From Pseudomonadota bacterium (GTDB lineage Bacteria > Pseudomonadota > Alphaproteobacteria > Rhodobacterales > Rhodobacteraceae): DNA of 64,000 nt. The first letter of the stretch is position 1. Every line of letters begins with the position of its first letter. Positions 1-64,000 of this stretch are shown here, piece after piece. The position numbers and the translations under genes are program-made. The stretch covers positions 1 to 64,000 of the forward strand of contig JAJZVD010000001.1 of NCBI GenBank assembly GCA_021845805.1. The letters are read 5' to 3'. A model generated the notes under the pieces. That model had not been told where the DNA came from, did no database searches, and was given only the letters and a program-made list of their open reading frames with translations.

Positions 1-119
1 GGAGACCGATCTCGCGCGGCAGGCCAGTCTCCGAAGGGCGGGTGGTCCTTGCAAACCCCTTTGGCACCTAAAGAAAAAGGCCCCGCGATGGACCTGTTTT
101 CGGGTTTGCAATGTGCAAG

Positions 120-210
120 TGGCGGAGACGAAGGGATTCGAACCCTCGAGACGCTTTTGACGCCTGCACCCTTAGCAGGGGTGTGCCTTCGACCACTCGG
201 CCACGTCTCC
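120..210 (-). tRNA. tRNA-Ser(GCU)
   Basis: The reverse strand folds as a class II tRNA. It has acceptor GGAGACG paired with CGUCUCC, a long variable arm, the T-loop GGTTCGAATCC, and an anticodon loop within CCTGCTAAGG that gives anticodon GCU, which reads AGC/AGU serine codons. CCA is encoded at 120-122. The length of 91 nt suits a serine tRNA. It lies downstream of the CoA ligase gene that ends at 261, on the same strand. Confidence 0.95.
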
Positions 211-260
211 GCCGACCCGTTTAACGGCCTCGCCGGGGCGGGGCAAGTGGAAAGCGCGGG

Positions 261-1904
261 TCAGGCGGGCGCCGTTTCGCGAAGGCGAAAGCGCTGGATC
301 TTGCCGCTCTCGGTTTTCGGCAGGGCAGGGCGGAAAACGATGGAGCGCGGGTACTTGTAGGGCGCGATGGTTGCCTTCACGTGGTCTTGCAGCAGCTTGA
401 CCATCAGCGGTCCGGGGGCCTCGCCGGGCGCCAGCACCACATGCGCCTCCACGATCTGTCCGCGCTCCGGGTCGGGGGCCCCCACCACCGCGCATTCGGC
501 GACCGCCGGGTGGGACAGAAGCGCGGCCTCCACCTCGGGGCCCGCGATGTTGTAGCCCGCGCTCACGATGATCCCGTCGGTACGGGCGGCAAAGTGGAAA
601 TACCCCGCCTCGTCCTGCCAGAAGCTGTCGCCGGTCAGGTTCCAGCCGCCGCGGACGTAGTCCTGCTGCTTGGCAGGCGCGTCAAGGTAGCGGCAGCCCA
701 CCGGCCCGCGCACCGCAAGCCGCCCGATCTCGCCCCGCGGCACCTCCTTGCCGTCAGGGCCCAGGATGCAGGCGCTGTAGCCGCTGACCGGGCGCCCCGT
801 GCAGGCGGGGTGGCTGTCGCCAAAGCGGTTGGTGATGAAGATGTGCAGCATCTCGGTTGATCCGATGCCATCAAGCATCGGCTTGCCCGTCCTGGCGATC
901 CAGTCCTCGTAGACCGGCGCGGGCAGCGTCTCGCCGGCCGAGACGGCGGCGCGTAGGCTCGACAGGTCGGCCCCGTCTTCCATCGCGCGCAGCATCACGC
1001 GATAGGCGGTGGGGGCGGTGAAGCAGACCGTGGCGCGGTGGCGCTGGATGATCTCGATCATGTTCGGGGGCGAGGCGTTTTCCAAGAGCGCGGCCGAGGC
1101 GCCGAAGCGCAGCGGAAAGACCACAAGGCCGCCCAGCCCGAAGGTGAAGGCCAGCGGCGGCGAGCCCACGAAGACATCCTCGGGCGTGACCCCCAGCACC
1201 TCTTTCGCATAGCCGTCGGCGATGATCAGCAGGTCGCGGTGGAAATGCATGGTGGCCTTGGGCTCGCCCGTGGTCCCCGAGGTGAAGCCCAGAAGCGCCA
1301 CGTCATCGCGCCCGGTCGGCACCGGGGTGAAGCGGACGGGTTTCGACAGCGCGATCCGGTCCAGTTCCGCATCGTGATTCGCCGTCCCGTCGAACGAGAT
1401 CACCCGGTCCAGCGTCGCGTTGCCCGCGGCGGCGGTCACCAGCTCTTCCATCAGCCTTGTGTCGCAGAGCGCGTGGGTGATCTGCGCCTTCTCCACGATC
1501 TTGCGCAATTCGCCCGCGCGCAGCATCGGCATGGTGTTCACCGCCACGCCGCCCGCCTTCATCACGGCAATCCAGCAGGCCACCATCGCCGGGTTGTTGG
1601 CCGAGCGGATCAGCACCCGGTTGCCGGGGCGCAGCCCGTAATCCTCGATCAGCGCATGGGCGATGCGGTTGGTCCAGTCGGCCAGTTCCTTGTAGGTGCG
1701 CAGCCGCCCGTTGCCGATCAGCGCCGTATGGTCGCCGAAGCCCTTCGCCACCATCGCGTCGGTCAGTTCGACCCCGGCGTTCAGCCATTCGGGGTAGGCA
1801 AAGCCCGCAAGGTCGATCTGCGGCCAGAGTTCGGCGGGCGGCAGGTTGTCCCGGCAGAAGGTGTCGCTGTGTCCGGTCGGCCCAAGGTGCATCCCAAACG
1901 GCAT
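261..1904 (-). CDS. abmG: 2-aminobenzoate-CoA ligase (AMP-forming)
   Basis: A 547-aa adenylate-forming acyl-CoA synthetase. The phosphate-binding motif SGTTGEPK is near residues 209-216, and the C-terminal lysine region ESGKIQRF is near 535. The family activates aromatic carboxylates with ATP and CoA. Benzoate-type ligases share this fold, but the neighbours (fused aminobenzoyl-CoA monooxygenase/reductase, RidA, beta-oxidation-type enzymes) point to anthranilate as substrate. It is the last gene of the minus-strand operon, 48 bp after the RidA gene. The start at 1904 gives the usual N-terminus, with a short lead before the LPPAELWPQ segment. The substrate is inferred from context, not read from residues. 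Confidence 0.85.
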   Translation of the reverse strand: MPFGMHLGPTGHSDTFCRDNLPPAELWPQIDLAGFAYPEWLNAGVELTDAMVAKGFGDHTALIGNGRLRTYKELADWTNRIAHALIEDYGLRPGNRVLIRSANNPAMVACWIAVMKAGGVAVNTMPMLRAGELRKIVEKAQITHALCDTRLMEELVTAAAGNATLDRVISFDGTANHDAELDRIALSKPVRFTPVPTGRDDVALLGFTSGTTGEPKATMHFHRDLLIIADGYAKEVLGVTPEDVFVGSPPLAFTFGLGGLVVFPLRFGASAALLENASPPNMIEIIQRHRATVCFTAPTAYRVMLRAMEDGADLSSLRAAVSAGETLPAPVYEDWIARTGKPMLDGIGSTEMLHIFITNRFGDSHPACTGRPVSGYSACILGPDGKEVPRGEIGRLAVRGPVGCRYLDAPAKQQDYVRGGWNLTGDSFWQDEAGYFHFAARTDGIIVSAGYNIAGPEVEAALLSHPAVAECAVVGAPDPERGQIVEAHVVLAPGEAPGPLMVKLLQDHVKATIAPYKYPRSIVFRPALPKTESGKIQRFRLRETAPA

Positions 1905-1952
1905 CGTAGTCTCCCTGTCGCGCGGTCTTGCCGCCGCGCGGATTGACCCGCC

Positions 1953-2357
1953 TCAGGCGGGAATGACGGCGGTCGCCTCGATCTCCAGCCGGGCGCGGTC
2001 CTCGACCAGGGCTACCACCTGCACCAGCGCCATGGCCGGGTAGTGGCGCCCGATCACGGCCTTGTAGGCGCGGCCCAGATCCTTGAGGCTGTTCAGGTAT
2101 TCGTCCTTGCTTGTGACATACCAGGTCAGCCGCACCAGATGTTCGGGCCCGGCGCCTGCCTCGGCCAGCACCGCCACGATGTTCTTCAGGCACTGCTCGG
2201 CCTGCGCCACGAAGTCGTCGCTTTCGAACTCCTGCGCGGCGTTCCAGCCGACGATGCCGCCCGTCACCACGAAGCGACCGGTGGCGGCCATCCCGTTCGA
2301 ATAGCCGGGCGTGGCCTTCCAGCCCCTGGGATGCAGGATTTCGTGCACGGTGGTCAT
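1953..2357 (-). CDS. RidA/YjgF-family protein of the anthranilate operon
   Basis: A 134-aa Rid-family protein. It has the typical start HPRGWKATPGYSNG, the central VVTGG and the C-terminal LEIEATAVIPA. Canonical RidA has an arginine in the PARS motif that contacts the imine substrate; here the segment reads YPAMALVQVV, so that arginine is missing. Rid proteins act on enamines and imines, and 2-aminomuconate deaminases belong to the same superfamily. That fits a step releasing the amino group of the ring-derived intermediate, but the missing arginine argues against ordinary RidA chemistry. The ATG overlaps the thioesterase stop (ATGA at 2354-2357), so the two are translationally coupled. Confidence 0.88.
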   Translation of the reverse strand: MTTVHEILHPRGWKATPGYSNGMAATGRFVVTGGIVGWNAAQEFESDDFVAQAEQCLKNIVAVLAEAGAGPEHLVRLTWYVTSKDEYLNSLKDLGRAYKAVIGRHYPAMALVQVVALVEDRARLEIEATAVIPA

Positions 2358-2767
2358 GCCTGTGGCTCCATGAAACGGGTCAACCGGCTGCGGATCGCCT
2401 CGGGCCAGGGCGCGGCGCGGCCCTCGGGGGTCACCCAGGCCAGAACCAGCCGCGCCTGCATCCGCACGGTCCCCGCCGCCTCGGCCTGCAGGGCGAAGGT
2501 GACGCTGGCGCGGCCGATGCGCTCGGCGGTCAGGGTGAAGGTCAGCCGCTCGCCCAGTCGCGCGGGGGCGGGGAAATCGGCCTCGAGATGCACGGTCGGC
2601 ACGCCGTGGTGTTCCTCCAGGGTGATCCGGGCGTAGGGATAGTCCAGCACCTCGGCGAAGAAATTCTCGATGACCGAATTCGTCATCTCGAAGTAACGCG
2701 GGTAGAACACGATCCCGGCCGGATCGCAGTGGTTGAACTCCACCGGGATGACGCGCTGCCAGGTCAT
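2354..2767 (-). CDS. Acyl-CoA thioesterase, 4HBT (YbgC/4-hydroxybenzoyl-CoA) type
   Basis: A 137-aa single hot-dog-fold protein. The motif [18 protein letters not shown] near residues 11-28 holds the catalytic aspartate of the 4-hydroxybenzoyl-CoA thioesterase family. It probably hydrolyses aromatic or acyl-CoA thioesters, either as a side-product release valve that frees trapped CoA or as a dedicated step in the anthranilate route. The start overlaps the stop of the acyl-CoA dehydrogenase by 4 bp, and its own stop overlaps the RidA start. The exact substrate cannot be read from sequence. Confidence 0.88.
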
Positions 2768-3903
2768 GCCAGCACCGACCGCGCGATGATCAGCCGCTGG
2801 ACGTCGCTGGCGCCCTCGTAGATGCGCAGCGCTCGGATCTCGCGGTAGAGGCTTTCCACCGCCATCCCCTGCCGGACGCCATCGCCGCCGAACAGCTGCA
2901 CCGCCGCGTCGATCACCTTCTGCGCGGCCTCGGTGGCGTAAAGCTTCGCCATCGCCGCCTCCCGGCTGATCCGGGGGGCGCCCATGTCCTTCGCCCAGGC
3001 CGCGCGATAGATCAGAAGCGCCGCCGCATCGACCTGCAAGGCCATGTCGGCGATATGGCCCTGCACAAGCTGCAACTCGGCCATCGGCGCGCCCGCGATG
3101 CGCCGCGCCTTCACCCGCGCCAGCGCCTCGTCCAGCGCGCGGCGGGCAAAGCCCAGCGCCGCAGCCCCCACCGTGGTGCGGAACACATCAAGGACCGACA
3201 TCGCGATCTTGAAACCGTCGCCCGCCCGCCCGATCAGCGCCGCCTCGGGCAGGTCCACCCCGTCCAGCGCCAGCCGGGCCAGCGGGTGAGGGGCCATCAC
3301 CCCGATCCGCTCGGCCACCCGCAGCCCGGGCGTGTCGGCGGGCATCAGGAAGGCCGACAGACCCTTGGCCCCCGGCGCCTCGCCGGTGCGGGCAAAGACG
3401 ACATAGATATCCGCAATCCCGCCGTTCGAGATATAGGTCTTCTCGCCGCTCAGCCGCCAGCCGCCCGCCACCCGTTCGGCCACCGTCGCGGTATTGGCCA
3501 CGTCCGATCCCGATCCGGGCTCGGTCAGCGCAAAGCCTGCGATGGCGCGGCCCGCCCGCGTCCGGTCAAGCCAGGCCCGCTGCGCGTCCGACCCGAAGAG
3601 CGTCACCGCCCCCATCCCCAGCCCCTGCATGGCAAAGGCGAAATCGGCCAGCCCGTCGTGCCGCGCCAGCGTCTCGCGCGCCAGCGCCAGGGTGCGCACG
3701 TCCAGCCGCCCGCCCGCGCCTGCGCCGGTGGGCTTCAAGAACCCCGCCGCGCCCAGGTCCGCCACCAGCCCCCGGCAGGCGGCATCCACATCCGCGTGAT
3801 CGGCAGGCAGGTTTGCGGCACACCACGCCTCCAGCCGCGCCGCCCAGTCGCGGTGGCGCTGATCGAAGAAGGGCCAGTGAAGAAAGCTGTCGTCCGCCAT
3901 CAT
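2764..3903 (-). CDS. Acyl-CoA dehydrogenase
   Basis: About 379 aa with the acyl-CoA dehydrogenase fold. The FAD and substrate-binding segment [15 protein letters not shown] is in the middle domain, and the C-terminal segment [20 protein letters not shown] ends in [17 protein letters not shown]. It oxidises an acyl-CoA to the enoyl-CoA with FAD, passing electrons to ETF. In this operon it probably handles a non-aromatic CoA ester after ring reduction. Two adjacent ATG codons (3903 and 3900) are possible starts. The first lies at the very end of a 54-bp repeat (3901-3954), so the repeat supplies the leader and perhaps the ribosome binding site. Confidence 0.9.
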
Positions 3904-3954
3904 TTTCTGTCCGCAAATATCCTCGGGGGGTGTGGGGGGCAGACAGCCCCCCAC
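3901..3954 (-). repeat. 54-bp dispersed hairpin repeat, copy 1
   Basis: This 54-bp sequence recurs without a mismatch at 56990-57043. On the minus strand it starts with a G/C hairpin, GGGGGGC-TGTCT-GCCCCCC, continues through GAGGATATTTGCGGACAG and ends at an ATG. It follows the stop of the enoyl-CoA hydratase gene by 21 bp and runs into the start codon of the acyl-CoA dehydrogenase. It could act as a partial terminator, an mRNA stabiliser or a leader inside the operon. Confidence 0.9.
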
Positions 3955-3975
3955 GCGGGGCCACGCGCGCGGCGC

Positions 3976-4788
3976 TCAGTCGCCCCGGAACACGGGTGTC
4001 TCCTTCGCCGCGAAGGCGCGGTAGGCGCGCTCGAAATCCTTCGTCTGCATGCAGATCGCCTGCGCCTGCGCTTCCGCCTCGATCGCCTGTTCCAGCCCCA
4101 TGTTCCATTCCTGGTTCAGTTGCGTCTTGGTGATCCCATGGGCGAAGACCGGCCCCGCCGCGATCCGGTCCGCCAGCGCGCGCGCCTCGGCCTCAAGCGC
4201 CTCTGGCGGGTGCAGCGCGTTCCAGAACCCCCAGGCCGCGCCGTCCTCGGCCCGCATCACCCGCCCGGTGTAAAGCAGCTCCGCCGCGCGGCCCTGGCCG
4301 ATGATGCGCGGCAGCATCGCGCAGGCCCCCATGTCGCAGCCCGCAAGCCCGACCCGGGTGAAGAGAAAGGCGCATTTCGCAGCCGGTGTGGCCAGCCGCA
4401 GATCCGCGGCCATGGCGATGATCGCGCCCGCGCCCACGCAGATGCCATCTACCGCCGCGATGACGGGCTTGCCGCAGCCGATCATCGCCTTGACCAGATC
4501 GCCGGTCATGCGGGTGAAGGCCAGCAGCCCCTTCATGTCCATGCCCACCAGCGGCCCGATGATGTCATGCACATCCCCGCCCGAGCAGAAGTTGCCGCCA
4601 TTCGAGGCAAAGACGATCACGTCCACATCCTCGGCATAGACCAGCGCGCGAAAGAGGTCGCGCAGCTCGGCATAGCTGTCGAAGGTCAGCGGGTTCTTGC
4701 GGTCGGGCCGGTTCAGCCGGACCCAGCCGGTCCGCCCCTCGACGGACCACAGGAAGTGGCGGGCCCGGTAATCGGCAAGCGTGGTCAT
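3976..4788 (-). CDS. Enoyl-CoA hydratase/isomerase family protein
   Basis: A 270-aa crotonase-fold protein. The oxyanion-hole segments are [15 protein letters not shown] near residue 65 and [20 protein letters not shown] near 115. These enzymes hydrate or rearrange enoyl-CoA esters, and some hydrolyse ring C-C bonds. In the anthranilate operon it probably acts on the alicyclic CoA ester formed by the fused monooxygenase/reductase, for hydration or ring opening. Its start overlaps the MarR stop by 4 bp. The repeat at 3901-3954 lies between it and the next gene. Confidence 0.9.
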
Positions 4789-5243
4789 CGGGTCTCTCCC
4801 TGTCGGGCGCGGCGCAGGATCTCGGTCAGTGCGTCCAGGTCGGCATCGGTCAGCGTGGCGAACAGGCGGTTCACCTCGCGCTCATGGGCGGCGGCCAGCG
4901 TCTCGAACTGCGCAAGCCCCGCCTCGGTCAGCGCCACCAGGATGGTGCGCCGGTCGCCGGGCTTCGGTGTGCGCCGGGCCAGCCCGTCCTGCTCCAGCCG
5001 GTCCACCACGGCGGTGGCATTGCCGTTCGACACCAGCAGCATCCGGCTCAGCTCGCTCATGCTGATCCCCTCGCTGCGCCGCCAGAGGGCCGCCATCACG
5101 TCGAAGCGGGGCAGGGTGGTGTCGTGGTTTACCCGCAGGAACTCGCGCAGGGTATTCTCGGCATGGCGCGTCACGCCCAGAAGCCGGATCCAGGCCTTCA
5201 GGCGGCGTTTCGACAGCGGGTCGGGGCGGTCGTCCAGCGTCAC
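4785..5243 (-). CDS. MarR-family transcriptional regulator of the anthranilate operon
   Basis: About 152 aa with the winged-helix core [20 protein letters not shown] followed by the wing [20 protein letters not shown]. MarR proteins that control aromatic-CoA pathways are often released from DNA by the CoA ester. It probably autoregulates this operon through the palindrome at 8317-8344. The GTG at 5241-5243 is chosen as start because it overlaps the stop of the upstream SDR gene (GTGA), matching the ATGA overlaps of the neighbours. The reading frame is open further upstream, but that part is the shifted reading of the SDR gene. Confidence 0.9.
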
Positions 5244-5980
5244 AGTTCGCCCCCCGCGATGGTGATGGCCTGTCCGTTCATCCCCTCCGACCCCGGCCCG
5301 CAGAGCCAGAGCGCGGCCGCCGTCACCTCGGCGGGCTGGATCAGGCGGCCCTGGGGGTTCAGCCCTTCCAGCGCGGCGCGCGCCTCGGCCGGGCTGCGGC
5401 CGGTCTTCTCCACGATGACCGCAATGGAATGATCGGTCATCGGCGTGTCCAGAAAGCCGGGGCACAGCGCGTTCACGGTCACCGGCCGCTTCGCGACCTC
5501 GAACGCGAGCGAGCGCACCATGCCCACCACCCCATGCTTGGCCGCGGCATAGGGCGCGACCTTGGCATAGCCCTTCAGCCCCGCGGTCGAGGCAACCGCG
5601 ATCAGCCGCCCCCAGCCCGGCACCTGGTTCAGCCCGTCGCGCAGCGTCAGGAACGCGCCGGTCAGGTTCACCGAGATCATCGCGTTCCACTGGGCCAGCG
5701 TGGTGCGCGCCATCACCCCGCTGTCGGCAGCGCCCGCATTGGCGATCACGATGTCGCAGGGCCCGGCGGCGGCGAACATCGCGGCGACCGAGGCTTCGTC
5801 GGTCACGTCGGCTTCCACCCAGCGGATGCCCGGCGCGCTGTCGGCCACCGCTTCCAGCGCCGCGCGGCGGCGGCCTGCAATCACCACCTCGGCCCCTGCG
5901 GCGGCAAAGCCGCGCGCCATGTCCGCCCCCGCGCCAGAGCCCCCCCCGGTGATCAGCGCGCGCCTGCCTGCCAAGGTCAT
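5240..5980 (-). CDS. Short-chain dehydrogenase/reductase (SDR)
   Basis: A 246-aa classical SDR. It has the nucleotide-binding motif [14 protein letters not shown] near residues 11-24, the NAG-type motif [10 protein letters not shown] near 83, and the catalytic serine and YAAAK near residues 140-160. It ends with the typical IAGGEL. It probably oxidises a 3-hydroxyacyl-CoA intermediate with NAD(P)+ after the hydratase step. The start overlaps the monooxygenase/reductase stop by 4 bp. The role is inferred from operon position. Confidence 0.9.
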
Positions 5981-8262
5981 ACCCGGATCGCCTCCTGCTG
6001 TCGTTCCCTGAGCCGCCGCGCCTGATCCCGCCCGGCGAGGTAGGGCAGGGGCCAGGCGGTGCCCTCGTCTCCCATCGCCACGGCGGCGTGGAGCGTCCAG
6101 TATGGGTCGGCCAGGTGCGGGCGGGCAAGACAGACCAGATCGGCGCGCCCCGCCATCAGGATCGAGTTCACATGGTCGGGTTCATAGATGTTGCCGACCG
6201 CCATGGTGGCGATCCCCGCCTCGTTGCGGATGCGATCGCTGAAGGGGGTCTGGAACATCCGGCCATAGATCGGGCGGGCGTCGGTGGAGGTCTGCCCCGC
6301 CGACACGTCGATGATGTCGGCCCCCGCGGCGCGGAAGGCGCGGGCGATCTCGACCGCCTCCGACGGGGTCACGCCCCTCTCGCTCACCCAGTCGTTCGCG
6401 CTGATCCGCACGCTCATCGGCTTTTGCGCAGGCCAGGCCGCGCGCATGGCGGCAAAGACCTCCAGCGGGTAGCGCAGCCGGTTTTCGAGGCTGCCGCCAT
6501 AGGCATCACTGCGCCGGTTCGAGATCGGCGACAGGAAGGACGAGATCAGGTAGCCGTGCGCCGCGTGCAATTCGATCATGTCGAAGCCCGCGCGTGCGGC
6601 CATCCTGGTGGCCGCCACGAAGTCCGCCGTCACCCGGTCCATGTCGGCGCGGTCCATCGCCTTCGGCACCGCGTTGGCCGCGCTCCAGGCGATGGCCGAG
6701 GCCGAGATGGTGGGCCAGTTGCCCGCCGCCAGCGGTGCGTCACCCTCTTCCCAACCGACCTGCGTCGACCCCTTGCGCCCCGAATGGCCGATCTGGCAGC
6801 AGATCTTCGCGGCCGTCTCGGCATGGACGAAATCCACCAGCCGCCTCCACGCCGCCTCGTGTTCGGGGGCGTAAAGGCCGGGGCAGCCGGGGGTGATGCG
6901 GCCATCGGGCGAGACACAGGTCATCTCGGTATAGACAAGGCCCGCGCCACCCTTGGCGCGTTCGGCATAATGGACGAAATGCCAGTCGGTCGGGCAGCCA
7001 TCCACCGCCTTGTACTGCGCCATGGGCGAGACGACGACGCGGTTTGCCAGCGTCATGTCGCGCAGCCGGAAGGGCGCGAACATCGGCGCGCGCCCGGGAG
7101 TGCCGCCCGCCTGCGTCTGGAACCAGTCTTCCGCCGCGCGCAGCCAGTTCGGGTCGCGCAGGCGCAGGTTTTCATGGCTGATGCGCTGGCTGCGGGTCAG
7201 CAGCGAATAGGCGAACTGCAACGGCGGCATGTCCAGATACCGCTCGACCTCCTCGAACCATTCCAGGCTGTTGCGTGCGGCCGACTGCAGCCGCAGCACC
7301 TCGACCCGGCGTTCGGCCTGATAGCGTTCGAAGGCGCCCTGCAAGGTCGGTTCCGAATGCAGGTAATCGGCCAGCGCGATGGCGCTGTCGAAGGCCAGCC
7401 TGCTGCCCGATCCGATCGAGAAATGCCCCGTCGCCGCGGCATCGCCCATCAGCACGACGTTTTCATGATACCACGTTCCGCAGATCACCCGCGGGAACTG
7501 CATCCAGACCGCCGAGCCGCGCAGATGCGCCGCGTTCGACATCAGCGCGTGCCCGCCCAGATGACGCTCGAAGATCCGGCGGCAGGTCTCGACCGTCTCT
7601 TCCTTCGTCATCTGTGCGAAGCCCCAGCGGTCCCAGGTGTCGGGCAGGCATTCGACGATGAAGGTCGCGGTGCTGTCGTCGAACTGGTAGACATGCGCCC
7701 AGACCCAGCCGTGTTCGGTCTTCTCGAAGATGAAGGTGAAGGCGTCGTCGAACTTCTGATGGGTTCCAAGCCAGACGAACTTGCACCTGCGCAGGTCGAT
7801 GTCGGGCTTGAACGCGTCGGCATATTCCTTGCGCACCAGGCTGTTGATGCCGTCGCAGCCGACCACGATGTCGTAGTCCTTGCGATACTCCTCGGCGGTG
7901 CGGAATTCGGTTTCAAAGCGCATGTCCACGCCCAGCTCGCGCGCGCGGGCCTGCAGCAGGATCAGCATCTGCTTGCGCCCGATCCCGGCAAAGCCGTGCC
8001 CGCCCGACACGGTGCGGTGACCGTTGTGGACCACGGCGATGTCGTCCCAGTAGGCGAAATGGCTGCGGATCGCTTCGGTCGACACGGGGTCATTCTTCTC
8101 CATCCGACCCAGCGCGTCGTCCGACAGCACCACCCCCCAGCCGAAGGTGTCGTTGGCGCGGTTGCGCTCCAGCACGGTGACCTCGTGCGACGGGTCGCGC
8201 AGCTTCATGCTGATCGCGAAATAGAGGCCCGCCGGGCCGCCGCCGAGACAAAGCACCTTCAT
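5977..8262 (-). CDS. abmA: 2-aminobenzoyl-CoA monooxygenase/reductase (fused)
   Basis: A 761-aa fusion. Residues 1 to about 390 form an FAD aromatic hydroxylase, with GGGPAGLYF at 7-15 and the FAD-binding [16 protein letters not shown] near 271-286. Residues from about 395 to the end form an Old Yellow Enzyme-like FMN reductase ([48 protein letters not shown]). In Azoarcus evansii such a protein hydroxylates 2-aminobenzoyl-CoA and then reduces the ring. The N-terminal half resembles salicylyl-CoA 5-hydroxylase, an alternative name often given to it. The start at 8262 is chosen because [10 protein letters not shown] begins the Rossmann fold; the open frame extends upstream across the operator palindrome. 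It is the first gene of the operon. Confidence 0.92.
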
Positions 8263-8316
8263 TTCCGGTCTCTCCGCTGCATTCGTTGGACGGAGTGTGG
8301 CATTGCCCCGAAGCCC

Positions 8317-8344
8317 TTTCAAGTCTGAAATTTCAAACTTGAAA
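8317..8344. promoter_or_regulatory. 28-bp palindromic operator candidate for the anthranilate operon
   Basis: The outer arms TTTCAAGT and ACTTGAAA are perfect inverted repeats and the inner part TGAAATTTCA is itself self-complementary. Only one symmetric pair of bases breaks the 28-bp dyad. It sits 55 bp upstream of the abmA start, between divergent genes. Size and symmetry fit a MarR dimer site, and the MarR gene at 4785 is the obvious candidate binder. Confidence 0.7.
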
Positions 8345-8453
8345 TGATGAATGCGCGCCACGCCCGCTTGACCGTCGGGCCCGGCGGCGCCACTGTCGCG
8401 CGGCCCCTGCGTCGGGGCTGTTCCACATGCTCCGCTTGCGGAAAGGATGTTTC

Positions 8454-8984
8454 GTGCGTTGCCATCGTCTGTCCCTTGCCCTGTTCCTGATCCTGCCGCT
8501 GGCCGGACCCGCGCCGGCCGATACGGGCCTTCCCGGGGGCGCCACCTCGCTGCAGGAGACCTATGACAGTTGGACGGTCAGCTGCCGCATGGCCGATGGC
8601 GGCGGCAAGACGGTGAAGCAATGCGCGCTGAGCCAGACCCAGATCGACAAGTCCAGCGGCAAGCACCTGCTGGAGGTCGATGTGGCGCCGAACGGCACCG
8701 GCGCCGCTGTCACGCTGGTGCTGCCCTTCGGGCTTGATCTGGGGCAGGGCGTGGCGCTGCAACTCGATGCCGCGGCGCCCAGTGCGCCGGTTCCCTTTGC
8801 CACCTGCCTGCCGGTCGGCTGCATCGCCCGCGCGGCGCTGGATGACAAGGCGCTGGCCGCCTATCGCGCGGGCAGCACGCTGCGGCTGAAGGCCCGGGCC
8901 GAGGGCGGCAACGGCATCGACTTCACGGTGGGGCTGAAGGGCTTTTCGGCCGCCTTCGACCGCGTCGTGGCGTTGCTGAAATGA
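8454..8984 (+). CDS. IalB-family (invasion-associated locus B) exported protein
   Basis: About 176 aa. An N-terminal signal peptide of positive residues and a leucine-rich core ends near PAPADTG. A mature IalB-like domain follows, with the motif SWTVSC, paired cysteines ([18 protein letters not shown]) and a C-terminal [12 protein letters not shown]. Function in free-living relatives is unknown; the Bartonella namesake affects erythrocyte entry. GTG 8454 is preferred because GGAAAGGA lies 6 nt upstream and it gives a standard signal peptide; an in-frame ATG at 8427 lacks a clear ribosome binding site. The gene is divergent from the anthranilate operon and overlaps the crotonase start by 4 bp. 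Confidence 0.82.
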
Positions 8985-9790
8985 GCGTGGATGTCTTCGC
9001 CCTTCCGCTGACCCGTCTGTCGCTGGCCGAGGCGCCCGGCGGTGTGCTGGACGTGCTGCTGAACCGCCCGGAAAAGCGCAACGCGCTGGATTCGGCGGCG
9101 GTGGAGGATCTGGTGGCGCTGTTCGACGCGGTGCCGCGGGCGGGTGTCCGCGCCGTGGTGCTGCGGGCGGCGGGTGACCATTTCTGCGCCGGGCTGGATC
9201 TGGTGGAACACCACAAGGCCGACCGCAGCCCGGCTGCGTTCATGCACCTCTGCCTGCGCTGGCACGAGGCGTTCAACAAGATGGAATACGGCGGCGTTCC
9301 CGTCATCGCCGCGCTGAAGGGTGCGGTGGTGGGCGGCGGGCTGGAGCTTGCCTCGGCGGCCCATATCCGCGTCGCGGATGCCACGACGTACTTCGCCCTG
9401 CCGGAAGGCCAGCGCGGGCTGTTCACCGGCGGCGGTGCCACGATCCGGGTGACCCAGATGATCGGCAAGCCCCGCACCGTGGACATGATGCTGACCGGCC
9501 GCGTCTACCGGGGGCAAGAGGCGCTGCCCCTTGGCTTCTGCCAGTATCTGACCGATGGCAGTTCCGACACGCTGGCGCATGAGCTGGCGGCGAAGGTGGC
9601 GCAGAACCTGCCGCTGTCGAATTTCGCCATCACCTCGGGCGTGTCGCATGTGCAGAACATGTCGGCGCTGGATGCCTCTTATGCCGAGGCGGTGCTGGCG
9701 GGGGTGGTCAACACCCAGCCCGATGCGCGCGAACGGCTGGCGGCCTTCGCCGACAAGACCGCTGCGCGGGTCCGGCCCGATCAGGGCTGA
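8981..9790 (+). CDS. Crotonase/enoyl-CoA hydratase family protein
   Basis: A 269-aa crotonase-fold protein. The oxyanion-hole segment [13 protein letters not shown] is near residues 67-79, [18 protein letters not shown] near 110-127, and [14 protein letters not shown] near 137. The glutamate in the last segment sits where crotonases keep one catalytic acid. It probably acts on an acyl-CoA, but the substrate is unclear. The ATG overlaps the IalB-family stop (ATGA), so the two are co-translated. Being divergent from the anthranilate operon across a shared palindrome, it could belong to the same regulon. Its 3' end overlaps that of the convergent mntR by 10 bp. Confidence 0.88.
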
Positions 9791-10212
9791 CGGGTGAGGA
9801 AGGCTGCGAAGGCGGTCAGCGTGGCGTCCGAGACATAGTGCTCGATCCCCTCGGCGTCGGTCTCGGCGGCCTCGGGGGGAACGCCCACGGCCACCAGCAG
9901 ATCCACCACCAGCCGGTGACGGCCGCGCACGCGCTCGGCCATGCCGCTGCCCAGTTCGGTCAGGAATACCCCGCGATAGGGCCGCGAGACGGCCAGCCCC
10001 TCGCGCTTCAGCCGGGCGACGGCCTTGGTGGCGGTGGGGTGGGTCACGCCCATCAGCCGCGCGATGTCGGTGATCCGCGCCTCGCCATGCGCGCGGATCA
10101 GATCGTCGATCATCTCGGTATAGTCTTCCAGCAGGGCCTGCGACTGCGCCGTGCGGGTCTGGCTGAACCGTTCGGCCTGCACCGGGGTGTCGTCGAAGTG
10201 GTCCTCGGTCAT
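9781..10212 (-). CDS. mntR: MntR, manganese-responsive DtxR-family regulator
   Basis: 143 aa with an N-terminal winged helix ([30 protein letters not shown]) and a C-terminal metal-binding and dimerisation domain ([19 protein letters not shown], then [13 protein letters not shown] with Glu and His ligands). It represses Mn(II) uptake when manganese is plentiful. It is divergent from mntH, and a palindrome overlapping the mntH promoter is the expected target. ATG 10212 is chosen over an in-frame ATG at 10269, since the extra residues are alanine-rich and not part of the family. Confidence 0.93.
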
Positions 10213-10267
10213 CACGGCTCCTTCCGCGGCAGCGGCCGCGCGGCCGGAGTGCAAGTGGGCCGACAAC

Positions 10268-10278
10268 ATATAGCCTCG
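10268..10278. promoter_or_regulatory. Possible MntR half-site upstream of mntR
   Basis: The 11 bases ATATAGCCTCG differ by one base from ATGTAGCCTCG, the left part of the complete box upstream of mntH. The second arm is poorly matched. It may allow weak autoregulation of mntR. Confidence 0.3.
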
Positions 10279-10339
10279 TCATCATCCTGTAAACCGGGCA
10301 TCAATTCGGTGTGATGCCGCGGGCACGGGGTCGTGCCGC

Positions 10340-10367
10340 TTGACAGAAATGTAGCCTCGGCTACATA
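10340..10367 (+). promoter_or_regulatory. mntH promoter with overlapping MntR box
   Basis: A consensus -35 TTGACA at 10340-10345 is followed after 16 bp by TACATA at 10362-10367. An 18-bp inverted repeat, ATGTAGCC-TC-GGCTACAT, at 10349-10366 covers the spacer and -10. This is where a repressor would block polymerase, and a DtxR-family regulator gene is next door. mntH starts 30 bp further on. Confidence 0.8.
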
Positions 10368-10396
10368 TCCGTCAACAGACAGGATAACGTACCGAC

Positions 10397-11689
10397 ATGA
10401 ACCCTGCGTCCCTCAGTGCCAAGGCCGAGCGCGGCATTGCCGAGGCCCTGGCGGGTACCCGCCGCGGACCGCGTGTGGCGCTGCTGTTTGCGGGCCCCGC
10501 GGTGATCGCCTCGATCGCCTACATGGACCCGGGCAACTACGCCACCAACATCCAGGCCGGGGCGGGCTATGGCGTCGCGCTCTTGTGGGTGGTGGTGCTG
10601 GCCAACCTGATCGCCATGCTGTTCCAGGGCCTGTCGGCGCGGATCGGCATCGTGACCGGGCGCAATCTTGCCGAACTCTGCGCCCAGCATTTCCCGCTAC
10701 CGCTGGTGCTGCTGATGTGGTTTGTCAGCGAGATTGCCGCCATGGCGACCGACCTGGCCGAGTTTCTGGGCGGGGCGCTGGGGCTTTCGCTGCTGCTGGG
10801 CCTTCCGCTGATGTGGGGGATGGCGATCACCGCGGTCGTCACCTACGGCATCCTGCTGGTCGAAGGCCGCGGGTTCCGCCCGATGGAGATCGTGATCGGC
10901 GCCTTCGTCGCGGTCATCGGCCTGTGCTACCTGGTCGAGCTGTTCATCGCCCCGCAGGACTGGTCGGCGGTGGCACGCGGCATGGTCACGCCCTCGCTGC
11001 CCGATGCTGCCGCGCTGACGGTGGCGGTGGGGATCATCGGCGCCACGGTGATGCCGCATGCGATCTATCTGCATTCCAGCCTGACCCAGGGCCGCGCCGT
11101 GGTGCGCAACGAGGGCGAGCGGCGGCGCCTGCTGCGGTTTTCCAACATCGAGGTGGTCGTGGCGCTGACTGTGGCGGGCATGATCAACATGGCGATGGTG
11201 CTGATGGCGGCCAGCGCCTTCCATGCGGGCCACAGCGAGGTGGCCGAGATCGAGACCGCCTATCACGCGCTGACCCCGCTGCTGGGCTCGGCTGCGGCGG
11301 CGGCCTTCCTGGTCTCGCTGATCGCCTCGGGCATCTCCAGCTCGGTCGTGGGCACCATGGCGGGGCAGGTCATCATGCAGGGCTTCGTGCGCTTCAACAT
11401 CCCGCTCTGGGTGCGGCGGTTGGTGACGATGATCCCGGCCTTCGTGGTGGTGGCGATGGGCGTCAACCCGACCCATGCGCTGGTCATGAGCCAGGTGGTG
11501 CTGAGCCTTGCGCTGCCCGCGCCGGTGCTGGCGCTGGTGTGGTTCATCGGGCGGCGCGAGGTGATGGGCGACTATGTCAGCCGCCCCGTGGTGCGTCTGG
11601 CCGCCCTGTCCGGGGCCCTGGTGATCCTGGCGCTGAACGCGATCCTGCTGGCCCAGACGGCGGGGGTCGAGATCCCCTTCCTGGGCTGA
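10397..11689 (+). CDS. mntH: MntH, Nramp-type Mn(II)/proton symporter
   Basis: A 430-aa integral membrane protein with eleven or so hydrophobic segments. The first transmembrane signature is YMDPGNYATNIQ near residues 37-48, and the sixth-helix signature MPHAIYLHSSLTQG is near 221-234; both form the metal site in Nramp transporters. It imports Mn(II), and perhaps Fe(II), driven by protons. Regulation by the divergent MntR is supported by the palindrome overlapping its promoter. It faces the end of the allophanate hydrolase gene. Confidence 0.95.
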   Translation: MNPASLSAKAERGIAEALAGTRRGPRVALLFAGPAVIASIAYMDPGNYATNIQAGAGYGVALLWVVVLANLIAMLFQGLSARIGIVTGRNLAELCAQHFPLPLVLLMWFVSEIAAMATDLAEFLGGALGLSLLLGLPLMWGMAITAVVTYGILLVEGRGFRPMEIVIGAFVAVIGLCYLVELFIAPQDWSAVARGMVTPSLPDAAALTVAVGIIGATVMPHAIYLHSSLTQGRAVVRNEGERRRLLRFSNIEVVVALTVAGMINMAMVLMAASAFHAGHSEVAEIETAYHALTPLLGSAAAAAFLVSLIASGISSSVVGTMAGQVIMQGFVRFNIPLWVRRLVTMIPAFVVVAMGVNPTHALVMSQVVLSLALPAPVLALVWFIGRREVMGDYVSRPVVRLAALSGALVILALNAILLAQTAGVEIPFLG

Positions 11690-11707
11690 GCGCGGGGCCG
11701 CCCCGCC

Positions 11708-13519
11708 TCAGCGCGGCCCCCCCGCGGCCAGGAACGCCCGCCAGCCGCCGTGGGCGGTGATGTCGGTCGCGCCTTCGGTCGCCAGCGCCTCGACCAGGAA
11801 GCCCTGCACACGCCGCCCGTCGGCCAGGTCCAGCGTGCCGATCGACAGCGGCGCGGGCACGTCGCACAGGAATTCGCCCGCGCGCGCCACCGGCAGCGCC
11901 CAAAGCTCCAGCGCGATGCCGGCGCCCCCGGCGGCCACCCGCAACAGGCCCGGCCGCCAGGGCGGGCCCCCGGCCAGCGCGTAGAAGCGGTAGGTCGCGG
12001 CGGTGGCCGTGGCTTCGAGGAACCGTCCGCCGCGGCTGGTCAACTGATGGTTCAGCGGCAGGCCCGACATATGCGCCCCGACCACCGCCACCACCATCTC
12101 GCCCGGCAGGGCCGCCGCAGACAGGGGCGGCGGCGCGGGCAGGGCCACGCCGGTCGCACCGAGGGGCGCGCCGCCCGCTGCCTGCAACCGGGTGCCAAGG
12201 GCCGCCAGCAGCGCATCCTGCCCCGCGCGCGCCAACAGCGTCAGGCTGCCCGGCCGCCCGTCGGTCCGCCAGCCGGTCGGCACGGCCAGGCCGCAGAGGT
12301 CAAGAAGGTTGACGAAGTTTGTATAGGTGCCCAGCCGCGAATTCGGGGTCACCGGATCGGCGGCCAGATCGGCGGTGCCATAGAAGGTGGGGATCGTCGG
12401 CACGCACAGAAGGTCGGCCCCGGCCAGCAGCGGCGCGACCCTCCGCTTCAGCTCGGCCAGCCGGTAGAAGCCGCGGAAGGCATCCGCCGCGCTCAACCGG
12501 TCGGCCGCGCCGATGATCTGGCGGGTGACCGGGTGGATCGCCTCGGGGTTGGCGCGCAGCAGGGGTTCCACCACCACCATCCGTTCGGCCACCCACGCGC
12601 CCTCGTAGAGCATCGCGGCCACCTCGTAGAGCGGGGTGAAATCGACCTCGACCACCTTCGCGCCCTCGGCGGCCAGCAGGTCGAGCCCGGCGGCGAAGCT
12701 GGCGGCCTGCGCCGTATCGCCGAAGAAGATGCGGCTGGCGGCATCGGGCACCGCCACCGTCAGCGCGGGCGGGGCCGCGGCCAGCGGCGGCGCGGCGCAG
12801 GGCCGGGCATAGGCGTCGGCCGGGTCATGGACCGCGGCCGCGGCAAAGGCGGCCCAGGCGTCGGGCACCGTCAGCGCGAAGATCGACACCGTGTCCAGCG
12901 TCCGGCAGGCGGGCACGACCCCGGTGGCCGACAGCGCGCCCAGCGTGGGCTTAAGCCCCACGATGTTGTTCAGCGCCGCGGGCACCCGGCCCGAACCCGC
13001 CGTATCGGTGCCCAGCGCAAAGCTGACAAGCCCGCGCGCCACCGCCACCGCCGACCCTGCGCTGGAGCCGCCCGGCACGATGGCGGGATCAAGCGCGTTC
13101 TTCGGCACCGGATAGGGCGAACGCACGCCGACAAGCCCGGTGGCGAACTGGTCAAGGTTGGTCTTGCCCAGCACGATCGCCCCCGCCCGGCGCAGCGCGG
13201 CCACCACGAAGGCATCGGCCGCGGGCGCATAGGCATAGGCCGGGCAGGCCGCCGTGGTGGGCAGGCCCGCCACGTCGATATTGTCCTTCACCGCGAAGGG
13301 AATCCCCCAGAGCGGCCGGGCCGGGTCGGGCGCGCCCAGCGCCCGGGCTTCGGCCTGCACCTCGTCAAGCGGACGCAGGGCCAGGAAGATGCCGGGGTCA
13401 TCCGCGGCCTCGATCCGGCGGTAAAGCTCGGCCATCAGGGCGGCGGGGGTCAGCCCCGCGGCATAGGCGGCCCGAAGCGCCCCGAAATCGAGGCTGAGTG
13501 CGGCGAGGTCTACGGTCAT
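11708..13519 (-). CDS. atzF: Allophanate hydrolase AtzF
   Basis: A 603-aa amidase-signature enzyme with an added C-terminal domain, as in AtzF. The Ser-cisSer-Lys triad is visible as K78 (GIPFAVKDN), S152 (GGSSAGS) and S176 (TDTAGSGR). It hydrolyses allophanate; the C-terminal domain (LPLNHQLTSRGGRFLEA onward) completes conversion to CO2 and two ammonia. There is no biotin-dependent urea carboxylase nearby, so allophanate must come from elsewhere, most simply from biuret through the BiuH encoded in this operon. ATG 13519 overlaps the cupin stop by 4 bp. It is the last gene of the operon. Confidence 0.92.
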   Translation of the reverse strand: MTVDLAALSLDFGALRAAYAAGLTPAALMAELYRRIEAADDPGIFLALRPLDEVQAEARALGAPDPARPLWGIPFAVKDNIDVAGLPTTAACPAYAYAPAADAFVVAALRRAGAIVLGKTNLDQFATGLVGVRSPYPVPKNALDPAIVPGGSSAGSAVAVARGLVSFALGTDTAGSGRVPAALNNIVGLKPTLGALSATGVVPACRTLDTVSIFALTVPDAWAAFAAAAVHDPADAYARPCAAPPLAAAPPALTVAVPDAASRIFFGDTAQAASFAAGLDLLAAEGAKVVEVDFTPLYEVAAMLYEGAWVAERMVVVEPLLRANPEAIHPVTRQIIGAADRLSAADAFRGFYRLAELKRRVAPLLAGADLLCVPTIPTFYGTADLAADPVTPNSRLGTYTNFVNLLDLCGLAVPTGWRTDGRPGSLTLLARAGQDALLAALGTRLQAAGGAPLGATGVALPAPPPLSAAALPGEMVVAVVGAHMSGLPLNHQLTSRGGRFLEATATAATYRFYALAGGPPWRPGLLRVAAGGAGIALELWALPVARAGEFLCDVPAPLSIGTLDLADGRRVQGFLVEALATEGATDITAHGGWRAFLAAGGPR

Positions 13520-13866
13520 TCTGCGGCCTTCTGCGCGGTGAAGCGCACCGGGCGCTCCCATTGGATCAGCACGACGCAGCCCGCGTCGGACCAGACGGAA
13601 TGGCGGCTGCCTTCGGGGTTCAGCACAAGGCTGCCCACCGGATAGGTGCCGCGTTCGTCGCTTTGGCTGCCTTCCAGCACGTAGATGGTTTCCAGCCCCG
13701 TGTGCTGGTGTTCCGGCACGCCGGAGCCGGGCGCGTAGCGCAAGAGCGCGACCGCCGGTTCGCCCTGCCGGATCGGCAGGATCTCCACCCCCTCGCGGAA
13801 GGGCTGGAAGGGCAGGCGGTGCCATTCGCCGTCTTTCAGACGTTCAAGGTGGATCGGGTCGGTCAT
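13516..13866 (-). CDS. Small cupin-domain protein of the biuret operon
   Basis: A 116-aa single-domain cupin (ChrR-like). The first cupin motif has histidines in [18 protein letters not shown] near residues 71-88, and the second reads [14 protein letters not shown]. The His and Glu residues can bind one metal ion. Function is unknown: it could be a sensor or stabilising protein, or an enzyme acting on a ureido compound. It overlaps both neighbours by 4 bp (the hydrolase upstream, atzF downstream), so it is a fixed part of the unit. Confidence 0.85.
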
Positions 13867-14528
13867 TGCAGCGCCTCCAGTACGGCGTCGGTCGTGGCGG
13901 TCCAGCCCACGATGGCGCCCTGCGCGCGGATCATCGCGAGCGTGGCGGCCTTGAAGGCGGGAAAGTAGCTTTCGGTGGCGTCCTCGGCCAGCAGGCAGTC
14001 AAAGCCGCGGTCATTGGCCTCGCGCATCGTGGTCTGCACGCAGACCTCGGTGGTGACGCCCGCGAAGATCAGCGTCCGGGTGCCCAGCCGCGCCAGATGG
14101 TCGGCCAGAGGCGTTGCGTAAAAGGCGCCCTTGCCCGGCTTGTCGATCACGATCTCGTCCGGCAGCGGGGCCAGCGCGGGGACGATGGCGGCGCCGGGTT
14201 CGCCTGCGATCAGGATGCGCCCCATGGGCCCCGCGTCGCCGATCCGCAGCGCAGGCGCGCCGCGCAGGCGCTTGGCAGGCGGGCAATCCGACAGGTCGGG
14301 CCGGTGGCATTCGCGCGTGTGGATCACCGGCAGCCCGGCCGCGCGGGCGCCCGCGATCAGCCGCGCCACGGTGGGCACGATGGCCTGAAGGGGGGCCACG
14401 TCATTGCCCAGCGCGGCGCCGAAGCCGCCGGGCTCGATGAAGTCGCGCTGCATGTCGATCACGATCAGCGCGGTGCTGGCGGGATCGAAGGCGAAGGAAA
14501 AGGGCAGGGCGCCCGGAATGGCGGGCAT
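13863..14528 (-). CDS. Cysteine hydrolase, BiuH paralogue (candidate triuret hydrolase)
   Basis: A 221-aa isochorismatase-fold hydrolase with the full triad: D25 (VIDMQ), K130 (IDKPGKG) and C163 (TTEVCVQTT). It shares with BiuH the segments THTRE-like, [18 protein letters not shown] and [10 protein letters not shown], but differs in the substrate-facing stretch ([14 protein letters not shown] where BiuH has [14 protein letters not shown]). Lying with BiuH and AtzF, it probably cleaves a related ureido compound. Triuret, whose hydrolysis feeds biuret to BiuH, is the best candidate; ureidoacrylate-type substrates are an alternative. The start overlaps the ATPase stop (ATG at 14526-14528). Confidence 0.85.
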
Positions 14529-16063
14529 CAGGCGTGGCCTCCCATGTGATGGCCGATGGTGGCGATGTCGGCCCCCGCGGCGGGGGTTTCGTAGCTGATG
14601 CGGCCCTCTGACATCACAAGCACCCGGTCGGCGAGTTCAAGCACCTCGTCGAGGTCTTCCGACATCAGAAGGACGGCGGCACCCGCGTTCCGCGCCGCCA
14701 TGATCCGGGCGCGGATGTCCGACACGGCGGTGAAATCCAGCCCGAAGCAGGGGTTCGATATGACCAGCAGGTCCACCGAGCCGGTCAGCTCGCGCGCCAG
14801 CACGGCCCGCTGCACGTTGCCGCCCGACAGCGCCGCGATGGGCGCATCCAGCGAGGCGGTCTTGACCTTGAAGCCCGCAACCAGCGCCTCGGCCTGCCTG
14901 CGCAGGGCGCCGGGGGCCAGCCAGAAGCGGGTCCCGCCGCCGCGGGTGTCGAAGCTGCGAAAGCCGATGTTCTCGGCCACCGACATGCGCGGGGCGCAGG
15001 CGTTCTTCAGCGGCTCCTCGGGCAGGTAGCGGATGTTCATCTGGCGCTCTTCGGTCCGGGTGGCGTGATAGGGGCGGCCCCGCACCGTCATGGCGCCCGC
15101 GCGCAGCGGCCGCTGGCCCGTCAGCATCTCCATCAGTTCCATCTGGCCGTTGCCGGATATGCCCGCGATGCCCACGATCTCGCCCGCGCGGACCTCAAGC
15201 CGGTCGATGGCAATCTCCTTCAGGCCCGAGCGGTCGAGGGCGCGCGCGCCCGCCAGTTCCAGCACGCTCGCGCCAGGCTGCCCGGTGCGGGCGGCGGGCG
15301 CGGGCAGGCGCGCCTCGCCCATCATCATCGCGGCCATGTCGGCGTGCGACAGGTCGGACACGCGGCCCTGGCCCACCAGCCGCCCCCGCCGCAGCACCGA
15401 CACGGCATCGGCGAAGGCGGTCACCTCGCGGAACTTGTGGGTAATCATCAGTACGGTGATGTCCCCGGCCGCGCAGAGCCCGCGGACATGGCCCAGCACC
15501 TCGTCGGCCTCGTCCGGGGTCAGCACCGAGGTCGGCTCGTCCAGGATCAGGAAGCGGCGGCCAAGGTAAAGCTGTTTCAGGATCTCCAGCTTCTGCTTTT
15601 CCCCCGCCGCCAGCGCCCGCACCGGCCGGTCCAGCGGGACGCGGAAGGGCATCCGGTCCATGAAGGCGGCCAGCGCCGCCCGTTCGCGCCGCCAGTCGAT
15701 GACGGCGGGCGTATCCCTGCGGCTGATGACAAGGTTTTCCGCGGCGGTCAGCGAGGGGACCAGCGTGAAATGCTGGTAGACCATGCCCAGCCCCAGCGCA
15801 TGGGCGGCGCGCGGGTCGGGCACCTGCACCTCGCGCCCCGATACCATCATCTGCCCGGCGCTGGCGCGGTAGAAGCCCATCATGCATTTCACCAGCGTGG
15901 ACTTGCCCGCGCCGTTTTCGCCAAGAAGCGCGAGGAAGCTGCCCGCCGGGACGCTGATCGACACGTCGTCCAGCGCGGTGAAGCCGCCAAAGCGCATGGT
16001 CATGCCCAGCGTCGCCACCGCAAGCGCGCCTGTCGCGGGCAGGGCGTCCTGTCCGATGATCAT
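14528..16063 (-). CDS. ABC transporter ATPase, two fused nucleotide-binding domains
   Basis: 511 aa with two ATPase domains. The first has Walker [10 protein letters not shown] near residue 53 and Walker [10 protein letters not shown] near 172. The second has the degenerate nucleotide site [11 protein letters not shown] near 300 and signature [18 protein letters not shown]. This arrangement is typical of sugar and BMP-type nucleoside importers. With two permeases and a BMP-family binding protein in the same operon, it powers uptake of the operon's substrate, probably biuret or related ureido compounds. The second-domain Walker B region reads [13 protein letters not shown], unusual but common in this subfamily. 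Confidence 0.92.
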
Positions 16064-16743
16064 GGCAGCGCCGCGATCAGGCTCGCGCTGTCAGAGACCG
16101 CGCCGAAGACGCCGCCCTGCATCGTGACCATCTTGATGGCGGCGGCATGGTTGCCCGCATCGGTCGCGCCGCAGCAGTCGGACAGCAGCAGGCATTCAAA
16201 GCCGCGGTCGTTGGCCTCGCGCATCGTGGTGGACACGCAGACATCGGTGGTGATGCCGGTCAGGATCAGGTTCTCGATGCCCCGGGTGCGCAGCATCAGC
16301 TCGAGGTCGGTGGCGCAGAAGCTGCCCTTGCCGGGCTTGTCGATGATCGGCTCGCCGGGTTCGGGGGACAGCTCGGGGATGATGTCCCAGCCGGGCTCGC
16401 CGCGGACCAGGATGCGGCCGCAGGGGCCCGCGTCGCCGATCCCCGCGCCGATCTGCCGGCTGCGCCAGCGCTTGTTGGCGGGCAGGTCCGACAGGTCGGG
16501 GCGGTGCCCCTCGCGCGTGTGGATGATGTGGTAGCCCTTGGCGCGCATCGCGGCCAGAACGGCCTTGATCGGGCCGATGGGCGCCCGTGTCAGCGACAGG
16601 TCATAGCCCATCTTGTCGACATAGCCGCCGGTGCCGCAGAAATCGGTCTGCATGTCGATGATGACCAGCGCGGTGTTCTGGGGGCGCAGTTCGCCGTTCC
16701 AGGGCCAGGCATAGGGGGTAGAGGCGATGGTGGGCATGGTCAC
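16060..16743 (-). CDS. biuH: Biuret hydrolase BiuH
   Basis: A 227-aa isochorismatase-fold amidohydrolase. Its triad D30 (IIDMQ), K136 (IDKPGKG) and C169 (TTDVCVSTT) falls at exactly the spacing of the Asp36/Lys142/Cys175 triad known for the Rhizobium leguminosarum enzyme, offset by six residues. The segments [30 protein letters not shown] and [10 protein letters not shown] also agree with that enzyme as I remember it. It converts biuret to allophanate and ammonia, which AtzF (11708-13519) completes. The start abuts the permease stop, and its stop overlaps the ATPase start. An annotation as generic isochorismatase would hide this role. Confidence 0.9.
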
Positions 16744-17664
16744 TCACTTGGTGATGGAAAGCTCGCCCGGCGCGCCCGCGGTGGCGCGGTTGGGCGAAGA
16801 GGTTGCGATCAGCACGCCCAGCGTCAGCACATAGGGCGCGGCGTAGTAGAGGTAGTATCCTTCGGACAGCCCGACCGATTGCAGCGCCGGACCCAGCGCG
16901 CCCGCGCCGCCGAACAACAGCGCCGCCCAGACGCAGTTCAGCGGGTTCCAGCGGGCGAAGATCACCAGCGCCACCGCCATCAGCCCCTGCCCGGACGAGA
17001 CGCCCTGGCTCCACGCGCCGGGGTAGAAGAGCGACAGATAGGCCCCCGCCACCCCCGCGAAGGCCCCGCCGGCCGCCGTGGCGCCGATGCGGATCGCGTT
17101 CGGGCGCAGGCCCATGGCGCGGGCCGCGTCGGTGCTGTCGCCCACCACTCGCAGGATCAGCCCGACCCGCGTCGCGCGCAGCATCCAGGCCATGCCCAGC
17201 GCCAGCGCGATGCCCGCGAGGAAAAGCACGTTCACCGTCAGCGCCGCCTGCACCTGCGGGATGCCCGACCAGAACCCCAGGTCGATCGCGGGCAGGCGGG
17301 GCGCCACCGGCTGGACATAGGGCGTGCCGAAGAAGAACGCGAGCCCCGTGCCCAGCAGCATCAGCGCGATGCCGATGGCGATGTCGTTCACCTTGGGCAG
17401 CGAGCAGATCAGCCCGTGAAGAAGGCCGAAGATCACTCCCGCCAGCGCCGCCGCCAGCACACCCGCCCAGGCGCTGCCGCTTTCATAGGCGACCGCGTAG
17501 CCCGCCATCGCGCCGAACACCAGCGTGCCTTCCAAGCCCAGGTTGATGCGGCCCGCGCGTTCGGTCAGCACCTCGCCGAGGCTGACGAAAAGGAAGGGGG
17601 TCGAGACCCGGATCGCCCCGCCGAGGATGGCGACCGGCACCGCCCACAGGCCAAGATCGGTCAT
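16744..17664 (-). CDS. ABC transporter permease (BMP/nucleoside-type importer), subunit 2
   Basis: A 306-aa membrane protein with about eight to ten hydrophobic segments, of the branched-chain/nucleoside permease superfamily. It begins LWAVPVAILGGAIRVSTPFLF and carries GRINLGLEGTLVFGAMAGY and a conserved cytoplasmic loop, RATRVGLILRVVGDSTDAARAMGL. It pairs with the upstream permease, which its start overlaps by 4 bp, and with the ATPase at 14528. It probably moves a small polar nitrogen compound across the inner membrane. Confidence 0.9.
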   Translation of the reverse strand: MTDLGLWAVPVAILGGAIRVSTPFLFVSLGEVLTERAGRINLGLEGTLVFGAMAGYAVAYESGSAWAGVLAAALAGVIFGLLHGLICSLPKVNDIAIGIALMLLGTGLAFFFGTPYVQPVAPRLPAIDLGFWSGIPQVQAALTVNVLFLAGIALALGMAWMLRATRVGLILRVVGDSTDAARAMGLRPNAIRIGATAAGGAFAGVAGAYLSLFYPGAWSQGVSSGQGLMAVALVIFARWNPLNCVWAALLFGGAGALGPALQSVGLSEGYYLYYAAPYVLTLGVLIATSSPNRATAGAPGELSITK

Positions 17665-18767
17665 GATCTTCTCCAGCGTTCGGGGGCAAAGAGACGGAAC
17701 CGGCCATAGAGCGTGTCCGACACAAGGATGACGACGAAGACCACCGCCTTCAGCACCAGGATGGTGGCATCGGGCAGGTCCATCCGCCGCTGGACAAGGC
17801 CCGACGACGCCTCGAACCCGGCCAGAAGCAGCGCCACGGGGATCACCGCCAGCGGATTCTGCCGCGCGAGGAAGGCGATCAGGATGCCGGTATAGCCATA
17901 GCCCGCCGCCAGCGAGGCGTTGGCCGAGCCCTGCACCGCCGCCACCTCGAAGAACCCCGCCAGACCCGCGAAGGCGCCGCCCAGCGCGGTGAAGCCCAGG
18001 ATCAGCCGCCCCACCGGCAGGCCCTGCACCTGCGCCGCGCGCACGTTGTCGCCCGCGATCCGGGCCGCGAAGCCCCAGGTGGTCCGCTCGATCAGCACCC
18101 AGGTCAGCACGCAGCAGACCAGCGCCACCACCAGCCCCCAGTGAACGTCCATCCCCGGAATGTCGCCCACCCGCAGCGCGTCGGGCAGCGGCGCGGTCGA
18201 GGGCTTGTTCAGGCTGGCCGGATCGCGCAGCGGGCCTTCGATCAGGTGGTTCATCAGCGCGATGCCGATATAGGCCATCAGCAGGCTTGCGATGGTTTCA
18301 TTCACCCCCCGGTAATGCCGCAGTGCGCCGACCGCCCCGATCCAGAGAGCCCCCACCGCGGCGCCCGCCGCCGCCATCAGCGGCAGCGCCAGCGCAGGCG
18401 GCACCCCGCCCAGCCACACGCCCAGCGCCCCGGTGGCGGTGCCGCCCAGCACGATGGCGCCTTCGCCGCCGATCACCACCAGCCCCAGCCGGGCCGGCAG
18501 CGCCACGCAAAGCGCCGCAAAGAGCAGCGGCGCCGCGCGGGACAGCGTGTTGGCCCAGGAAAAGGCGGTGCCGAAGCCCGCCTTGTAGACCAGCGCGTAG
18601 AACTCCACCGGCGATTTGCCCAGCGCCAGCAGCAGCAGCCCGAAGAGCGCCAGCCCCGCCGCCAACGCGCCCAGCGGCAGCACCACGCCCTCGGCCCGTC
18701 GGGCCAGCGGGGCCAGTCCGTCGACCCCGCTGCGGCGCTGCGCCCTTGCCATCGCCTGATCGGTCAT
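17661..18767 (-). CDS. ABC transporter permease (BMP/nucleoside-type importer), subunit 1
   Basis: A 368-aa membrane protein. Its cytoplasmic start carries RAQRRSG, followed by ten or so hydrophobic helices and the family loop GFAARIAGDNVRAAQVQGLP. It is the longer of the two permeases, as is usual for this transporter class. ATG 18767 is chosen because it follows the binding-protein stop by 11 bp and gives a normal N-terminus; the frame stays open upstream, but that part is a shadow of the binding-protein gene. Confidence 0.9.
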   Translation of the reverse strand: MTDQAMARAQRRSGVDGLAPLARRAEGVVLPLGALAAGLALFGLLLLALGKSPVEFYALVYKAGFGTAFSWANTLSRAAPLLFAALCVALPARLGLVVIGGEGAIVLGGTATGALGVWLGGVPPALALPLMAAAGAAVGALWIGAVGALRHYRGVNETIASLLMAYIGIALMNHLIEGPLRDPASLNKPSTAPLPDALRVGDIPGMDVHWGLVVALVCCVLTWVLIERTTWGFAARIAGDNVRAAQVQGLPVGRLILGFTALGGAFAGLAGFFEVAAVQGSANASLAAGYGYTGILIAFLARQNPLAVIPVALLLAGFEASSGLVQRRMDLPDATILVLKAVVFVVILVSDTLYGRFRLFAPERWRRS

Positions 18768-18778
18768 CGTCCCCACCC

Positions 18779-19897
18779 CTAGGAGGTGGAGCCCAGGACA
18801 CCCTCGACCAGATAGTTCATGCTCTCGAGCGCCACATCGGTTTCCAGGTAGACCTTGCCCGCGGGGATGACCTCTTTGCCGGTGTTGTCCTTCATCGGCC
18901 CCTTGAAGACCGAGAAGCCGCCCTTGAGGATCGCGGCCTGGGTATCGGCGAACTGCTTGCGGGCGGCGTCCGAGACGGCCGGGCCAAGCGGCGACATCTT
19001 CACGAAGCCCTCGGCCAGCCCGCCGCGCACGAAGTTGTCGATCGTGCCGCCTGCCATCACCTTGGTCAGGAAGTCGGTATAGACCTTGCCCCAGTTCCAT
19101 TCCGCGCCGGTCAGATACTTGTCGGGGGCCAGCGCCGACTGGTTGGCATGGTAGCCGCAGATATAGGCCCCGCGCCCGGCGGCGGTCTGCATCACCACCT
19201 TCGGGCCGTCGACATGGGCGGTGATCACGTCGCACCCTGCGTCGCACAGCGCGTTGGTGGCCTCGGCCTCCTTCACGGGCATGGACCATTCGCCGGTGAA
19301 GATCACCTGGCAGGTGATCGAGGGGTCCACCGCCCGCGCGCCCAGAAGGAAGCAGTTGATGTTTTCCAGCACCTGCGGAATGGGCTTGGCGGCGACGAAG
19401 CCGATCTTCTTCGACTTGGTGGCATGGCCTGCGCAGATGCCGTTCAGATAGACGGCCATGTCGATGTAGCCGAAGTAGGAGCCCACGTTCTTCGGGTCCT
19501 TGTCGGTCCAGAGCCCGCCGCAATGTTCAAAGCGGACGGTCTTGTACTTCGGCGCCAGTTCCAGGATGAACGGATCGAAATAGCCGAACGAGGTCGGGAA
19601 CAGCAGCGTTGCCCCGTCGAAATTGATCATCGATTCCATCGTCTTGGTGACATCGACGGTCTCGGCAACCTTCTCTTCCTCGACCACCGTGACGCCCGGC
19701 ATGGATTTCAGCGCCGCCGCGCCCTCGGCATGCGACTGGTTGTAGCCGTAGTCGTCCTTGGCGCCGACATAGATGAAGCCCACCGTCAGCTTGTCGGCCG
19801 CGCGCGCGGCCAGCGGCAGTGACGAAAGCGCGGTGACACCGGCAAGACCGGCGGTGCCGCGCAGGAAGCCGCGGCGGGAAAGCGGAAGATGGGACAC
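18779..19897 (-). CDS. BMP-family periplasmic substrate-binding protein
   Basis: 372 aa. A twin-arginine-type signal (SRRGFLRG, then a hydrophobic stretch ending ARAADKL) precedes a Med/PnrA-like type I binding fold: VGFIYVGAKDDYGYNQSHAEG, FPTSFGYFDP, GYIDMAVYLNGICAGHA. This family usually binds purine nucleosides, but here it sits first in an operon with BiuH and AtzF. Biuret or another ureido or amide compound is therefore the likely ligand. GTG 19897 is the start because GGAGG lies 9 nt upstream and the open frame before it has no signal-like sequence. Confidence 0.9.
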   Translation of the reverse strand: MSHLPLSRRGFLRGTAGLAGVTALSSLPLAARAADKLTVGFIYVGAKDDYGYNQSHAEGAAALKSMPGVTVVEEEKVAETVDVTKTMESMINFDGATLLFPTSFGYFDPFILELAPKYKTVRFEHCGGLWTDKDPKNVGSYFGYIDMAVYLNGICAGHATKSKKIGFVAAKPIPQVLENINCFLLGARAVDPSITCQVIFTGEWSMPVKEAEATNALCDAGCDVITAHVDGPKVVMQTAAGRGAYICGYHANQSALAPDKYLTGAEWNWGKVYTDFLTKVMAGGTIDNFVRGGLAEGFVKMSPLGPAVSDAARKQFADTQAAILKGGFSVFKGPMKDNTGKEVIPAGKVYLETDVALESMNYLVEGVLGSTS

Positions 19898-20048
19898 GGT
19901 CGGAAGCCTCCGGGGTGCAGGGTTGGCCTTGGATCGGCGCCGCGCATCGCGGCGGTTCGAGGCCACGCTAGGGCCGTTGTGGTGCTGCTGTCGTCTGCTA
20001 AGTTTGCACCGATCCGCTGCATGAAACGCAGCGCTCCGGGGAATCGCG

Positions 20049-20954
20049 ATGCGCCATCTGACGCCCTTGCACTACATCGACGCCATCGTGCGGGCGGGCT
20101 CGATCCGCAAGGCGGCCGAGACGCTGGCCATCACCTCGACCGCGCTGAACCGCCGGGTGCTGGCGCTGGAAGAGGAACTGGGCGTGCAGATCTTCGAGCG
20201 GCTGCCGCGGGGCGTGCGGCTGTCGACGGCGGGGGAACTGCTGATCCACCACATCCGCAACCAGGTATCGGATTTCGAGCGGCTGAAATCGCGCATCGCC
20301 GATCTGGCGGGCGAACGGCGCGGGCATGTGTCGATCGCCTGTTCGCAGGCGCTGCTGCCCTATTTCCTGCCCGAACAGATCGCCGCCTATCGCGCCAACC
20401 ATCCGCTTGTCACCTTTTCGGTCCTGCTGCGTGACCGGGCGGCGGCGGAGCAGGCGCTGGTGGATCATTCCGTGGATCTGGCGCTGGTCTTCGAACCGGT
20501 GCGGCTGTCGGAATTCCAGGTGCTGGCTACGGCGCGGCAGGCCGTGCACGCGGTGATGCCGCCTGATCATCCGCTGGCGGCGCGCGGCACGGTGCGGCTT
20601 GCGGCCTGCGCGGAATATCCCCTGGCGCTGCCGACCGCGCATTACGGCGTGCGCCACCTGATCGACCTCGCGATCCGCCGCTCGTCGCTGGCCCTGCAGC
20701 CGGCCGTGGAATCGGACAGTTTCGAATTCCTGCGCCGCCTGCCCGCACATGAACGCATCATCGGCTTCCAGATCCCCATCGGGCTGCCGCTCGAGGACGG
20801 GGTGGACGGCATCGTCAGCCGCCCGATCGACCGGCGCGACGTGCCCGAAGGGCTGCTTTATCTGGGCCAATTGCGAGGCCGCACATTGCCCGTGGCGGCT
20901 GCCAAATTCGCGGGCCTGCTGGAACGGGCGATGGTCGACCGGTTCGGGGAATGA
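20049..20954 (+). CDS. LysR-family regulator, divergent from the biuret operon
   Basis: A 301-aa LysR-type protein. The helix-turn-helix GSIRKAAETLAITSTALNRR spans residues 18-37, and the effector domain follows from about residue 90. Divergent position 151 bp from the first gene of the operon suggests it controls that operon, as AtzR does for the cyanurate genes of Pseudomonas. The inducer is probably a ureido compound or a nitrogen signal. The shared interval 19898-20048 should hold both promoters, but I see no clear operator there. Confidence 0.9.
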   Translation: MRHLTPLHYIDAIVRAGSIRKAAETLAITSTALNRRVLALEEELGVQIFERLPRGVRLSTAGELLIHHIRNQVSDFERLKSRIADLAGERRGHVSIACSQALLPYFLPEQIAAYRANHPLVTFSVLLRDRAAAEQALVDHSVDLALVFEPVRLSEFQVLATARQAVHAVMPPDHPLAARGTVRLAACAEYPLALPTAHYGVRHLIDLAIRRSSLALQPAVESDSFEFLRRLPAHERIIGFQIPIGLPLEDGVDGIVSRPIDRRDVPEGLLYLGQLRGRTLPVAAAKFAGLLERAMVDRFGE

Positions 20955-20969
20955 TCTGCGCGCGGGAAG

Positions 20970-21044
20970 TGGCTGGGGCGCTAGGATTCGAACCTAGGTA
21001 TGGCGGTACCAAAAACCGCTGCCTTACCGCTTGGCGACGCCCCA
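20970..21044 (-). tRNA. tRNA-Gln(UUG)
   Basis: The reverse strand folds as a 75-nt tRNA. Acceptor UGGGGCG pairs with CGCCCCA, the D-arm is GCCAAGCGGTAAGGC, and the anticodon loop within CGGTTTTTGGTACCG gives UUG. The T-arm is AGGTTCGAATCCT, and an encoded CCA is at 20970-20972. It is convergent with the LysR gene. Confidence 0.95.
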
Positions 21045-21142
21045 ACTGCGGCGGTGTTTAGCGAAGCCTTCCGAAGGGTGCAAGGGGCTTTGCGCAAAAA
21101 TCCGCATTTGCCCGGCCACGACGTTCAAGTTATTGCTGTGGA

Positions 21143-22318
21143 ATGGAAAACACAGATGTCGTGGTGCTTGGGGCGGGGGCGGCCGGGCTGATGGCCGGGA
21201 TCGAGGCGGCGCGGCGCGGGCGCCGGGTCGTGGTGCTCGACCATGCGCGGGCGGCGGGCGAGAAGATCCGCATCTCGGGCGGGGGGCGGTGCAACTTCAC
21301 CAATCTCGATGCCGCGCGCGCGGATCGCTACCTGTCGCAGAACCCCCGCTTCGCCCTGTCGGCGCTGGGCCGGTTCCGCCCCGCCGACATCATCGCGCGG
21401 CTGGATGTGGCGGGCATCGCCTGGCACGAAAAGACGCTGGGCCAGCTTTTCTGCGACGGTTCGGCCCGGCAGGTCGTGGACCTGCTGGTGCGCGATCTGG
21501 CCGAGGCGGGGGGTGAACTGCGGCTTGGGGTCGCCGTCACCGGCCTGCGGCATCAGGATGGCTTCGTGGTGGAAACCGCCACCGGCCCCATCGCCGCGGC
21601 GCGGGTGGTGGTGGCCACCGGCGGCAAGTCGATCGCGAAGATGGGCGCAACCGACATCGGCTATCGAATCGCGCGCAGCGTCGGCATCCCGGTGACCGAG
21701 ACGCGGCCGGCGCTGGTCCCGCTGACCTTCGGCGCCGAATTCACCGAGGGGCTTGCCGGGCTTGCCGTGCCGATGGCGCGCGCCATGACCGGCCGCACCG
21801 GGTTCGACGAGGCGGTGCTTTTCACCCATCGCGGCCTGTCCGGCCCGGCGATCCTCCAGATCTCCTCCTACTGGCGGGAAGGGCAGGCGATCACGCTCGA
21901 TCTCTGCCCTGGCGCGGACCTTGCCGAGGCACTGCGGGCGGCGCGGGGCGATAGCCCGAAGGCCGCGGTCCGAACGGCGCTGGCGCGGCATCTGCCGGAA
22001 CGGCTGGCGCGGCGGCTCGAGGCGGCGGCGGGGCTTGATGCGGCGCCCCTTGGCGCGCAGTCGAACGCCAGTCTCGAGCGGATGGCCGCGCTCGTGCGGC
22101 AGTGGGAGGTGCTGCCGACCGGCTCCGAGGGCTACCGCACCGCGGAAGTGACGCTGGGCGGGGTCGATACCGCGGCGCTTGACGCGCGCACGCTCGAGGC
22201 CAGGGCGGTGCCGGGGCTGCATTTCGTGGGCGAGGTGGTCGACGTGACCGGCTGGCTGGGCGGCTACAACTTCCAATGGGCCTGGGCCTCGGGCTGGGCG
22301 GCCGGGCAGGCGGTTTAG
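21143..22318 (+). CDS. FAD-dependent oxidoreductase, HI0933/BaiN-like family
   Basis: 391 aa. An N-terminal FAD-binding Rossmann motif VVLGAGAAGLMAGIEAARRG is near residues 7-26, then the family signature GEKIRISGGGRCNFTN near 39-54. The C-terminal GEVVDVTGWLGGYNFQWAWASG is the second FAD contact of this flavoprotein family. Its members are often annotated as NAD(P)/FAD oxidoreductases or aminoacetone oxidase-like proteins. Substrate is unknown. The gene stands alone between tRNA-Gln and the convergent phosphohexomutase gene. Confidence 0.9.
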   Translation: MENTDVVVLGAGAAGLMAGIEAARRGRRVVVLDHARAAGEKIRISGGGRCNFTNLDAARADRYLSQNPRFALSALGRFRPADIIARLDVAGIAWHEKTLGQLFCDGSARQVVDLLVRDLAEAGGELRLGVAVTGLRHQDGFVVETATGPIAAARVVVATGGKSIAKMGATDIGYRIARSVGIPVTETRPALVPLTFGAEFTEGLAGLAVPMARAMTGRTGFDEAVLFTHRGLSGPAILQISSYWREGQAITLDLCPGADLAEALRAARGDSPKAAVRTALARHLPERLARRLEAAAGLDAAPLGAQSNASLERMAALVRQWEVLPTGSEGYRTAEVTLGGVDTAALDARTLEARAVPGLHFVGEVVDVTGWLGGYNFQWAWASGWAAGQAV

Positions 22319-22395
22319 GCGCCACCTGAGGTTCGCCGGGCAAGCCGCTGATGCCGAAAGAAATCCGGCGCAGCAGCCCCAGGACCTGAGCCGCC

Positions 22396-23892
22396 TCAGA
22401 ACGTCTGGTCGTAGGCGCCCACCTCGGGCTCCTGCCGGATCACTGCATCCAGATCGGCGAAGATTGCGCGCAGCTCGGCCTCGCTTTCCGGGCTCTCGCA
22501 GACCACGACCAGGTTCGGCGTGTTCGACGAGGCCCGCACCAGCCCCCAGGCGCCGTTGTCCAGCATGACGCGGGCGCCGTTGACGGTGACGATGCCGGTG
22601 ATCACCCGGCCGCCAAGGGTGGCGCCGCCCGCCCGCATCACCTCGAGCCGCCCCATGATCCGGTCCAGCACCCGGTACTTCTCGGTGTCCGGGCAATAGG
22701 GCGACAGGGTGGGCATCGAATAGGTGACCGGCAGCGCGCGCTTGAGGTCGGAAAAGCTTTGCCCGGCGTGGCGGTCCAGCAGCTTCACGATCTCGACCGC
22801 GACGCGCATCCCGCAGTCGTAGCCGCGCCCGATCGGCGGGGCGATGAAGTAGTGGCCGGATTTCTCGAACCCCGCCAGCGCGCCCAGTTCCTTTACCCGC
22901 CGCTTCATGTAGCTGTGGCCGGTCTTGTAGTAATCCACCTTGGCGCCCAGCGCCGTCAACTCGGGGTCCGAGGCGAAGAGGCCGGTGGATTTCACATCGG
23001 CCACGAAGGTCGCGCCGGGGTAGAGGCGCGCGAAATCGCGGGCGAGGATCACGCCCACCTTGTCGGCGAAGATCTCCTCGCCCTCGTCATCGACCACGCC
23101 GCAGCGGTCGCCATCGCCGTCGAAGCCAAGCGCCAGGTCGGCGCCCGTCGCCGTCACGGCCTCGGCCATGTCGTGCAGCATCTCCAGCGCCTCGGGGTTC
23201 GGGTTGTAGACCGGGAAGGTATAGTCGAGCCCGGTGTGCAGCGGGATCACCTCGACCCCCAGGCGGGCCAGCAGTTCGGGGGCAAAGGCGCCCGCGGTGC
23301 CGTTGCCGGTGGCGCAGACCACGCGCAGCGGGCGGCTGATGCGGAAGTCGCCGCAGAGATCGTCCAGATAGGCCGCCCGCACGCCCTCGGCGCGGGTCAG
23401 GCTGCCGCCGTCGCGCGTCTGCCCGCGTCCGCCCAGCACGATGTCGCGCAGTTCGGCCATCTCTTCGGGGCCGTGGGTCAGAGGGGGCGTGAAGCCCATC
23501 TTGACGCCGGTCCAGCCGTTGGGGTTGTGCGAGGCGGTGACCATGGCCACCGCGTCGATGCCCAGATGCTCGCGCGCGAAATAGGCCATGGGCGACAGCG
23601 CGGTGCCGATGTCGGTCACCTTGATCCCGGCCTGCATCAGCCCCAGGATCAGCGCGTTCTTCACGCTGAGCGAATAGTCGCGATAGTCGTTGCCCACCAC
23701 GATTCGGGGCGCGACCCCGCGCCGGTGCATCTGGGTGCCCAGACCCAGCCCCAGCGCCTGGATGCCCGGCAGGTTGATCTGGTCGGGGAACTTCCAGCGC
23801 GCGTCATATTCGCGAAAGCCCGTGGGGGCGATCATCGGCTCGTTCAGGAAGGCAAAGGTGTTGACCGTGACGGTCGGATGCGGTGCGGTCAT
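22396..23892 (-). CDS. Phosphomannomutase/phosphoglucomutase
   Basis: A 498-aa alpha-D-phosphohexomutase. The phosphoserine loop VTASHNPNGWTGVK, the metal-binding loop GFDGDGDRCGVVDD and the sugar-binding GFEKSGHY are all present, with a C-terminal phosphate-binding domain. It interconverts hexose 1- and 6-phosphates and supplies activated sugars for surface polysaccharide. It ends a minus-strand run after kpsT, kpsE-like and kdsA, so a role in capsule or LPS precursor supply is likely. The specificity for mannose or glucose is not readable. Confidence 0.92.
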   Translation of the reverse strand: MTAPHPTVTVNTFAFLNEPMIAPTGFREYDARWKFPDQINLPGIQALGLGLGTQMHRRGVAPRIVVGNDYRDYSLSVKNALILGLMQAGIKVTDIGTALSPMAYFAREHLGIDAVAMVTASHNPNGWTGVKMGFTPPLTHGPEEMAELRDIVLGGRGQTRDGGSLTRAEGVRAAYLDDLCGDFRISRPLRVVCATGNGTAGAFAPELLARLGVEVIPLHTGLDYTFPVYNPNPEALEMLHDMAEAVTATGADLALGFDGDGDRCGVVDDEGEEIFADKVGVILARDFARLYPGATFVADVKSTGLFASDPELTALGAKVDYYKTGHSYMKRRVKELGALAGFEKSGHYFIAPPIGRGYDCGMRVAVEIVKLLDRHAGQSFSDLKRALPVTYSMPTLSPYCPDTEKYRVLDRIMGRLEVMRAGGATLGGRVITGIVTVNGARVMLDNGAWGLVRASSNTPNLVVVCESPESEAELRAIFADLDAVIRQEPEVGAYDQTF

Positions 23893-23911
23893 CGGGAAGG
23901 GGCCCTTGCGA

Positions 23912-24745
23912 TCAAAGACGGATGGGGTCGGCCTTTGCCAGCCGATCGATCTGCATCAGCAGATCCAGAAGATGCGGCATCTCGGCCAGCCGGATCATGT
24001 TCGGCCCGTCGGACGGGGCGGCATCGGGGTTCTCGTGGGTCTCGATGAAGACGCCCGCGATCCCCAGGCTGACGGCGGCGCGGGCCATCACCGGGGCAAA
24101 GCGCCGGTCGCCGCCCGACGATCCGCCCTGGCCGCCCGGCTGCTGCACGGAATGGGTGGCATCCATGATGACCGGATAGCCGGTCTGGGCCATGCGGGGC
24201 AGGGCGCGCATGTCGGCGACAAGGGTGTTGTAGCCGAAGGACGTGCCGCGCTCGGTCAGAAGGATACGTTCGTTCCCGGTCGAGGCGACCTTCGCGGCCA
24301 CGTTGTCCATGTCCCAGGGGGCCAGGAACTGGCCCTTCTTGATGTTCACGGCGGCGCCGGTCGCACCCGCGGCCAGCAGAAGGTCGGTCTGGCGGCAGAG
24401 GAATGCGGGGATCTGCAGCACGTCGACCACCGCCGCGGCCTCGCCGCAATGGTCGCGTTCGTGCACGTCGGTCAGCACCGGCACGCCGATCGCCTGCTTG
24501 ACCCCGGCAAGGATGTGCAGCCCGATATCCATGCCCAGCCCGCGCTTGCCCGTCAGCGAGGTGCGGTTCGCCTTGTCGTAGCTGGCCTTGAAGATGTAGC
24601 CCGCGCCGACGGCGGCACAGGCTTCCTTCATCGTCCCTGCGATCATCTGCGCGTGGTCGGCGCTTTCCAGTTGGCAGGGACCGGCGATCACCGTCAGCGG
24701 GCGGTCGTTGCTGACGGTCAAACCGCCGATCGTCACGTCTTTCAT
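23912..24745 (-). CDS. kdsA: 3-deoxy-8-phosphooctulonate synthase KdsA
   Basis: A 277-aa protein of the KdsA family. It has VIAGPCQLES near residues 20-29, FKASYDKANRTS near 53-64, PVLTDVHE, LLTERGTSFGYNTLVADMR and FIETHENPDAAPSDGPNM. It condenses phosphoenolpyruvate and arabinose 5-phosphate to Kdo 8-phosphate for lipid A and for Kdo-linked capsule. It lies 10 bp after the kpsE-like gene and 19 bp before the phosphohexomutase. The genetic link to KpsT/KpsE fits the poly-Kdo linker of ABC-exported capsules. Confidence 0.96.
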   Translation of the reverse strand: MKDVTIGGLTVSNDRPLTVIAGPCQLESADHAQMIAGTMKEACAAVGAGYIFKASYDKANRTSLTGKRGLGMDIGLHILAGVKQAIGVPVLTDVHERDHCGEAAAVVDVLQIPAFLCRQTDLLLAAGATGAAVNIKKGQFLAPWDMDNVAAKVASTGNERILLTERGTSFGYNTLVADMRALPRMAQTGYPVIMDATHSVQQPGGQGGSSGGDRRFAPVMARAAVSLGIAGVFIETHENPDAAPSDGPNMIRLAEMPHLLDLLMQIDRLAKADPIRL

Positions 24746-24755
24746 GCAGTCTTTC

Positions 24756-26462
24756 CTAGGCTGAGACCTGTTCCCGAAGGATCGAGGCCGTCATCGACAG
24801 CATCAGGTATAGACCGGCGAAGAGCAGGAAGGCCACAATCGTGTTCTCGAAGGCCTCGGGATAGGTGGGTTCATCTGGCGCGACGGGCTGGACCCCCACC
24901 GACAGGTAGCGCGTCTGCTGGTTGGCGGCCACGCGGGCGGCCTCCAGCGCCTGCAGCGATTGCGCCAGCATCGCGGTGCGGGTCTGCACCTCGGCCTGGG
25001 CGGCGGTGAGCTGGCTCTGGATCAGGGCCAGCGACTCGCCGGTGCCGTCGTTCTTGGTCAGCCTGGCGCGCAGATCGGCGATCTGTTGCTGGATCAGCCC
25101 GATGCGCTGTTTCAGCGGGTCGATGCGCGCCTGCGTCGGGTCGGATTGCGACTGCATCTGCTGCAGGTCCAGGATGTCCTTGTTCAGTTCGGCATTCAGC
25201 GCCTGGATCTGTGCGGTGATCAGCGAGACTTCCACATCGCTCGACAGCACGCTGTACTGCTGCTGCAACGCCACCACCTTGGCATTGGCCTCCTGCAGTT
25301 TCTGTTCGGCGTCCTGATAGCTTTCGCGCGCACCCTTCATCTGGTCATCGCGCATCCGCAGCGTCATGTGGTCAACCTGCTCTTCGGCGTAGGAGATCAG
25401 CGCCTTGGTGAAGGCCACCGATTTCTCCGGGTCTGGGGTTGCCACCTCGACCTTGACGATGCCTTCCGACGGATCGTAGCCGATCTTCACGTTGCGCTTG
25501 TAAAGCCGGTAGGCGGCCTCGTTCGTGGCGCCCGGGTCAAGCCGTTGCAGGGGGTCGATGCCGGGGGCGCTGAAGACCGCGCGGAAGCCTTCGTCGCGGT
25601 CCAGCCGGTCCATCGCATCGCGCGAGGTGAGGTAGGCCTGGACCGTGATCGAATCCTGCGAATTGGCGAATTGCGTGCCGCTGAACAGCCCCGCCAGCGG
25701 CGAGGCCGCGCCGCCGCCATCGGACTTGTTGATCACGAAGGCGGCCTTGGCCGCGTAGAACGGCGTTGCGATCCGGTAATAGTAGTAGCCCGCAAGGAAT
25801 GTGGGCAGCAGCACGAAGAAGGTCAGCCGCGCGACCAGAAGCATCATCCGGCGGCGGCGGCGGCGGGCCAGTTCGTGCTGGATGCGCATGATGTCGCGCA
25901 TCCGCGACTCCTCTGCCTTCACCTCGGTCGAGGGGGCGGGGGCGGCCTTTACCGTCTGCGGAAGGCTGTCGCGCTGCTCGCGTTCGGCGGGCAGACGGTC
26001 CTGGGTGTCGCTGACCACCAGTTCCAGCATGCTGGCGCGCTGGAACGGGTCGATCCCCTTCTGGCGCAGCAGCCGGACGGCATCGAGATCCGAGGTCGCC
26101 TCGATCCCGTTGCGCTGGGCCACGCGGCGCGCGGTGCGAAGCTGGCGGCCGGTCAGCCCCTCGCGGCGGATCGCCTCGATGTCGGCATCGGCCGCGACCT
26201 CCTCGGCCGAGGTCACCTCGCCGCTGCGCCCGGCGGTCGGGAATTTCTGGGTGCCGAAGCCGTCATCCTCGGCGCCGTCGGCAAAGAGCAGGGCATCGGG
26301 ATCCGGCGCGGCGCGTCGGGGGGCGGGCTTTTTCGCCGCGGCGTCGGGGGCCGGGGCCGGAGGCGCTGCCACTGGCGCCTCGGGTTCGGAGCGGGAAGAT
26401 CCGAAGACGCTCAGGGCGCTCCGCCGGATGCGGAACTTCTTAACCTTGGGTTTGGTAATCAT
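24756..26462 (-). CDS. kpsE: Capsule polysaccharide export inner-membrane protein, KpsE/Wzz-like
   Basis: 568 aa. The first 190 residues are a Pro/Ala-rich and acidic cytoplasmic extension. A transmembrane helix (LLVARLTFFVLLPTFLAGYY) is near residues 205-224, a periplasmic region holds long coiled coils (DQMKGARESYQDAEQKLQEA onward), and a second helix near 535-560 closes the chain-length-type topology. KpsE proteins couple the KpsMT transporter to the outer-membrane exporter. The start 26462 overlaps the kpsT stop region by 23 bp. The N-terminal extension is longer than in classic KpsE. Confidence 0.88.
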   Translation of the reverse strand: MITKPKVKKFRIRRSALSVFGSSRSEPEAPVAAPPAPAPDAAAKKPAPRRAAPDPDALLFADGAEDDGFGTQKFPTAGRSGEVTSAEEVAADADIEAIRREGLTGRQLRTARRVAQRNGIEATSDLDAVRLLRQKGIDPFQRASMLELVVSDTQDRLPAEREQRDSLPQTVKAAPAPSTEVKAEESRMRDIMRIQHELARRRRRRMMLLVARLTFFVLLPTFLAGYYYYRIATPFYAAKAAFVINKSDGGGAASPLAGLFSGTQFANSQDSITVQAYLTSRDAMDRLDRDEGFRAVFSAPGIDPLQRLDPGATNEAAYRLYKRNVKIGYDPSEGIVKVEVATPDPEKSVAFTKALISYAEEQVDHMTLRMRDDQMKGARESYQDAEQKLQEANAKVVALQQQYSVLSSDVEVSLITAQIQALNAELNKDILDLQQMQSQSDPTQARIDPLKQRIGLIQQQIADLRARLTKNDGTGESLALIQSQLTAAQAEVQTRTAMLAQSLQALEAARVAANQQTRYLSVGVQPVAPDEPTYPEAFENTIVAFLLFAGLYLMLSMTASILREQVSA

Positions 26463-27099
26463 AAAGCCGCTTCGCTTCTTCGAGGGTGTCGAACATGTAA
26501 AGCCGGCCATCCTTGAGAACGGCGGCCTGCTGACAGAACTTTTCGATGGTGGCGGGCTGGTGCGACACGACGACCACGGTCGCATGTTCCAGCCGTTCCC
26601 GCAGGATGGACCCCGCGCGCTTGTTGAACCCCACATCGGTGGTCGAGGGCATCCCCTCGTCGATCAGGTAGATGTCGAATTCCAGCGACAGCAGCAGCGA
26701 GAAGGCAAAGCGCGACCGCATCCCCTGGCTGTAGGTGCCGACGGGCATGTCGAAGTATTCGTCGAATCCGCAGACGTAGCGCGAGAAGGCCTCGACATAG
26801 TCGGGATCAAGCCCGTAGAGGCGCGCGATGTAGCGGGCGTTCTCGGTGCCCGAATGGCGGCCGATCACACCGCCCATGAACCCCAGCGGAAACGAGATGC
26901 GCGAGGTGCGGCGGACCTTGCCTTCATCGGGTTTTTCCAGACCGGCCATCATGTTGATGATCGTGGTCTTGCCGGTGCCGTTCGGTGCCAGAATCCCCAG
27001 CGAGCGCCCGAGCTCGACGCGAAACGACGCCTGGTCCAGGATGATCTTGCGCTGCTTGCCCGTCCAGTAGGACTTGCTGACATTCTCGAACTCGATCAT
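26440..27099 (-). CDS. kpsT: Capsule polysaccharide ABC exporter ATPase KpsT
   Basis: 219 aa. Walker A is APNGTGKTT near residues 37-45, the signature region is PVGTYSQGMRSRFAFSLLLS, Walker B reads FDIYLIDEGMPS near 150, and the switch histidine is in VVVSHQP. This matches the ATPases of ABC-2 polysaccharide exporters. It overlaps the kpsE-like gene. The partner permease KpsM is not encoded next to it in this window, so it must be elsewhere. Confidence 0.92.
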   Translation of the reverse strand: MIEFENVSKSYWTGKQRKIILDQASFRVELGRSLGILAPNGTGKTTIINMMAGLEKPDEGKVRRTSRISFPLGFMGGVIGRHSGTENARYIARLYGLDPDYVEAFSRYVCGFDEYFDMPVGTYSQGMRSRFAFSLLLSLEFDIYLIDEGMPSTTDVGFNKRAGSILRERLEHATVVVVSHQPATIEKFCQQAAVLKDGRLYMFDTLEEAKRLYDYQTQG

Positions 27100-27231
27100 G
27101 GCCTAGCTTCGGGCCTTGCGGCGCGTTCACCGATTACCGTTACGGGTCAATGGTCGTCCTAGCCCGCGTTTGGGGCTGATTTATGTCCAAATCCGCGCGC
27201 CAGCGACATCATGGGGGCAAGCGTGGCGCTG

Positions 27232-28482
27232 TCAACGTCCGCGACGGCGCGGGCCTGTCAGCAGGGCGGCCGGTGCGGCCAGCAGGCTGACCAGAAGGCC
27301 CAGCCGCGCCCCTTCGCGCAAGACGCCGCCGGGCAGGGTGGCGTCGATGGCAAAGAGCGGCACGGTGAAGCCGATGGCCGCGGCCAGGCCCACCGGGATC
27401 AGGTCGGCCGGGGCCATGCCCTGCGGCAGCGGCCGGTGCAGCAGGCGCATGGCAAGCGCCGCACCCAGAATGACGCCCAGCGGCTTGCCGATCAGCAGCG
27501 CCAGCGCGACGGCAAGGGTTTCCCCGTTCGCGGAATGCAGCGGTACCCCGGCATGGGTCAGGCCGAAGACGAAAAGGATGACCGAGACCGGCACGACCAG
27601 CCGCCGCGCGATGCGGTTCAGAAGGTCGCTCAGCACCGTTTCGGCTTCTGCGAAGACGCCGAAGGAATGGTCGGCATGGGGCACGGCCGGAATGATCGGC
27701 AACAGCCCCAGCGCGGGCATCAGCCCGGCCTGCTGCATGCCCAGCCAGCTGATCACACCCGCCACCGCATAGGGCCAGGCGCCGAAGCGCAGGGCGGCGC
27801 GTTGCGCGGGTTTCAGCGGGTCGTCGCCATCGCGCCAGCGGGGGCCTGCGTTGAACATGAGCCAGACCGCCAGCGACGCGCCCAGAGGCAGAAGCAGCCA
27901 GACGGGCTGCAGCGATCCGATCGGCACCGCGATGCCGGTGATCAGAAGCGCCAGGATGTCATCGGCGATGGCAACCAGCAGCAGATACCGCAGCGCCGGA
28001 TGATCGCGCCCCAGCGCCGCGCGGCCGACCAGGTAGGATAACGCCACATCGCCCGCCATCGGCACCGGCCAGCCCGCCCCGGAATAGGGCAGCGGCGGAT
28101 CGGCCACGAAGCCCGAGAGCCCCAGGTAGACCAGCGCGGGCACCGCGGCCGCGACGGCGGCGGCCACCAGCGGGCCCAGGGCGCGGCGGCCGTGGAAGGC
28201 GCCGTGGCGCAGCACCAGCGCCTCCCACAGTTCCTTGCCGATATAGAGGAAGAACAGCGCCATCAGCGCCTGGCCCACCAGGTAGGCCAGGGTCAGCGTC
28301 CGGTCAAAGAGCGGAAAGGCCGCGTCGGGGTTGGGGTAGCCGATCAGCGAATGGTCGGCGAGCCGGTATTCCACGAAGTCGGAATAGGATTGCGGATCGA
28401 GGTTGGCCCAGATCAGGGCCAGCGCCGCCCCTGCCAGCAGGCAGGCTGCGAACCGGGGGACGAAGCGGGAAACACGATACAT
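27232..28482 (-). CDS. nhaA: Na+/H+ antiporter NhaA family
   Basis: A 416-aa membrane protein with about twelve hydrophobic segments. The ion-binding helix carries VAIADDILALLITGIAVP, with the adjacent aspartates of NhaA, and MAGDVALSYLVGRAALG matches the DIAFA-type helix in variant form. The C-terminal end has LIGKPLGVILGA and IGFTVPLFAID. It exports Na+ in exchange for protons. ATG 28482 is chosen; the open frame extends upstream without family similarity. It is divergent from the UDG-family gene. Confidence 0.88.
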   Translation of the reverse strand: MYRVSRFVPRFAACLLAGAALALIWANLDPQSYSDFVEYRLADHSLIGYPNPDAAFPLFDRTLTLAYLVGQALMALFFLYIGKELWEALVLRHGAFHGRRALGPLVAAAVAAAVPALVYLGLSGFVADPPLPYSGAGWPVPMAGDVALSYLVGRAALGRDHPALRYLLLVAIADDILALLITGIAVPIGSLQPVWLLLPLGASLAVWLMFNAGPRWRDGDDPLKPAQRAALRFGAWPYAVAGVISWLGMQQAGLMPALGLLPIIPAVPHADHSFGVFAEAETVLSDLLNRIARRLVVPVSVILFVFGLTHAGVPLHSANGETLAVALALLIGKPLGVILGAALAMRLLHRPLPQGMAPADLIPVGLAAAIGFTVPLFAIDATLPGGVLREGARLGLLVSLLAAPAALLTGPRRRGR

Positions 28483-28595
28483 GGGCGGCCTCCGCCGAGG
28501 GCTGCGGGTGCGGTCTGGCCGGGATAGCCGAGCGGGGCGGCCGGGGCAACCGGCGCCGGTTGTGGTGGGCGGTTCGTCGCGATAGCGTGACCGGC

Positions 28596-29198
28596 ATGAC
28601 CGCAAACCTCTGCGACGAGATCGGCGCCTGCCGCCTTTGCACGGCCCGTTTTGCCGCGACGGCCACGGGCCATGCGCCGCGTCCGGTGGTGTGGTTCCGC
28701 CCCGGCGCGCGCCTCTTGATCGCGGGGCAGGCCCCCGGCCTTCGGGTGCACGAGGCCGGGCGGCCGTTTGCCGATGCCTCGGGGGTGCGGCTGCGCGACT
28801 GGCTGGGGATGACCGAGGCCGAGTTCTACGACCTCGGCCGGGTCGCGGTGGTGCCGATGGCCTTCTGCTTTCCCGGCTATGACGCCAAGGGCGCCGATCT
28901 GCCGCCGCCGGCCCTTTGCGCGCGGACCTGGCACGGGCGCGTCATGGCGGCGCTGCCGGGGCTGCGACTGCGGGTGCCGGTGGGCGGCCATGCCTTTGCC
29001 TGGCACATCGGGGCGCGGGGGGTGACAGAGACGGTCGCGCGCTGGCGCGACATCATGGCGGCGGGGGCGCCGCTGACGATCCCCTTGCCGCATCCCTCGT
29101 GGCGGAATACGGCGTGGCTTGGGCGCCACCCGTGGTTCGAGGCAGAGCTGCTGCCCGTGCTGCGGGCCGAGGTGCGCCGCGTGATGGAGGGCCCATGA
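28596..29198 (+). CDS. Uracil-DNA glycosylase family protein
   Basis: About 200 aa. It carries the UDG-superfamily motif LIAGQAPGLRVHEAGRPF near residues 40-57 and the C-terminal motif LPHPSWRN near 165-172. The N-terminal cysteines in CDEIGACRLC resemble the Fe-S ligands of family 4 and 5 glycosylases, though the later pair is not obvious. It probably acts in DNA repair or is a divergent relative. ATG 28596 is preferred over an in-frame ATG at 28560, because homologues start close to the cysteine segment. Its stop overlaps the start of the SseB-like gene by 4 bp. Confidence 0.85.
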   Translation: MTANLCDEIGACRLCTARFAATATGHAPRPVVWFRPGARLLIAGQAPGLRVHEAGRPFADASGVRLRDWLGMTEAEFYDLGRVAVVPMAFCFPGYDAKGADLPPPALCARTWHGRVMAALPGLRLRVPVGGHAFAWHIGARGVTETVARWRDIMAAGAPLTIPLPHPSWRNTAWLGRHPWFEAELLPVLRAEVRRVMEGP

Positions 29199-29983
29199 CC
29201 GCATTCACCCCGCTTGATGCCGCCCATGCGGCGATGGAGGCCGCCGAGGCCGATGCCGCCCGGCTGCGGTTCTACGGGCTGCTGGCCGATACCGAGCTTT
29301 GCGTGCTGCTGGAGCGCGAGGCCGAGGGCGAGACGCTGTCGCCGCAGGTCTTTCCGCTGGCCGAAGGGCCGGTCGTGCTGGCCTTCGACAGCGAGGACCG
29401 GCTGGCCGCCTTCGCCGAGGGGCCTGCGCCCTATGCCGCGCTGCCGGGGCGGGTCCTGGCGGGGTTGCTGGCGGGGCAGGGTCTGGGGCTGGGGCTGAAC
29501 CTTGGCGTGGCGCCGTCGTCGACGCTGCTGGCGCCCGATGCGGTGGCCTGGCTGGCAGGGATGGTGGAGGCCGCGCCCGAAGAGCTGGCCGCGCGGCCCG
29601 ACGAGATCGGGCCGCCCGACGGCCTGCCCGATGCGGTGCGCGCGGCGCTGCTGGCCGCACTGGCGCGCGCGCGGGGGATCGCCTCGGCGGCCTGGCTGGC
29701 CGGGGTGCGCTATGGCGACGGGCGCGCGGGCTTCCTTCTGGCCTTCATCGGTACCAGACCCGGCGCGCAAGAGGCGCTGGCGCGTGCGGCGGGCGGGGCG
29801 GTGGGCTTTGCCGATGCGGCGCCGCTGTCGCTCGACGTGACCTTCCTGGCTGAGGATGATCCCGCCGTGGCACGGCTTGCCCGGGTGGCAGAGCGGATCG
29901 ACCTGAGCCCGCCCGCGCCCGCGGCCGCGCCCGGTCCGCGCGCACCGGGCAGCGACCCCGATCGCCCGCCGATCCTGCGCTAG
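29195..29983 (+). CDS. SseB-like family protein
   Basis: A 262-aa soluble alanine-rich protein with an SseB-type N-terminal domain: LLADTELCVLLEREAEGETL, FDSEDRLAAFA and LPGRVLAGLLAGQGLGLGLN. A proline-rich C-terminal tail (PPAPAAAPGPRAPG) follows. Function is unknown in this group; the E. coli name refers to serine sensitivity. It is coupled by ATGA overlap to the UDG-family gene. Downstream lies an AT-rich interval with inverted repeats. Confidence 0.8.
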   Translation: MTAFTPLDAAHAAMEAAEADAARLRFYGLLADTELCVLLEREAEGETLSPQVFPLAEGPVVLAFDSEDRLAAFAEGPAPYAALPGRVLAGLLAGQGLGLGLNLGVAPSSTLLAPDAVAWLAGMVEAAPEELAARPDEIGPPDGLPDAVRAALLAALARARGIASAAWLAGVRYGDGRAGFLLAFIGTRPGAQEALARAAGGAVGFADAAPLSLDVTFLAEDDPAVARLARVAERIDLSPPAPAAAPGPRAPGSDPDRPPILR

Positions 29984-29998
29984 GTTGTTGTGGAAGAA

Positions 29999-30019
29999 CG
30001 ATTTTTCTTCGAAAAATCG
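29999..30019 (+). terminator. AT-rich hairpin after the SseB-like gene
   Basis: A perfect 9-bp inverted repeat (CGATTTTTC and GAAAAATCG) with a TTC loop starts 16 bp after the stop codon. It lacks a clear run of T after the stem, so it may be a terminator, an mRNA-end hairpin or a protein site. Confidence 0.4.
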
Positions 30020-30035
30020 GACTACCTCTGTGTGG

Positions 30036-30071
30036 GGTATCATGTTACCTATCGTGGGGTATATAGATACC
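30036..30071. promoter_or_regulatory. Tandem 14-bp palindromes GGTA-N6-TACC, 22 bp apart
   Basis: GGTATCATGTTACC (30036-30049) and GGTATATAGATACC (30058-30071) share the arms GGTA and TACC. Each is preceded by the same GTGG run, giving the direct repeat GTGGGGTAT at 30032 and 30054. The 22-bp period is two helical turns, typical of co-operative operators. They lie 49 bp upstream of the -35 proposed for rplM, in a stretch far richer in A and T than the rest of the window. Confidence 0.45.
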
Positions 30072-30119
30072 GTTATTGCAAAATATTGTTTTTGCTCAAT
30101 TAAATTATCATCGTGCCGC

Positions 30120-30147
30120 TTGACTGGCCCTGCAAAATGCTTAGAAC
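30120..30147 (+). promoter_or_regulatory. Probable rplM-rpsI promoter
   Basis: TTGACT at 30120-30125 and TAGAAC at 30142-30147 are separated by 16 bp. The first A/T-rich to GC-rich transition occurs here. The rplM ATG is 64 bp downstream, leaving a leader of roughly 60 nt. Confidence 0.5.
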
Positions 30148-30211
30148 GGCGCAATCCGAGACTCGGGGCAGCCCTGCCTCGGGCTCAACCCTTTGCAAGA
30201 CAGGGCCTCCG

Positions 30212-30676
30212 ATGAAGACTTTCACCGCTACCCCGGCGGACATCGAGAAGAAATGGATCCTGATCGACGCCGAAGGCGTCGTTCTGGGCCGTCTCGCCTC
30301 GATCGTTGCCATGCGCCTGCGTGGCAAGCACAAGCCGTCGTTCACCCCCCACATGGACATGGGCGACAATGTCATCATCATCAACGCCGACAAGGTGCAG
30401 ATGACCGGCGCCAAGCGCGATGACAAGCGCTACTACTGGCACACCGGCTATCCGGGCGGGATCAAGTTCCGCACCGCGCGTCAGGTGCTGGAAGGTGCGC
30501 ACCCCGAGCGCGTCGTGATGAAGGCGGTGGAGCGGATGCTGCCCGGCGGCAAGCTCTCGCGCCAGCAGATGACCAACCTGCGCGTCTACGCGGGGGCGGC
30601 CCATCCGCACGAGGCGCAGCAGCCCGAAGTGCTCGACGTCAAGCCGCTGAACAAGAAGAACACCCGGAGCGCATGA
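30212..30676 (+). CDS. rplM: 50S ribosomal protein L13
   Basis: 154 aa with the L13 core: [17 protein letters not shown] near residues 12-28, [46 protein letters not shown]. It binds 23S rRNA early in large-subunit assembly. ATG 30212 is used because MKTFTATP is the usual L13 start; a longer frame from 30113 runs through the promoter and leader. It forms the conserved rplM-rpsI operon. Confidence 0.98.
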
Positions 30677-30678
30677 GA

Positions 30679-31182
30679 ATGGCCGACGAAATCAAAACCC
30701 TCGAGGGGCTGAAGTCGGCCGTGGCCGGCGCCGCCGCCGCGACGGCTGCCGCCGCGCCCGAAGTCGCCGCCCCGCGCGAACCCGTGCGTGACGCGCTGGG
30801 CCGTTCCTACGCCACCGGCAAGCGCAAGAACGCGGTCGCCCGCGTCTGGATCAAGCCTGGCAAGGGCAAGGTCACCGTGAACGGCAAGGAGATGTCGGTC
30901 TACTTCGCCCGGCCGGTGCTGCAGATGATCCTGCGTCAGGCCTTCACCGTTGCGGGCGTCGATGGCCAGTTCGACGTGATGGCCACCGTGAAGGGTGGCG
31001 GGCTGTCGGGGCAGGCCGGTGCGGTGAAGCACGGCGTGTCGAAGGCGCTGCAACTTTACGATCCCAGCCTGCGCGGCGCGCTGAAGGCTGCGGGCTTCCT
31101 GACCCGCGACAGCCGCGTGGTGGAGCGCAAGAAGTACGGCAAGCGGAAGGCCCGCCGCAGCTTCCAGTTCTCGAAGCGCTGA
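30679..31182 (+). CDS. rpsI: 30S ribosomal protein S9
   Basis: About 167 aa. An alanine-rich N-terminal extension precedes the S9 domain from about residue 38: [20 protein letters not shown], then [21 protein letters not shown], and the invariant basic tail [17 protein letters not shown] that reaches the P-site tRNA. ATG 30679 gives [10 protein letters not shown], the usual form; ATG 30673, overlapping the rplM stop, is an alternative and would add two residues. Confidence 0.97.
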
Positions 31183-31203
31183 TCGGGATTGTCCGGTTTG
31201 TTC

Positions 31204-31231
31204 AAGGCCCGCCGCTCTGGCGGGCCTTTTT
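31204..31231 (+). terminator. Intrinsic terminator of rplM-rpsI
   Basis: A stem of AGGCCCGCC and GGCGGGCCT with a GCTCT loop is followed by a run of T at 31227-31231. It lies 22 bp after the rpsI stop. Confidence 0.9.
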
Positions 31232-31393
31232 CATTGGCAGCACCCCGGCCGGACTGTTGCATGAAAGACTCTTTGTTCCGCCAGAGTGACGGTCTGGCCC
31301 CGGTTCGGCGACATTCCGCGCATTATCCTGATTGACGGGCCGGGGGCGCAGATTCATCCTTGCGTAAAGAATTTCAGCTAAAGAGGCCGGGAC

Positions 31394-31648
31394 ATGACCA
31401 GTCTTTCTAGTTTTCACAGCTCTGTCGGCACGCACAACTTCCTGGGGCTGCGCACCAATCGTGGCGCGATGGAGATCGTGTACGACGATGGGGCCGCCCA
31501 CCGGATGGTGTGGCGGGTGAAATCCGCCGCCAACGAAGCGCGCATCGGCGAGGCGCTGAAGGTTGCGGTGGATCAGGCCCGCGTCCTGCCCGCGCTGTAT
31601 TCCGAGTTGAAGAAACGGTCCATCGCGATCGAGGCGGTCCTGCCCTAG
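31394..31648 (+). CDS. Small hypothetical protein
   Basis: An 84-aa soluble protein (MTSLSSFHSSVGTHNFLGLR at the start) without signal peptide, transmembrane segment or cysteine. The middle has FLGLRTNRGAMEIVYDDGAAHRM-type beta strands, and the C-terminal half looks helical (EARIGEALKVAVDQARVLPA). I do not recognise the family. It stands alone between rpsI and the Pot-type transporter, with its own intergenic regions on both sides (211 and 253 bp). The 253-bp gap after it shows nothing clear beyond the ribosome binding region of the next gene. Confidence 0.6.
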   Translation: MTSLSSFHSSVGTHNFLGLRTNRGAMEIVYDDGAAHRMVWRVKSAANEARIGEALKVAVDQARVLPALYSELKKRSIAIEAVLP

Positions 31649-31901
31649 GCGTCACGCCCCGCGCGTGTGCCGGTGGCGCGCCGTCCTGATGGACCGGCGC
31701 GCCCTGTCTTTCCGGCCCCTGCCGGGCGGCAGGCACCCTTTCGGCGATGCCCAAGTTTGCGGCAGAACCGATGGCTTGCCGCTTTGCGCATCATACCCCC
31801 TTGCGCTTTTCGCCGCCGCAGCCGAGTTTCGGGGAAACCGGGTTGCTCTCCGCGCAGCCCGCGACAGAAACAGAACAGGGGCGTCGGTGGCAGGGGGCCG
31901 A

Positions 31902-32777
31902 ATGAAGCGTCGATCTTTCCTCCGGTCGGAGGCTGGGCACGGGTTGCTCATGCTCAGCCCGACCGCACTTTATGCGACCATCGTGATGGCGGCGCCGCTT
32001 GTGGCCGTGTTCGTCTTCAGCTTCATGACGCCGGGCTACCTGAAGGTCGTGTGGACCTTCACGCTGAACAACTATGCAAAGGTGTTCAGCTCGCCGATCT
32101 ACACGGCGCTGCTGGGCCGGTCGCTCATGACATCGGGGGTGGTGACGGCGGTCACCGTGCTGACGGCGTTTCCGATCGCCTATTTCATTTCCTTCTACGT
32201 CTCGCCGGCGCGGAAGTCGCTGTGGCTGTTCCTGATCACCATCCCGTTCTGGACCAGCTATCTGATCCGGGTGTTCCTGTGGAAGGTGATCCTGGGCTAC
32301 AACGGGGTGATCAATTCGGCCTTCCTGGGGCTCGGGATCATCCATGAGCCGATGACCTTCCTGCTTTACAACATGAATTCGGTGGTCATCACGCTGGCGC
32401 ATTCCTATGCGCCCTTCGCGATCCTGCCGATCTTCGTGGCGCTCGAAAAGATCGACCGGTCCCTGCTGGAAGCCGGGCAGGATCTGGGCGAAAGCCGGTT
32501 CATGACCTTCATCCGGGTGACGCTGCCGCTGGCGATGTCGGGCGTGGTGGCTTCGGTGCTGATCGTGTTCATCCCGACGGCGGGCGACTATGTGACGCCG
32601 ACGCTGGTGGGCGGGGCCAACGGGCAGATGATCGCCAACGTGATCCAGTTGCAGTACTTCAAGCTGGGCGATTATCCGATGGGTTCGGCGGTGTCGATCA
32701 CGGCCATGGCCGTTGTGACCGCGATGGCGCTGGTCTTCGTGTTCCTCAACCGTCGCTTCCTGAGGGGGCCGAAATGA
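31902..32777 (+). CDS. potB: Spermidine/putrescine-type ABC transporter permease (PotB-like)
   Basis: 291 aa with about six transmembrane segments and the EAA loop EAGQDLGESRFMTFIRVTLPLA of binding-protein-dependent permeases. FWTSYLIRVFLWKVILGYNG is typical of the PotB group. It probably imports polyamines or related organic cations. ATG 31902 is chosen because CAGGGGG lies just upstream and KRRSFLRSEAG gives a normal cytoplasmic start; the frame is open back to 31665 without family similarity. It overlaps the next permease by 4 bp. Confidence 0.88.
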   Translation: MKRRSFLRSEAGHGLLMLSPTALYATIVMAAPLVAVFVFSFMTPGYLKVVWTFTLNNYAKVFSSPIYTALLGRSLMTSGVVTAVTVLTAFPIAYFISFYVSPARKSLWLFLITIPFWTSYLIRVFLWKVILGYNGVINSAFLGLGIIHEPMTFLLYNMNSVVITLAHSYAPFAILPIFVALEKIDRSLLEAGQDLGESRFMTFIRVTLPLAMSGVVASVLIVFIPTAGDYVTPTLVGGANGQMIANVIQLQYFKLGDYPMGSAVSITAMAVVTAMALVFVFLNRRFLRGPK

Positions 32778-33580
32778 GGGGCCGCGGCTTCCAGATCTAT
32801 GCGATCTGCTACCTGATCTTCCTGTACGCGCCCATCGCGCTGCTGCCGATCTTTGCCTTCAACAACTCCACGGTCATTTCCTTTCCGCTGAGCGGGTTCA
32901 CGACGCAGTGGTTCAGCCAGCTCTGGACGGACACCTCGCTGCTGCTGGCGGTGAAGCACAGCCTGATCGTGGCGGTCTCGGTCTCGATCCTGGCGACCTG
33001 CTTCGGGGTCTTCGCGGCGCGCGCCACCACGCGCTATGCCTTCCCGATGAAGCAGGGGCTGATGGGCATGATCATGCTGCCGCTGGTGCTGCCCGACATC
33101 ATCATCGCGGTGTCGCTCTTGGTGGTGCTGATGCAGATGGGGGCGTCGCTGTCGATCCTGACGGTGATCCTGGGGCACACGCTGATCGCCACGCCCTTCA
33201 CCATCGCGATCCTGAATTCGGCCTTCCAGTCGCTGGACAAGTCGCTGGAAGAGGCGGCCATCGATCTGGGCGAAACCCCGGCCTCGACCTTCCGGCTGAT
33301 CATCCTGCCGCTGGTGATGCCGGGGATCATTTCGTCGCTGCTGATCGCCTTTTCGATCTCGCTGGATGAGTACATCATCGCGGCCTTCCTGTCGGGGACC
33401 GAGGCGACGCTGCCGGTCTACATCTTCGCGCAGTTCCGCTTCCCGAACAAAGTGCCCGTCATCATGGCGCTGGGCACCATTCTGGTCTGCCTGTCGATCG
33501 CCCTTCTGACCATTGCCGAATACTTCCGCCGCCGCGGCATCGCGAAGGCGGGAGGCAAAGATACCGGAGGTTTCCTGTGA
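32774..33580 (+). CDS. potC: Spermidine/putrescine-type ABC transporter permease (PotC-like)
   Basis: 268 aa with six hydrophobic segments. It starts YAICYLIFLYAPIALLPIFAFNNS and has the EAA loop EEAAIDLGETPASTFRLIIL and the conserved SFSISLDEYIIAAFLSG. It is the second permease of the same importer. The start overlaps the PotB-like stop, and the stop overlaps the ATPase start, so all three are coupled. Confidence 0.9.
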   Translation: MRGRGFQIYAICYLIFLYAPIALLPIFAFNNSTVISFPLSGFTTQWFSQLWTDTSLLLAVKHSLIVAVSVSILATCFGVFAARATTRYAFPMKQGLMGMIMLPLVLPDIIIAVSLLVVLMQMGASLSILTVILGHTLIATPFTIAILNSAFQSLDKSLEEAAIDLGETPASTFRLIILPLVMPGIISSLLIAFSISLDEYIIAAFLSGTEATLPVYIFAQFRFPNKVPVIMALGTILVCLSIALLTIAEYFRRRGIAKAGGKDTGGFL

Positions 33581-34710
33581 CATCGTCCCCCGCACCCGCG
33601 GCCCGGCTTGCGCGTCCGCTCATCGAACTGCGCGAGGTCGAGAAGTATTACGGCGACTATTACGCGCTGCGGAAGATCACCACCGACATCCGCGAGGGGG
33701 AGTTCTTCTCGCTGCTGGGCCCCTCGGGCTGCGGCAAGACCACGCTCTTGCGCTGCATCGCAGGCTTCGAGGATATCTCGGGCGGGCATCTTGCGATCGA
33801 CGGCAAGGACATGGAGGACGTGCCCGCCAACAAGCGGCCCACGAACATGGTGTTCCAGTCCTACGCGATCTTCCCGCATCTGACGGTGGAAGAGAACGTG
33901 GGCTTCGGACTGCGGCGCGATCCGTCGAGCAAGGAGGACAAGGCGCGGCGGGTGGCCGAGGCGCTGGAGATGGTCGGGCTGAAGGGCTTTGGCAAGCGGG
34001 CGGCCCATGCGCTGTCGGGTGGCCAGCGGCAGCGCGTGGCGCTGGCGCGTGCGCTGATCCTGAAGCCGCGGGTGCTGTTGCTGGACGAGCCGCTGTCGGC
34101 GCTCGACAAGAAGATGCGCGAGCAGATGCAGAGCGAGCTGCGCAAGCTGCAACGGCAGGTCGGCATCACCTTCATCCTGGTCACCCATGACCAGGAAGAG
34201 GCGCTGATCATGTCGGACCGGATCGCGGTGATGTTCGAGGGCGAGATCGCCCAGCTGGACAGTCCCGAGCGGCTTTACCGCCGCCCGATCAGCCGCAAGG
34301 TGGCCGAGTTCATCGGCATCATGAACTTCCTGCCCGCACAGGTGCTTTCGACCGGCCCGCAGATCGCGCTGGACGTGGCGGGCCTGGGGCAGATCGGAAT
34401 TGACGCCGAACAGTGCCCCGGCACCCCCCGCACAGGCGAGGCGAGCGTGGGTTTCCGGCCGGAAACGATGACGGTGCTCTATGACGGCGATCCCGAGCCC
34501 ACACGCGGAAAGGTGGCGCAGGGCACGGTGGAAGAGGTCGTCTACTTTGGCGATATGAGCTATTACGAGGTCCGGCTGGAGGGCGTGGAAAAGCCTGTGC
34601 AGATCTCGATGCGCAACGTAGTGGGTCGCCCGGTGCTGCCGCGCGGCTCGCGTACGCGGATCGCCTGGGAAGCCGGGGCGCTGGTGCTGTTCTGCGAGCC
34701 GAAGGGCTGA
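33577..34710 (+). CDS. potA: Spermidine/putrescine-type ABC transporter ATPase (PotA-like)
   Basis: 377 aa. Walker A is LGPSGCGKTT near residues 47-56, the signature ALSGGQRQRVALARAL is near 146, Walker B VLLLDEPLSALD is near 166, and the switch VTHDQEEAL follows. A C-terminal TOBE regulatory domain follows from about residue 290. It drives the two upstream permeases. The usual periplasmic binding protein gene (potD-like) is not in this window; upstream is a small orphan and downstream a terminator. Confidence 0.92.
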   Translation: MTSSPAPAARLARPLIELREVEKYYGDYYALRKITTDIREGEFFSLLGPSGCGKTTLLRCIAGFEDISGGHLAIDGKDMEDVPANKRPTNMVFQSYAIFPHLTVEENVGFGLRRDPSSKEDKARRVAEALEMVGLKGFGKRAAHALSGGQRQRVALARALILKPRVLLLDEPLSALDKKMREQMQSELRKLQRQVGITFILVTHDQEEALIMSDRIAVMFEGEIAQLDSPERLYRRPISRKVAEFIGIMNFLPAQVLSTGPQIALDVAGLGQIGIDAEQCPGTPRTGEASVGFRPETMTVLYDGDPEPTRGKVAQGTVEEVVYFGDMSYYEVRLEGVEKPVQISMRNVVGRPVLPRGSRTRIAWEAGALVLFCEPKG

Positions 34711-34726
34711 GGCGCCTGGCAAAAAA

Positions 34727-34759
34727 AGAAGGGGCGCCAAGCGGTTGGCGCCCCTTCTT
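34727..34759. terminator. Bidirectional intrinsic terminator between potA-like and tpiA
   Basis: The arms AGAAGGGGCGCCAA and TTGGCGCCCCTTCTT enclose a GCGG loop. A-rich sequence precedes the stem and T-rich sequence follows it, so it can end both the plus-strand transporter operon and the minus-strand tpiA. Confidence 0.9.
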
Positions 34760-34776
34760 CATGTGATGCGGGTGGC

Positions 34777-35523
34777 TCAGGCGGCCGCGAGAGCGTCGAC
34801 GATCGCGCCGAAATCGGCGGCCTTCAGCGAGGCGCCGCCGACCAGCGCGCCGTCCACGTTCGAAGTCTTGAAGATTTCGGCCGCGTTCGACGGCTTCACC
34901 GAGCCGCCATAGAGCAGGCGGATGCCGTAGGCGGCTTCGCCGAAGCGGCCCACGAGCGTCGCGCGGATGAAATCGTGCACCTCGGCGATCTCGGCCAGCG
35001 TCGGGGTGCGGCCGGTGCCGATGGCCCAGACGGGTTCATAGGCCACAACGGTGTTTTCCGCCGTGGCACCGTCGGGCAGCGAACTGTCGATCTGCGCGCC
35101 CACCACGGCAAGCGTGGCGCCAAGGTCGCGCTGGCGTTCGGTTTCGCCGACGCAGACCACCGCCACCAGCCCGGCGGCCCAGGCGGCGCCGGTCTTGGCG
35201 GCCACCATCGCATCTGTTTCACCGTGATCGGTGCGGCGTTCGGAATGGCCAAGGATGACATGCATGGCCCCCGCATCGGCCAGCATCGACGCCGAGATGT
35301 CGCCCGTATGCGCGCCCGACGCGTTCCAGTGGCAATCCTGCGCGCCGATCTTCAGCGCCTTGGTCCGGCAGCGCCAGGCCATCTGGGAAATCAGCGTGGC
35401 AGGCGGGCAGATCAGCATGTCGCAGGCCGGATCGGGATGCGTTTCCAGCAGCTTTTCGATTTCCGAGAGGGACGCGGTGGTCCCGTTCATCTTCCAGTTT
35501 CCGGCGGCAAGCTTGCGGCGCAT
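34777..35523 (-). CDS. tpiA: Triose-phosphate isomerase
   Basis: 248 aa with the full TIM signature: the N-terminal GNWKMNG, the electrophilic histidine in VILGHSERR near residue 96, the catalytic glutamate in [12 protein letters not shown] near 165, and the phosphate-binding LYGGSVKP near 205. It interconverts dihydroxyacetone phosphate and glyceraldehyde 3-phosphate. It is transcribed alone and ends at the shared terminator with the transporter operon. Confidence 0.97.
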
Positions 35524-35597
35524 GGGGTCCTCCCTTTGTCACGGGACAGGCTTAACCCACGGATGCGGAAACAGGAATGCGGAAAATCCGCGCGCCC

Positions 35598-35960
35598 TCA
35601 GGAGGTGGCGTCCTCGTCGCGGAACTTCACCGACTCGCCGCAGCCGCAGGTCTCGACCACGTTGGGGTTGCGGAACCGGAACCCGGAATCGAGCAGCGTG
35701 GTTTCAAAGTCGATCTCGGTTCCGAACATGAACATCTGCGCCATGGGGGCGATCATCACCCGCGCGCCGTCCTGTTCGACCACCTCGTCCATCGGGTTGA
35801 TCTCGGCCGCGAAATCCATGGTGTATTCCATGCCCGCGCAGCCGCCCTTCTTCACGCCGATGCGCAGGCCCTTGGCGCCGTCACGCGCCATCAGCCGGGT
35901 GATCTGCCGTGTGGCGGCGGGGGTCAGGGTGACGGCCTGCTTGCCGGGAATGCCGAACAT
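35598..35960 (-). CDS. HesB/IscA-type iron-sulfur assembly protein (SufA-like)
   Basis: 120 aa with the A-type carrier cysteines: one in VKKGGCAGMEY near residue 40 and the pair in VVETCGCGESV near 106-108. It accepts and hands over Fe-S clusters. It lies 7 bp after the SufT-like gene on the same strand, so the two form a small Fe-S maturation operon. No sufBCDS genes are in the window. Confidence 0.92.
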   Translation of the reverse strand: MFGIPGKQAVTLTPAATRQITRLMARDGAKGLRIGVKKGGCAGMEYTMDFAAEINPMDEVVEQDGARVMIAPMAQMFMFGTEIDFETTLLDSGFRFRNPNVVETCGCGESVKFRDEDATS

Positions 35961-35967
35961 GGTTTCC

Positions 35968-38089
<2,122 letters not shown>

Positions 38090-38200
38090 TCCGAGTGCGC
38101 GTCCCTTTCGTCCCGGATGGTTCCGTGACATAGAAATTAATGATGACACAGTTCGGTGACGGAACGCAAAGAGGTTCCGGCATCCTCGGAAGGCGGACCC

Positions 38201-38809
38201 TTGGCGCACCCGTTGGACAGCATTGGTTTTTCCGAGCTTGCCCCCGCCGGGTACTATATCGCGGTGCGCCTCGGCTTTGCTTTTCCTCTGGCGGAATACA
38301 ACGAGCTTCCTGAACCTTGGGTGGAGTATTACACCCGCAACGGGCTGATGCTGGATGATCCCGTGGTGCGCTGGATCTACGACCATACCGGCGCCCGTGC
38401 CTGGAGCGCGATCGACACGCCGGACCCGCGCGGGGTCATGGCGCAGGCGCGCGCTTTCGGTCTGAACTTCGGCGTGGCGATCGTCTGCGCCGATCCGGGC
38501 CCCGGCGGGCAACGCAGCTTTGGCAGCTTTGCGCGCGGCGACCGCGAATACACCGATCTGGAAATCCGTCTGCTGTCGGGCAAGCTGCAGTTGCTGCACG
38601 CGCAGATGGCGCCGCCGTCGAACCTGACGCGGGCAGAGCTTGAGGCGCTGCGCATGGTGAAGGACGGCCTGAAGCTGAAGGAAATCGCGGGCGAACTGCA
38701 AATCACCGAAGGCGCGGTGAAGCAGCGGCTGAAGAATGCGCGCCAAAAGCTTGGCGCGCGGAACGGCAGTCACGCGGTATCGCTGGCGGTGGGGGCCGGA
38801 TTGATCTGA
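38201..38809 (+). CDS. luxR: LuxR-family quorum-sensing regulator
   Basis: About 202 aa. The N-terminal autoinducer-binding domain has WVEYYTRNGLMLDDPVVRW, where W, Y and D line the ligand pocket. The C-terminal LuxR helix-turn-helix reads LTRAELEALRMVKDGLKLKE then IAGELQITEGAVKQRLKNAR. It probably binds the signal made by the adjacent LuxI. TTG 38201 is preferred as start because GGAAGG lies 7 nt upstream; GTG 38156 in the same frame would add 15 residues but has no visible ribosome binding site. Confidence 0.85.
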   Translation: MAHPLDSIGFSELAPAGYYIAVRLGFAFPLAEYNELPEPWVEYYTRNGLMLDDPVVRWIYDHTGARAWSAIDTPDPRGVMAQARAFGLNFGVAIVCADPGPGGQRSFGSFARGDREYTDLEIRLLSGKLQLLHAQMAPPSNLTRAELEALRMVKDGLKLKEIAGELQITEGAVKQRLKNARQKLGARNGSHAVSLAVGAGLI

Positions 38810-38872
38810 TCCGGGCTGTCGTGCGTACCCGTAATGCGGGAAAACGTCCTTCGAACTCGCCGTTTAGTAATT

Positions 38873-38894
38873 ATCATCCAGTCGCCTTGATGAT
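38873..38894. promoter_or_regulatory. Possible lux-box-like inverted repeat upstream of luxI
   Basis: ATCATC and GATGAT are separated by 10 bp, giving a 22-bp dyad, close to the 18-20 bp of lux boxes. It ends 33 bp before the luxI ATG. The sequence does not match the classic lux-box consensus. Confidence 0.3.
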
Positions 38895-38927
38895 CTAATT
38901 GCCCTACCGAAACTGGAGGGCACACCC

Positions 38928-39533
38928 ATGGATAGCATCACCTTCGACTTTTCCGATCTGCATCGTCACGGGCCCGCGTTCTACGACTACCTCAGACTGC
39001 GCAAGCGCTTCTTCGTGGACGGTCTCGGCTGGGACATTCCCCATGACGACAAGGTCGAGATGGATCAGTATGACAATCCGCTTGCGCGTTACTCGCTGGT
39101 GCTGCGCGACGGCATCGTGATCGGCGGCGCGCGCACGATGCCCACCACCGCCCGCTGGGGCGCGCATACCTACATGCTGCGCGACGCGCTGGCGGGAAAG
39201 CTTCCCGACATTCCGGCAAGCGTGATGCCGCAGGACATCCGCACCCCCGAGGTCTGGGAATGCACCCGGCTGGTGATCTCGGACGCGGTGCGCAGCCAGT
39301 CCGAACGCAGCCTGTGTCTGGCGATGATCGTCGACGGTCTTGCCGATGTGGCGCGGGCACATGGCGCAAGCCAGCTGCTGTCCCTGTCGCCGCTGACGTT
39401 GGTGCGGGCGCTGCGGTCGCTTGGCTGGCAGGCGGACCGGATCGGCGAGCCCTACCGCAACACCGGCGACGGGCGGCAATACGCGGTTCTGGCGATGCCG
39501 GCGGCGAAGGGGGTGCCGCTTGCGGCCGAATGA
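38928..39533 (+). CDS. luxI: Acyl-homoserine-lactone synthase LuxI
   Basis: 201 aa of the autoinducer synthase family. Conserved residues are visible: R in YLRLRKRFFVDGLGWD, the acidic set in VEMDQYDNPLARY, R in GGARTMPTT, and E and R in VWECTRLVI. It makes acyl-homoserine lactone from S-adenosylmethionine and an acyl carrier. GGAGGG lies 7 nt before the ATG. The signal's chain length cannot be predicted. It is downstream of luxR in the same direction, with a 118-bp gap that should hold its own promoter. Confidence 0.95.
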   Translation: MDSITFDFSDLHRHGPAFYDYLRLRKRFFVDGLGWDIPHDDKVEMDQYDNPLARYSLVLRDGIVIGGARTMPTTARWGAHTYMLRDALAGKLPDIPASVMPQDIRTPEVWECTRLVISDAVRSQSERSLCLAMIVDGLADVARAHGASQLLSLSPLTLVRALRSLGWQADRIGEPYRNTGDGRQYAVLAMPAAKGVPLAAE

Positions 39534-39567
39534 GACCGGGGGTCTGCCCCGCAGGGTGGATTTCGCC

Positions 39568-39595
39568 CTTGCGTTGCGCGGGGCTGGTCGTATTT
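39568..39595 (+). promoter_or_regulatory. Candidate heat-shock (RpoH) promoter of lon
   Basis: CTTG at 39568-39571 and CGTATTT at 39589-39595 are separated by 17 bp. This is near the alphaproteobacterial RpoH pattern CTTG-N17-CYTATNT. It lies 129 bp before the lon ATG. Confidence 0.4.
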
Positions 39596-39724
39596 CTGTC
39601 ACATGGCCGTGAAAAGGCGTGGTTGAAAGCCGCCGCCATCTGCCCCAGATATCGTGTCGAACAGGGGAGGGCGGCACGCTGCCGACGATCGGGGCCTTCG
39701 CCTTCCTGCCAGAAAGGACCGCGC

Positions 39725-42133
39725 ATGAAAGACGCTCTTGCCTACAGCTACCCGGTGTTGCCGCTGCGCGACATCGTGGTCTTCCCCCACATGATCGTGC
39801 CTCTGTTCGTCGGGCGCGAGAAATCGGTGCGGGCGCTGGAAGAGGTGATGAAGGACGACAAGCAGATCCTGTTGTCGTCGCAGATCGACCCTTCGGTCGA
39901 CGACCCGACCACCGACGGCATCTATACCGCCGGGGTCCTTGCCAATGTGCTGCAGTTGCTGAAGCTGCCCGACGGCACCGTGAAGGTGCTGGTCGAGGGA
40001 CGCGCCCGCGTCCGCATCACGGAATACCTGCGCAACGAGAGCTTCTTCGAGGCCCGCGCCGAGCTTCTGTCGGAAACCCCGGGCGACAAGTCCGCGGTCA
40101 CGGCGCTGTTGCGTTCGGTCGGCGAAGAGTTCGAGCGCTACGCCAAGGTCAAGAAGAACATCCCCGAAGAGGCGCTTGCGGCCGTGGCGGAAACCCGCGA
40201 GCCGAACAAGCTGGCCGACCTTGTGGCCGGGCATCTTGGCATCGAGGTGGGGCAAAAGCAGGAACTGCTGGAAACGCTCGACGTGGCCGAGCGGCTGGAG
40301 AAGGTCTACGGCCTGATGCAGGGCGAGATGTCGGTTCTGCAGGTCGAGAAGAAGATCAAGAGCCGCGTCAAGACGCAGATGGAGCGCACCCAGCGCGAGT
40401 ACTACCTGAATGAGCAGATGAAGGCCATTCAGAAGGAACTCGGCGACGGCGAGGACGGCCAGAACGAGCTGAACGAGCTGGAAGAGCGCATCAAGAACAC
40501 CAAGCTGTCCAAGGAAGCCCGTGAAAAGGCGCAGGGCGAGCTGAAGAAGCTGAAGTCGATGTCGCCGATGTCGGCCGAAGCCACGGTGGTGCGCAACTAC
40601 CTGGACTGGATGCTGTCGATCCCGTGGGGCGAGAAGTCGCGGGTGAAGAAGGACCTGGGGGCGGCGCAGCGGGTGCTGGATGCCGACCACTACGGGCTGG
40701 AAAAGGTCAAGGAACGCATCGTGGAATACCTTGCCGTGCAGGCGCGGGCCACGAAGATGAAGGGGCCGATCCTCTGCCTCGTCGGGCCTCCCGGCGTGGG
40801 CAAGACCTCGCTCGGCCGGTCGGTCGCGAAGGCCACCGGGCGCGAGTTCATCCGCATCTCGCTGGGCGGGGTGCGCGACGAAAGCGAGATCCGCGGCCAC
40901 CGGCGGACCTACATCGGCTCCATGCCCGGCAAGATCATCCAGGCGATGAAGAAGGCCAAGACCACCAATCCGCTGATCCTGCTCGATGAGATCGACAAGA
41001 TGGGGCAGGATTTCCGGGGCGACCCGGCCAGCGCGATGCTGGAGGTGCTGGACCCGGAACAGAACTCGACCTTCATGGACCACTATCTTGAGGTGGAATA
41101 CGACCTCTCGAACGTGATGTTCATCACCACGGCGAACTCCTACAACATGCCGGGCCCGTTGTTGGACCGGATGGAGATCATCCCGCTGGCGGGCTACACC
41201 GAGGACGAGAAGCGCGAGATCGCCAAGCAGCACCTGCTGGACAAGCAGATCAAGGCGCATGGGCTGAAGCCTTCCGAGTTCGGGATCACCGATGCCGCGC
41301 TGATGGAGATGGTGCGCACCTATACCCGCGAGGCGGGGGTGCGAAACCTCGAGCGCGAGATCGCCAAGCTTGCCCGCAAGGCGGTGACCGAGATCGTCAA
41401 GGGCAAGGTCAAGAGCGTGACGATCACGCCCGACACCCTGGAAGAGTTCCTGGGCGTCAAGAAGTTCCGCTATGGCCTGGCCGAGAAGGAAGATCAGGTC
41501 GGCGTGGTCACCGGGCTTGCCTGGACCAGCGTGGGCGGCGAGCTTCTGTCGATCGAGGCGCTGAAGCTGCCGGGCAAGGGCCGGATGAAGACCACCGGCA
41601 AGCTGGGCGAGGTGATGAAGGAATCGATCGACGCGGCGTCCAGCTTCGTGCGCTCGATCTCGCCCGAGCTGGGGATCAAGCCGCCGAAGTTCGAGGCGGT
41701 GGACATCCACGTTCACGTTCCCGAAGGCGCGACGCCCAAGGACGGGCCCAGCGCCGGCGTGGCGATGGTGACCTCGATCGTCTCGGTGCTGACCGGCATC
41801 CCGGTCCGCAAGGATGTGGCGATGACGGGCGAGGTGACGCTGCGCGGCAATGTGCTGCCGATCGGGGGCCTGAAGGAAAAGCTGATGGCGGCGCATCGCG
41901 GCGGCATCACCACCGTGCTGATCCCCGAAGAAAACGCCCGTGACCTGCCCGAGATCCCCGACAACGTGAAGGCGGGGCTGACCATCATCCCCGTCGCGCA
42001 TGTGCGCGAGGTGCTGAAGAACGCGCTGGTGCGGATGCCCGAGCCGGTGGAGTGGGACGAGGCCGCCGAAGAGGCCGCCCGCGCCGCCCGCAGCGCGCCC
42101 GCGCCCGAAGCGGCGGCGCAGACCGCGCACTGA
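39725..42133 (+). CDS. lon: ATP-dependent protease Lon
   Basis: 802 aa. An N-terminal LonN domain ([20 protein letters not shown]) and a coiled linker precede an AAA+ module with Walker [10 protein letters not shown] near residue 353 and Walker [12 protein letters not shown] near 417. The C-terminal protease domain has the catalytic serine in [11 protein letters not shown] near 675, with a lysine about 43 residues later. It degrades misfolded and regulatory proteins. ATG 39725 gives the standard start. The Ala-rich last 25 residues are an ordinary tail. A terminator follows at 42157. Confidence 0.98.
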
Positions 42134-42156
42134 GCCTGCGCGCGAAGAACGACAGG

Positions 42157-42187
42157 GGGCGTGCCCGGCAGCGGGCACGCCCTTTTT
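42157..42187 (+). terminator. Intrinsic terminator of lon
   Basis: A 10-bp stem of GGGCGTGCCC and GGGCACGCCC is followed by TTTTT at 42183-42187. It lies 23 bp after the lon stop. Confidence 0.92.
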
Positions 42188-42323
42188 CCTGTCCGTCGCG
42201 CCGGGCGAATCGTGATCGGGCCTTGGTGGCGGCGACCCGGGCAGGATTGCCGCGCGGCGCGGTGACAACCGGGGCGGCGCCACGCTATGCTTCGCGCGGG
42301 CAGGATCATCACGCGAGAGGGAC

Positions 42324-42710
42324 ATGGCAAAGAAACGCAGCGCGCAGGCCAAGACGGACATGGACGCGCAGATCGACCCCGCGGCAGGGCCCGGCGCCCC
42401 CGCGGCCGAACCCGCGGCCGAAAGCGCCGGGGCACCGGGGGCCGTGCTGAAGAAGAAGGAATTGCTGGACCGGGTGGTCGCTCGCTCGGGCGTCAAGAAA
42501 AGCGAGGCCCGCGACATCGTCGAGGCCGTGCTTGCCGAACTGGGCGCGGCGCTTGCGCGGGGCGAGGGGTTGAACCTGCCGCCGCTGGGCAAGGCCAAGG
42601 TGAACCGGACCCGCGACAACGCGCAGGGCGAGGTGCTGATCGTCAAGCTCCGGCGCGGCGGCGAGGGCAAGGAAACCGCGCAAACCCCCCTTGCGGACGA
42701 CGCGGAGTGA
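42324..42710 (+). CDS. HU/IHF-family DNA-binding protein with N-terminal extension
   Basis: 128 aa. The HU-like domain begins near residue 42 (LKKKELLDRVVARSGVKKSE) and includes EALNLPPLGKAKV-type beta strand (GEGLNLPPLGKAKVNRTRDN), which replaces the usual G-F-G-x-F motif of HU. About 40 residues rich in Ala, Pro and Glu come first, and the C-terminal tail is acidic. It is probably a nucleoid-associated protein. Downstream of lon, as HU genes often are in proteobacteria, but separated from it by a terminator. Confidence 0.85.
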   Translation: MAKKRSAQAKTDMDAQIDPAAGPGAPAAEPAAESAGAPGAVLKKKELLDRVVARSGVKKSEARDIVEAVLAELGAALARGEGLNLPPLGKAKVNRTRDNAQGEVLIVKLRRGGEGKETAQTPLADDAE

Positions 42711-42729
42711 GTCTAATACCCCCGCCAAC

Positions 42730-42804
42730 GGGTGATTAGCTCAGCGGTAGAGCGCTTCGTTCACATCGAAGATGTCAGCGGTTCAAATCCGTTATCACCC
42801 ACCA
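42730..42804 (+). tRNA. tRNA-Val(CAC)
   Basis: A 75-nt cloverleaf. Acceptor GGGTGAT pairs with ATCACCC, the D-arm is AGCTCAGCGGTAGAGC, and anticodon stem CTTCG/CGAAG encloses loop TTCACAT, giving CAC. The T-arm is GCGGTTCAAATCCGT and CCA is encoded at 42802-42804. Confidence 0.95.
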
Positions 42805-42972
42805 TTCTTCCTTGCGCGCCCGGCCTTTGCCGGGCGCGTTCGCTTTCTGGGGATGCGGTCTTGCCGCCCCGGCGGCGATCGGGCACCCTTGGTTGACAGG
42901 CAGAGCCGCAATAACTAAACACACGGGTTCAGATCGCGCCTCGGCTGGGGCGCCAGCGCCGACGGGGTCGAG

Positions 42973-43722
42973 GTGAAAGCGGTCGCGATCGTCATACCGA
43001 TGCACAACGAGGCCGAGGCCGCGGCTCCGCTGATCCGCGGGATCGTCGCCGCCTGTGCCAGCCTGCCGGGATACGAGATCGTGGCGGTCGATGACGGCTC
43101 GACCGATGGCACCGCGGCGGCGCTGCTGGCGTTGCAGGCGGAAGCGCCGGCGCTTCGGGTGATCCGGCACGCGACGGCCGGCGGGCAGAGCGCGGCGGTC
43201 CATTCCGGGGTGCTTGCGGCCGAAGCCGCGGTGGTCTGCACGCTGGATGGCGACGGGCAGAACCCACCCGAAGAACTGCCGAAGCTCTGGGGGCCGCTTT
43301 TGGCCGATGCCACGGGGCGCATCGGGCTGGTGGCCGGGCAACGGGTGCACCGGCAGGACACGCTCTCGAAACGGCTTGCCTCGCGTCTGGCGAACGGGCT
43401 CAGGGCGTGGCTTCTGAAGGATGGCACACGCGATACCGGCTGCGGGCTCAAGGGCTTCCGCCGCGATGCCTTTCTGGCATTTCCCTATTTCGACCACATG
43501 CACCGCTACCTGCCGGCGCTGGCCCGCCGCGATGGCTGGGAGATCGTGCTGGTCGATGTGGCGCATCGCGAGCGCACGACGGGGCGGTCGAAATACACCA
43601 ATTTCCAGCGCGCGCTGGTCGGGATTGCCGATCTTGCGGGCGTGGCCTGGCTGATCCACCGCCGCAAGAAGGCGCGCGGGCAGGAACTTTCGTCCCCCGC
43701 AAAGGAGTTGCCCCGTGCATGA
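42973..43722 (+). CDS. Family 2 glycosyltransferase (polyprenyl-phosphate sugar transferase type)
   Basis: A 249-aa GT2 enzyme. It has VIPMHNEAEAAAPLI near residues 7-21, VAVDDGSTDGTAAAL near 37-51, the DxD-like TLDGDGQNPPEELP near 89-102, and DTGCGLKGFRRDAF near 155. This matches dolichol-phosphate-mannose synthase-like enzymes that load a sugar on undecaprenyl phosphate. Its GTG start at 42973 follows GTCGAG. Its 3' end overlaps the LAB_N gene by 8 bp, and a GT39 enzyme follows, so it probably makes the lipid-linked donor for that transferase. Confidence 0.9.
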   Translation: MKAVAIVIPMHNEAEAAAPLIRGIVAACASLPGYEIVAVDDGSTDGTAAALLALQAEAPALRVIRHATAGGQSAAVHSGVLAAEAAVVCTLDGDGQNPPEELPKLWGPLLADATGRIGLVAGQRVHRQDTLSKRLASRLANGLRAWLLKDGTRDTGCGLKGFRRDAFLAFPYFDHMHRYLPALARRDGWEIVLVDVAHRERTTGRSKYTNFQRALVGIADLAGVAWLIHRRKKARGQELSSPAKELPRA

Positions 43723-44023
43723 GGCGCTGAGCAGGCTGTTCGACATGGACACGATGACCGATGTCATCTGGGTCGGGATCGGGTTGCTTGGCCAGTTGCT
43801 GTTCACCGGGCGCTTCGTGTTGCAGTGGCTCGCCTCGGAAAAGGCGCGACGTTCGGTGGTGCCGGTCACCTTCTGGTACCTCTCGATCGGCGGGGCCGTG
43901 ATCCTGCTGGCCTATGCGATCCACCGCGGCGATCTGGTGTTCACGCTGGGCCAGTCCTTCGGGGTGATCGTTTATGCCCGCAATCTCTGGCTGATCCGTG
44001 CCGAGCGCCGCGCCGCCAGTTGA
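43715..44023 (+). CDS. LAB_N-domain membrane protein (lipid A biosynthesis N-terminal-like)
   Basis: A 102-aa protein with three transmembrane helices. It carries the LAB_N signature LLGQLLFTGRFVLQWLASEK and PVTFWYLSIGGAVILLAYAI, then FTLGQSFGVIVYARNLWLI. Such proteins are often encoded with a GT2 and a GT39 enzyme for modification of surface lipids, where they may flip or present the lipid-linked sugar. It overlaps both neighbours, so the three are coupled. Confidence 0.9.
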   Translation: MHEALSRLFDMDTMTDVIWVGIGLLGQLLFTGRFVLQWLASEKARRSVVPVTFWYLSIGGAVILLAYAIHRGDLVFTLGQSFGVIVYARNLWLIRAERRAAS

Positions 44024-45455
44024 ACGCGTCTGGCTGGCGCCCGCGCTGGCCATCGTGCTGGGGATCGCCGCGCTCAGGGCGGTGCTGCTGGCCTTCGACC
44101 GGCTCGATCTCTTTGTCGACGAGGCGCAATACTGGCTCTGGGGGCGTGAACTTGCCTTCGGCTATTATTCCAAGCCTCCGCTGGTGGGCTGGGTCGTGGG
44201 GCTGTCGACCGCGATCGGCGGCGATGGCGCGTTCTGGGTGCGGCTGCCCGGCGTGCTGGCAAATGCGGCCAGCGCGCTGATCCTGGCGCGGATCGCGGCG
44301 GAAACGCGGGGGCGCGCGGCGGCGCTCTGGGTGGCGGCCGGCTTTTCCACCCTGCCGATGGTGGGCGTGGGCAGCCTGCTGATCGGCACGGATACGATCA
44401 TGTTTCCCTTCCTCGCGCTGGCGCTCTGGGCCTGGCGGCGGGTGCATGCGGGGCAGGGGATGCGGATGGCGCTTTGGGCGGGGATCGCGCTGGGGGCGGG
44501 GGCGATGGCGAAATACGCCGCGCTTTACCTGATCCCGGGGGCTGCGGTGGCCGCGCTTTGGCCAACCGCCCGGCCGCGGGCGCGCGAGGCGGCGCTGGCG
44601 CTGGCGGCGGCGGCGCTGGTGCTGGCGCCTAACGTCATCTGGAATGCGCTGAACGGCTTTCCCACGCTGCGGCACACCCTCGACAACATCGACTGGGTGA
44701 ACCGCGCCGATGACCGGCTGGCGCTGCGGCCGGTCAGCCTCGTGCGGTTCCTTGCGGCGCAACTGGCGGTTTTCGGTCCGCTGGCCGTTCCGCTGTTCCT
44801 GCGGCGGCTGACGGGGGCGGATGCCACCGACAGGCTGTGGGCCGCCTTCGCGCTGCCGGTGCTTGTGCTGGTCGGGGCCGAGGCGCTGCTGGACCGGGCC
44901 TATGCCAACTGGGCGGCGGTGGCCTGGCTGCCGGGCACGCTGATGGTCTTTGCCGCCTTCCCCCGCAGCCCGCGGCTGGGCGCGGCCGTGCTTGGCGTGA
45001 ATGCCGCGATCTGCCTGGCGCTGCCGCTGGCCACGCTGGCCCCCGCGGCGCTGACCGATGCGAAGGGGCAGCCGCTGCTGGCCCGCTATCTGGGCCGCGC
45101 CACAACCACGCGGGCGATCCTGTCCGAGGTGCGGGCCATCGGCGCGACCGCCGTCGTATCGGCAGACCGCGACGTGCTGGCCGACCTGTTCTACACCGGG
45201 CGCGATGCGGGGGTGCCGATCTATGCCGCCCCGCCCGGCCCCTGCGCGGGCGATGCCGATGACTGCGCGCGCAACCACTACCAGATGACGCATCCCGCAC
45301 CGCAGCTGCTGCCGGGGCCCGCGCTTTATGTCGGGGCACCCGCGCCCGCCTGCGTCAGCGACCCGCCGGTGGCCGTGTTGCCCGCCGCACCGGGCACCTG
45401 GCAGAAGGTGCCCCTGCCGCTTTACCGCCTGCCCGCGGGGTGCTGGGCCCGCTGA
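43998..45455 (+). CDS. Family 39 glycosyltransferase (ArnT/PMT-like)
   Basis: A 485-aa membrane protein with about eleven hydrophobic segments. The first periplasmic loop has FVDEAQYWLWGRELAFGYYSKPPLVGWV with the DEA catalytic motif of GT-C transferases (near residues 36-63). It probably moves a sugar from undecaprenyl phosphate to lipid A or another periplasmic acceptor. GTG 43998 overlaps the LAB_N gene by 26 bp. The C-terminal soluble part has four cysteines (GPCAGDADDCARN, PACVSD, AGCWAR), perhaps disulfide-bonded. Confidence 0.88.
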   Translation: MPSAAPPVERVWLAPALAIVLGIAALRAVLLAFDRLDLFVDEAQYWLWGRELAFGYYSKPPLVGWVVGLSTAIGGDGAFWVRLPGVLANAASALILARIAAETRGRAAALWVAAGFSTLPMVGVGSLLIGTDTIMFPFLALALWAWRRVHAGQGMRMALWAGIALGAGAMAKYAALYLIPGAAVAALWPTARPRAREAALALAAAALVLAPNVIWNALNGFPTLRHTLDNIDWVNRADDRLALRPVSLVRFLAAQLAVFGPLAVPLFLRRLTGADATDRLWAAFALPVLVLVGAEALLDRAYANWAAVAWLPGTLMVFAAFPRSPRLGAAVLGVNAAICLALPLATLAPAALTDAKGQPLLARYLGRATTTRAILSEVRAIGATAVVSADRDVLADLFYTGRDAGVPIYAAPPGPCAGDADDCARNHYQMTHPAPQLLPGPALYVGAPAPACVSDPPVAVLPAAPGTWQKVPLPLYRLPAGCWAR

Positions 45456-45509
45456 CCCGCCGACCCGCACTTGCGCGCGGCGCCCCGAACGGGCTAGACA
45501 GGCCCCGCC

Positions 45510-45585
<76 letters not shown>

Positions 45586-45597
45586 CGCGGACGCCGC

Positions 45598-46437
45598 TCA
45601 GATCACGAGGTCCAGCGGCAGGTCGGCGATGTCGCGCAGGCGTTGCCCCTCGATCATCGTTTCGACAAGTTCCAGCGTCTCGCGGTCCTGCGCGCGCAGC
45701 ACGTCCAGCAGTTCGGGCAGCGCGAAATGATAGACGCAGTCGATGTCGCCGGTTCCAAGCGCGATGGCGGCGATCCGCGACGGTGTGGGCTCGGCCGTGA
45801 CGGCGGCGATATGCGGCAGCCGGCCCTTGCGGTTGCGGATCAGGTTCAGCGCCTCGGACCGGGTGTTCTGCACCCGATCCGACCGGATCGTCAGCTTGCA
45901 GCTGATCGAGGCATGCAGGGTCGCCCGCGCCCCGTTTGCCATCCGCAGCGGCGTGCGCGTGGCGACCGTGCCGTCGACGAGCACGGTCTCTCGGTTGATC
46001 GTGGCATCCGTTTCCGGCTCTCGGAACACGACAATGTCGGGCTTGATCAGATAGTCGGCCCCGAGAAGGGTTTTCAGTTCGCGGCTTGCGTCGGCCAGCG
46101 CCTGCAGATCGTCAAGATGGTGATACTGATCGAACTGCGAAATCGTCTTGCCCCGCGCGACGGTCAGCGCACCGGGGCGGATGTGTCGAAGCTGGGCCAG
46201 CGTGTCCGCCAGGAACTGCTGGCAGACGGTTTCGAACATCGCGCCCGCCGACTGGCCCGCGGGCTTCGTCACCACGGTCTTGGATTGTCCGATCCTGGCC
46301 ACCAGGGCGGCCGAGATCTCGCGGCTTGGCCGGTTCGAGACATCGGCGATGCTGGGAACGCCGTTCGTCAGCGTGATGGGCCCCGCCAGACACGCCGCGT
46401 GGAACCGACGGCGCGCGCCGGTCAGCCAGGCCTCCAT
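45598..46437 (-). CDS. Type II restriction endonuclease, NgoMIV family
   Basis: 279 aa. The catalytic segment SISCKLTIRSDRVQNTRSEA near residues 178-197, followed by LNLIRNRKGRLPHIAAVTAE, matches the active-site region of NgoMIV (Ser-Cys-Lys with a later Glu), as I remember it. The upstream acidic residue is in YLIKPDIVVFRE near 131-141. NgoMIV cuts GCCGGC with a four-base overhang; whether this enzyme has the same site is inference. The start overlaps the methyltransferase stop by ATGA, and the gene ends 12 bp after the tRNA-Val 3' end. Confidence 0.88.
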   Translation of the reverse strand: MEAWLTGARRRFHAACLAGPITLTNGVPSIADVSNRPSREISAALVARIGQSKTVVTKPAGQSAGAMFETVCQQFLADTLAQLRHIRPGALTVARGKTISQFDQYHHLDDLQALADASRELKTLLGADYLIKPDIVVFREPETDATINRETVLVDGTVATRTPLRMANGARATLHASISCKLTIRSDRVQNTRSEALNLIRNRKGRLPHIAAVTAEPTPSRIAAIALGTGDIDCVYHFALPELLDVLRAQDRETLELVETMIEGQRLRDIADLPLDLVI

Positions 46438-47408
46438 CAGGCCACCGCGTGAAGGCGGCGGGCGGTGATCGCGGCCTTGATCCGACCGGCGACAGCGGCC
46501 GCGACCGGTGGCGGGAACGCGTTGCCCACCTGGCGATAGGCCGCGGTCTTGCGCCCGGCGAACTGCCAGTCATCGGGGAAGCCCTGCAACCGGGCCACCA
46601 TGCGCACGGTCAGCCGCGGCATCCCCGTGAAGTCGGGATCGGGCGGGGTTTCGGCGATGCTGCTGCCATTGACCCCCAGGCTGGCCCAGGCGCGGCGCGC
46701 GCGCGTCGGGCCAAGGTCGGGGCCGCCGTGTTTCTTCGAGCCGCCGACGATCGTCGGGGCGATCTCGTCGGCCCGGCTGCGCCAGGCGTCGGCGCCCTTC
46801 CAGCCGCGCGCGGCCATCAGGTCGTGCAGCGTCTCGCCCACCGTGGCGGCGCGCTCGCCGGTACCGGTGGGCCACTGGAACCCGTCGGCATAGCGTTCGT
46901 GGATCGCCACGATCACGACGCGCGGGCGCAGTTGCGGCACCCCGAAGTCGGAGGCGTTGTAAAGGTGCCAATCGGCAAAGGTATAGCCCAGCTTCCGCAG
47001 GTCATCGCGCAGCCTGTGACGGTAATCGGCAAAGACGGCGTCAAGGAAGCCGCGCACGTTTTCCAGCATGACCGCCTTGGGGCGCACCTCGTCGACCACG
47101 CGGATGGCCTCGGGAAACAGGTCGCGTTCGTCGGCGGGGCCAAGCTGCTTTCCCGCAACCGAAAAGGGCGGGCAGGGCACCCCGCCTGCCACCAGATCGA
47201 CACCGTGATAGGGGCGCGCGTCAAACTTCGTCAGGTCGGCCTGTGCCCCGTCGATGACATTCCACGCGGGGCGGTTCAGGCGCAGGCTGGCGCGCGACCA
47301 GTCGTCGATCTCGACCAGGGCGTGGTGCCCGAATCCTGCCCGTTCCAGCCCAAGCGCCTGCCCGCCGCCGCCCGCGCAAAGCTCGATGGAAGACAGTTCA
47401 TTCGGCAT
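46437..47408 (-). CDS. DNA (cytosine-5) methyltransferase of the NgoMIV-type system
   Basis: 323 aa with 5mC-methyltransferase motifs in order. Motif I is ELCAGGGGQALGLERAGF near residues 10-27, motif IV GGVPCPPFSVAGKQ with the catalytic cysteine near 79, motif VI LENVRGFLD near 115, motif VIII LRPRVVIVAIH, then the target recognition region and motif X RQVGNAFPPPVA near 298. It protects the host by methylating the recognition site. It is transcribed before the endonuclease gene, so protection precedes cutting. Confidence 0.93.
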   Translation of the reverse strand: MPNELSSIELCAGGGGQALGLERAGFGHHALVEIDDWSRASLRLNRPAWNVIDGAQADLTKFDARPYHGVDLVAGGVPCPPFSVAGKQLGPADERDLFPEAIRVVDEVRPKAVMLENVRGFLDAVFADYRHRLRDDLRKLGYTFADWHLYNASDFGVPQLRPRVVIVAIHERYADGFQWPTGTGERAATVGETLHDLMAARGWKGADAWRSRADEIAPTIVGGSKKHGGPDLGPTRARRAWASLGVNGSSIAETPPDPDFTGMPRLTVRMVARLQGFPDDWQFAGRKTAAYRQVGNAFPPPVAAAVAGRIKAAITARRLHAVA

Positions 47409-47436
47409 CTAGTGGCTTATCCCGATTTTCCAACAA

Positions 47437-47466
47437 CATATCGCGCATCGGCCGGGGCCAAGTCAA
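47437..47466 (-). promoter_or_regulatory. Candidate promoter of the restriction-modification operon
   Basis: On the minus strand TTGACT (47461-47466) is followed after 18 bp by GATATG (47437-47442). The methyltransferase ATG is 29 bp downstream. The rest of the 246-bp gap to the pirin gene shows no other clear feature. Confidence 0.35.
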
Positions 47467-47654
47467 CGACCTTGTCGGCCCGCACCAGCAGAACAGAATG
47501 GGAATGAAACCCCAACAAGAGCTTAAGCAGAGGCGCGTGGAGGGCATCGGGTTGCCACGCCTGTGCGCCGCTGCACCTGCCCTGCGCAGCGGGCGGGGGA
47601 AGGCAACGGCCCCCGCCTGCGCTATGTTGGACGGGTAACGCACAGGAGGCGCGC

Positions 47655-48593
47655 ATGAGCTGGAACCCCTTGCTTGATCCCGGCATTCCGCTGGGAGACG
47701 CGGTCGACGCGATCGAGGCGGTGATCGTGCCGCGCGCGCGCGATCTGGGCGGCTTCGAGGTGCGCCGTGCGCTGCCCTCGCAGGCGCGGCAGATGGTGGG
47801 GCCGTTCATCTTCTTCGACCAGATGGGCCCGGCCGAATTCCTGACCGGCCAGGGCATCGACGTGCGGCCGCATCCGCATATCGGTCTCTCGACGGTCACC
47901 TACCTGTTCCAGGGGCGGCTGCATCACCGCGACTCGCTGGGCACCGACCAGTGGATCGAGCCGGGGGCCGTGAACCTGATGACGGCGGGGATCGGCATCA
48001 CCCATTCCGAACGGACTGACGGCCCGGCGCGGCAGGCCCCGCAGCGGATGTTCGGGGTGCAGACCTGGCTGGCCCTGCCGCTTGCGCATGAGGACGACCC
48101 CGCCGCCTTCACCCATGTCGCGGCCGGGTCGCTGCCGGTGCTCGAGGGCGAGGGCAAGGAGGTGCGGGTGATCCTGGGGCGCGCCTGGGGGGCCGAGGCG
48201 CCGGTCGAGACGCCCTCGGAAACCTTCTATGCCGACGCGCTGCTGGCGGCAGGGGCGGTGCTCCCGCTGCCCGACGACCAGGAGGACCGCGGCATCTATG
48301 TGCTGTCGGGCGAGGTGAGCGTGGCGGGCCAGAGCTTCGAGGCCGGGCGGATGCTGGTGTTCCGGCCGGGCGACCGGCTGGGTGTGCGGGCGGGGCCGCA
48401 GGGGGCGCGGCTGCTGGTGCTGGGCGGCGCCACGCTGGAGGGGCCGCGGCATATCTGGTGGAACTTCGTCGCCTCGTCGAAAGAGCGGATCGAGGCGGCG
48501 AAAGAAGCCTGGCGCGCGGGCGACTGGATGCATGGCCGGTTCCGGCTTCCGCCCGGCGACGACGGCGAATTCATCCCCGCGCCGGATCGCTGA
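47655..48593 (+). CDS. Pirin-family protein
   Basis: 312 aa of the bicupin pirin family. The N-terminal cupin holds the metal ligands: two histidines in VRPHPHIGLSTVTYLF near residues 76-81, and the His and Glu of GIGITHSERTDG near 116-121. The C-terminal half is a second cupin (IYVLSGEVSVAGQSFEAGRM). Some members have quercetinase activity; others are redox sensors. The function here is unknown. It stands alone between the restriction-modification operon and a secreted orphan. Confidence 0.92.
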   Translation: MSWNPLLDPGIPLGDAVDAIEAVIVPRARDLGGFEVRRALPSQARQMVGPFIFFDQMGPAEFLTGQGIDVRPHPHIGLSTVTYLFQGRLHHRDSLGTDQWIEPGAVNLMTAGIGITHSERTDGPARQAPQRMFGVQTWLALPLAHEDDPAAFTHVAAGSLPVLEGEGKEVRVILGRAWGAEAPVETPSETFYADALLAAGAVLPLPDDQEDRGIYVLSGEVSVAGQSFEAGRMLVFRPGDRLGVRAGPQGARLLVLGGATLEGPRHIWWNFVASSKERIEAAKEAWRAGDWMHGRFRLPPGDDGEFIPAPDR

Positions 48594-48670
48594 GCGCCAC
48601 CCCGGCCCTTGCCCGGGGCGGCGGGGCGGATATGCTTCCCCCGCCGGGGTGGGTCCGGGGCGGGGGCAGG

Positions 48671-49174
48671 ATGACGGTTGCAGGAACGACAGGGGCGCGG
48701 GCGATCGCGCTGGCGCTGGCTGGGCTGATCGCTTCGGGTCAAGCGGGGCAGGCGACACCCGCGGCCTTCGGCAGCGGCCTCGCAGGCTGGAGCTTTACCC
48801 GCGAGATGTTGCAGGACGGCAGCGTGGACTGCCGCGCGACGTTGCAGACGGACGGGCGCGCGCCCGCGATGGGCTTCGTGGCCACGCCGGACGACAGCGG
48901 GGTCGGCTATTTCACAACCGATGGGCCCGGGCTCGCTGGGGTCTGGGCCGACAGCCAAATGACGGCCGCGGGCGCGACCGACGGGCTGACGGTGACCGGC
49001 GACGGGCACCGGCTGATGTTCAACGGCATCGATGCGGTGCGGATGGAAGACATCGCGAGGGCGGGTGGCTTCACCTATCTGCTGCCCGGGGTCGAGGGCG
49101 GCTCGAACCGGGTCGATCTGGGGCCGCGCGCCGAAGAGGCGCTGAAGATGCTGTGGGACTGCACCGACGGCTAG
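48671..49174 (+). CDS. Secreted hypothetical protein
   Basis: 167 aa with a probable signal peptide (ARAIALALAGLIASGQAGQA) cleaved near residue 28. The mature part has two cysteines (VDCRATLQ and MLWDCTDG at the very end), consistent with one disulfide. Beta-rich segments such as GVGYFTTDGPGLAGVWADSQ suggest a small periplasmic domain. I do not recognise the family. ATG 48671 follows a GGGGCAGG stretch. The next 243 bp to the tRNA pair contain no gene I can support. Confidence 0.65.
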   Translation: MTVAGTTGARAIALALAGLIASGQAGQATPAAFGSGLAGWSFTREMLQDGSVDCRATLQTDGRAPAMGFVATPDDSGVGYFTTDGPGLAGVWADSQMTAAGATDGLTVTGDGHRLMFNGIDAVRMEDIARAGGFTYLLPGVEGGSNRVDLGPRAEEALKMLWDCTDG

Positions 49175-49417
49175 GACGCACAAGACGGGGGGGGCGGGCG
49201 GGGCGATCCGCGGCCACCCGAGACCGTCCGGGCGGCACGGATTTCCCGGATCGCAGCGGCCGCGACACGGCGTGGCAGGGCGTCGCCGCAGCCTGTGGCG
49301 ACGTGCCCGACAGGGGAGGGCGGGGGACTTGCGGATTTTTCCGGCCGCCGCTTGACGCCGCCCGCGGGGATGCGTAAAGACGCCCCACGCCCGGAACGCG
49401 ATGCCGGGTGGGGATGG

Positions 49418-49494
49418 GCGGTTGTAGCTCAGTTGGTTAGAGTACCGGCCTGTCACGCCGGGGGTCGCGGGTTCGAGCCCCGTCAACCGCGCCA
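49418..49494 (+). tRNA. tRNA-Asp(GUC), copy 1
   Basis: A 77-nt cloverleaf. Acceptor GCGGTTG pairs with CAACCGC, and anticodon stem CCGGC/GCCGG encloses loop CTGTCAC, giving GUC. The T-arm is CGCGGGTTCGAGCCCCG and CCA is encoded. The sequence is identical to copy 2. Confidence 0.96.
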
Positions 49495-49525
49495 CATCCC
49501 CTCCAGATCGCACCGAGCAGGACGC

Positions 49526-49602
49526 GCGGTTGTAGCTCAGTTGGTTAGAGTACCGGCCTGTCACGCCGGGGGTCGCGGGTTCGAGCCCCGTCAACCGCGC
49601 CA
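49526..49602 (+). tRNA. tRNA-Asp(GUC), copy 2
   Basis: Identical over all 77 nt to the copy at 49418 and separated from it by 31 nt. The two are probably co-transcribed and arose by tandem duplication. Confidence 0.96.
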
Positions 49603-49676
49603 GTCCTGTTCCACCCCGGCTTGTCGATCATGCCGATTTTGGAATATGTTGTCCTCCTGACCGGGAGGTACGCAGG

Positions 49677-49901
49677 ATGTCCTATCTCGACCAACTGCCG
49701 CTGGGCGCTCTGGTGATCGCGGCACTGACGCTGGGGCTGGCGCCATTCTTTCCCGAACCGCATCTCTGGGAAAAGCTGAAGATGCTGGCGGCCGGGCAGC
49801 TTTCGCGCCCGATCGACATCTTCGACCTCGTGCTGCATGCCGCGCCCTGGTTGCTGCTGGCGGCCAAGCTGCTGCGGATGGCCACGACCGCCGCGGGCTG
49901 A
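49677..49901 (+). CDS. Small membrane protein
   Basis: 74 aa with two hydrophobic helices, LGALVIAALTLGLAPFF near residues 9-25 and LVLHAAPWLLLAAKLLRM near 51-68. They are joined by an amphipathic loop PEPHLWEKLKMLAAGQLSRP. Proteins of this type are common in Rhodobacterales, usually without assigned function. GGGAGG lies 8 nt before the ATG. It stands alone between the tRNA-Asp pair and the DUF1344-like genes. Confidence 0.8.
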   Translation: MSYLDQLPLGALVIAALTLGLAPFFPEPHLWEKLKMLAAGQLSRPIDIFDLVLHAAPWLLLAAKLLRMATTAAG

Positions 49902-49923
49902 TCACGGGGATGTCACGGGCGAT

Positions 49924-49940
49924 AACTAAACCGTTTAGTT
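49924..49940. promoter_or_regulatory. Palindrome upstream of the first DUF1344-like gene
   Basis: AACTAAAC-C-GTTTAGTT is a perfect inverted repeat around one base. Its 15-bp core is repeated exactly upstream of the paralogue at 50633. It lies 153 bp before the gene and is followed in both copies by a conserved CTATCT, a possible -10. Its size fits a TetR-type operator. Confidence 0.55.
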
Positions 49941-50093
49941 CACTTTTGCCCGTCGCCGTGATGCCTATCTCATCGACACGGGCCGCGGGGTGCCGGGTCT
50001 CGCCAGACGGGCGGGGCCGACGCGACACCCCGGAACGTCCCGGATGTGGGCGGATGCCGATTGCGGGTCCGCCGAATGACGATGGAGAATGAC

Positions 50094-50360
50094 ATGCGCA
50101 ACAAGTTTGTCCCCGCCCTGCTCGCCGCCGTTCTGGTGTCGGCTCCGCTGGCCTCGATGGCGCGGACCTCGGGCTATTTCAGCGACGCCGTGGTGAAATC
50201 GGTGAACCCGAGCGCCCTGACGGTGACGATGGATGACGGCAACACCTACGCGCTGAACTACGCGGCCCAGGCGAACGAGTTGAAGCCGGGCCAGCACATC
50301 GCGTTCAACTGGATCGACGTGAACGGCGGCAGCCGCCTGACCTCGTTCCAGCCGAGCTGA
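50094..50360 (+). CDS. DUF1344-like exported protein, copy 1
   Basis: 88 aa. The signal peptide MRNKFVPALLAAVLVSAPLA ends near SMAR. The mature 64 residues form a small beta-barrel-like domain (VVKSVNPSALTVTMDDGNTY then LNYAAQANELKPGQHIAFNW). It is nearly identical to copy 2 at 50806, differing at a handful of positions. Function is unknown; a periplasmic small-ligand or envelope role is possible. The ATG is fixed by GGAG upstream and by conservation between copies, over alternative in-frame ATGs at 50076 and 50082. Confidence 0.85.
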   Translation: MRNKFVPALLAAVLVSAPLASMARTSGYFSDAVVKSVNPSALTVTMDDGNTYALNYAAQANELKPGQHIAFNWIDVNGGSRLTSFQPS

Positions 50361-50390
50361 TCGACCGGCGCACCGGATTTCCGGCGCCAC

Positions 50391-50414
50391 ACGGAGGCCC
50401 CTCGGGGCCTCCGT
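50391..50414 (+). terminator. Hairpin terminator after DUF1344-like copy 1
   Basis: An 11-bp stem, ACGGAGGCCCC and GGGGCCTCCGT, with a two-base loop lies 30 bp after the stop and is followed by short T runs. The interval from here to 50805 also holds the duplicated upstream region of copy 2; 50415-50632 has nothing else clear. Confidence 0.7.
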
Positions 50415-50632
50415 TTACGTTTGTGCCGCCCGGAACCGTCGCTCAACAGGTTCGTGAAGGCCCCCGGCGTCGCGGCATCCGGTGGGAAGCGGCCGCGGCG
50501 AGGCTGGCATGGTTGCGGGAGCCCATGTTTTACAATGCCTTGTGCCGCCGAGGGGCAGCGGCGGCCCTGCGACGGAAGCTGTGCCTAGCCCCGTTCAACC
50601 GGCATTCGATCACGCCCGGATCGCAGAAGTTA

Positions 50633-50647
50633 ACTAAACCGTTTAGT
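50633..50647. promoter_or_regulatory. Palindrome upstream of the second DUF1344-like gene
   Basis: ACTAAAC-C-GTTTAGT repeats the core of the palindrome at 49924. The following 100 bp are recognisably the same as those after the first palindrome, with scattered substitutions and small indels. Confidence 0.55.
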
Positions 50648-50805
50648 GCACTTTCATCCGCCGCCAGGATGGCTATCTGTCTGCCACGGGCCGCGGGTTG
50701 CCGGGCCTCGCCAGACGGGCGGGACCGACGCGACAACCTGAGAAGGCCCATGACACGTGCGTGCGGATGCCGAATGCGGGTCCGCCCCTTTCGATGGAGT
50801 ATAGA

Positions 50806-51072
50806 ATGCGCAACAAGTTTGTCCCCGCCCTGCTCGCCGCTGTTCTGGTGTCGGCTCCGCTGGCCTCGATGGCCCGGACCTCGGGCTATTTCAGCAGCGC
50901 CGTGGTGCAGTCGGTGAACCCGAGCGCCATGACCGTCACCATGCAGGACGGCAACACCTATGCGCTGAACTACGCGGCCCAGGCGAACGAGCTGAAGCCG
51001 GGCCAGCACATCGCGTTCAACTGGATCGACGTGAACGGCGGTAGCCGCCTGACCTCGTTCCGGCCGAGCTGA
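50806..51072 (+). CDS. DUF1344-like exported protein, copy 2
   Basis: 88 aa, the same length as copy 1, with an identical signal peptide and only a few changes in the mature part (SSAVVQSVNPSAMTVTMQDG and a final SFRPS). It is preceded by GGAG at the same place. The two genes and about 170 bp of upstream DNA form a tandem duplication with a period near 710 bp. A TTCG-loop hairpin follows at 51116. Confidence 0.85.
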   Translation: MRNKFVPALLAAVLVSAPLASMARTSGYFSSAVVQSVNPSAMTVTMQDGNTYALNYAAQANELKPGQHIAFNWIDVNGGSRLTSFRPS

Positions 51073-51115
51073 GCCGACTGGCGCCAAGCCACCACGTCGC
51101 CCGCGGCGAAACCAC

Positions 51116-51141
51116 ACAAGGGCCCCTTCGGGGGCCCTTGT
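51116..51141 (+). terminator. Hairpin terminator after DUF1344-like copy 2
   Basis: An 11-bp stem, ACAAGGGCCCC and GGGGCCCTTGT, closed by a stable TTCG loop. It lies 43 bp after the stop and has no long T run. It differs in sequence from the terminator of copy 1. Confidence 0.7.
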
Positions 51142-51318
51142 CATGTCTGAGCGGAACTCCGCTTCGCAACATCATGTCGCGTCGGTGTGATGGCCTGCAA
51201 CAAGGGGATGCGGTATAATCGAAATCGGGCGGCAGGACGCGCGGGCCGGAAGGCCGGGCGCCCGGGTCAGGGCTGGGGCCCGCCGCCGTGGTCTGGGCAG
51301 CCGTGTGGAGCAGAAAAG

Positions 51319-51573
51319 ATGCGCAAGAAGATTGCAACGGGACTGGTTGCGGTGACGCTGATGCTGGCGCCGGTGGCGGCGCTTGCCCATGTGTCGAAAG
51401 GGGTGGTGAAGACCATCGATACCCATCGGATGATCCTGCGCCTGACCGACGGCAGCGCCTTCACGCTGCCGAAGGGGGTAGGGCTGCACCTGCACAAGGG
51501 CGACAAGGTTCGCGTCGCCTGGGCGATGTCGGGCAAGCACCACCTGGTCAGCAAGGTCACGGTGATCCACTGA
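51319..51573 (+). CDS. DUF1344-like exported protein, divergent third paralogue
   Basis: 84 aa with signal peptide MRKKIATGLVAVTLMLAPVA and a mature domain built like the two upstream paralogues (VVKTIDTHRMILRLTDGSAF, then GLHLHKGDKVRVAWAMSGKH). It is more basic and has histidines in the HLHKG and GKHHL segments that might bind metal. Function is unknown. The palindrome found upstream of the other two copies is not seen here. A G/C hairpin at 51585-51608 follows. Confidence 0.8.
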   Translation: MRKKIATGLVAVTLMLAPVAALAHVSKGVVKTIDTHRMILRLTDGSAFTLPKGVGLHLHKGDKVRVAWAMSGKHHLVSKVTVIH

Positions 51574-51584
51574 ACCGGTGTTGG

Positions 51585-51608
51585 CCGGAGGCCCCGCGGG
51601 GCCTCCGG
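51585..51608. terminator. G/C hairpin between DUF1344-like gene 3 and the M20 dipeptidase
   Basis: CCGGAGGCCCC and GGGGCCTCCGG form an 11-bp stem around CG, between convergent genes. No T run follows, so its strength is uncertain. Confidence 0.55.
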
Positions 51609-51616
51609 TGTCGGGC

Positions 51617-52987
51617 TCAGGCCAGGGCGGCGAGGATGCGCGCCCAGGACCGGATTCCCTTGTGAAAGCTTTCCACGTCATATTTCTCGTTCGGCGAGTG
51701 GATCTGGTCGTCATCCCGGCCAAAGCCGATCAGCATCGCATCCATCCCCAGGATCGACTTGAAATAGCCCGCGATCGGGATCGAGCCGCCGCAGCCGACG
51801 TAAGAGGCAGGCCGCCCCCATTCCGCCGTCAGCGCGCCGCGCGCCTTCTCGAAGGCGGGGTCGGCGATTTCCATCATCCCCGCCGGGCTGGCGCCGTGGC
51901 CGTGGAATTCCACCGTGCAGTCAGGCGGCAGCAGGGACCGGACATGGGCGCGGAAATTCTCGCGGATCGCGAGCGGGTCCTGCTGGCCGACCAGGCGGAA
52001 GCTGATCTTGGCATGGGCCTCGGACGGCAGCACGGTCTTGAACCCGTCACCGGTATAGCCGCCCCAGATCCCGTTCACCTCGCAGGTCGGCCGCGACCAG
52101 ATCATCTCCAGCGGCGTGCGGTCCTTCTCGCCCGCGGGCTCCGACAGGCCCACGTCGTTCAGGAACTTCGCATGGTCGAAGGCCAGGTTCTGCCACTGCG
52201 CGCGCACCGCGTCGGGCAACTCGGGCACGCCATCATAGAACTGCGGCACAGTGATGCGGCCGTTTTCATCGTGCAGGCTGGCGATGATCTTCGACAGCAC
52301 GCGGATCGGGTTCATCGCCGCCCCGCCATACATGCCGGAATGCAGGTCCTTGCTGGGGCCGCGGATCGTCAGTTCCTCGCCCAGCAGGCCGCGCAGCATG
52401 GTGACGATGGCGGGCACGGTCGATTCGAACAGCCCGGTGTCGCAGATCAGCGCGATGTCCGATGTCAGTTCGGCCGCGTTCTCTTTCATGAACGGGATGA
52501 GCGAGGGCGACCCCGATTCCTCCTCGCCCTCGAAGAACAGGGTCAGGTTGCCGGGCAGCGCCCCATGCACCGCCTTCCAGGCGCGGCAGGCCTCGACAAA
52601 GGTCATCAACTGGCCCTTGTCGTCGCTGGCCCCCCGGGCGCGGATCAGCTTGCCCCGCGGGCCGTCCTGGATCTCGGGGTCGAACGGGTCGCGATCCCAG
52701 AGCGACAGGGGGTCGACCGGCTGCACGTCATAGTGGCCGTAGAACAGCAGATGCGGGCCCTCGCCGCGGGAATGCGCCACGACCATCGGATGGCCGGGCG
52801 TCGGCCGCTTCGACGCCTCGAACCCCAGACCCTGCAACTCGGCCACCAGCCAGTCGGCGGCGCGGTCGCAATCGCCCTTGAAGGCCGGGTCGGTCGAGAT
52901 CGAGGGGATTCGCAGCAGGTCCATCAGCCGGGCGGTCGCCTCGGGCAGCGTGTCGTCGATCTTGCTCAGCACCGTGTCCAGTGACAT
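51617..52987 (-). CDS. M20-family metallopeptidase (dipeptidase)
   Basis: 456 aa. Zinc ligands and catalytic residues are visible: H and D in LLFYGHYDVQPVDP near residues 80-93, D in RGASDDKGQ near 117, EE in LFFEGEEESGSPSL near 151-156, and D in LICDTGLF. The C-terminal GCGGSIPIAGYF and HSPNEKYDVESF complete the site. It hydrolyses dipeptides or related amides in the cytoplasm. ATG 52987 gives a typical start; upstream of it lies the shared interval with hemA. Confidence 0.92.
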   Translation of the reverse strand: MSLDTVLSKIDDTLPEATARLMDLLRIPSISTDPAFKGDCDRAADWLVAELQGLGFEASKRPTPGHPMVVAHSRGEGPHLLFYGHYDVQPVDPLSLWDRDPFDPEIQDGPRGKLIRARGASDDKGQLMTFVEACRAWKAVHGALPGNLTLFFEGEEESGSPSLIPFMKENAAELTSDIALICDTGLFESTVPAIVTMLRGLLGEELTIRGPSKDLHSGMYGGAAMNPIRVLSKIIASLHDENGRITVPQFYDGVPELPDAVRAQWQNLAFDHAKFLNDVGLSEPAGEKDRTPLEMIWSRPTCEVNGIWGGYTGDGFKTVLPSEAHAKISFRLVGQQDPLAIRENFRAHVRSLLPPDCTVEFHGHGASPAGMMEIADPAFEKARGALTAEWGRPASYVGCGGSIPIAGYFKSILGMDAMLIGFGRDDDQIHSPNEKYDVESFHKGIRSWARILAALA

Positions 52988-53119
52988 CGGCATCTCCTTC
53001 TTCCTGATCGGCGCGAGCCTAGCACCCGTGCCGCCCGCGTCCAGACCGCCGTTCCATCGCGAAGGGTTGAAGGCATTGCAGGGCAGGGTGGCAAAATGAC
53101 CCCTTTGCGAAAGATGCAT

Positions 53120-53133
53120 TTGATCGGTATCAA
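53120..53133. promoter_or_regulatory. FNR/FnrL box upstream of hemA
   Basis: TTGAT-CGGT-ATCAA is a perfect match to the FNR consensus TTGAT-N4-ATCAA. It lies 60 bp before the hemA ATG, between hemA and the divergent peptidase. In Rhodobacter sphaeroides FnrL is known to control hemA with oxygen. Confidence 0.85.
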
Positions 53134-53193
53134 GGCGCCGCGCGAAGGATCGCCCTAGATGCGGCCCAAGGCCCCCCGGCGAAAGGCATTCCG

Positions 53194-54417
53194 ATGAACT
53201 ACGAAACCACGCTCGATGCTGCCCTGCAACGTCTGCACGACGAGGGGCGCTACAGAACCTTCATCGACATCGAGCGGCGCAAGGGGCAGTTCCCGCACGC
53301 GATCTGGACCCGCCCCGACGGGACGGAAAAGGACATCACCGTCTGGTGCGGCAACGATTATCTGGGCATGGGCCAGCATCCGGTCGTACTGGCCGCGATG
53401 CACGAGGCGCTGGATGCCACCGGCGCGGGCTCGGGCGGCACGCGCAACATTTCCGGCACGACCGTCTATCACAAGCGGCTGGAGGCAGAGCTTGCCGACC
53501 TGCATGGCAAGGAGGCGGCGCTGGTCTTTTCGTCGGCCTACATCGCCAACGACGCGACGCTGAGCACGCTCAAGACCATCTTTCCGGGCCTCATCATCTA
53601 TTCCGACAAGCTGAACCACGCCAGCATGATCGAGGGGATCAAGCGCGGCGGCGGCGACAAGCGGGTGTTCCGGCACAATGACATGGCGCATCTGCGCGCG
53701 CTGCTGGCGGCCGACGACCCGGCGGCGCCGAAGCTGATCGCCTTTGAATCGATCTACTCGATGGATGGCGACTTCGGCCCCATCAAGGACATCTGCGACC
53801 TGGCCGAGGAATTCGGCGCGCTGACCTATCTGGACGAGGTGCATGCCGTGGGCATGTACGGCCCCCGCGGCGCGGGCGTGGCCGAGCGCGACGGGCAGAT
53901 GAACCGGCTCGACATCATCAACGGCACGCTGGGCAAGGCCTTCGGCGTGTTCGGCGGCTATATCGCGGCCTCGGCGCGGATGGTGGACGCGGTCCGCAGC
54001 TATGCGCCGGGCTTCATCTTCACCACCTCGTTGCCGCCGGTCATCGCCGCCGGGGCGGCCGCCTCGGTCCGGCACCTGAAGACCGACCAGTCGATCCGCG
54101 ACCGTCACCAGCTTGCCGCCCGCACGCTCAAGCTGCGGCTGAAGGGGCTGGGCCTGCCGATCATCGACCACGGCAGCCATATCGTGCCCGTGCATGTGGG
54201 CGACCCCGTACATTGCAAGATGCTGTCGGACATGCTGCTGGACCGCTTCGGCATCTATGTCCAGCCGATCAACTATCCGACCGTGCCCAAGGGCACCGAG
54301 CGGCTGCGCTTCACCCCGTCGCCGGTGCACGATTCGGGCATGATCGACGGGCTGGTCAAAGCGATGGACACGCTCTGGGCCCATTGTGCGCTGAATCGCG
54401 CCGAGATGAGCGCCTGA
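53194..54417 (+). CDS. hemA: 5-aminolevulinate synthase
   Basis: A 407-aa PLP enzyme of the alpha-oxoamine synthase family. It has [15 protein letters not shown] near residue 50, [13 protein letters not shown] near 83, [12 protein letters not shown] near 212, and the PLP lysine in [13 protein letters not shown] near 248. It condenses glycine and succinyl-CoA to 5-aminolevulinate, the first step of tetrapyrrole synthesis in alphaproteobacteria. The FNR box upstream suggests oxygen-dependent control. Confidence 0.97.
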
Positions 54418-54540
54418 CAGCTTCTGCGGATGCAAACATCACAGCCCTGTGTTAGCTCTATCGCGCAAGGGACCGCCGCTGAGTCGAGCGGACTCATCCA
54501 GACAAGACGGCCCTGACGGGACAGGCATGAGGCGGATCGC

Positions 54541-55776
54541 ATGATCGGGCGAAAGAGCAGGCCCTCGCCACAAGATGACGAGAAGCCGAAGGGTTTCGAC
54601 GATTTCGAGCTGAAGCTCGGCGACGTGATGCGCGGCGAACGTGCGACGCTGGGCAAGTCGCTGCTGGATGTCCAGCGCGAACTCAAGATCAAGGCGACCT
54701 ACATCGCCGCGATCGAGAACTGCGACACCTCGGCGTTCGAGACCCAAGGGTTTGTGGCGGGCTACGTCCGTTCCTATGCCCGCTATCTTGGCATGGACCC
54801 CGACTGGGCCTATGCGCGCTTCTCGAAAGAGGCGAACTTCAGCGTGGCCCATGGCATGTCGCAGGCCGCCTCGGCGCCGCGTCCCGCCACCCGTGCCGCT
54901 GCCGCCAAGGTGCGCCCCAAGGCCGACCCCCGCGACCCGCTGGCCGATCCGCGCGCGCCCTTCGTGCCGCGCGGGCAAAGCATGTTCACCGGCCTCCAGC
55001 CCAGTGCCATCGGTTCGGTCCTGGTGTTGCTGGCGCTGATCGGGGTGGTCGGCTACGGCGGCTGGCGCGTGCTGCAACAGGTGCAGCAGGTGCAGGTGGC
55101 CCCGGTCGATCAGGCCCCGGGCGTGGTCGCCTCGCTTGACCCGCTGGCGGGTGTGGCGAAGCTGCCCGACAGCGGCGCGCCTGCCGCAGCCGACAAGACC
55201 GCGGGTGTCACGGTACCCTCGGCCGATGCGCTGGACCGGCTCTACCGGCCGCAGCCGCTGGATACGCCGGTTCTGGTGCCGCGCGATGGCCCGATCGCGG
55301 CGATCAACCCGGACCGGCCCGATACCACCACGCTGCCCGACGCCACCGCCCCGGCGGATACGTCGATCGCGGCCGCCCTGGCCGCGGCCACCGCAGCCCC
55401 CGCCGCCACCGCCACGACGGCGCCCAAGGTTGTGGCCGATGCCGCGCCGGGCGTGCAACTGCTGGCGGTGCGCCCGTCCTGGGTGCGCGTGCAGGGCGCC
55501 GATGGCACCGTGCTGTTCGAGAAGATCCTTGATGCCGGCGAGAAATGGACCGTGCCGCAAAGCGAGCAGCCCGCCAAGCTGCGCGCGGGCAATTCCGGGG
55601 CGATCTATTTCCTGGTGAACGGCAAGGCCTATGGCCCGGCCTCGTCCAGCAACCAGGTGGTCAAGAACCTCGCCCTCTCGGTCGACAACGTGCAATCCTC
55701 CTTCAGCGTGGCCGACCTGCATCGTGATCCCGATCTGGCCAAGGCCGTCGCGGTCGCCTCTGCCGCCACGAAGTGA
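54541..55776 (+). CDS. rodZ: RodZ-like helix-turn-helix membrane protein
   Basis: 411 aa. The N-terminal HTH is near residues 27-90 (LGKSLLDVQRELKIKATYIA then SYARYLGMDPDWA), and a transmembrane helix IGSVLVLLALIGVVGYGGW is near 158-176. A long Ala/Pro-rich periplasmic stretch precedes a C-terminal domain (PSWVRVQGADGTVLFEKILD). This is the RodZ layout, a link between MreB and the elongation machinery. It lies 72 bp before ispG, the usual neighbour of rodZ. Confidence 0.88.
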   Translation: MIGRKSRPSPQDDEKPKGFDDFELKLGDVMRGERATLGKSLLDVQRELKIKATYIAAIENCDTSAFETQGFVAGYVRSYARYLGMDPDWAYARFSKEANFSVAHGMSQAASAPRPATRAAAAKVRPKADPRDPLADPRAPFVPRGQSMFTGLQPSAIGSVLVLLALIGVVGYGGWRVLQQVQQVQVAPVDQAPGVVASLDPLAGVAKLPDSGAPAAADKTAGVTVPSADALDRLYRPQPLDTPVLVPRDGPIAAINPDRPDTTTLPDATAPADTSIAAALAAATAAPAATATTAPKVVADAAPGVQLLAVRPSWVRVQGADGTVLFEKILDAGEKWTVPQSEQPAKLRAGNSGAIYFLVNGKAYGPASSSNQVVKNLALSVDNVQSSFSVADLHRDPDLAKAVAVASAATK

Positions 55777-55848
55777 TCCCCGGGGCGGTTGCCGCCTCGG
55801 GCCGGATGGCCTAGAACCGGAACATCCGTTCCTGGCCAGAGGCTGCCC

Positions 55849-56973
55849 ATGTCGCTGAACCCCGTCCGCCCCTGGCGCAATATCGAGCGCCGGAAGTCGC
55901 GCCAGATCATGGTGGGTCGCGTCCCTGTGGGGGGCGACGCGCCGATCTCGGTCCAGACGATGACCAACACGATCACCTCGGACGCCAAGGCGACGATCGA
56001 GCAGGTGCTGCGCTGTGCCGTGGCCGGGGCCGACATCGTCCGTGTCTCGACCCCCGACGAAGAGTCGACCGCCGCGCTGCGCGACATCGTGGCCGAAAGC
56101 CCGGTGCCCATCGTGGCCGACATCCACTTCCACTACAAGCGCGCCATCGAGGCGGCCGAGGCGGGCGCGGCCTGCCTGCGCATCAATCCGGGCAACATCG
56201 GCGATGAAAAGCGGGTGCGCGAGGTGATCCGGGCCGCCAAGGATCACGGCTGTTCCATCCGCATCGGCGTGAACGCGGGCAGTCTGGAACGGCACCTGCT
56301 GGAGAAGTACGGCGAGCCCTGCCCGGATGCGATGGTCGAATCCGGGCTCGATCACATCAAGATCCTGCAAGACAACGACTTCCACGAATTCAAGATCAGC
56401 GTGAAGGCCTCGGACGTGTTCCTGGCCGCCGCCGCCTACCAGCAACTTGCCGAGGCGACCGACGCGCCGATCCACCTTGGCATCACCGAGGCGGGCGGGC
56501 TGGTCTCTGGCACGGTGAAATCGGCGATCGGGCTGGGCAACCTCTTGTGGATGGGGATCGGCGACACGATCCGCGTGTCGCTCTCTGCCGACCCGGTGGA
56601 AGAGGTGAAGGTCGGCTACGAGATCCTGAAATCGCTCGGCCTGCGCCACCGCGGGGTCACCATCATCTCCTGCCCGTCCTGCGCGCGGCAGGGGTTCGAC
56701 GTCATCAAGACGGTCGCCGCGCTGGAAGACCGGCTGGCGCATGTGACCACCTCGATGAGCCTCTCGATCATCGGCTGCGTGGTGAACGGCCCGGGCGAGG
56801 CGCTGATGACCGACATCGGCTTCACCGGCGGCGGCGCGGGCTCGGGCATGGTCTACCTGGCCGGGCGGCAAAGCCACAAGCTCGGCAATGACCAGATGAT
56901 CGACCATATCGTCGACCTGGTCGAGAAGAAGGCCGCCGAAATCGAGGCCAGCGCCCGCGACGCCGCCGAATAG
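55849..56973 (+). CDS. ispG: 4-hydroxy-3-methylbut-2-enyl-diphosphate synthase IspG
   Basis: 374 aa. The N-terminal TIM-barrel part begins [20 protein letters not shown]. The C-terminal [4Fe-4S] part has cysteines in [13 protein letters not shown] and [12 protein letters not shown], the latter followed by the catalytic Glu region. It converts methylerythritol cyclodiphosphate to HMBPP in isoprenoid synthesis. ATG 55849 gives the usual start; the frame is open 60 bp further upstream. The 54-bp repeat copy 2 follows the stop. Confidence 0.96.
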
Positions 56974-56989
56974 GCGCAGGCGGCGCCTC

Positions 56990-57043
56990 CATTTTCTGTC
57001 CGCAAATATCCTCGGGGGGTGTGGGGGGCAGACAGCCCCCCAC
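56990..57043 (-). repeat. 54-bp dispersed hairpin repeat, copy 2
   Basis: All 54 bases equal the copy at 3901. On the minus strand it follows the stop of the DsbA-like gene by 9 bp, as copy 1 follows a gene stop. Here it lies between convergent genes, where its G/C hairpin would serve as a terminator. Confidence 0.9.
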
Positions 57044-57052
57044 CTTCGGCGC

Positions 57053-57796
57053 TCAGTCCCTGCGCACCTTGTCCACGATCTGCTGCATCGCCGCTTCGGG
57101 CAGGTAGCCGCGCACCATCTGGTCGGCGATCACGAAGGTCGGCGTGCCCTGGATCTGCAACTGGTCGCCCAGCGCGCGGTTCCGGTTGATCACCTGCGTC
57201 ACCGCATCGCTGTTCATCCGCGCCAGCAGGTCCTTCGCGTCCAGCCCGAACCGCTGCGACAGCTTGGTGAGCGAATCCGCGTTCACCTCGCCGCGGAAGG
57301 TCATCAGCGCGTCATGCACCTTGGCATAGGCCTCGGGCCCGTCGGCCTGCATCACCGCGATGGCATAGCGCGACGAGATCTCCGACTGCGGCCCCAGGAT
57401 CGGGAATTCCTTCACGATGAAGCGGATGTTGCCATCCTTCTGCACCAGGTCGCTGACCTCCTCATAGGCCTTGCGGCAGTAGGTGCAGCGGTAATCGAGG
57501 AATTCGACCACGGTCACGTTGCCCTGCGGGTTCCCCGCGACCCAGGAATAGCCGTCCTTGAAGATCGCGTCCGCGTTCGATGTCACCAGCGTCGCATCGC
57601 TCTGGGCCTGGGCCGCCTGCTGTTTCTGGTCCAGCGCCTGCATCGCCTCCACCAGCACCTCGGGGTGGGCCAGCAGATAGCTGCGGATCTCGGCATCCAG
57701 TGCGGCGCGGTCGGCGGCGGACAGGTTCTGGAAATCCAGCGCCGGGGCGGCCTGGGCGGCCAGCGTCAGCACCGCGGCAAGGATCAGTCGTCTCAT
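57053..57796 (-). CDS. DsbA-family thiol-disulfide oxidoreductase
   Basis: 247 aa. A signal peptide (RRLILAAVLTLAAQAAPA) is followed by a helical region (AALDAEIRSYLLAHPEVLVE) and a thioredoxin fold with the active site CTYC in FLDYRCTYCRKAYEEV near residues 125-128. The cis-proline is in IQGTPTFVI near 220. It probably oxidises or isomerises disulfides in periplasmic proteins (Com1/BdbD-like group). It is transcribed alone, divergent from the aminotransferase. Confidence 0.92.
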   Translation of the reverse strand: MRRLILAAVLTLAAQAAPALDFQNLSAADRAALDAEIRSYLLAHPEVLVEAMQALDQKQQAAQAQSDATLVTSNADAIFKDGYSWVAGNPQGNVTVVEFLDYRCTYCRKAYEEVSDLVQKDGNIRFIVKEFPILGPQSEISSRYAIAVMQADGPEAYAKVHDALMTFRGEVNADSLTKLSQRFGLDAKDLLARMNSDAVTQVINRNRALGDQLQIQGTPTFVIADQMVRGYLPEAAMQQIVDKVRRD

Positions 57797-57938
57797 CGGA
57801 AAGCTCCGGCTATGGGTCGGCGCGCAGTGTCGCAGATCGGGCGGCCAAGGCAACCCGGCGCGATGCCGCCGGCAGGATGCCGCCTTGACCCCCGGCGCAA
57901 GGCTTGGGAAGAGGGCAGGGGCGGCGAAGGAGCAGGCA

Positions 57939-59084
57939 ATGCGGCAATCCCGGCGAGGTCATGTGGACCCGTTCATCGTGATGGACGTGATGGAGGCTGC
58001 CCGCGCGGCCGAGGCGGCGGGCCGCAGGATCATCCACATGGAGGTGGGCCAGCCCGGCACCCCGGCACCCGCAGGCGCCCGCGCGGCGCTGGCCCGCGCG
58101 ATGGAGGCGGGCAGCCTTGGCTATACCGTGGCGCTGGGCCTGCCGGAATTGCGGCAGGGCATCGCCGGACTTTACCGCCGCTGGTACGGCATCGATCTCG
58201 ATCCCGCCCGCGTCGTGGTGACCGCGGGGTCGTCGGCGGCCTTCCTGCTGGCCTTCACCGCGCTTTTCGACGCAGGCGAACGCGTGGCGCTGGGCGAGCC
58301 GGGCTACCCGTCCTACCGCCAGATCCTGCGCGCACTGTCGCTTGAGCCGGTGGGCGTGCCCGCCTCGCTTGGCAATCGGCTGCAACCGACCCCCGCGGAT
58401 CTTGCGGGCGTGCCCGACCTTGCCGGGCTGATCGTCGCCTCGCCCGGCAACCCCTCGGGCACCATGCTCGACCGTGCGGCGCTGGGCGCGCTGATCGACC
58501 ATGCCGCCGGGCGCGGGCTCGCCTTCATCTCGGACGAGATCTATCACGGCATCCAGTACGGCCCCCGCGCGGTCAGCGCGCTGGAGCTGAGCGACGATGT
58601 CCATGTCATCAACTCGTTCTCGAAGTACTTCAGCATGACCGGCTGGCGCATCGGCTGGATGGTGGTGCCCGAAGACCATATCCGCACGATCGAACGGCTG
58701 GCGCAGAACATGTTCATCTGCCCGCCCCATGCAAGCCAGGTCGCAGCGCTCGCCGCGCTCGACTGCGCCGAGGAACTGGAGGCGAACCTTGCCGTCTATG
58801 CCGAGAACCGCCGCCTGATGCTGGAGGGGCTGCCGGCTGCGGGCTTCACCCGGATCGCGCCGCCGGATGGCGCGTTCTACATCTATGCCGATGTGTCCGA
58901 CCTCACCCGCGACAGCCGCGCCTTCGCGGCCGAGATTCTGGCCGAGGCCGGGGTGGCGGTGACCCCGGGGCTTGATTTCGATCCGCTGCGGGGCGGCCGG
59001 ACGCTGCGCTTTACCTATGCCCGCGCGACGGCCGACATCGCCGAGGGGCTGGCCCGGCTGGCCGCTTTCGCCAACCGTCGCTAG
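57939..59084 (+). CDS. Class I/II pyridoxal-phosphate aminotransferase
   Basis: 381 aa of the fold type I aminotransferases. It has HMEVGQPGTPAPAG near residue 30, GSSAAFLLAFTALFD near 95, the PLP-contacting SPGNPSGTM near 167, SDEIYHGIQYG near 197, and the lysine in FSKYFSMTGWRIGWM near 229. The substrate is unknown. ATG 57939 is preferred because GGAG lies just upstream; a TTG at 57885 in frame would add 18 residues that are not part of the fold. Confidence 0.9.
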   Translation: MRQSRRGHVDPFIVMDVMEAARAAEAAGRRIIHMEVGQPGTPAPAGARAALARAMEAGSLGYTVALGLPELRQGIAGLYRRWYGIDLDPARVVVTAGSSAAFLLAFTALFDAGERVALGEPGYPSYRQILRALSLEPVGVPASLGNRLQPTPADLAGVPDLAGLIVASPGNPSGTMLDRAALGALIDHAAGRGLAFISDEIYHGIQYGPRAVSALELSDDVHVINSFSKYFSMTGWRIGWMVVPEDHIRTIERLAQNMFICPPHASQVAALAALDCAEELEANLAVYAENRRLMLEGLPAAGFTRIAPPDGAFYIYADVSDLTRDSRAFAAEILAEAGVAVTPGLDFDPLRGGRTLRFTYARATADIAEGLARLAAFANRR

Positions 59085-59171
59085 CCCGGCATCACAGCTG
59101 CGCGCGGCGGGGCTTGGGGCATTTGTGATGCGGCAGGAAGTTCGCTAGCCTGCGGTGCAAAAGGGCAGGGC

Positions 59172-60431
59172 ATGGTCAGGCGGTTCGCGGTTCTTTTCTG
59201 GGTGGTGGCGGGGCTTTGCCTCGGCCTTGCCGTGCAGGCGCGGGCCGAACAGGCGCTGAGCGCGCTGGCAAGCTATGACCCGGCCTCCTCATCCATCACC
59301 GACGAAGGCGCGGGCTTCGATCCGGCGCTGAAGCCTTCTGTTCATGTGGTGATCGGCCTGTCGCGCCCCGTTCCCTACCGGATCAGCACGCTGGCCAACC
59401 CGCCGCGGCTGGTGCTGGACTTTCGCGAGGTCGACTGGCGCGGGCTCGACCCGGCGGCGCTGCTTCAGTCGCGCCATGTCACCGCCGTGCGGGCGGGGCT
59501 CTTGATGCCCGGCTGGTCGCGGCTGGTGCTGGAACTGGACGGGCCCTATGCGGTCGAGCAGGCCGAGATGGCCACGCGCGACCTGCGCGGACGCGCGCGG
59601 GTTGAACTGGACCTGACGCCGACCGACGCGGCAACCTTCGCCGCCACCGCGGGCGCCCCGGCCTCGAGCCTCTGGGCGCTGCCCACCCCGGCCATCGTGG
59701 GGCCCCCGAAGAAACGCCAGACCGGCGACGCACCGCTTCTGGTGGTGCTGGACCCCGGCCACGGCGGGATCGACCCCGGTTCGATCAATGGCAAGCTTTA
59801 CGAAAAGCAGATCACGCTGACATTCGCCCGGCTCTTGAAGGAACGGCTGGTGCGTGCCGGAATGCAGGTGATCCTGACCCGCAGCGATGACAGTTTCGTG
59901 CCGCTGGAAACCCGGCTGTCGATCGCCCGGGCGGCGGGGGCGGACCTGTTCCTGTCGATCCACGCCGATGCCGAGGCGACGGCCGAGGCGACGGGCGCCA
60001 CGGTCTACACGCTGTCGGATCAGGCGACCGACCAGGCCTCGGCCGAACTGGCCGCGCGGCACGACCGCGATGACATCATGGCGGGGGTGGACCTGACCAA
60101 TGCCGATGACCAGATCGCCACCGTCCTGATGGACATGGCCCGCACCGAGACGCAGCCGCGGTCGGACCGGCTGGCGGCCGCGCTGGTCGATGCGATCAAG
60201 GCCGCGGGCCTTCAGATGCACCGCCGCCCGCATCAGGAGGCGGCGTTTTCGGTGCTGAAATCGCCCGACGTGCCATCGGCCCTGCTGGAGCTTGGCTTCC
60301 TGTCCTCGGACAGCGACCTGAAGAACCTGCAGGACCCGGCCTGGCAGGACCGGATGGCCGATGCCATCACCGCGGCGATCCAGGCCTGGGCCAAGGCCGA
60401 CGCGGCCGAAGCGGCGCTGGTGCGGCAATAG
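59172..60431 (+). CDS. N-acetylmuramoyl-L-alanine amidase (AmiC type)
   Basis: 419 aa. A signal peptide (FAVLFWVVAGLCLGLAVQAR) precedes an AMIN domain near residues 50-150 (RISTLANPPRLVLDF) and a C-terminal zinc amidase: LDPGHGGIDPGS near 195, the Glu in LYEKQITLTF, SIHADAEA near 262, and the Glu of ALLELGFLSSDSDL near 378. It cleaves the stem peptide from peptidoglycan at division. It is 127 bp upstream of the PBP1A gene, which fits a shared role in wall growth. Confidence 0.94.
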   Translation: MVRRFAVLFWVVAGLCLGLAVQARAEQALSALASYDPASSSITDEGAGFDPALKPSVHVVIGLSRPVPYRISTLANPPRLVLDFREVDWRGLDPAALLQSRHVTAVRAGLLMPGWSRLVLELDGPYAVEQAEMATRDLRGRARVELDLTPTDAATFAATAGAPASSLWALPTPAIVGPPKKRQTGDAPLLVVLDPGHGGIDPGSINGKLYEKQITLTFARLLKERLVRAGMQVILTRSDDSFVPLETRLSIARAAGADLFLSIHADAEATAEATGATVYTLSDQATDQASAELAARHDRDDIMAGVDLTNADDQIATVLMDMARTETQPRSDRLAAALVDAIKAAGLQMHRRPHQEAAFSVLKSPDVPSALLELGFLSSDSDLKNLQDPAWQDRMADAITAAIQAWAKADAAEAALVRQ

Positions 60432-60558
60432 GCGCGCGCGGCCATCTCGCGCTGCTGTGACGCCGCGTCGGCGGGATTCGGCGCGTGTTCCGCCGATGGT
60501 GTTTTGACCCTCTGTCCGCGAATGCGTATATGGGGCGCAATTGCATGGGGGCCATTTG

Positions 60559-63120
60559 GTGATCCGCCTGATCCTGTCTTTCTTCGGCGCGCTGTTCACG
60601 CTCGCGACCATGGCTCTCGTGTTCGGAGCCCTGACGCTGGGCGGCATGATGTGGATGTATTCGCGCGACCTGCCGTCCTATGACCTGCTGGCGCAGTATA
60701 CCCCCCCGACGATCAGCCGGATCTATTCCGGTGAAGGCCAGATCATCGACGAATTCGCGACCGAGCGGCGGCTTTTCACCCCGATCGACGAGATCCCGCC
60801 GATGGTGAAGCAGGCCTTCATCTCGGCCGAGGACAAGACCTTCTACACCAACCCCGGCTTCGACCTGCATGGCATCGCCGGCGCGATCTATCAGGCGATC
60901 GTGTCGCGCGGGCGCGACCTGCGCGGCGGGTCCACCATCACCCAGCAGGTGGCCAAGAACTTCCTTCTCAGCTCTGACCGCACCATCGCGCGCAAGGTCA
61001 AGGAACTGATCCTGTCCTATCGCATCAGCCACGCCTATTCGAAGGACCGGGTGCTGGAACTGTACCTGAACGAGATCTTCCTGGGCGCCAATTCCTATGG
61101 CGTGACCGCGGCGGCCCAGACCTATTTCAACAAGACGCTGAGCCAGTTGACCCCGGCCGAGGCGGCCTATCTGGCGGCGCTGCCGAAGAAGCCGTCGGAT
61201 CTGAACCCGGTGACGCAGAAGGCCGCGGCGATCGACCGGCGGAACTATGTGCTGACCCAGATGTACCAGAACGGCTACATCGACAAGGCGACGCTGGACA
61301 CCTCGTTGAAGGACCCGCTGCAAACGGTGCAGGGCGGCGAAATCCCGGCCTTCCGCGACAGCGTGCCGCCGCGCAGCTATTTCACCGACGAAATCCGCCG
61401 CCAGCTCAGCCAGACCTTCGGCGAGCAGGAGTTTTTCGGCGGCGGCCTGACCATCCGGGCGACGATGGACCCCGAGATGCAGCAACTGGCCGCCAAGTCG
61501 TTGCAGGACGGGCTGGAACGCTATGACCGCGTGCAGGGTGTCTGGCGCGGGACGGGCAAGAAGATCCCGCTCGACAAGCTGAAATCCGAGGCCGACTGGC
61601 GCGCCGCGCTTCAGGCGGTGCCGGTGCCGCGCGACATCGACGGCTGGTTCCCCGCCGTGGTGCTGGACGTGTCGGGCGACAAGGCGCGGCTGGGCATCGA
61701 GGGGCACCCCCTGTCCCCTTCGGGCGATTTCATCCTTCCCGCTGACGTGACCTGGGCGCGCAAGCGGCTGGCGGACGGCAAGCTTGGGCCGAAGGCGAAA
61801 CAACCCGGCGATCTGGTCAGCCCCGGCGACGTGGTCGAGGTGACACAGCTGACCGACAAGAAAACCGGTGCCGTGCGCTGGTCGCTGCGACAGATCCCGG
61901 CGATCGAGGGCGCGTTCATGGCGATGGACGTGAACACCGGCCGCGTGATCGCGATGCAGGGCGGCTTCAGCTACCAGTCATCGGCCTTCAACCGGGCCAC
62001 CCAGGCCACGCGGCAGCCGGGGTCCGGCTTCAAGCCCTTCGTCTATGCGGCGGCGCTTGATTCCGGCTTCACCCCGGCCACGATCGTGATCGACGCCCCG
62101 ATCGAGGTGAACACGCCCCAGGGGCTGTGGACGCCGAAGAACGCGGAAGACAAGTACTATGGCCCGGTGCCGATGCGGGTGGGTCTGGAACAGTCGCGCA
62201 ACCTGATGACCATCCGCATCGCGCAGGCGATCGGGATGGACACGGTGGCGAAATACGCCGAGCGGTTCGGGGTTTACGACCCGATGCAGCCGTTCCTTGC
62301 GAACTCGCTGGGCAGCCAGGAAACCACGCTTTACAAGCTGGTGGGCGCCTATGCGATGATCGCCAACGGCGGCGAGCGGGTGGAACCCACGCTGGTCGAC
62401 CGGGTGCAGGACCGCTTTGGCAAGACGATCTACCGCCACGATACCCGCACCTGCCCGAATTGCGACAACCCGAACCTGCCCCCCGGTCAGGCGCCCGAGA
62501 TCGTCTCGAACCGGGAACGCGTGATCGACCCGATCACCGATTACCAGCTGATCTCGATGATGCAGGGCGTGGTGCAGCGCGGCACGGCGGCGGGTGTGGT
62601 GAACCTGCCGGTTCCGGTCGCGGGCAAGACCGGCACCACGAACGACGCCAAGGACGTGTGGTTCACGGGCTTCACCTCGAACATCGTCGCGGGCTGCTAC
62701 ATGGGCTACGATGCGCCGCAATCGCTGGGCGCCAGCGCCTTTGGCGCCAACATGTGCGGCCCGGTGTTCCAGACCTTCATGATGCAGGCGATCAAGAAGT
62801 ATGGCGGCGGCCCGTTCAAGGTGCCGCCGGGGGGCCATTTCATCAACATTGACCGCTGGACGGGCGAACCCCTGCCGGATGGGGCGACGGGCGACAACGT
62901 GCAGCCCGAATACTTCCGCAATGGCCAGGAGCCGGTGTTCGGCATGGCGGGCATGGTCGATGGCGGCTTTGCCATGGGGGCCAACCTGCCGCTGTTCGCG
63001 CCGGGGGAAACCGACCCCACCGCCACCAACAACGTGACCGTCACCACGCCCACGGGCGAACAGAAGGTCATTCCCGGCAAGGCCGATTTCGGCACGGTCA
63101 GTTCGGGCGGGCTTTACTGA
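60559..63120 (+). CDS. mrcA: Penicillin-binding protein 1A (glycosyltransferase/transpeptidase)
   Basis: About 853 aa. A transmembrane anchor near residues 5-30 is followed by a GT51 domain with the catalytic Glu in FISAEDKTFYTNPGFD near 85 and RGGSTITQQVAKNF. A transpeptidase domain has SxxK in QPGSGFKPF near 488, SRN near 542 and KTGTT near 689. The C-terminal tail is long. It polymerises and cross-links peptidoglycan. GTG 60559 is preferred because GGGGG lies upstream and it starts the anchor; TTG codons at 60541 and 60556 are alternatives. Confidence 0.95.
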   Translation: MIRLILSFFGALFTLATMALVFGALTLGGMMWMYSRDLPSYDLLAQYTPPTISRIYSGEGQIIDEFATERRLFTPIDEIPPMVKQAFISAEDKTFYTNPGFDLHGIAGAIYQAIVSRGRDLRGGSTITQQVAKNFLLSSDRTIARKVKELILSYRISHAYSKDRVLELYLNEIFLGANSYGVTAAAQTYFNKTLSQLTPAEAAYLAALPKKPSDLNPVTQKAAAIDRRNYVLTQMYQNGYIDKATLDTSLKDPLQTVQGGEIPAFRDSVPPRSYFTDEIRRQLSQTFGEQEFFGGGLTIRATMDPEMQQLAAKSLQDGLERYDRVQGVWRGTGKKIPLDKLKSEADWRAALQAVPVPRDIDGWFPAVVLDVSGDKARLGIEGHPLSPSGDFILPADVTWARKRLADGKLGPKAKQPGDLVSPGDVVEVTQLTDKKTGAVRWSLRQIPAIEGAFMAMDVNTGRVIAMQGGFSYQSSAFNRATQATRQPGSGFKPFVYAAALDSGFTPATIVIDAPIEVNTPQGLWTPKNAEDKYYGPVPMRVGLEQSRNLMTIRIAQAIGMDTVAKYAERFGVYDPMQPFLANSLGSQETTLYKLVGAYAMIANGGERVEPTLVDRVQDRFGKTIYRHDTRTCPNCDNPNLPPGQAPEIVSNRERVIDPITDYQLISMMQGVVQRGTAAGVVNLPVPVAGKTGTTNDAKDVWFTGFTSNIVAGCYMGYDAPQSLGASAFGANMCGPVFQTFMMQAIKKYGGGPFKVPPGGHFINIDRWTGEPLPDGATGDNVQPEYFRNGQEPVFGMAGMVDGGFAMGANLPLFAPGETDPTATNNVTVTTPTGEQKVIPGKADFGTVSSGGLY

Positions 63121-63179
63121 GCTTGCCCGCCCTGCTGCTTCGGGCTATGACCCCGCGCTGACAGAGCCCGGAGATCGAA

Positions 63180-64000
63180 ATGCGCGCCGAGACGCAGAAC
63201 ATCGTGGAAGCCATCGAGAAGTCGCTGACGCTTCTGGCGCAGCGGCTCGATTGGGAAACGGCGCCGCACCGGCTGGAAGAGATGAACGCCAAGATCGAGG
63301 AAGGTGACATCTGGAACGACCCGGCCGCGGCGCAGAAGCTGATGCGCGAACGTCAGGCGCTGATGGATGCCATCGAAAGCTACACGACGATCCGCGGCGA
63401 GCTGGCGGACAACGTGGAGCTGATCGAGCTGGGCGAGGCCGAGGGCGACACCGAGATCGTGGTGGAAGCCGAGGCAAGCCTGCGCGCGCTGAAGGAGCGG
63501 GCGGGCCAGAAGGAGCTTGAGGCGCTGCTGGACGGCGAGGCCGACGGCAATGACACCTTCCTGGAAATCAACGCGGGCGCGGGCGGCACGGAAAGCTGCG
63601 ATTGGGCCAGCATGCTGGCGCGGATGTATGTGCGCTGGGCGGAAAAGCACGGCTATCAGGTCGAACTGCTGGACGAAAGCGCGGGCGACGAGGCGGGGAT
63701 CAAGTCGGCCACCTACAAGATCAGCGGCAAGAATGCCTATGGCTGGCTGAAATCGGAATCCGGCGTGCACCGACTGGTGCGCATTTCGCCCTATGACTCG
63801 GCGGCGCGGCGGCATACGTCGTTCTCGGCTGTCTGGGTCTATCCGGTGGTGGATGACACGATCACCATCGAGATTGCCGACAAGGACATCCGGCTGGACA
63901 CCATGCGCGCCTCGGGCGCGGGCGGCCAGCACGTCAACAAGACCGACTCGGCCGTGCGGATCACTCACCTGCCGACCGGGATCGTCGTCACCTCGTCGCT
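63180..64000 (+). CDS. prfB: Peptide chain release factor 2 (3' end beyond window)
   Basis: 273 codons are seen before the window ends. The N-terminal helical domain is followed by [20 protein letters not shown] near residues 117-136, the codon-recognition loop region, and the GGQ loop [20 protein letters not shown] near 244-263. It releases peptides at UGA and UAA. The position of the SPF tripeptide reads SPY here. The frame is continuous from ATG 63180, with no sign of the programmed frameshift known from E. coli prfB. Confidence 0.95.

Follow-up and report, generated by a model that had tools for sequence, protein, structure and literature searches.

Triuret is a fertiliser impurity. Its hydrolase TrtA has been crystallised and assayed from Herbaspirillum sp. 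BH-1 (6XIX, 6XJE, 6XJ4), where it keeps company with biuH and atzF; as described in the part of PMC7948467 used here, the enzyme cuts a terminal C-N bond of triuret and releases ammonia and carboxybiuret. The latter is said there to lose CO2 either spontaneously, its half-life being about 20 min, or via TrtB, after which BiuH and AtzF finish the degradation. That paper also identifies the catalytic residues, lists six positions at which the TrtA and BiuH consensus differ, with F35 and N41 lying in a loop, and gives TrtA a slight activity on formylurea (ratio 2.9e-3).

Clusters of the trtA-biuH-trtB-atzF type, accompanied by a bmpA-nupABC transporter, have been described in ammonia oxidisers (PMC12625717, in part); those of the AOB hold trtB, while comammox clusters are without it and the carboxybiuret step is there ascribed either to spontaneous decay or to an enzyme yet to be identified. 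Another related operon lies on plasmid pRL10 of R. johnstonii (leguminosarum) 3841, referred to below as L063, with the order transporter, BiuH, ATPase, TrtA, cupin. AtzF is also attributed to this operon in the portion of PMC7948467 that concerns it, and we did not find AtzF in 20.6 kb of L063. In a branch of the same pathway, AtzH (DUF3225) is proposed to decarboxylate 1,3-dicarboxyurea to allophanate, according to the relevant part of PMC6219798.

Here we analyse a window of 64,000 nucleotides from a Rhodobacteraceae bacterium (assembly GCA_021845805.1, contig JAJZVD010000001.1), for which a preliminary description had proposed a second cysteine hydrolase, beside BiuH, acting on triuret. 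Its cluster is a further member of the type already published, as far as the part of PMC12625717 considered here describes it, with the same enzymes and type of transporter. With it, one more alphaproteobacterium is seen to have genes for the route from triuret to ammonia, a transporter among them.

Gene order of the operon

The gene in question (13863-14528, minus strand) starts with ATG and encodes a 221 aa protein. It stands in a row of eight closely packed minus-strand genes, which we infer to be co-transcribed, in the order BMP protein, two permeases, BiuH, ATPase, TrtA, cupin and AtzF. The BMP-family substrate-binding protein (18779-19966; Bmp, E 6.1e-40) displays a Tat-like signal (TAT_signal, 20.9 bits, below the cut-off of 22.7) and is followed by ABC permease 1 (17661-18788, the open frame used, its start codon not being settled) and ABC permease 2 (16744-17664), both matching BPD_transp_2. 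The ATPase (14528-16063), of the BMP/sugar type, has two ATPase domains, matched by ABC_tran in two stretches. The preliminary description had credited the locus with a transporter of its own; BMP-type ABC genes are indeed part of the operon, while their substrate comes from gene company only, which indicates that the system probably imports a ureide. NCBIfam matches of the transporter, the top one of the ATPase included, are below cut-off.

The expected neighbours BiuH and AtzF are also present, both above cut-off. The BiuH-signature paralogue lies two genes upstream of trtA (16060-16743, minus strand); it scores 426 bits with NF050097 (cut-off 370), has its best PDB match in 6AZO, with an E-value of 5.5e-127, and has the BiuH residue at every position that discriminates TrtA from BiuH. 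Two genes downstream, atzF (11708-13519, minus strand) encodes an allophanate hydrolase with Amidase and AH_C domains, over the cut-off of PRK08186 and of TIGR02713 (761 bits against 511, with a query that had one extra upstream residue). The joints between trtA and the cupin gene and between the cupin gene and atzF are 4-base ATGA overlaps, the start of atzF overlapping the cupin stop. A LysR regulator recognised by profile matches (20049-20954, plus strand) diverges from the front end of the operon and, from its position, possibly regulates it.

Assignment of the 13863-14528 gene

The product of 13863-14528 matches the Pfam Isochorismatase family (E 5.3e-45) and is the top scorer of the six PF00857 matches in the genome. 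Its closest solved structures are TrtA 6XIX/6XJ4 (phmmer E 5.7e-88, far beyond chance), followed by weaker matches to BiuH 6XJM (7.6e-62) and RutB 8BKD (7.1e-26). It is 67% identical to TrtA 6XIX over 205 columns and 72% identical to its TrtA-like counterpart in R. johnstonii 3841, compared with 52% for the Rhodococcus BiuH 6XJM, 48% for the BiuH of the window as well as for that of L063, and 33% for E. coli RutB. An NCBIfam profile search of the protein returned no TrtA model among its matches, and both the BiuH model NF050097 (244 bits, cut-off 370) and the RutB model TIGR03614 (99.7 bits, cut-off 377.95) score it below their cut-offs.

The residues discriminate further. The triad D24/K129/C162 of TrtA 6XIX is found as D25/K130/C163, residue numbers in the window protein being those of TrtA plus one, which confirms the Asp/Lys/Cys triad shared with BiuH that had been read from the DNA at the outset. 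The 13 diagnostic residues D24, F29, F35, N41, E72, K129, K132, A134, E160, C162, Y187, Q202 and I205 (TrtA numbering) are all the same in the two proteins, and among them are the specificity set F35, N41, E160, Y187, Q202 and I205 plus A134 (7/7). The substrate-facing loop (residues 30-43 of the window protein, 14400-14441, minus strand), to which part of PMC7948467 assigns a role, contains F36 and N42, the equivalents of TrtA F35 and N41; since the BiuH of the window has two Tyr residues in their place, the loop does differ from that of BiuH as had been claimed. BiuH proteins such as 6AZO and 6XJM share the fold family and the triad, whereas at TrtA positions 35/41/134/160/187/205 they have Y/Y/S/D/T/V (6XJM with A for S) instead of F/N/A/E/Y/I. 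In an alignment of 230 rows F35, N41, E160, Y187 and Q202 are invariant in 145/145 TrtA-labelled rows, and the 80 BiuH-labelled rows carry Y (79), Y (80), D (80), T (79) and Q (78) at positions 35, 41, 160, 187 and 202, a split that is partly built in because the row labels were assigned by best match. N41, E160 and Y187 are three published positions at which the two sets of rows have no residue in common; both sets share Q202, and at A134 and I205 there is overlap for a few rows.

A tree was built from 184 of the 230 rows, with four other isochorismatases of the same genome omitted, rows of short loci thinned and GuuH absent. The window protein and TrtA 6XIX fall on a TrtA side of 105 rows (SH-aLRT 98), where the tree neighbours of the former are Paracoccaceae-like and alphaproteobacterial, while the window BiuH groups with 6XJM and the 3841 BiuH, apart from the TrtA side. 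E. coli RutB lies outside the TrtA side; its branch is very long, which leaves uncertain where it joins, and 84 of the 181 inner branches of this quick tree are weakly supported. The preliminary description had named placement with RutB or in an unrelated clade, together with inactivity on triuret, as the outcome that would count against a triuret hydrolase; in the tree the protein was found in neither place. Altogether, the identity to TrtA, the 13 residues and the tree support the original proposal, and we assign the gene with high confidence as trtA, one more representative of a family and of a cluster type that are both already known, whose substrate we infer to be triuret. In contrast to the gene of Herbaspirillum sp. 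BH-1, it is alphaproteobacterial and has a cupin gene right after it.

Other activities were weighed against this assignment. The 48% identity to the BiuH of its own operon and the common triad would suit another biuret hydrolase, or a generalist for biuret and triuret such as the Rhodococcus BiuH described in the corresponding part of PMC7948467; yet that generalist, 6XJM, has the BiuH set save for Ala at 134 and an engineered Ser and falls on the BiuH side of the tree, the window protein has F35/N41/A134/E160/Y187/I205 in place of the BiuH residues, and with a true BiuH already in the operon we regard such an activity as very improbable. Equally little weight goes to a hydrolase of guanylurea or of another ureide such as formylurea. 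Guanylurea hydrolases do belong to the same superfamily and reach 65% identity with other members (PMC9800807, in part), GuuH shares a published tree with TrtA and BiuH (PMC12625717, Fig 7), and formylurea is slightly attacked by TrtA itself; on the other side, in comparisons that covered TrtA, BiuH and RutB, the protein is 67% identical to TrtA and has all of its checked residues, and an operon with BiuH and AtzF is what triuret use would call for. Least credible, to the point of being negligible, is a RutB-like ureidoacrylate hydrolase: the Pfam family is common to RutB and some public records of relatives bear its name, but RutB is unlike the window protein at 10 of the 13 signature positions, stands apart in the tree, and the identified genes of the operon are not rut genes. 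On the basis of residues, profile scores and tree we set aside a second BiuH, as well as RutB and an isochorismatase of some unrelated kind.

If the window TrtA follows the published mechanism, the Cys163 thiolate, aided by Lys130 and Asp25, would attack a terminal carbonyl of triuret; ammonia would leave and hydrolysis of the thioester would yield carboxybiuret. Triuret would be preferred to biuret because of where Asn42, Glu161 and Ile206 place Gln203. Carboxybiuret would then lose CO2, spontaneously or enzymatically, to form biuret, which BiuH would turn into allophanate and AtzF into ammonia and CO2. The complete route from triuret to ammonia that had been proposed for this locus therefore has TrtA, BiuH and AtzF in place and one step more than was foreseen, as BiuH can act on the TrtA product only after its CO2 has been lost.

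Distribution of the cluster

Related loci were surveyed as the best 80 of at least 574 confirmed candidates, with neighbours identified by tblastn. Transporter genes accompany most of these 80 loci (ATPase in 78, permeases in 74 and 74, BMP protein in 71), and a BiuH apart from TrtA is matched in 75, of which 73 gave an ORF and one, in L043, is a contig-edge fragment. Within the locus DNA examined, a cupin is found in 60 and AtzF in 56, the AtzF counts including some AtzE-like partial matches; regulator matches are GntR in 50 and LysR in 19.

Two further enzymes recur. Of the best 80 loci, 15 have a cyanuric acid hydrolase within the triuret cluster or close to it, 13 of them with a cupin, and a formamidase-like gene is part of the cluster in 36 (tblastn), mostly between permease and biuH. 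L063 differs from the window in carrying both, at 7379-8431 and at 5650-6663 (NF009803), respectively; among the cluster genes of the window there is no cyanuric acid hydrolase.

Nearer to the window genome, trtA was found in 2/6 other genomes of the genus (G003, G004) and in 5/60 other genomes of a sample of relatives; proteins of G010 and G014 match the window TrtA at 46-49% and have BiuH-like residues. Among 399 sampled genomes of the G079 family there was no near-identical copy of the Herbaspirillum TrtA, the best match being 73%. TrtA-like genes of 66-67% also occur on Klebsiella and Enterobacter plasmids (e.g. NZ_CP056374), and many of the listed E. coli plasmid records contain a 56% relative annotated as cysteine hydrolase.

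A candidate for the carboxybiuret step

The cupin gene between trtA and atzF (13516-13866, minus strand) encodes 116 aa with Cupin_7 and ChrR-like matches. Its AlphaFold model has a mean pLDDT of 93.0, and a fold search placed the ChrR cupin domain first, followed by small cupins of mixed function. The residues H53, H55 and E59 of the HxHx3E motif and H89 of the second motif, putative ligands of a metal, are present in 61/61 cupins, 42 of which entered the structure alignment. In 60/60 cupin-bearing loci of the best 80, the cupin gene comes immediately after trtA in the same orientation, with a spacing of -1 to 198 bases. Cupin matches were detected in at least 15 of 385 alphaproteobacterial genomes, 12 of the 15, window included, being beside trtA, and the three away from trtA have the poorest E-values (1e-30 to 1e-21); still weaker matches (7e-17 to 5e-19) in G275, G079, G646 and G565 were left out of the count of dedicated cupins. 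Our literature search yielded no paper in which a cupin occurs together with either triuret or biuret hydrolase, and the word cupin is absent from the main text of PMC12625717.

We compared the cupin with AtzH. In the best 80 loci there is cupin alone in 60, AtzH alone in 10, neither in 10, some of which end at a contig edge, and both in none; in L050, L066 and L075 (the last two Pfam-checked) an AtzH-like gene fills the slot after trtA. Because the cupin label needed only 2 changes on the TrtA tree, which amounts to one or two events, we ran a whole-genome test on 64 trtA genomes. With overlaps counted once, these comprise a set of 35, 5 with a true TrtA match, 12/12 with a cupin beside trtA and 16 of the 102 from the sample of the G079 family, a genome being accepted with E <= 1e-70 to 6XIX, at least 72% identity to the window protein, or a tblastn match beside a cupin. 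As the best 7 to 14 candidates per genome were scored, the counts of trtA genomes, of cupins in the 385 genomes and of the AtzH background are lower bounds; the whole-genome AtzH tests scored all candidates. AtzH (PF11533) is present in 1/24 trtA genomes with the cupin vs 38/40 without, in 1/24 vs 18/19 when only Alphaproteobacteria are considered, and in 1/16 vs 7/8 when counted by genus. The exclusion holds within family f26 (G118 and G249 vs G087, G202, G210, G226 and G440), and the window genome, rated 100% complete in 109 contigs, has no AtzH-like gene (PF11533, E <= 1e-10). The alphaproteobacterial background of AtzH is at least 36/289; the absence of AtzH from cupin genomes is therefore unremarkable, and it is its presence in cupin-free trtA genomes that stands out. 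In cupin-free alphaproteobacteria, 4/18 AtzH copies are within 3 kb of trtA (G091, G154, G210, G440), the other 14 being farther away or on other contigs. The cupin/AtzH pattern largely follows descent.

By analogy with AtzH, the cupin may carry out the corresponding step on carboxybiuret; the folds of the two proteins are unrelated, that of AtzH being NTF2. We put forward, tentatively and at somewhat less than an even chance, that in alphaproteobacterial triuret operons, that of R. johnstonii 3841 included, a small mononuclear metal cupin would be the carboxybiuret decarboxylase, a non-homologous replacement standing in for AtzH/TrtB. Its constant place beside trtA in loci and most genomes, the conserved metal ligands and the split of AtzH between trtA genomes with the cupin (1/24) and those without (38/40) are consistent with this role, as is the finding that 15/15 Burkholderiaceae-type genomes have AtzH within 7.5 kb of trtA. 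Weighing against it are the mere 2 changes of the cupin label on the tree, the lack of a clear difference between 1/24 and the background, the 14 remote AtzH copies, which may serve other pathways, the lack of adjoining transporter genes at most of the corresponding trtA copies that were inspected, and nearest folds that are mixed and headed by a regulator domain. This last point, together with the top family matches to Cupin_7 and ChrR, would favour a ChrR-like role of the cupin in regulating the operon or in sensing metal for it. We consider that unlikely: the ChrR model TIGR02451 scores the protein at 50.1 bits, below its cut-off of 124.5, and only the later, cupin part of ChrR models is matched by these 116 aa, so the anti-sigma part is missing, while GntR and LysR matches in the 80 loci indicate that a regulator is often already present.

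With the cupin, the carboxybiuret step gains a concrete, readily testable candidate. Should it be the decarboxylase, the protein would link BiuH to TrtA and, in clusters that have one, to the cyanuric acid hydrolase. The family of TrtB is not stated in the portions of PMC7948467 and PMC12625717 used here, and TrtB is not named in the main text of PMC9118981 and PMC10649977; from the gene company in Burkholderiaceae-type loci, our guess is that it is AtzH-like.

Neighbouring genes

Just beyond atzF, genes for an MntR regulator and an MntH manganese transporter are arranged divergently (9781-11689). Further along, a cluster at 3976-8361 and 8981-9790 encodes a bifunctional salicylyl-CoA 5-hydroxylase/oxidoreductase (NF006101, 1289 bits), enoyl-CoA hydratases and an SDR, which suggests an aerobic aminobenzoyl- or salicylyl-CoA route.
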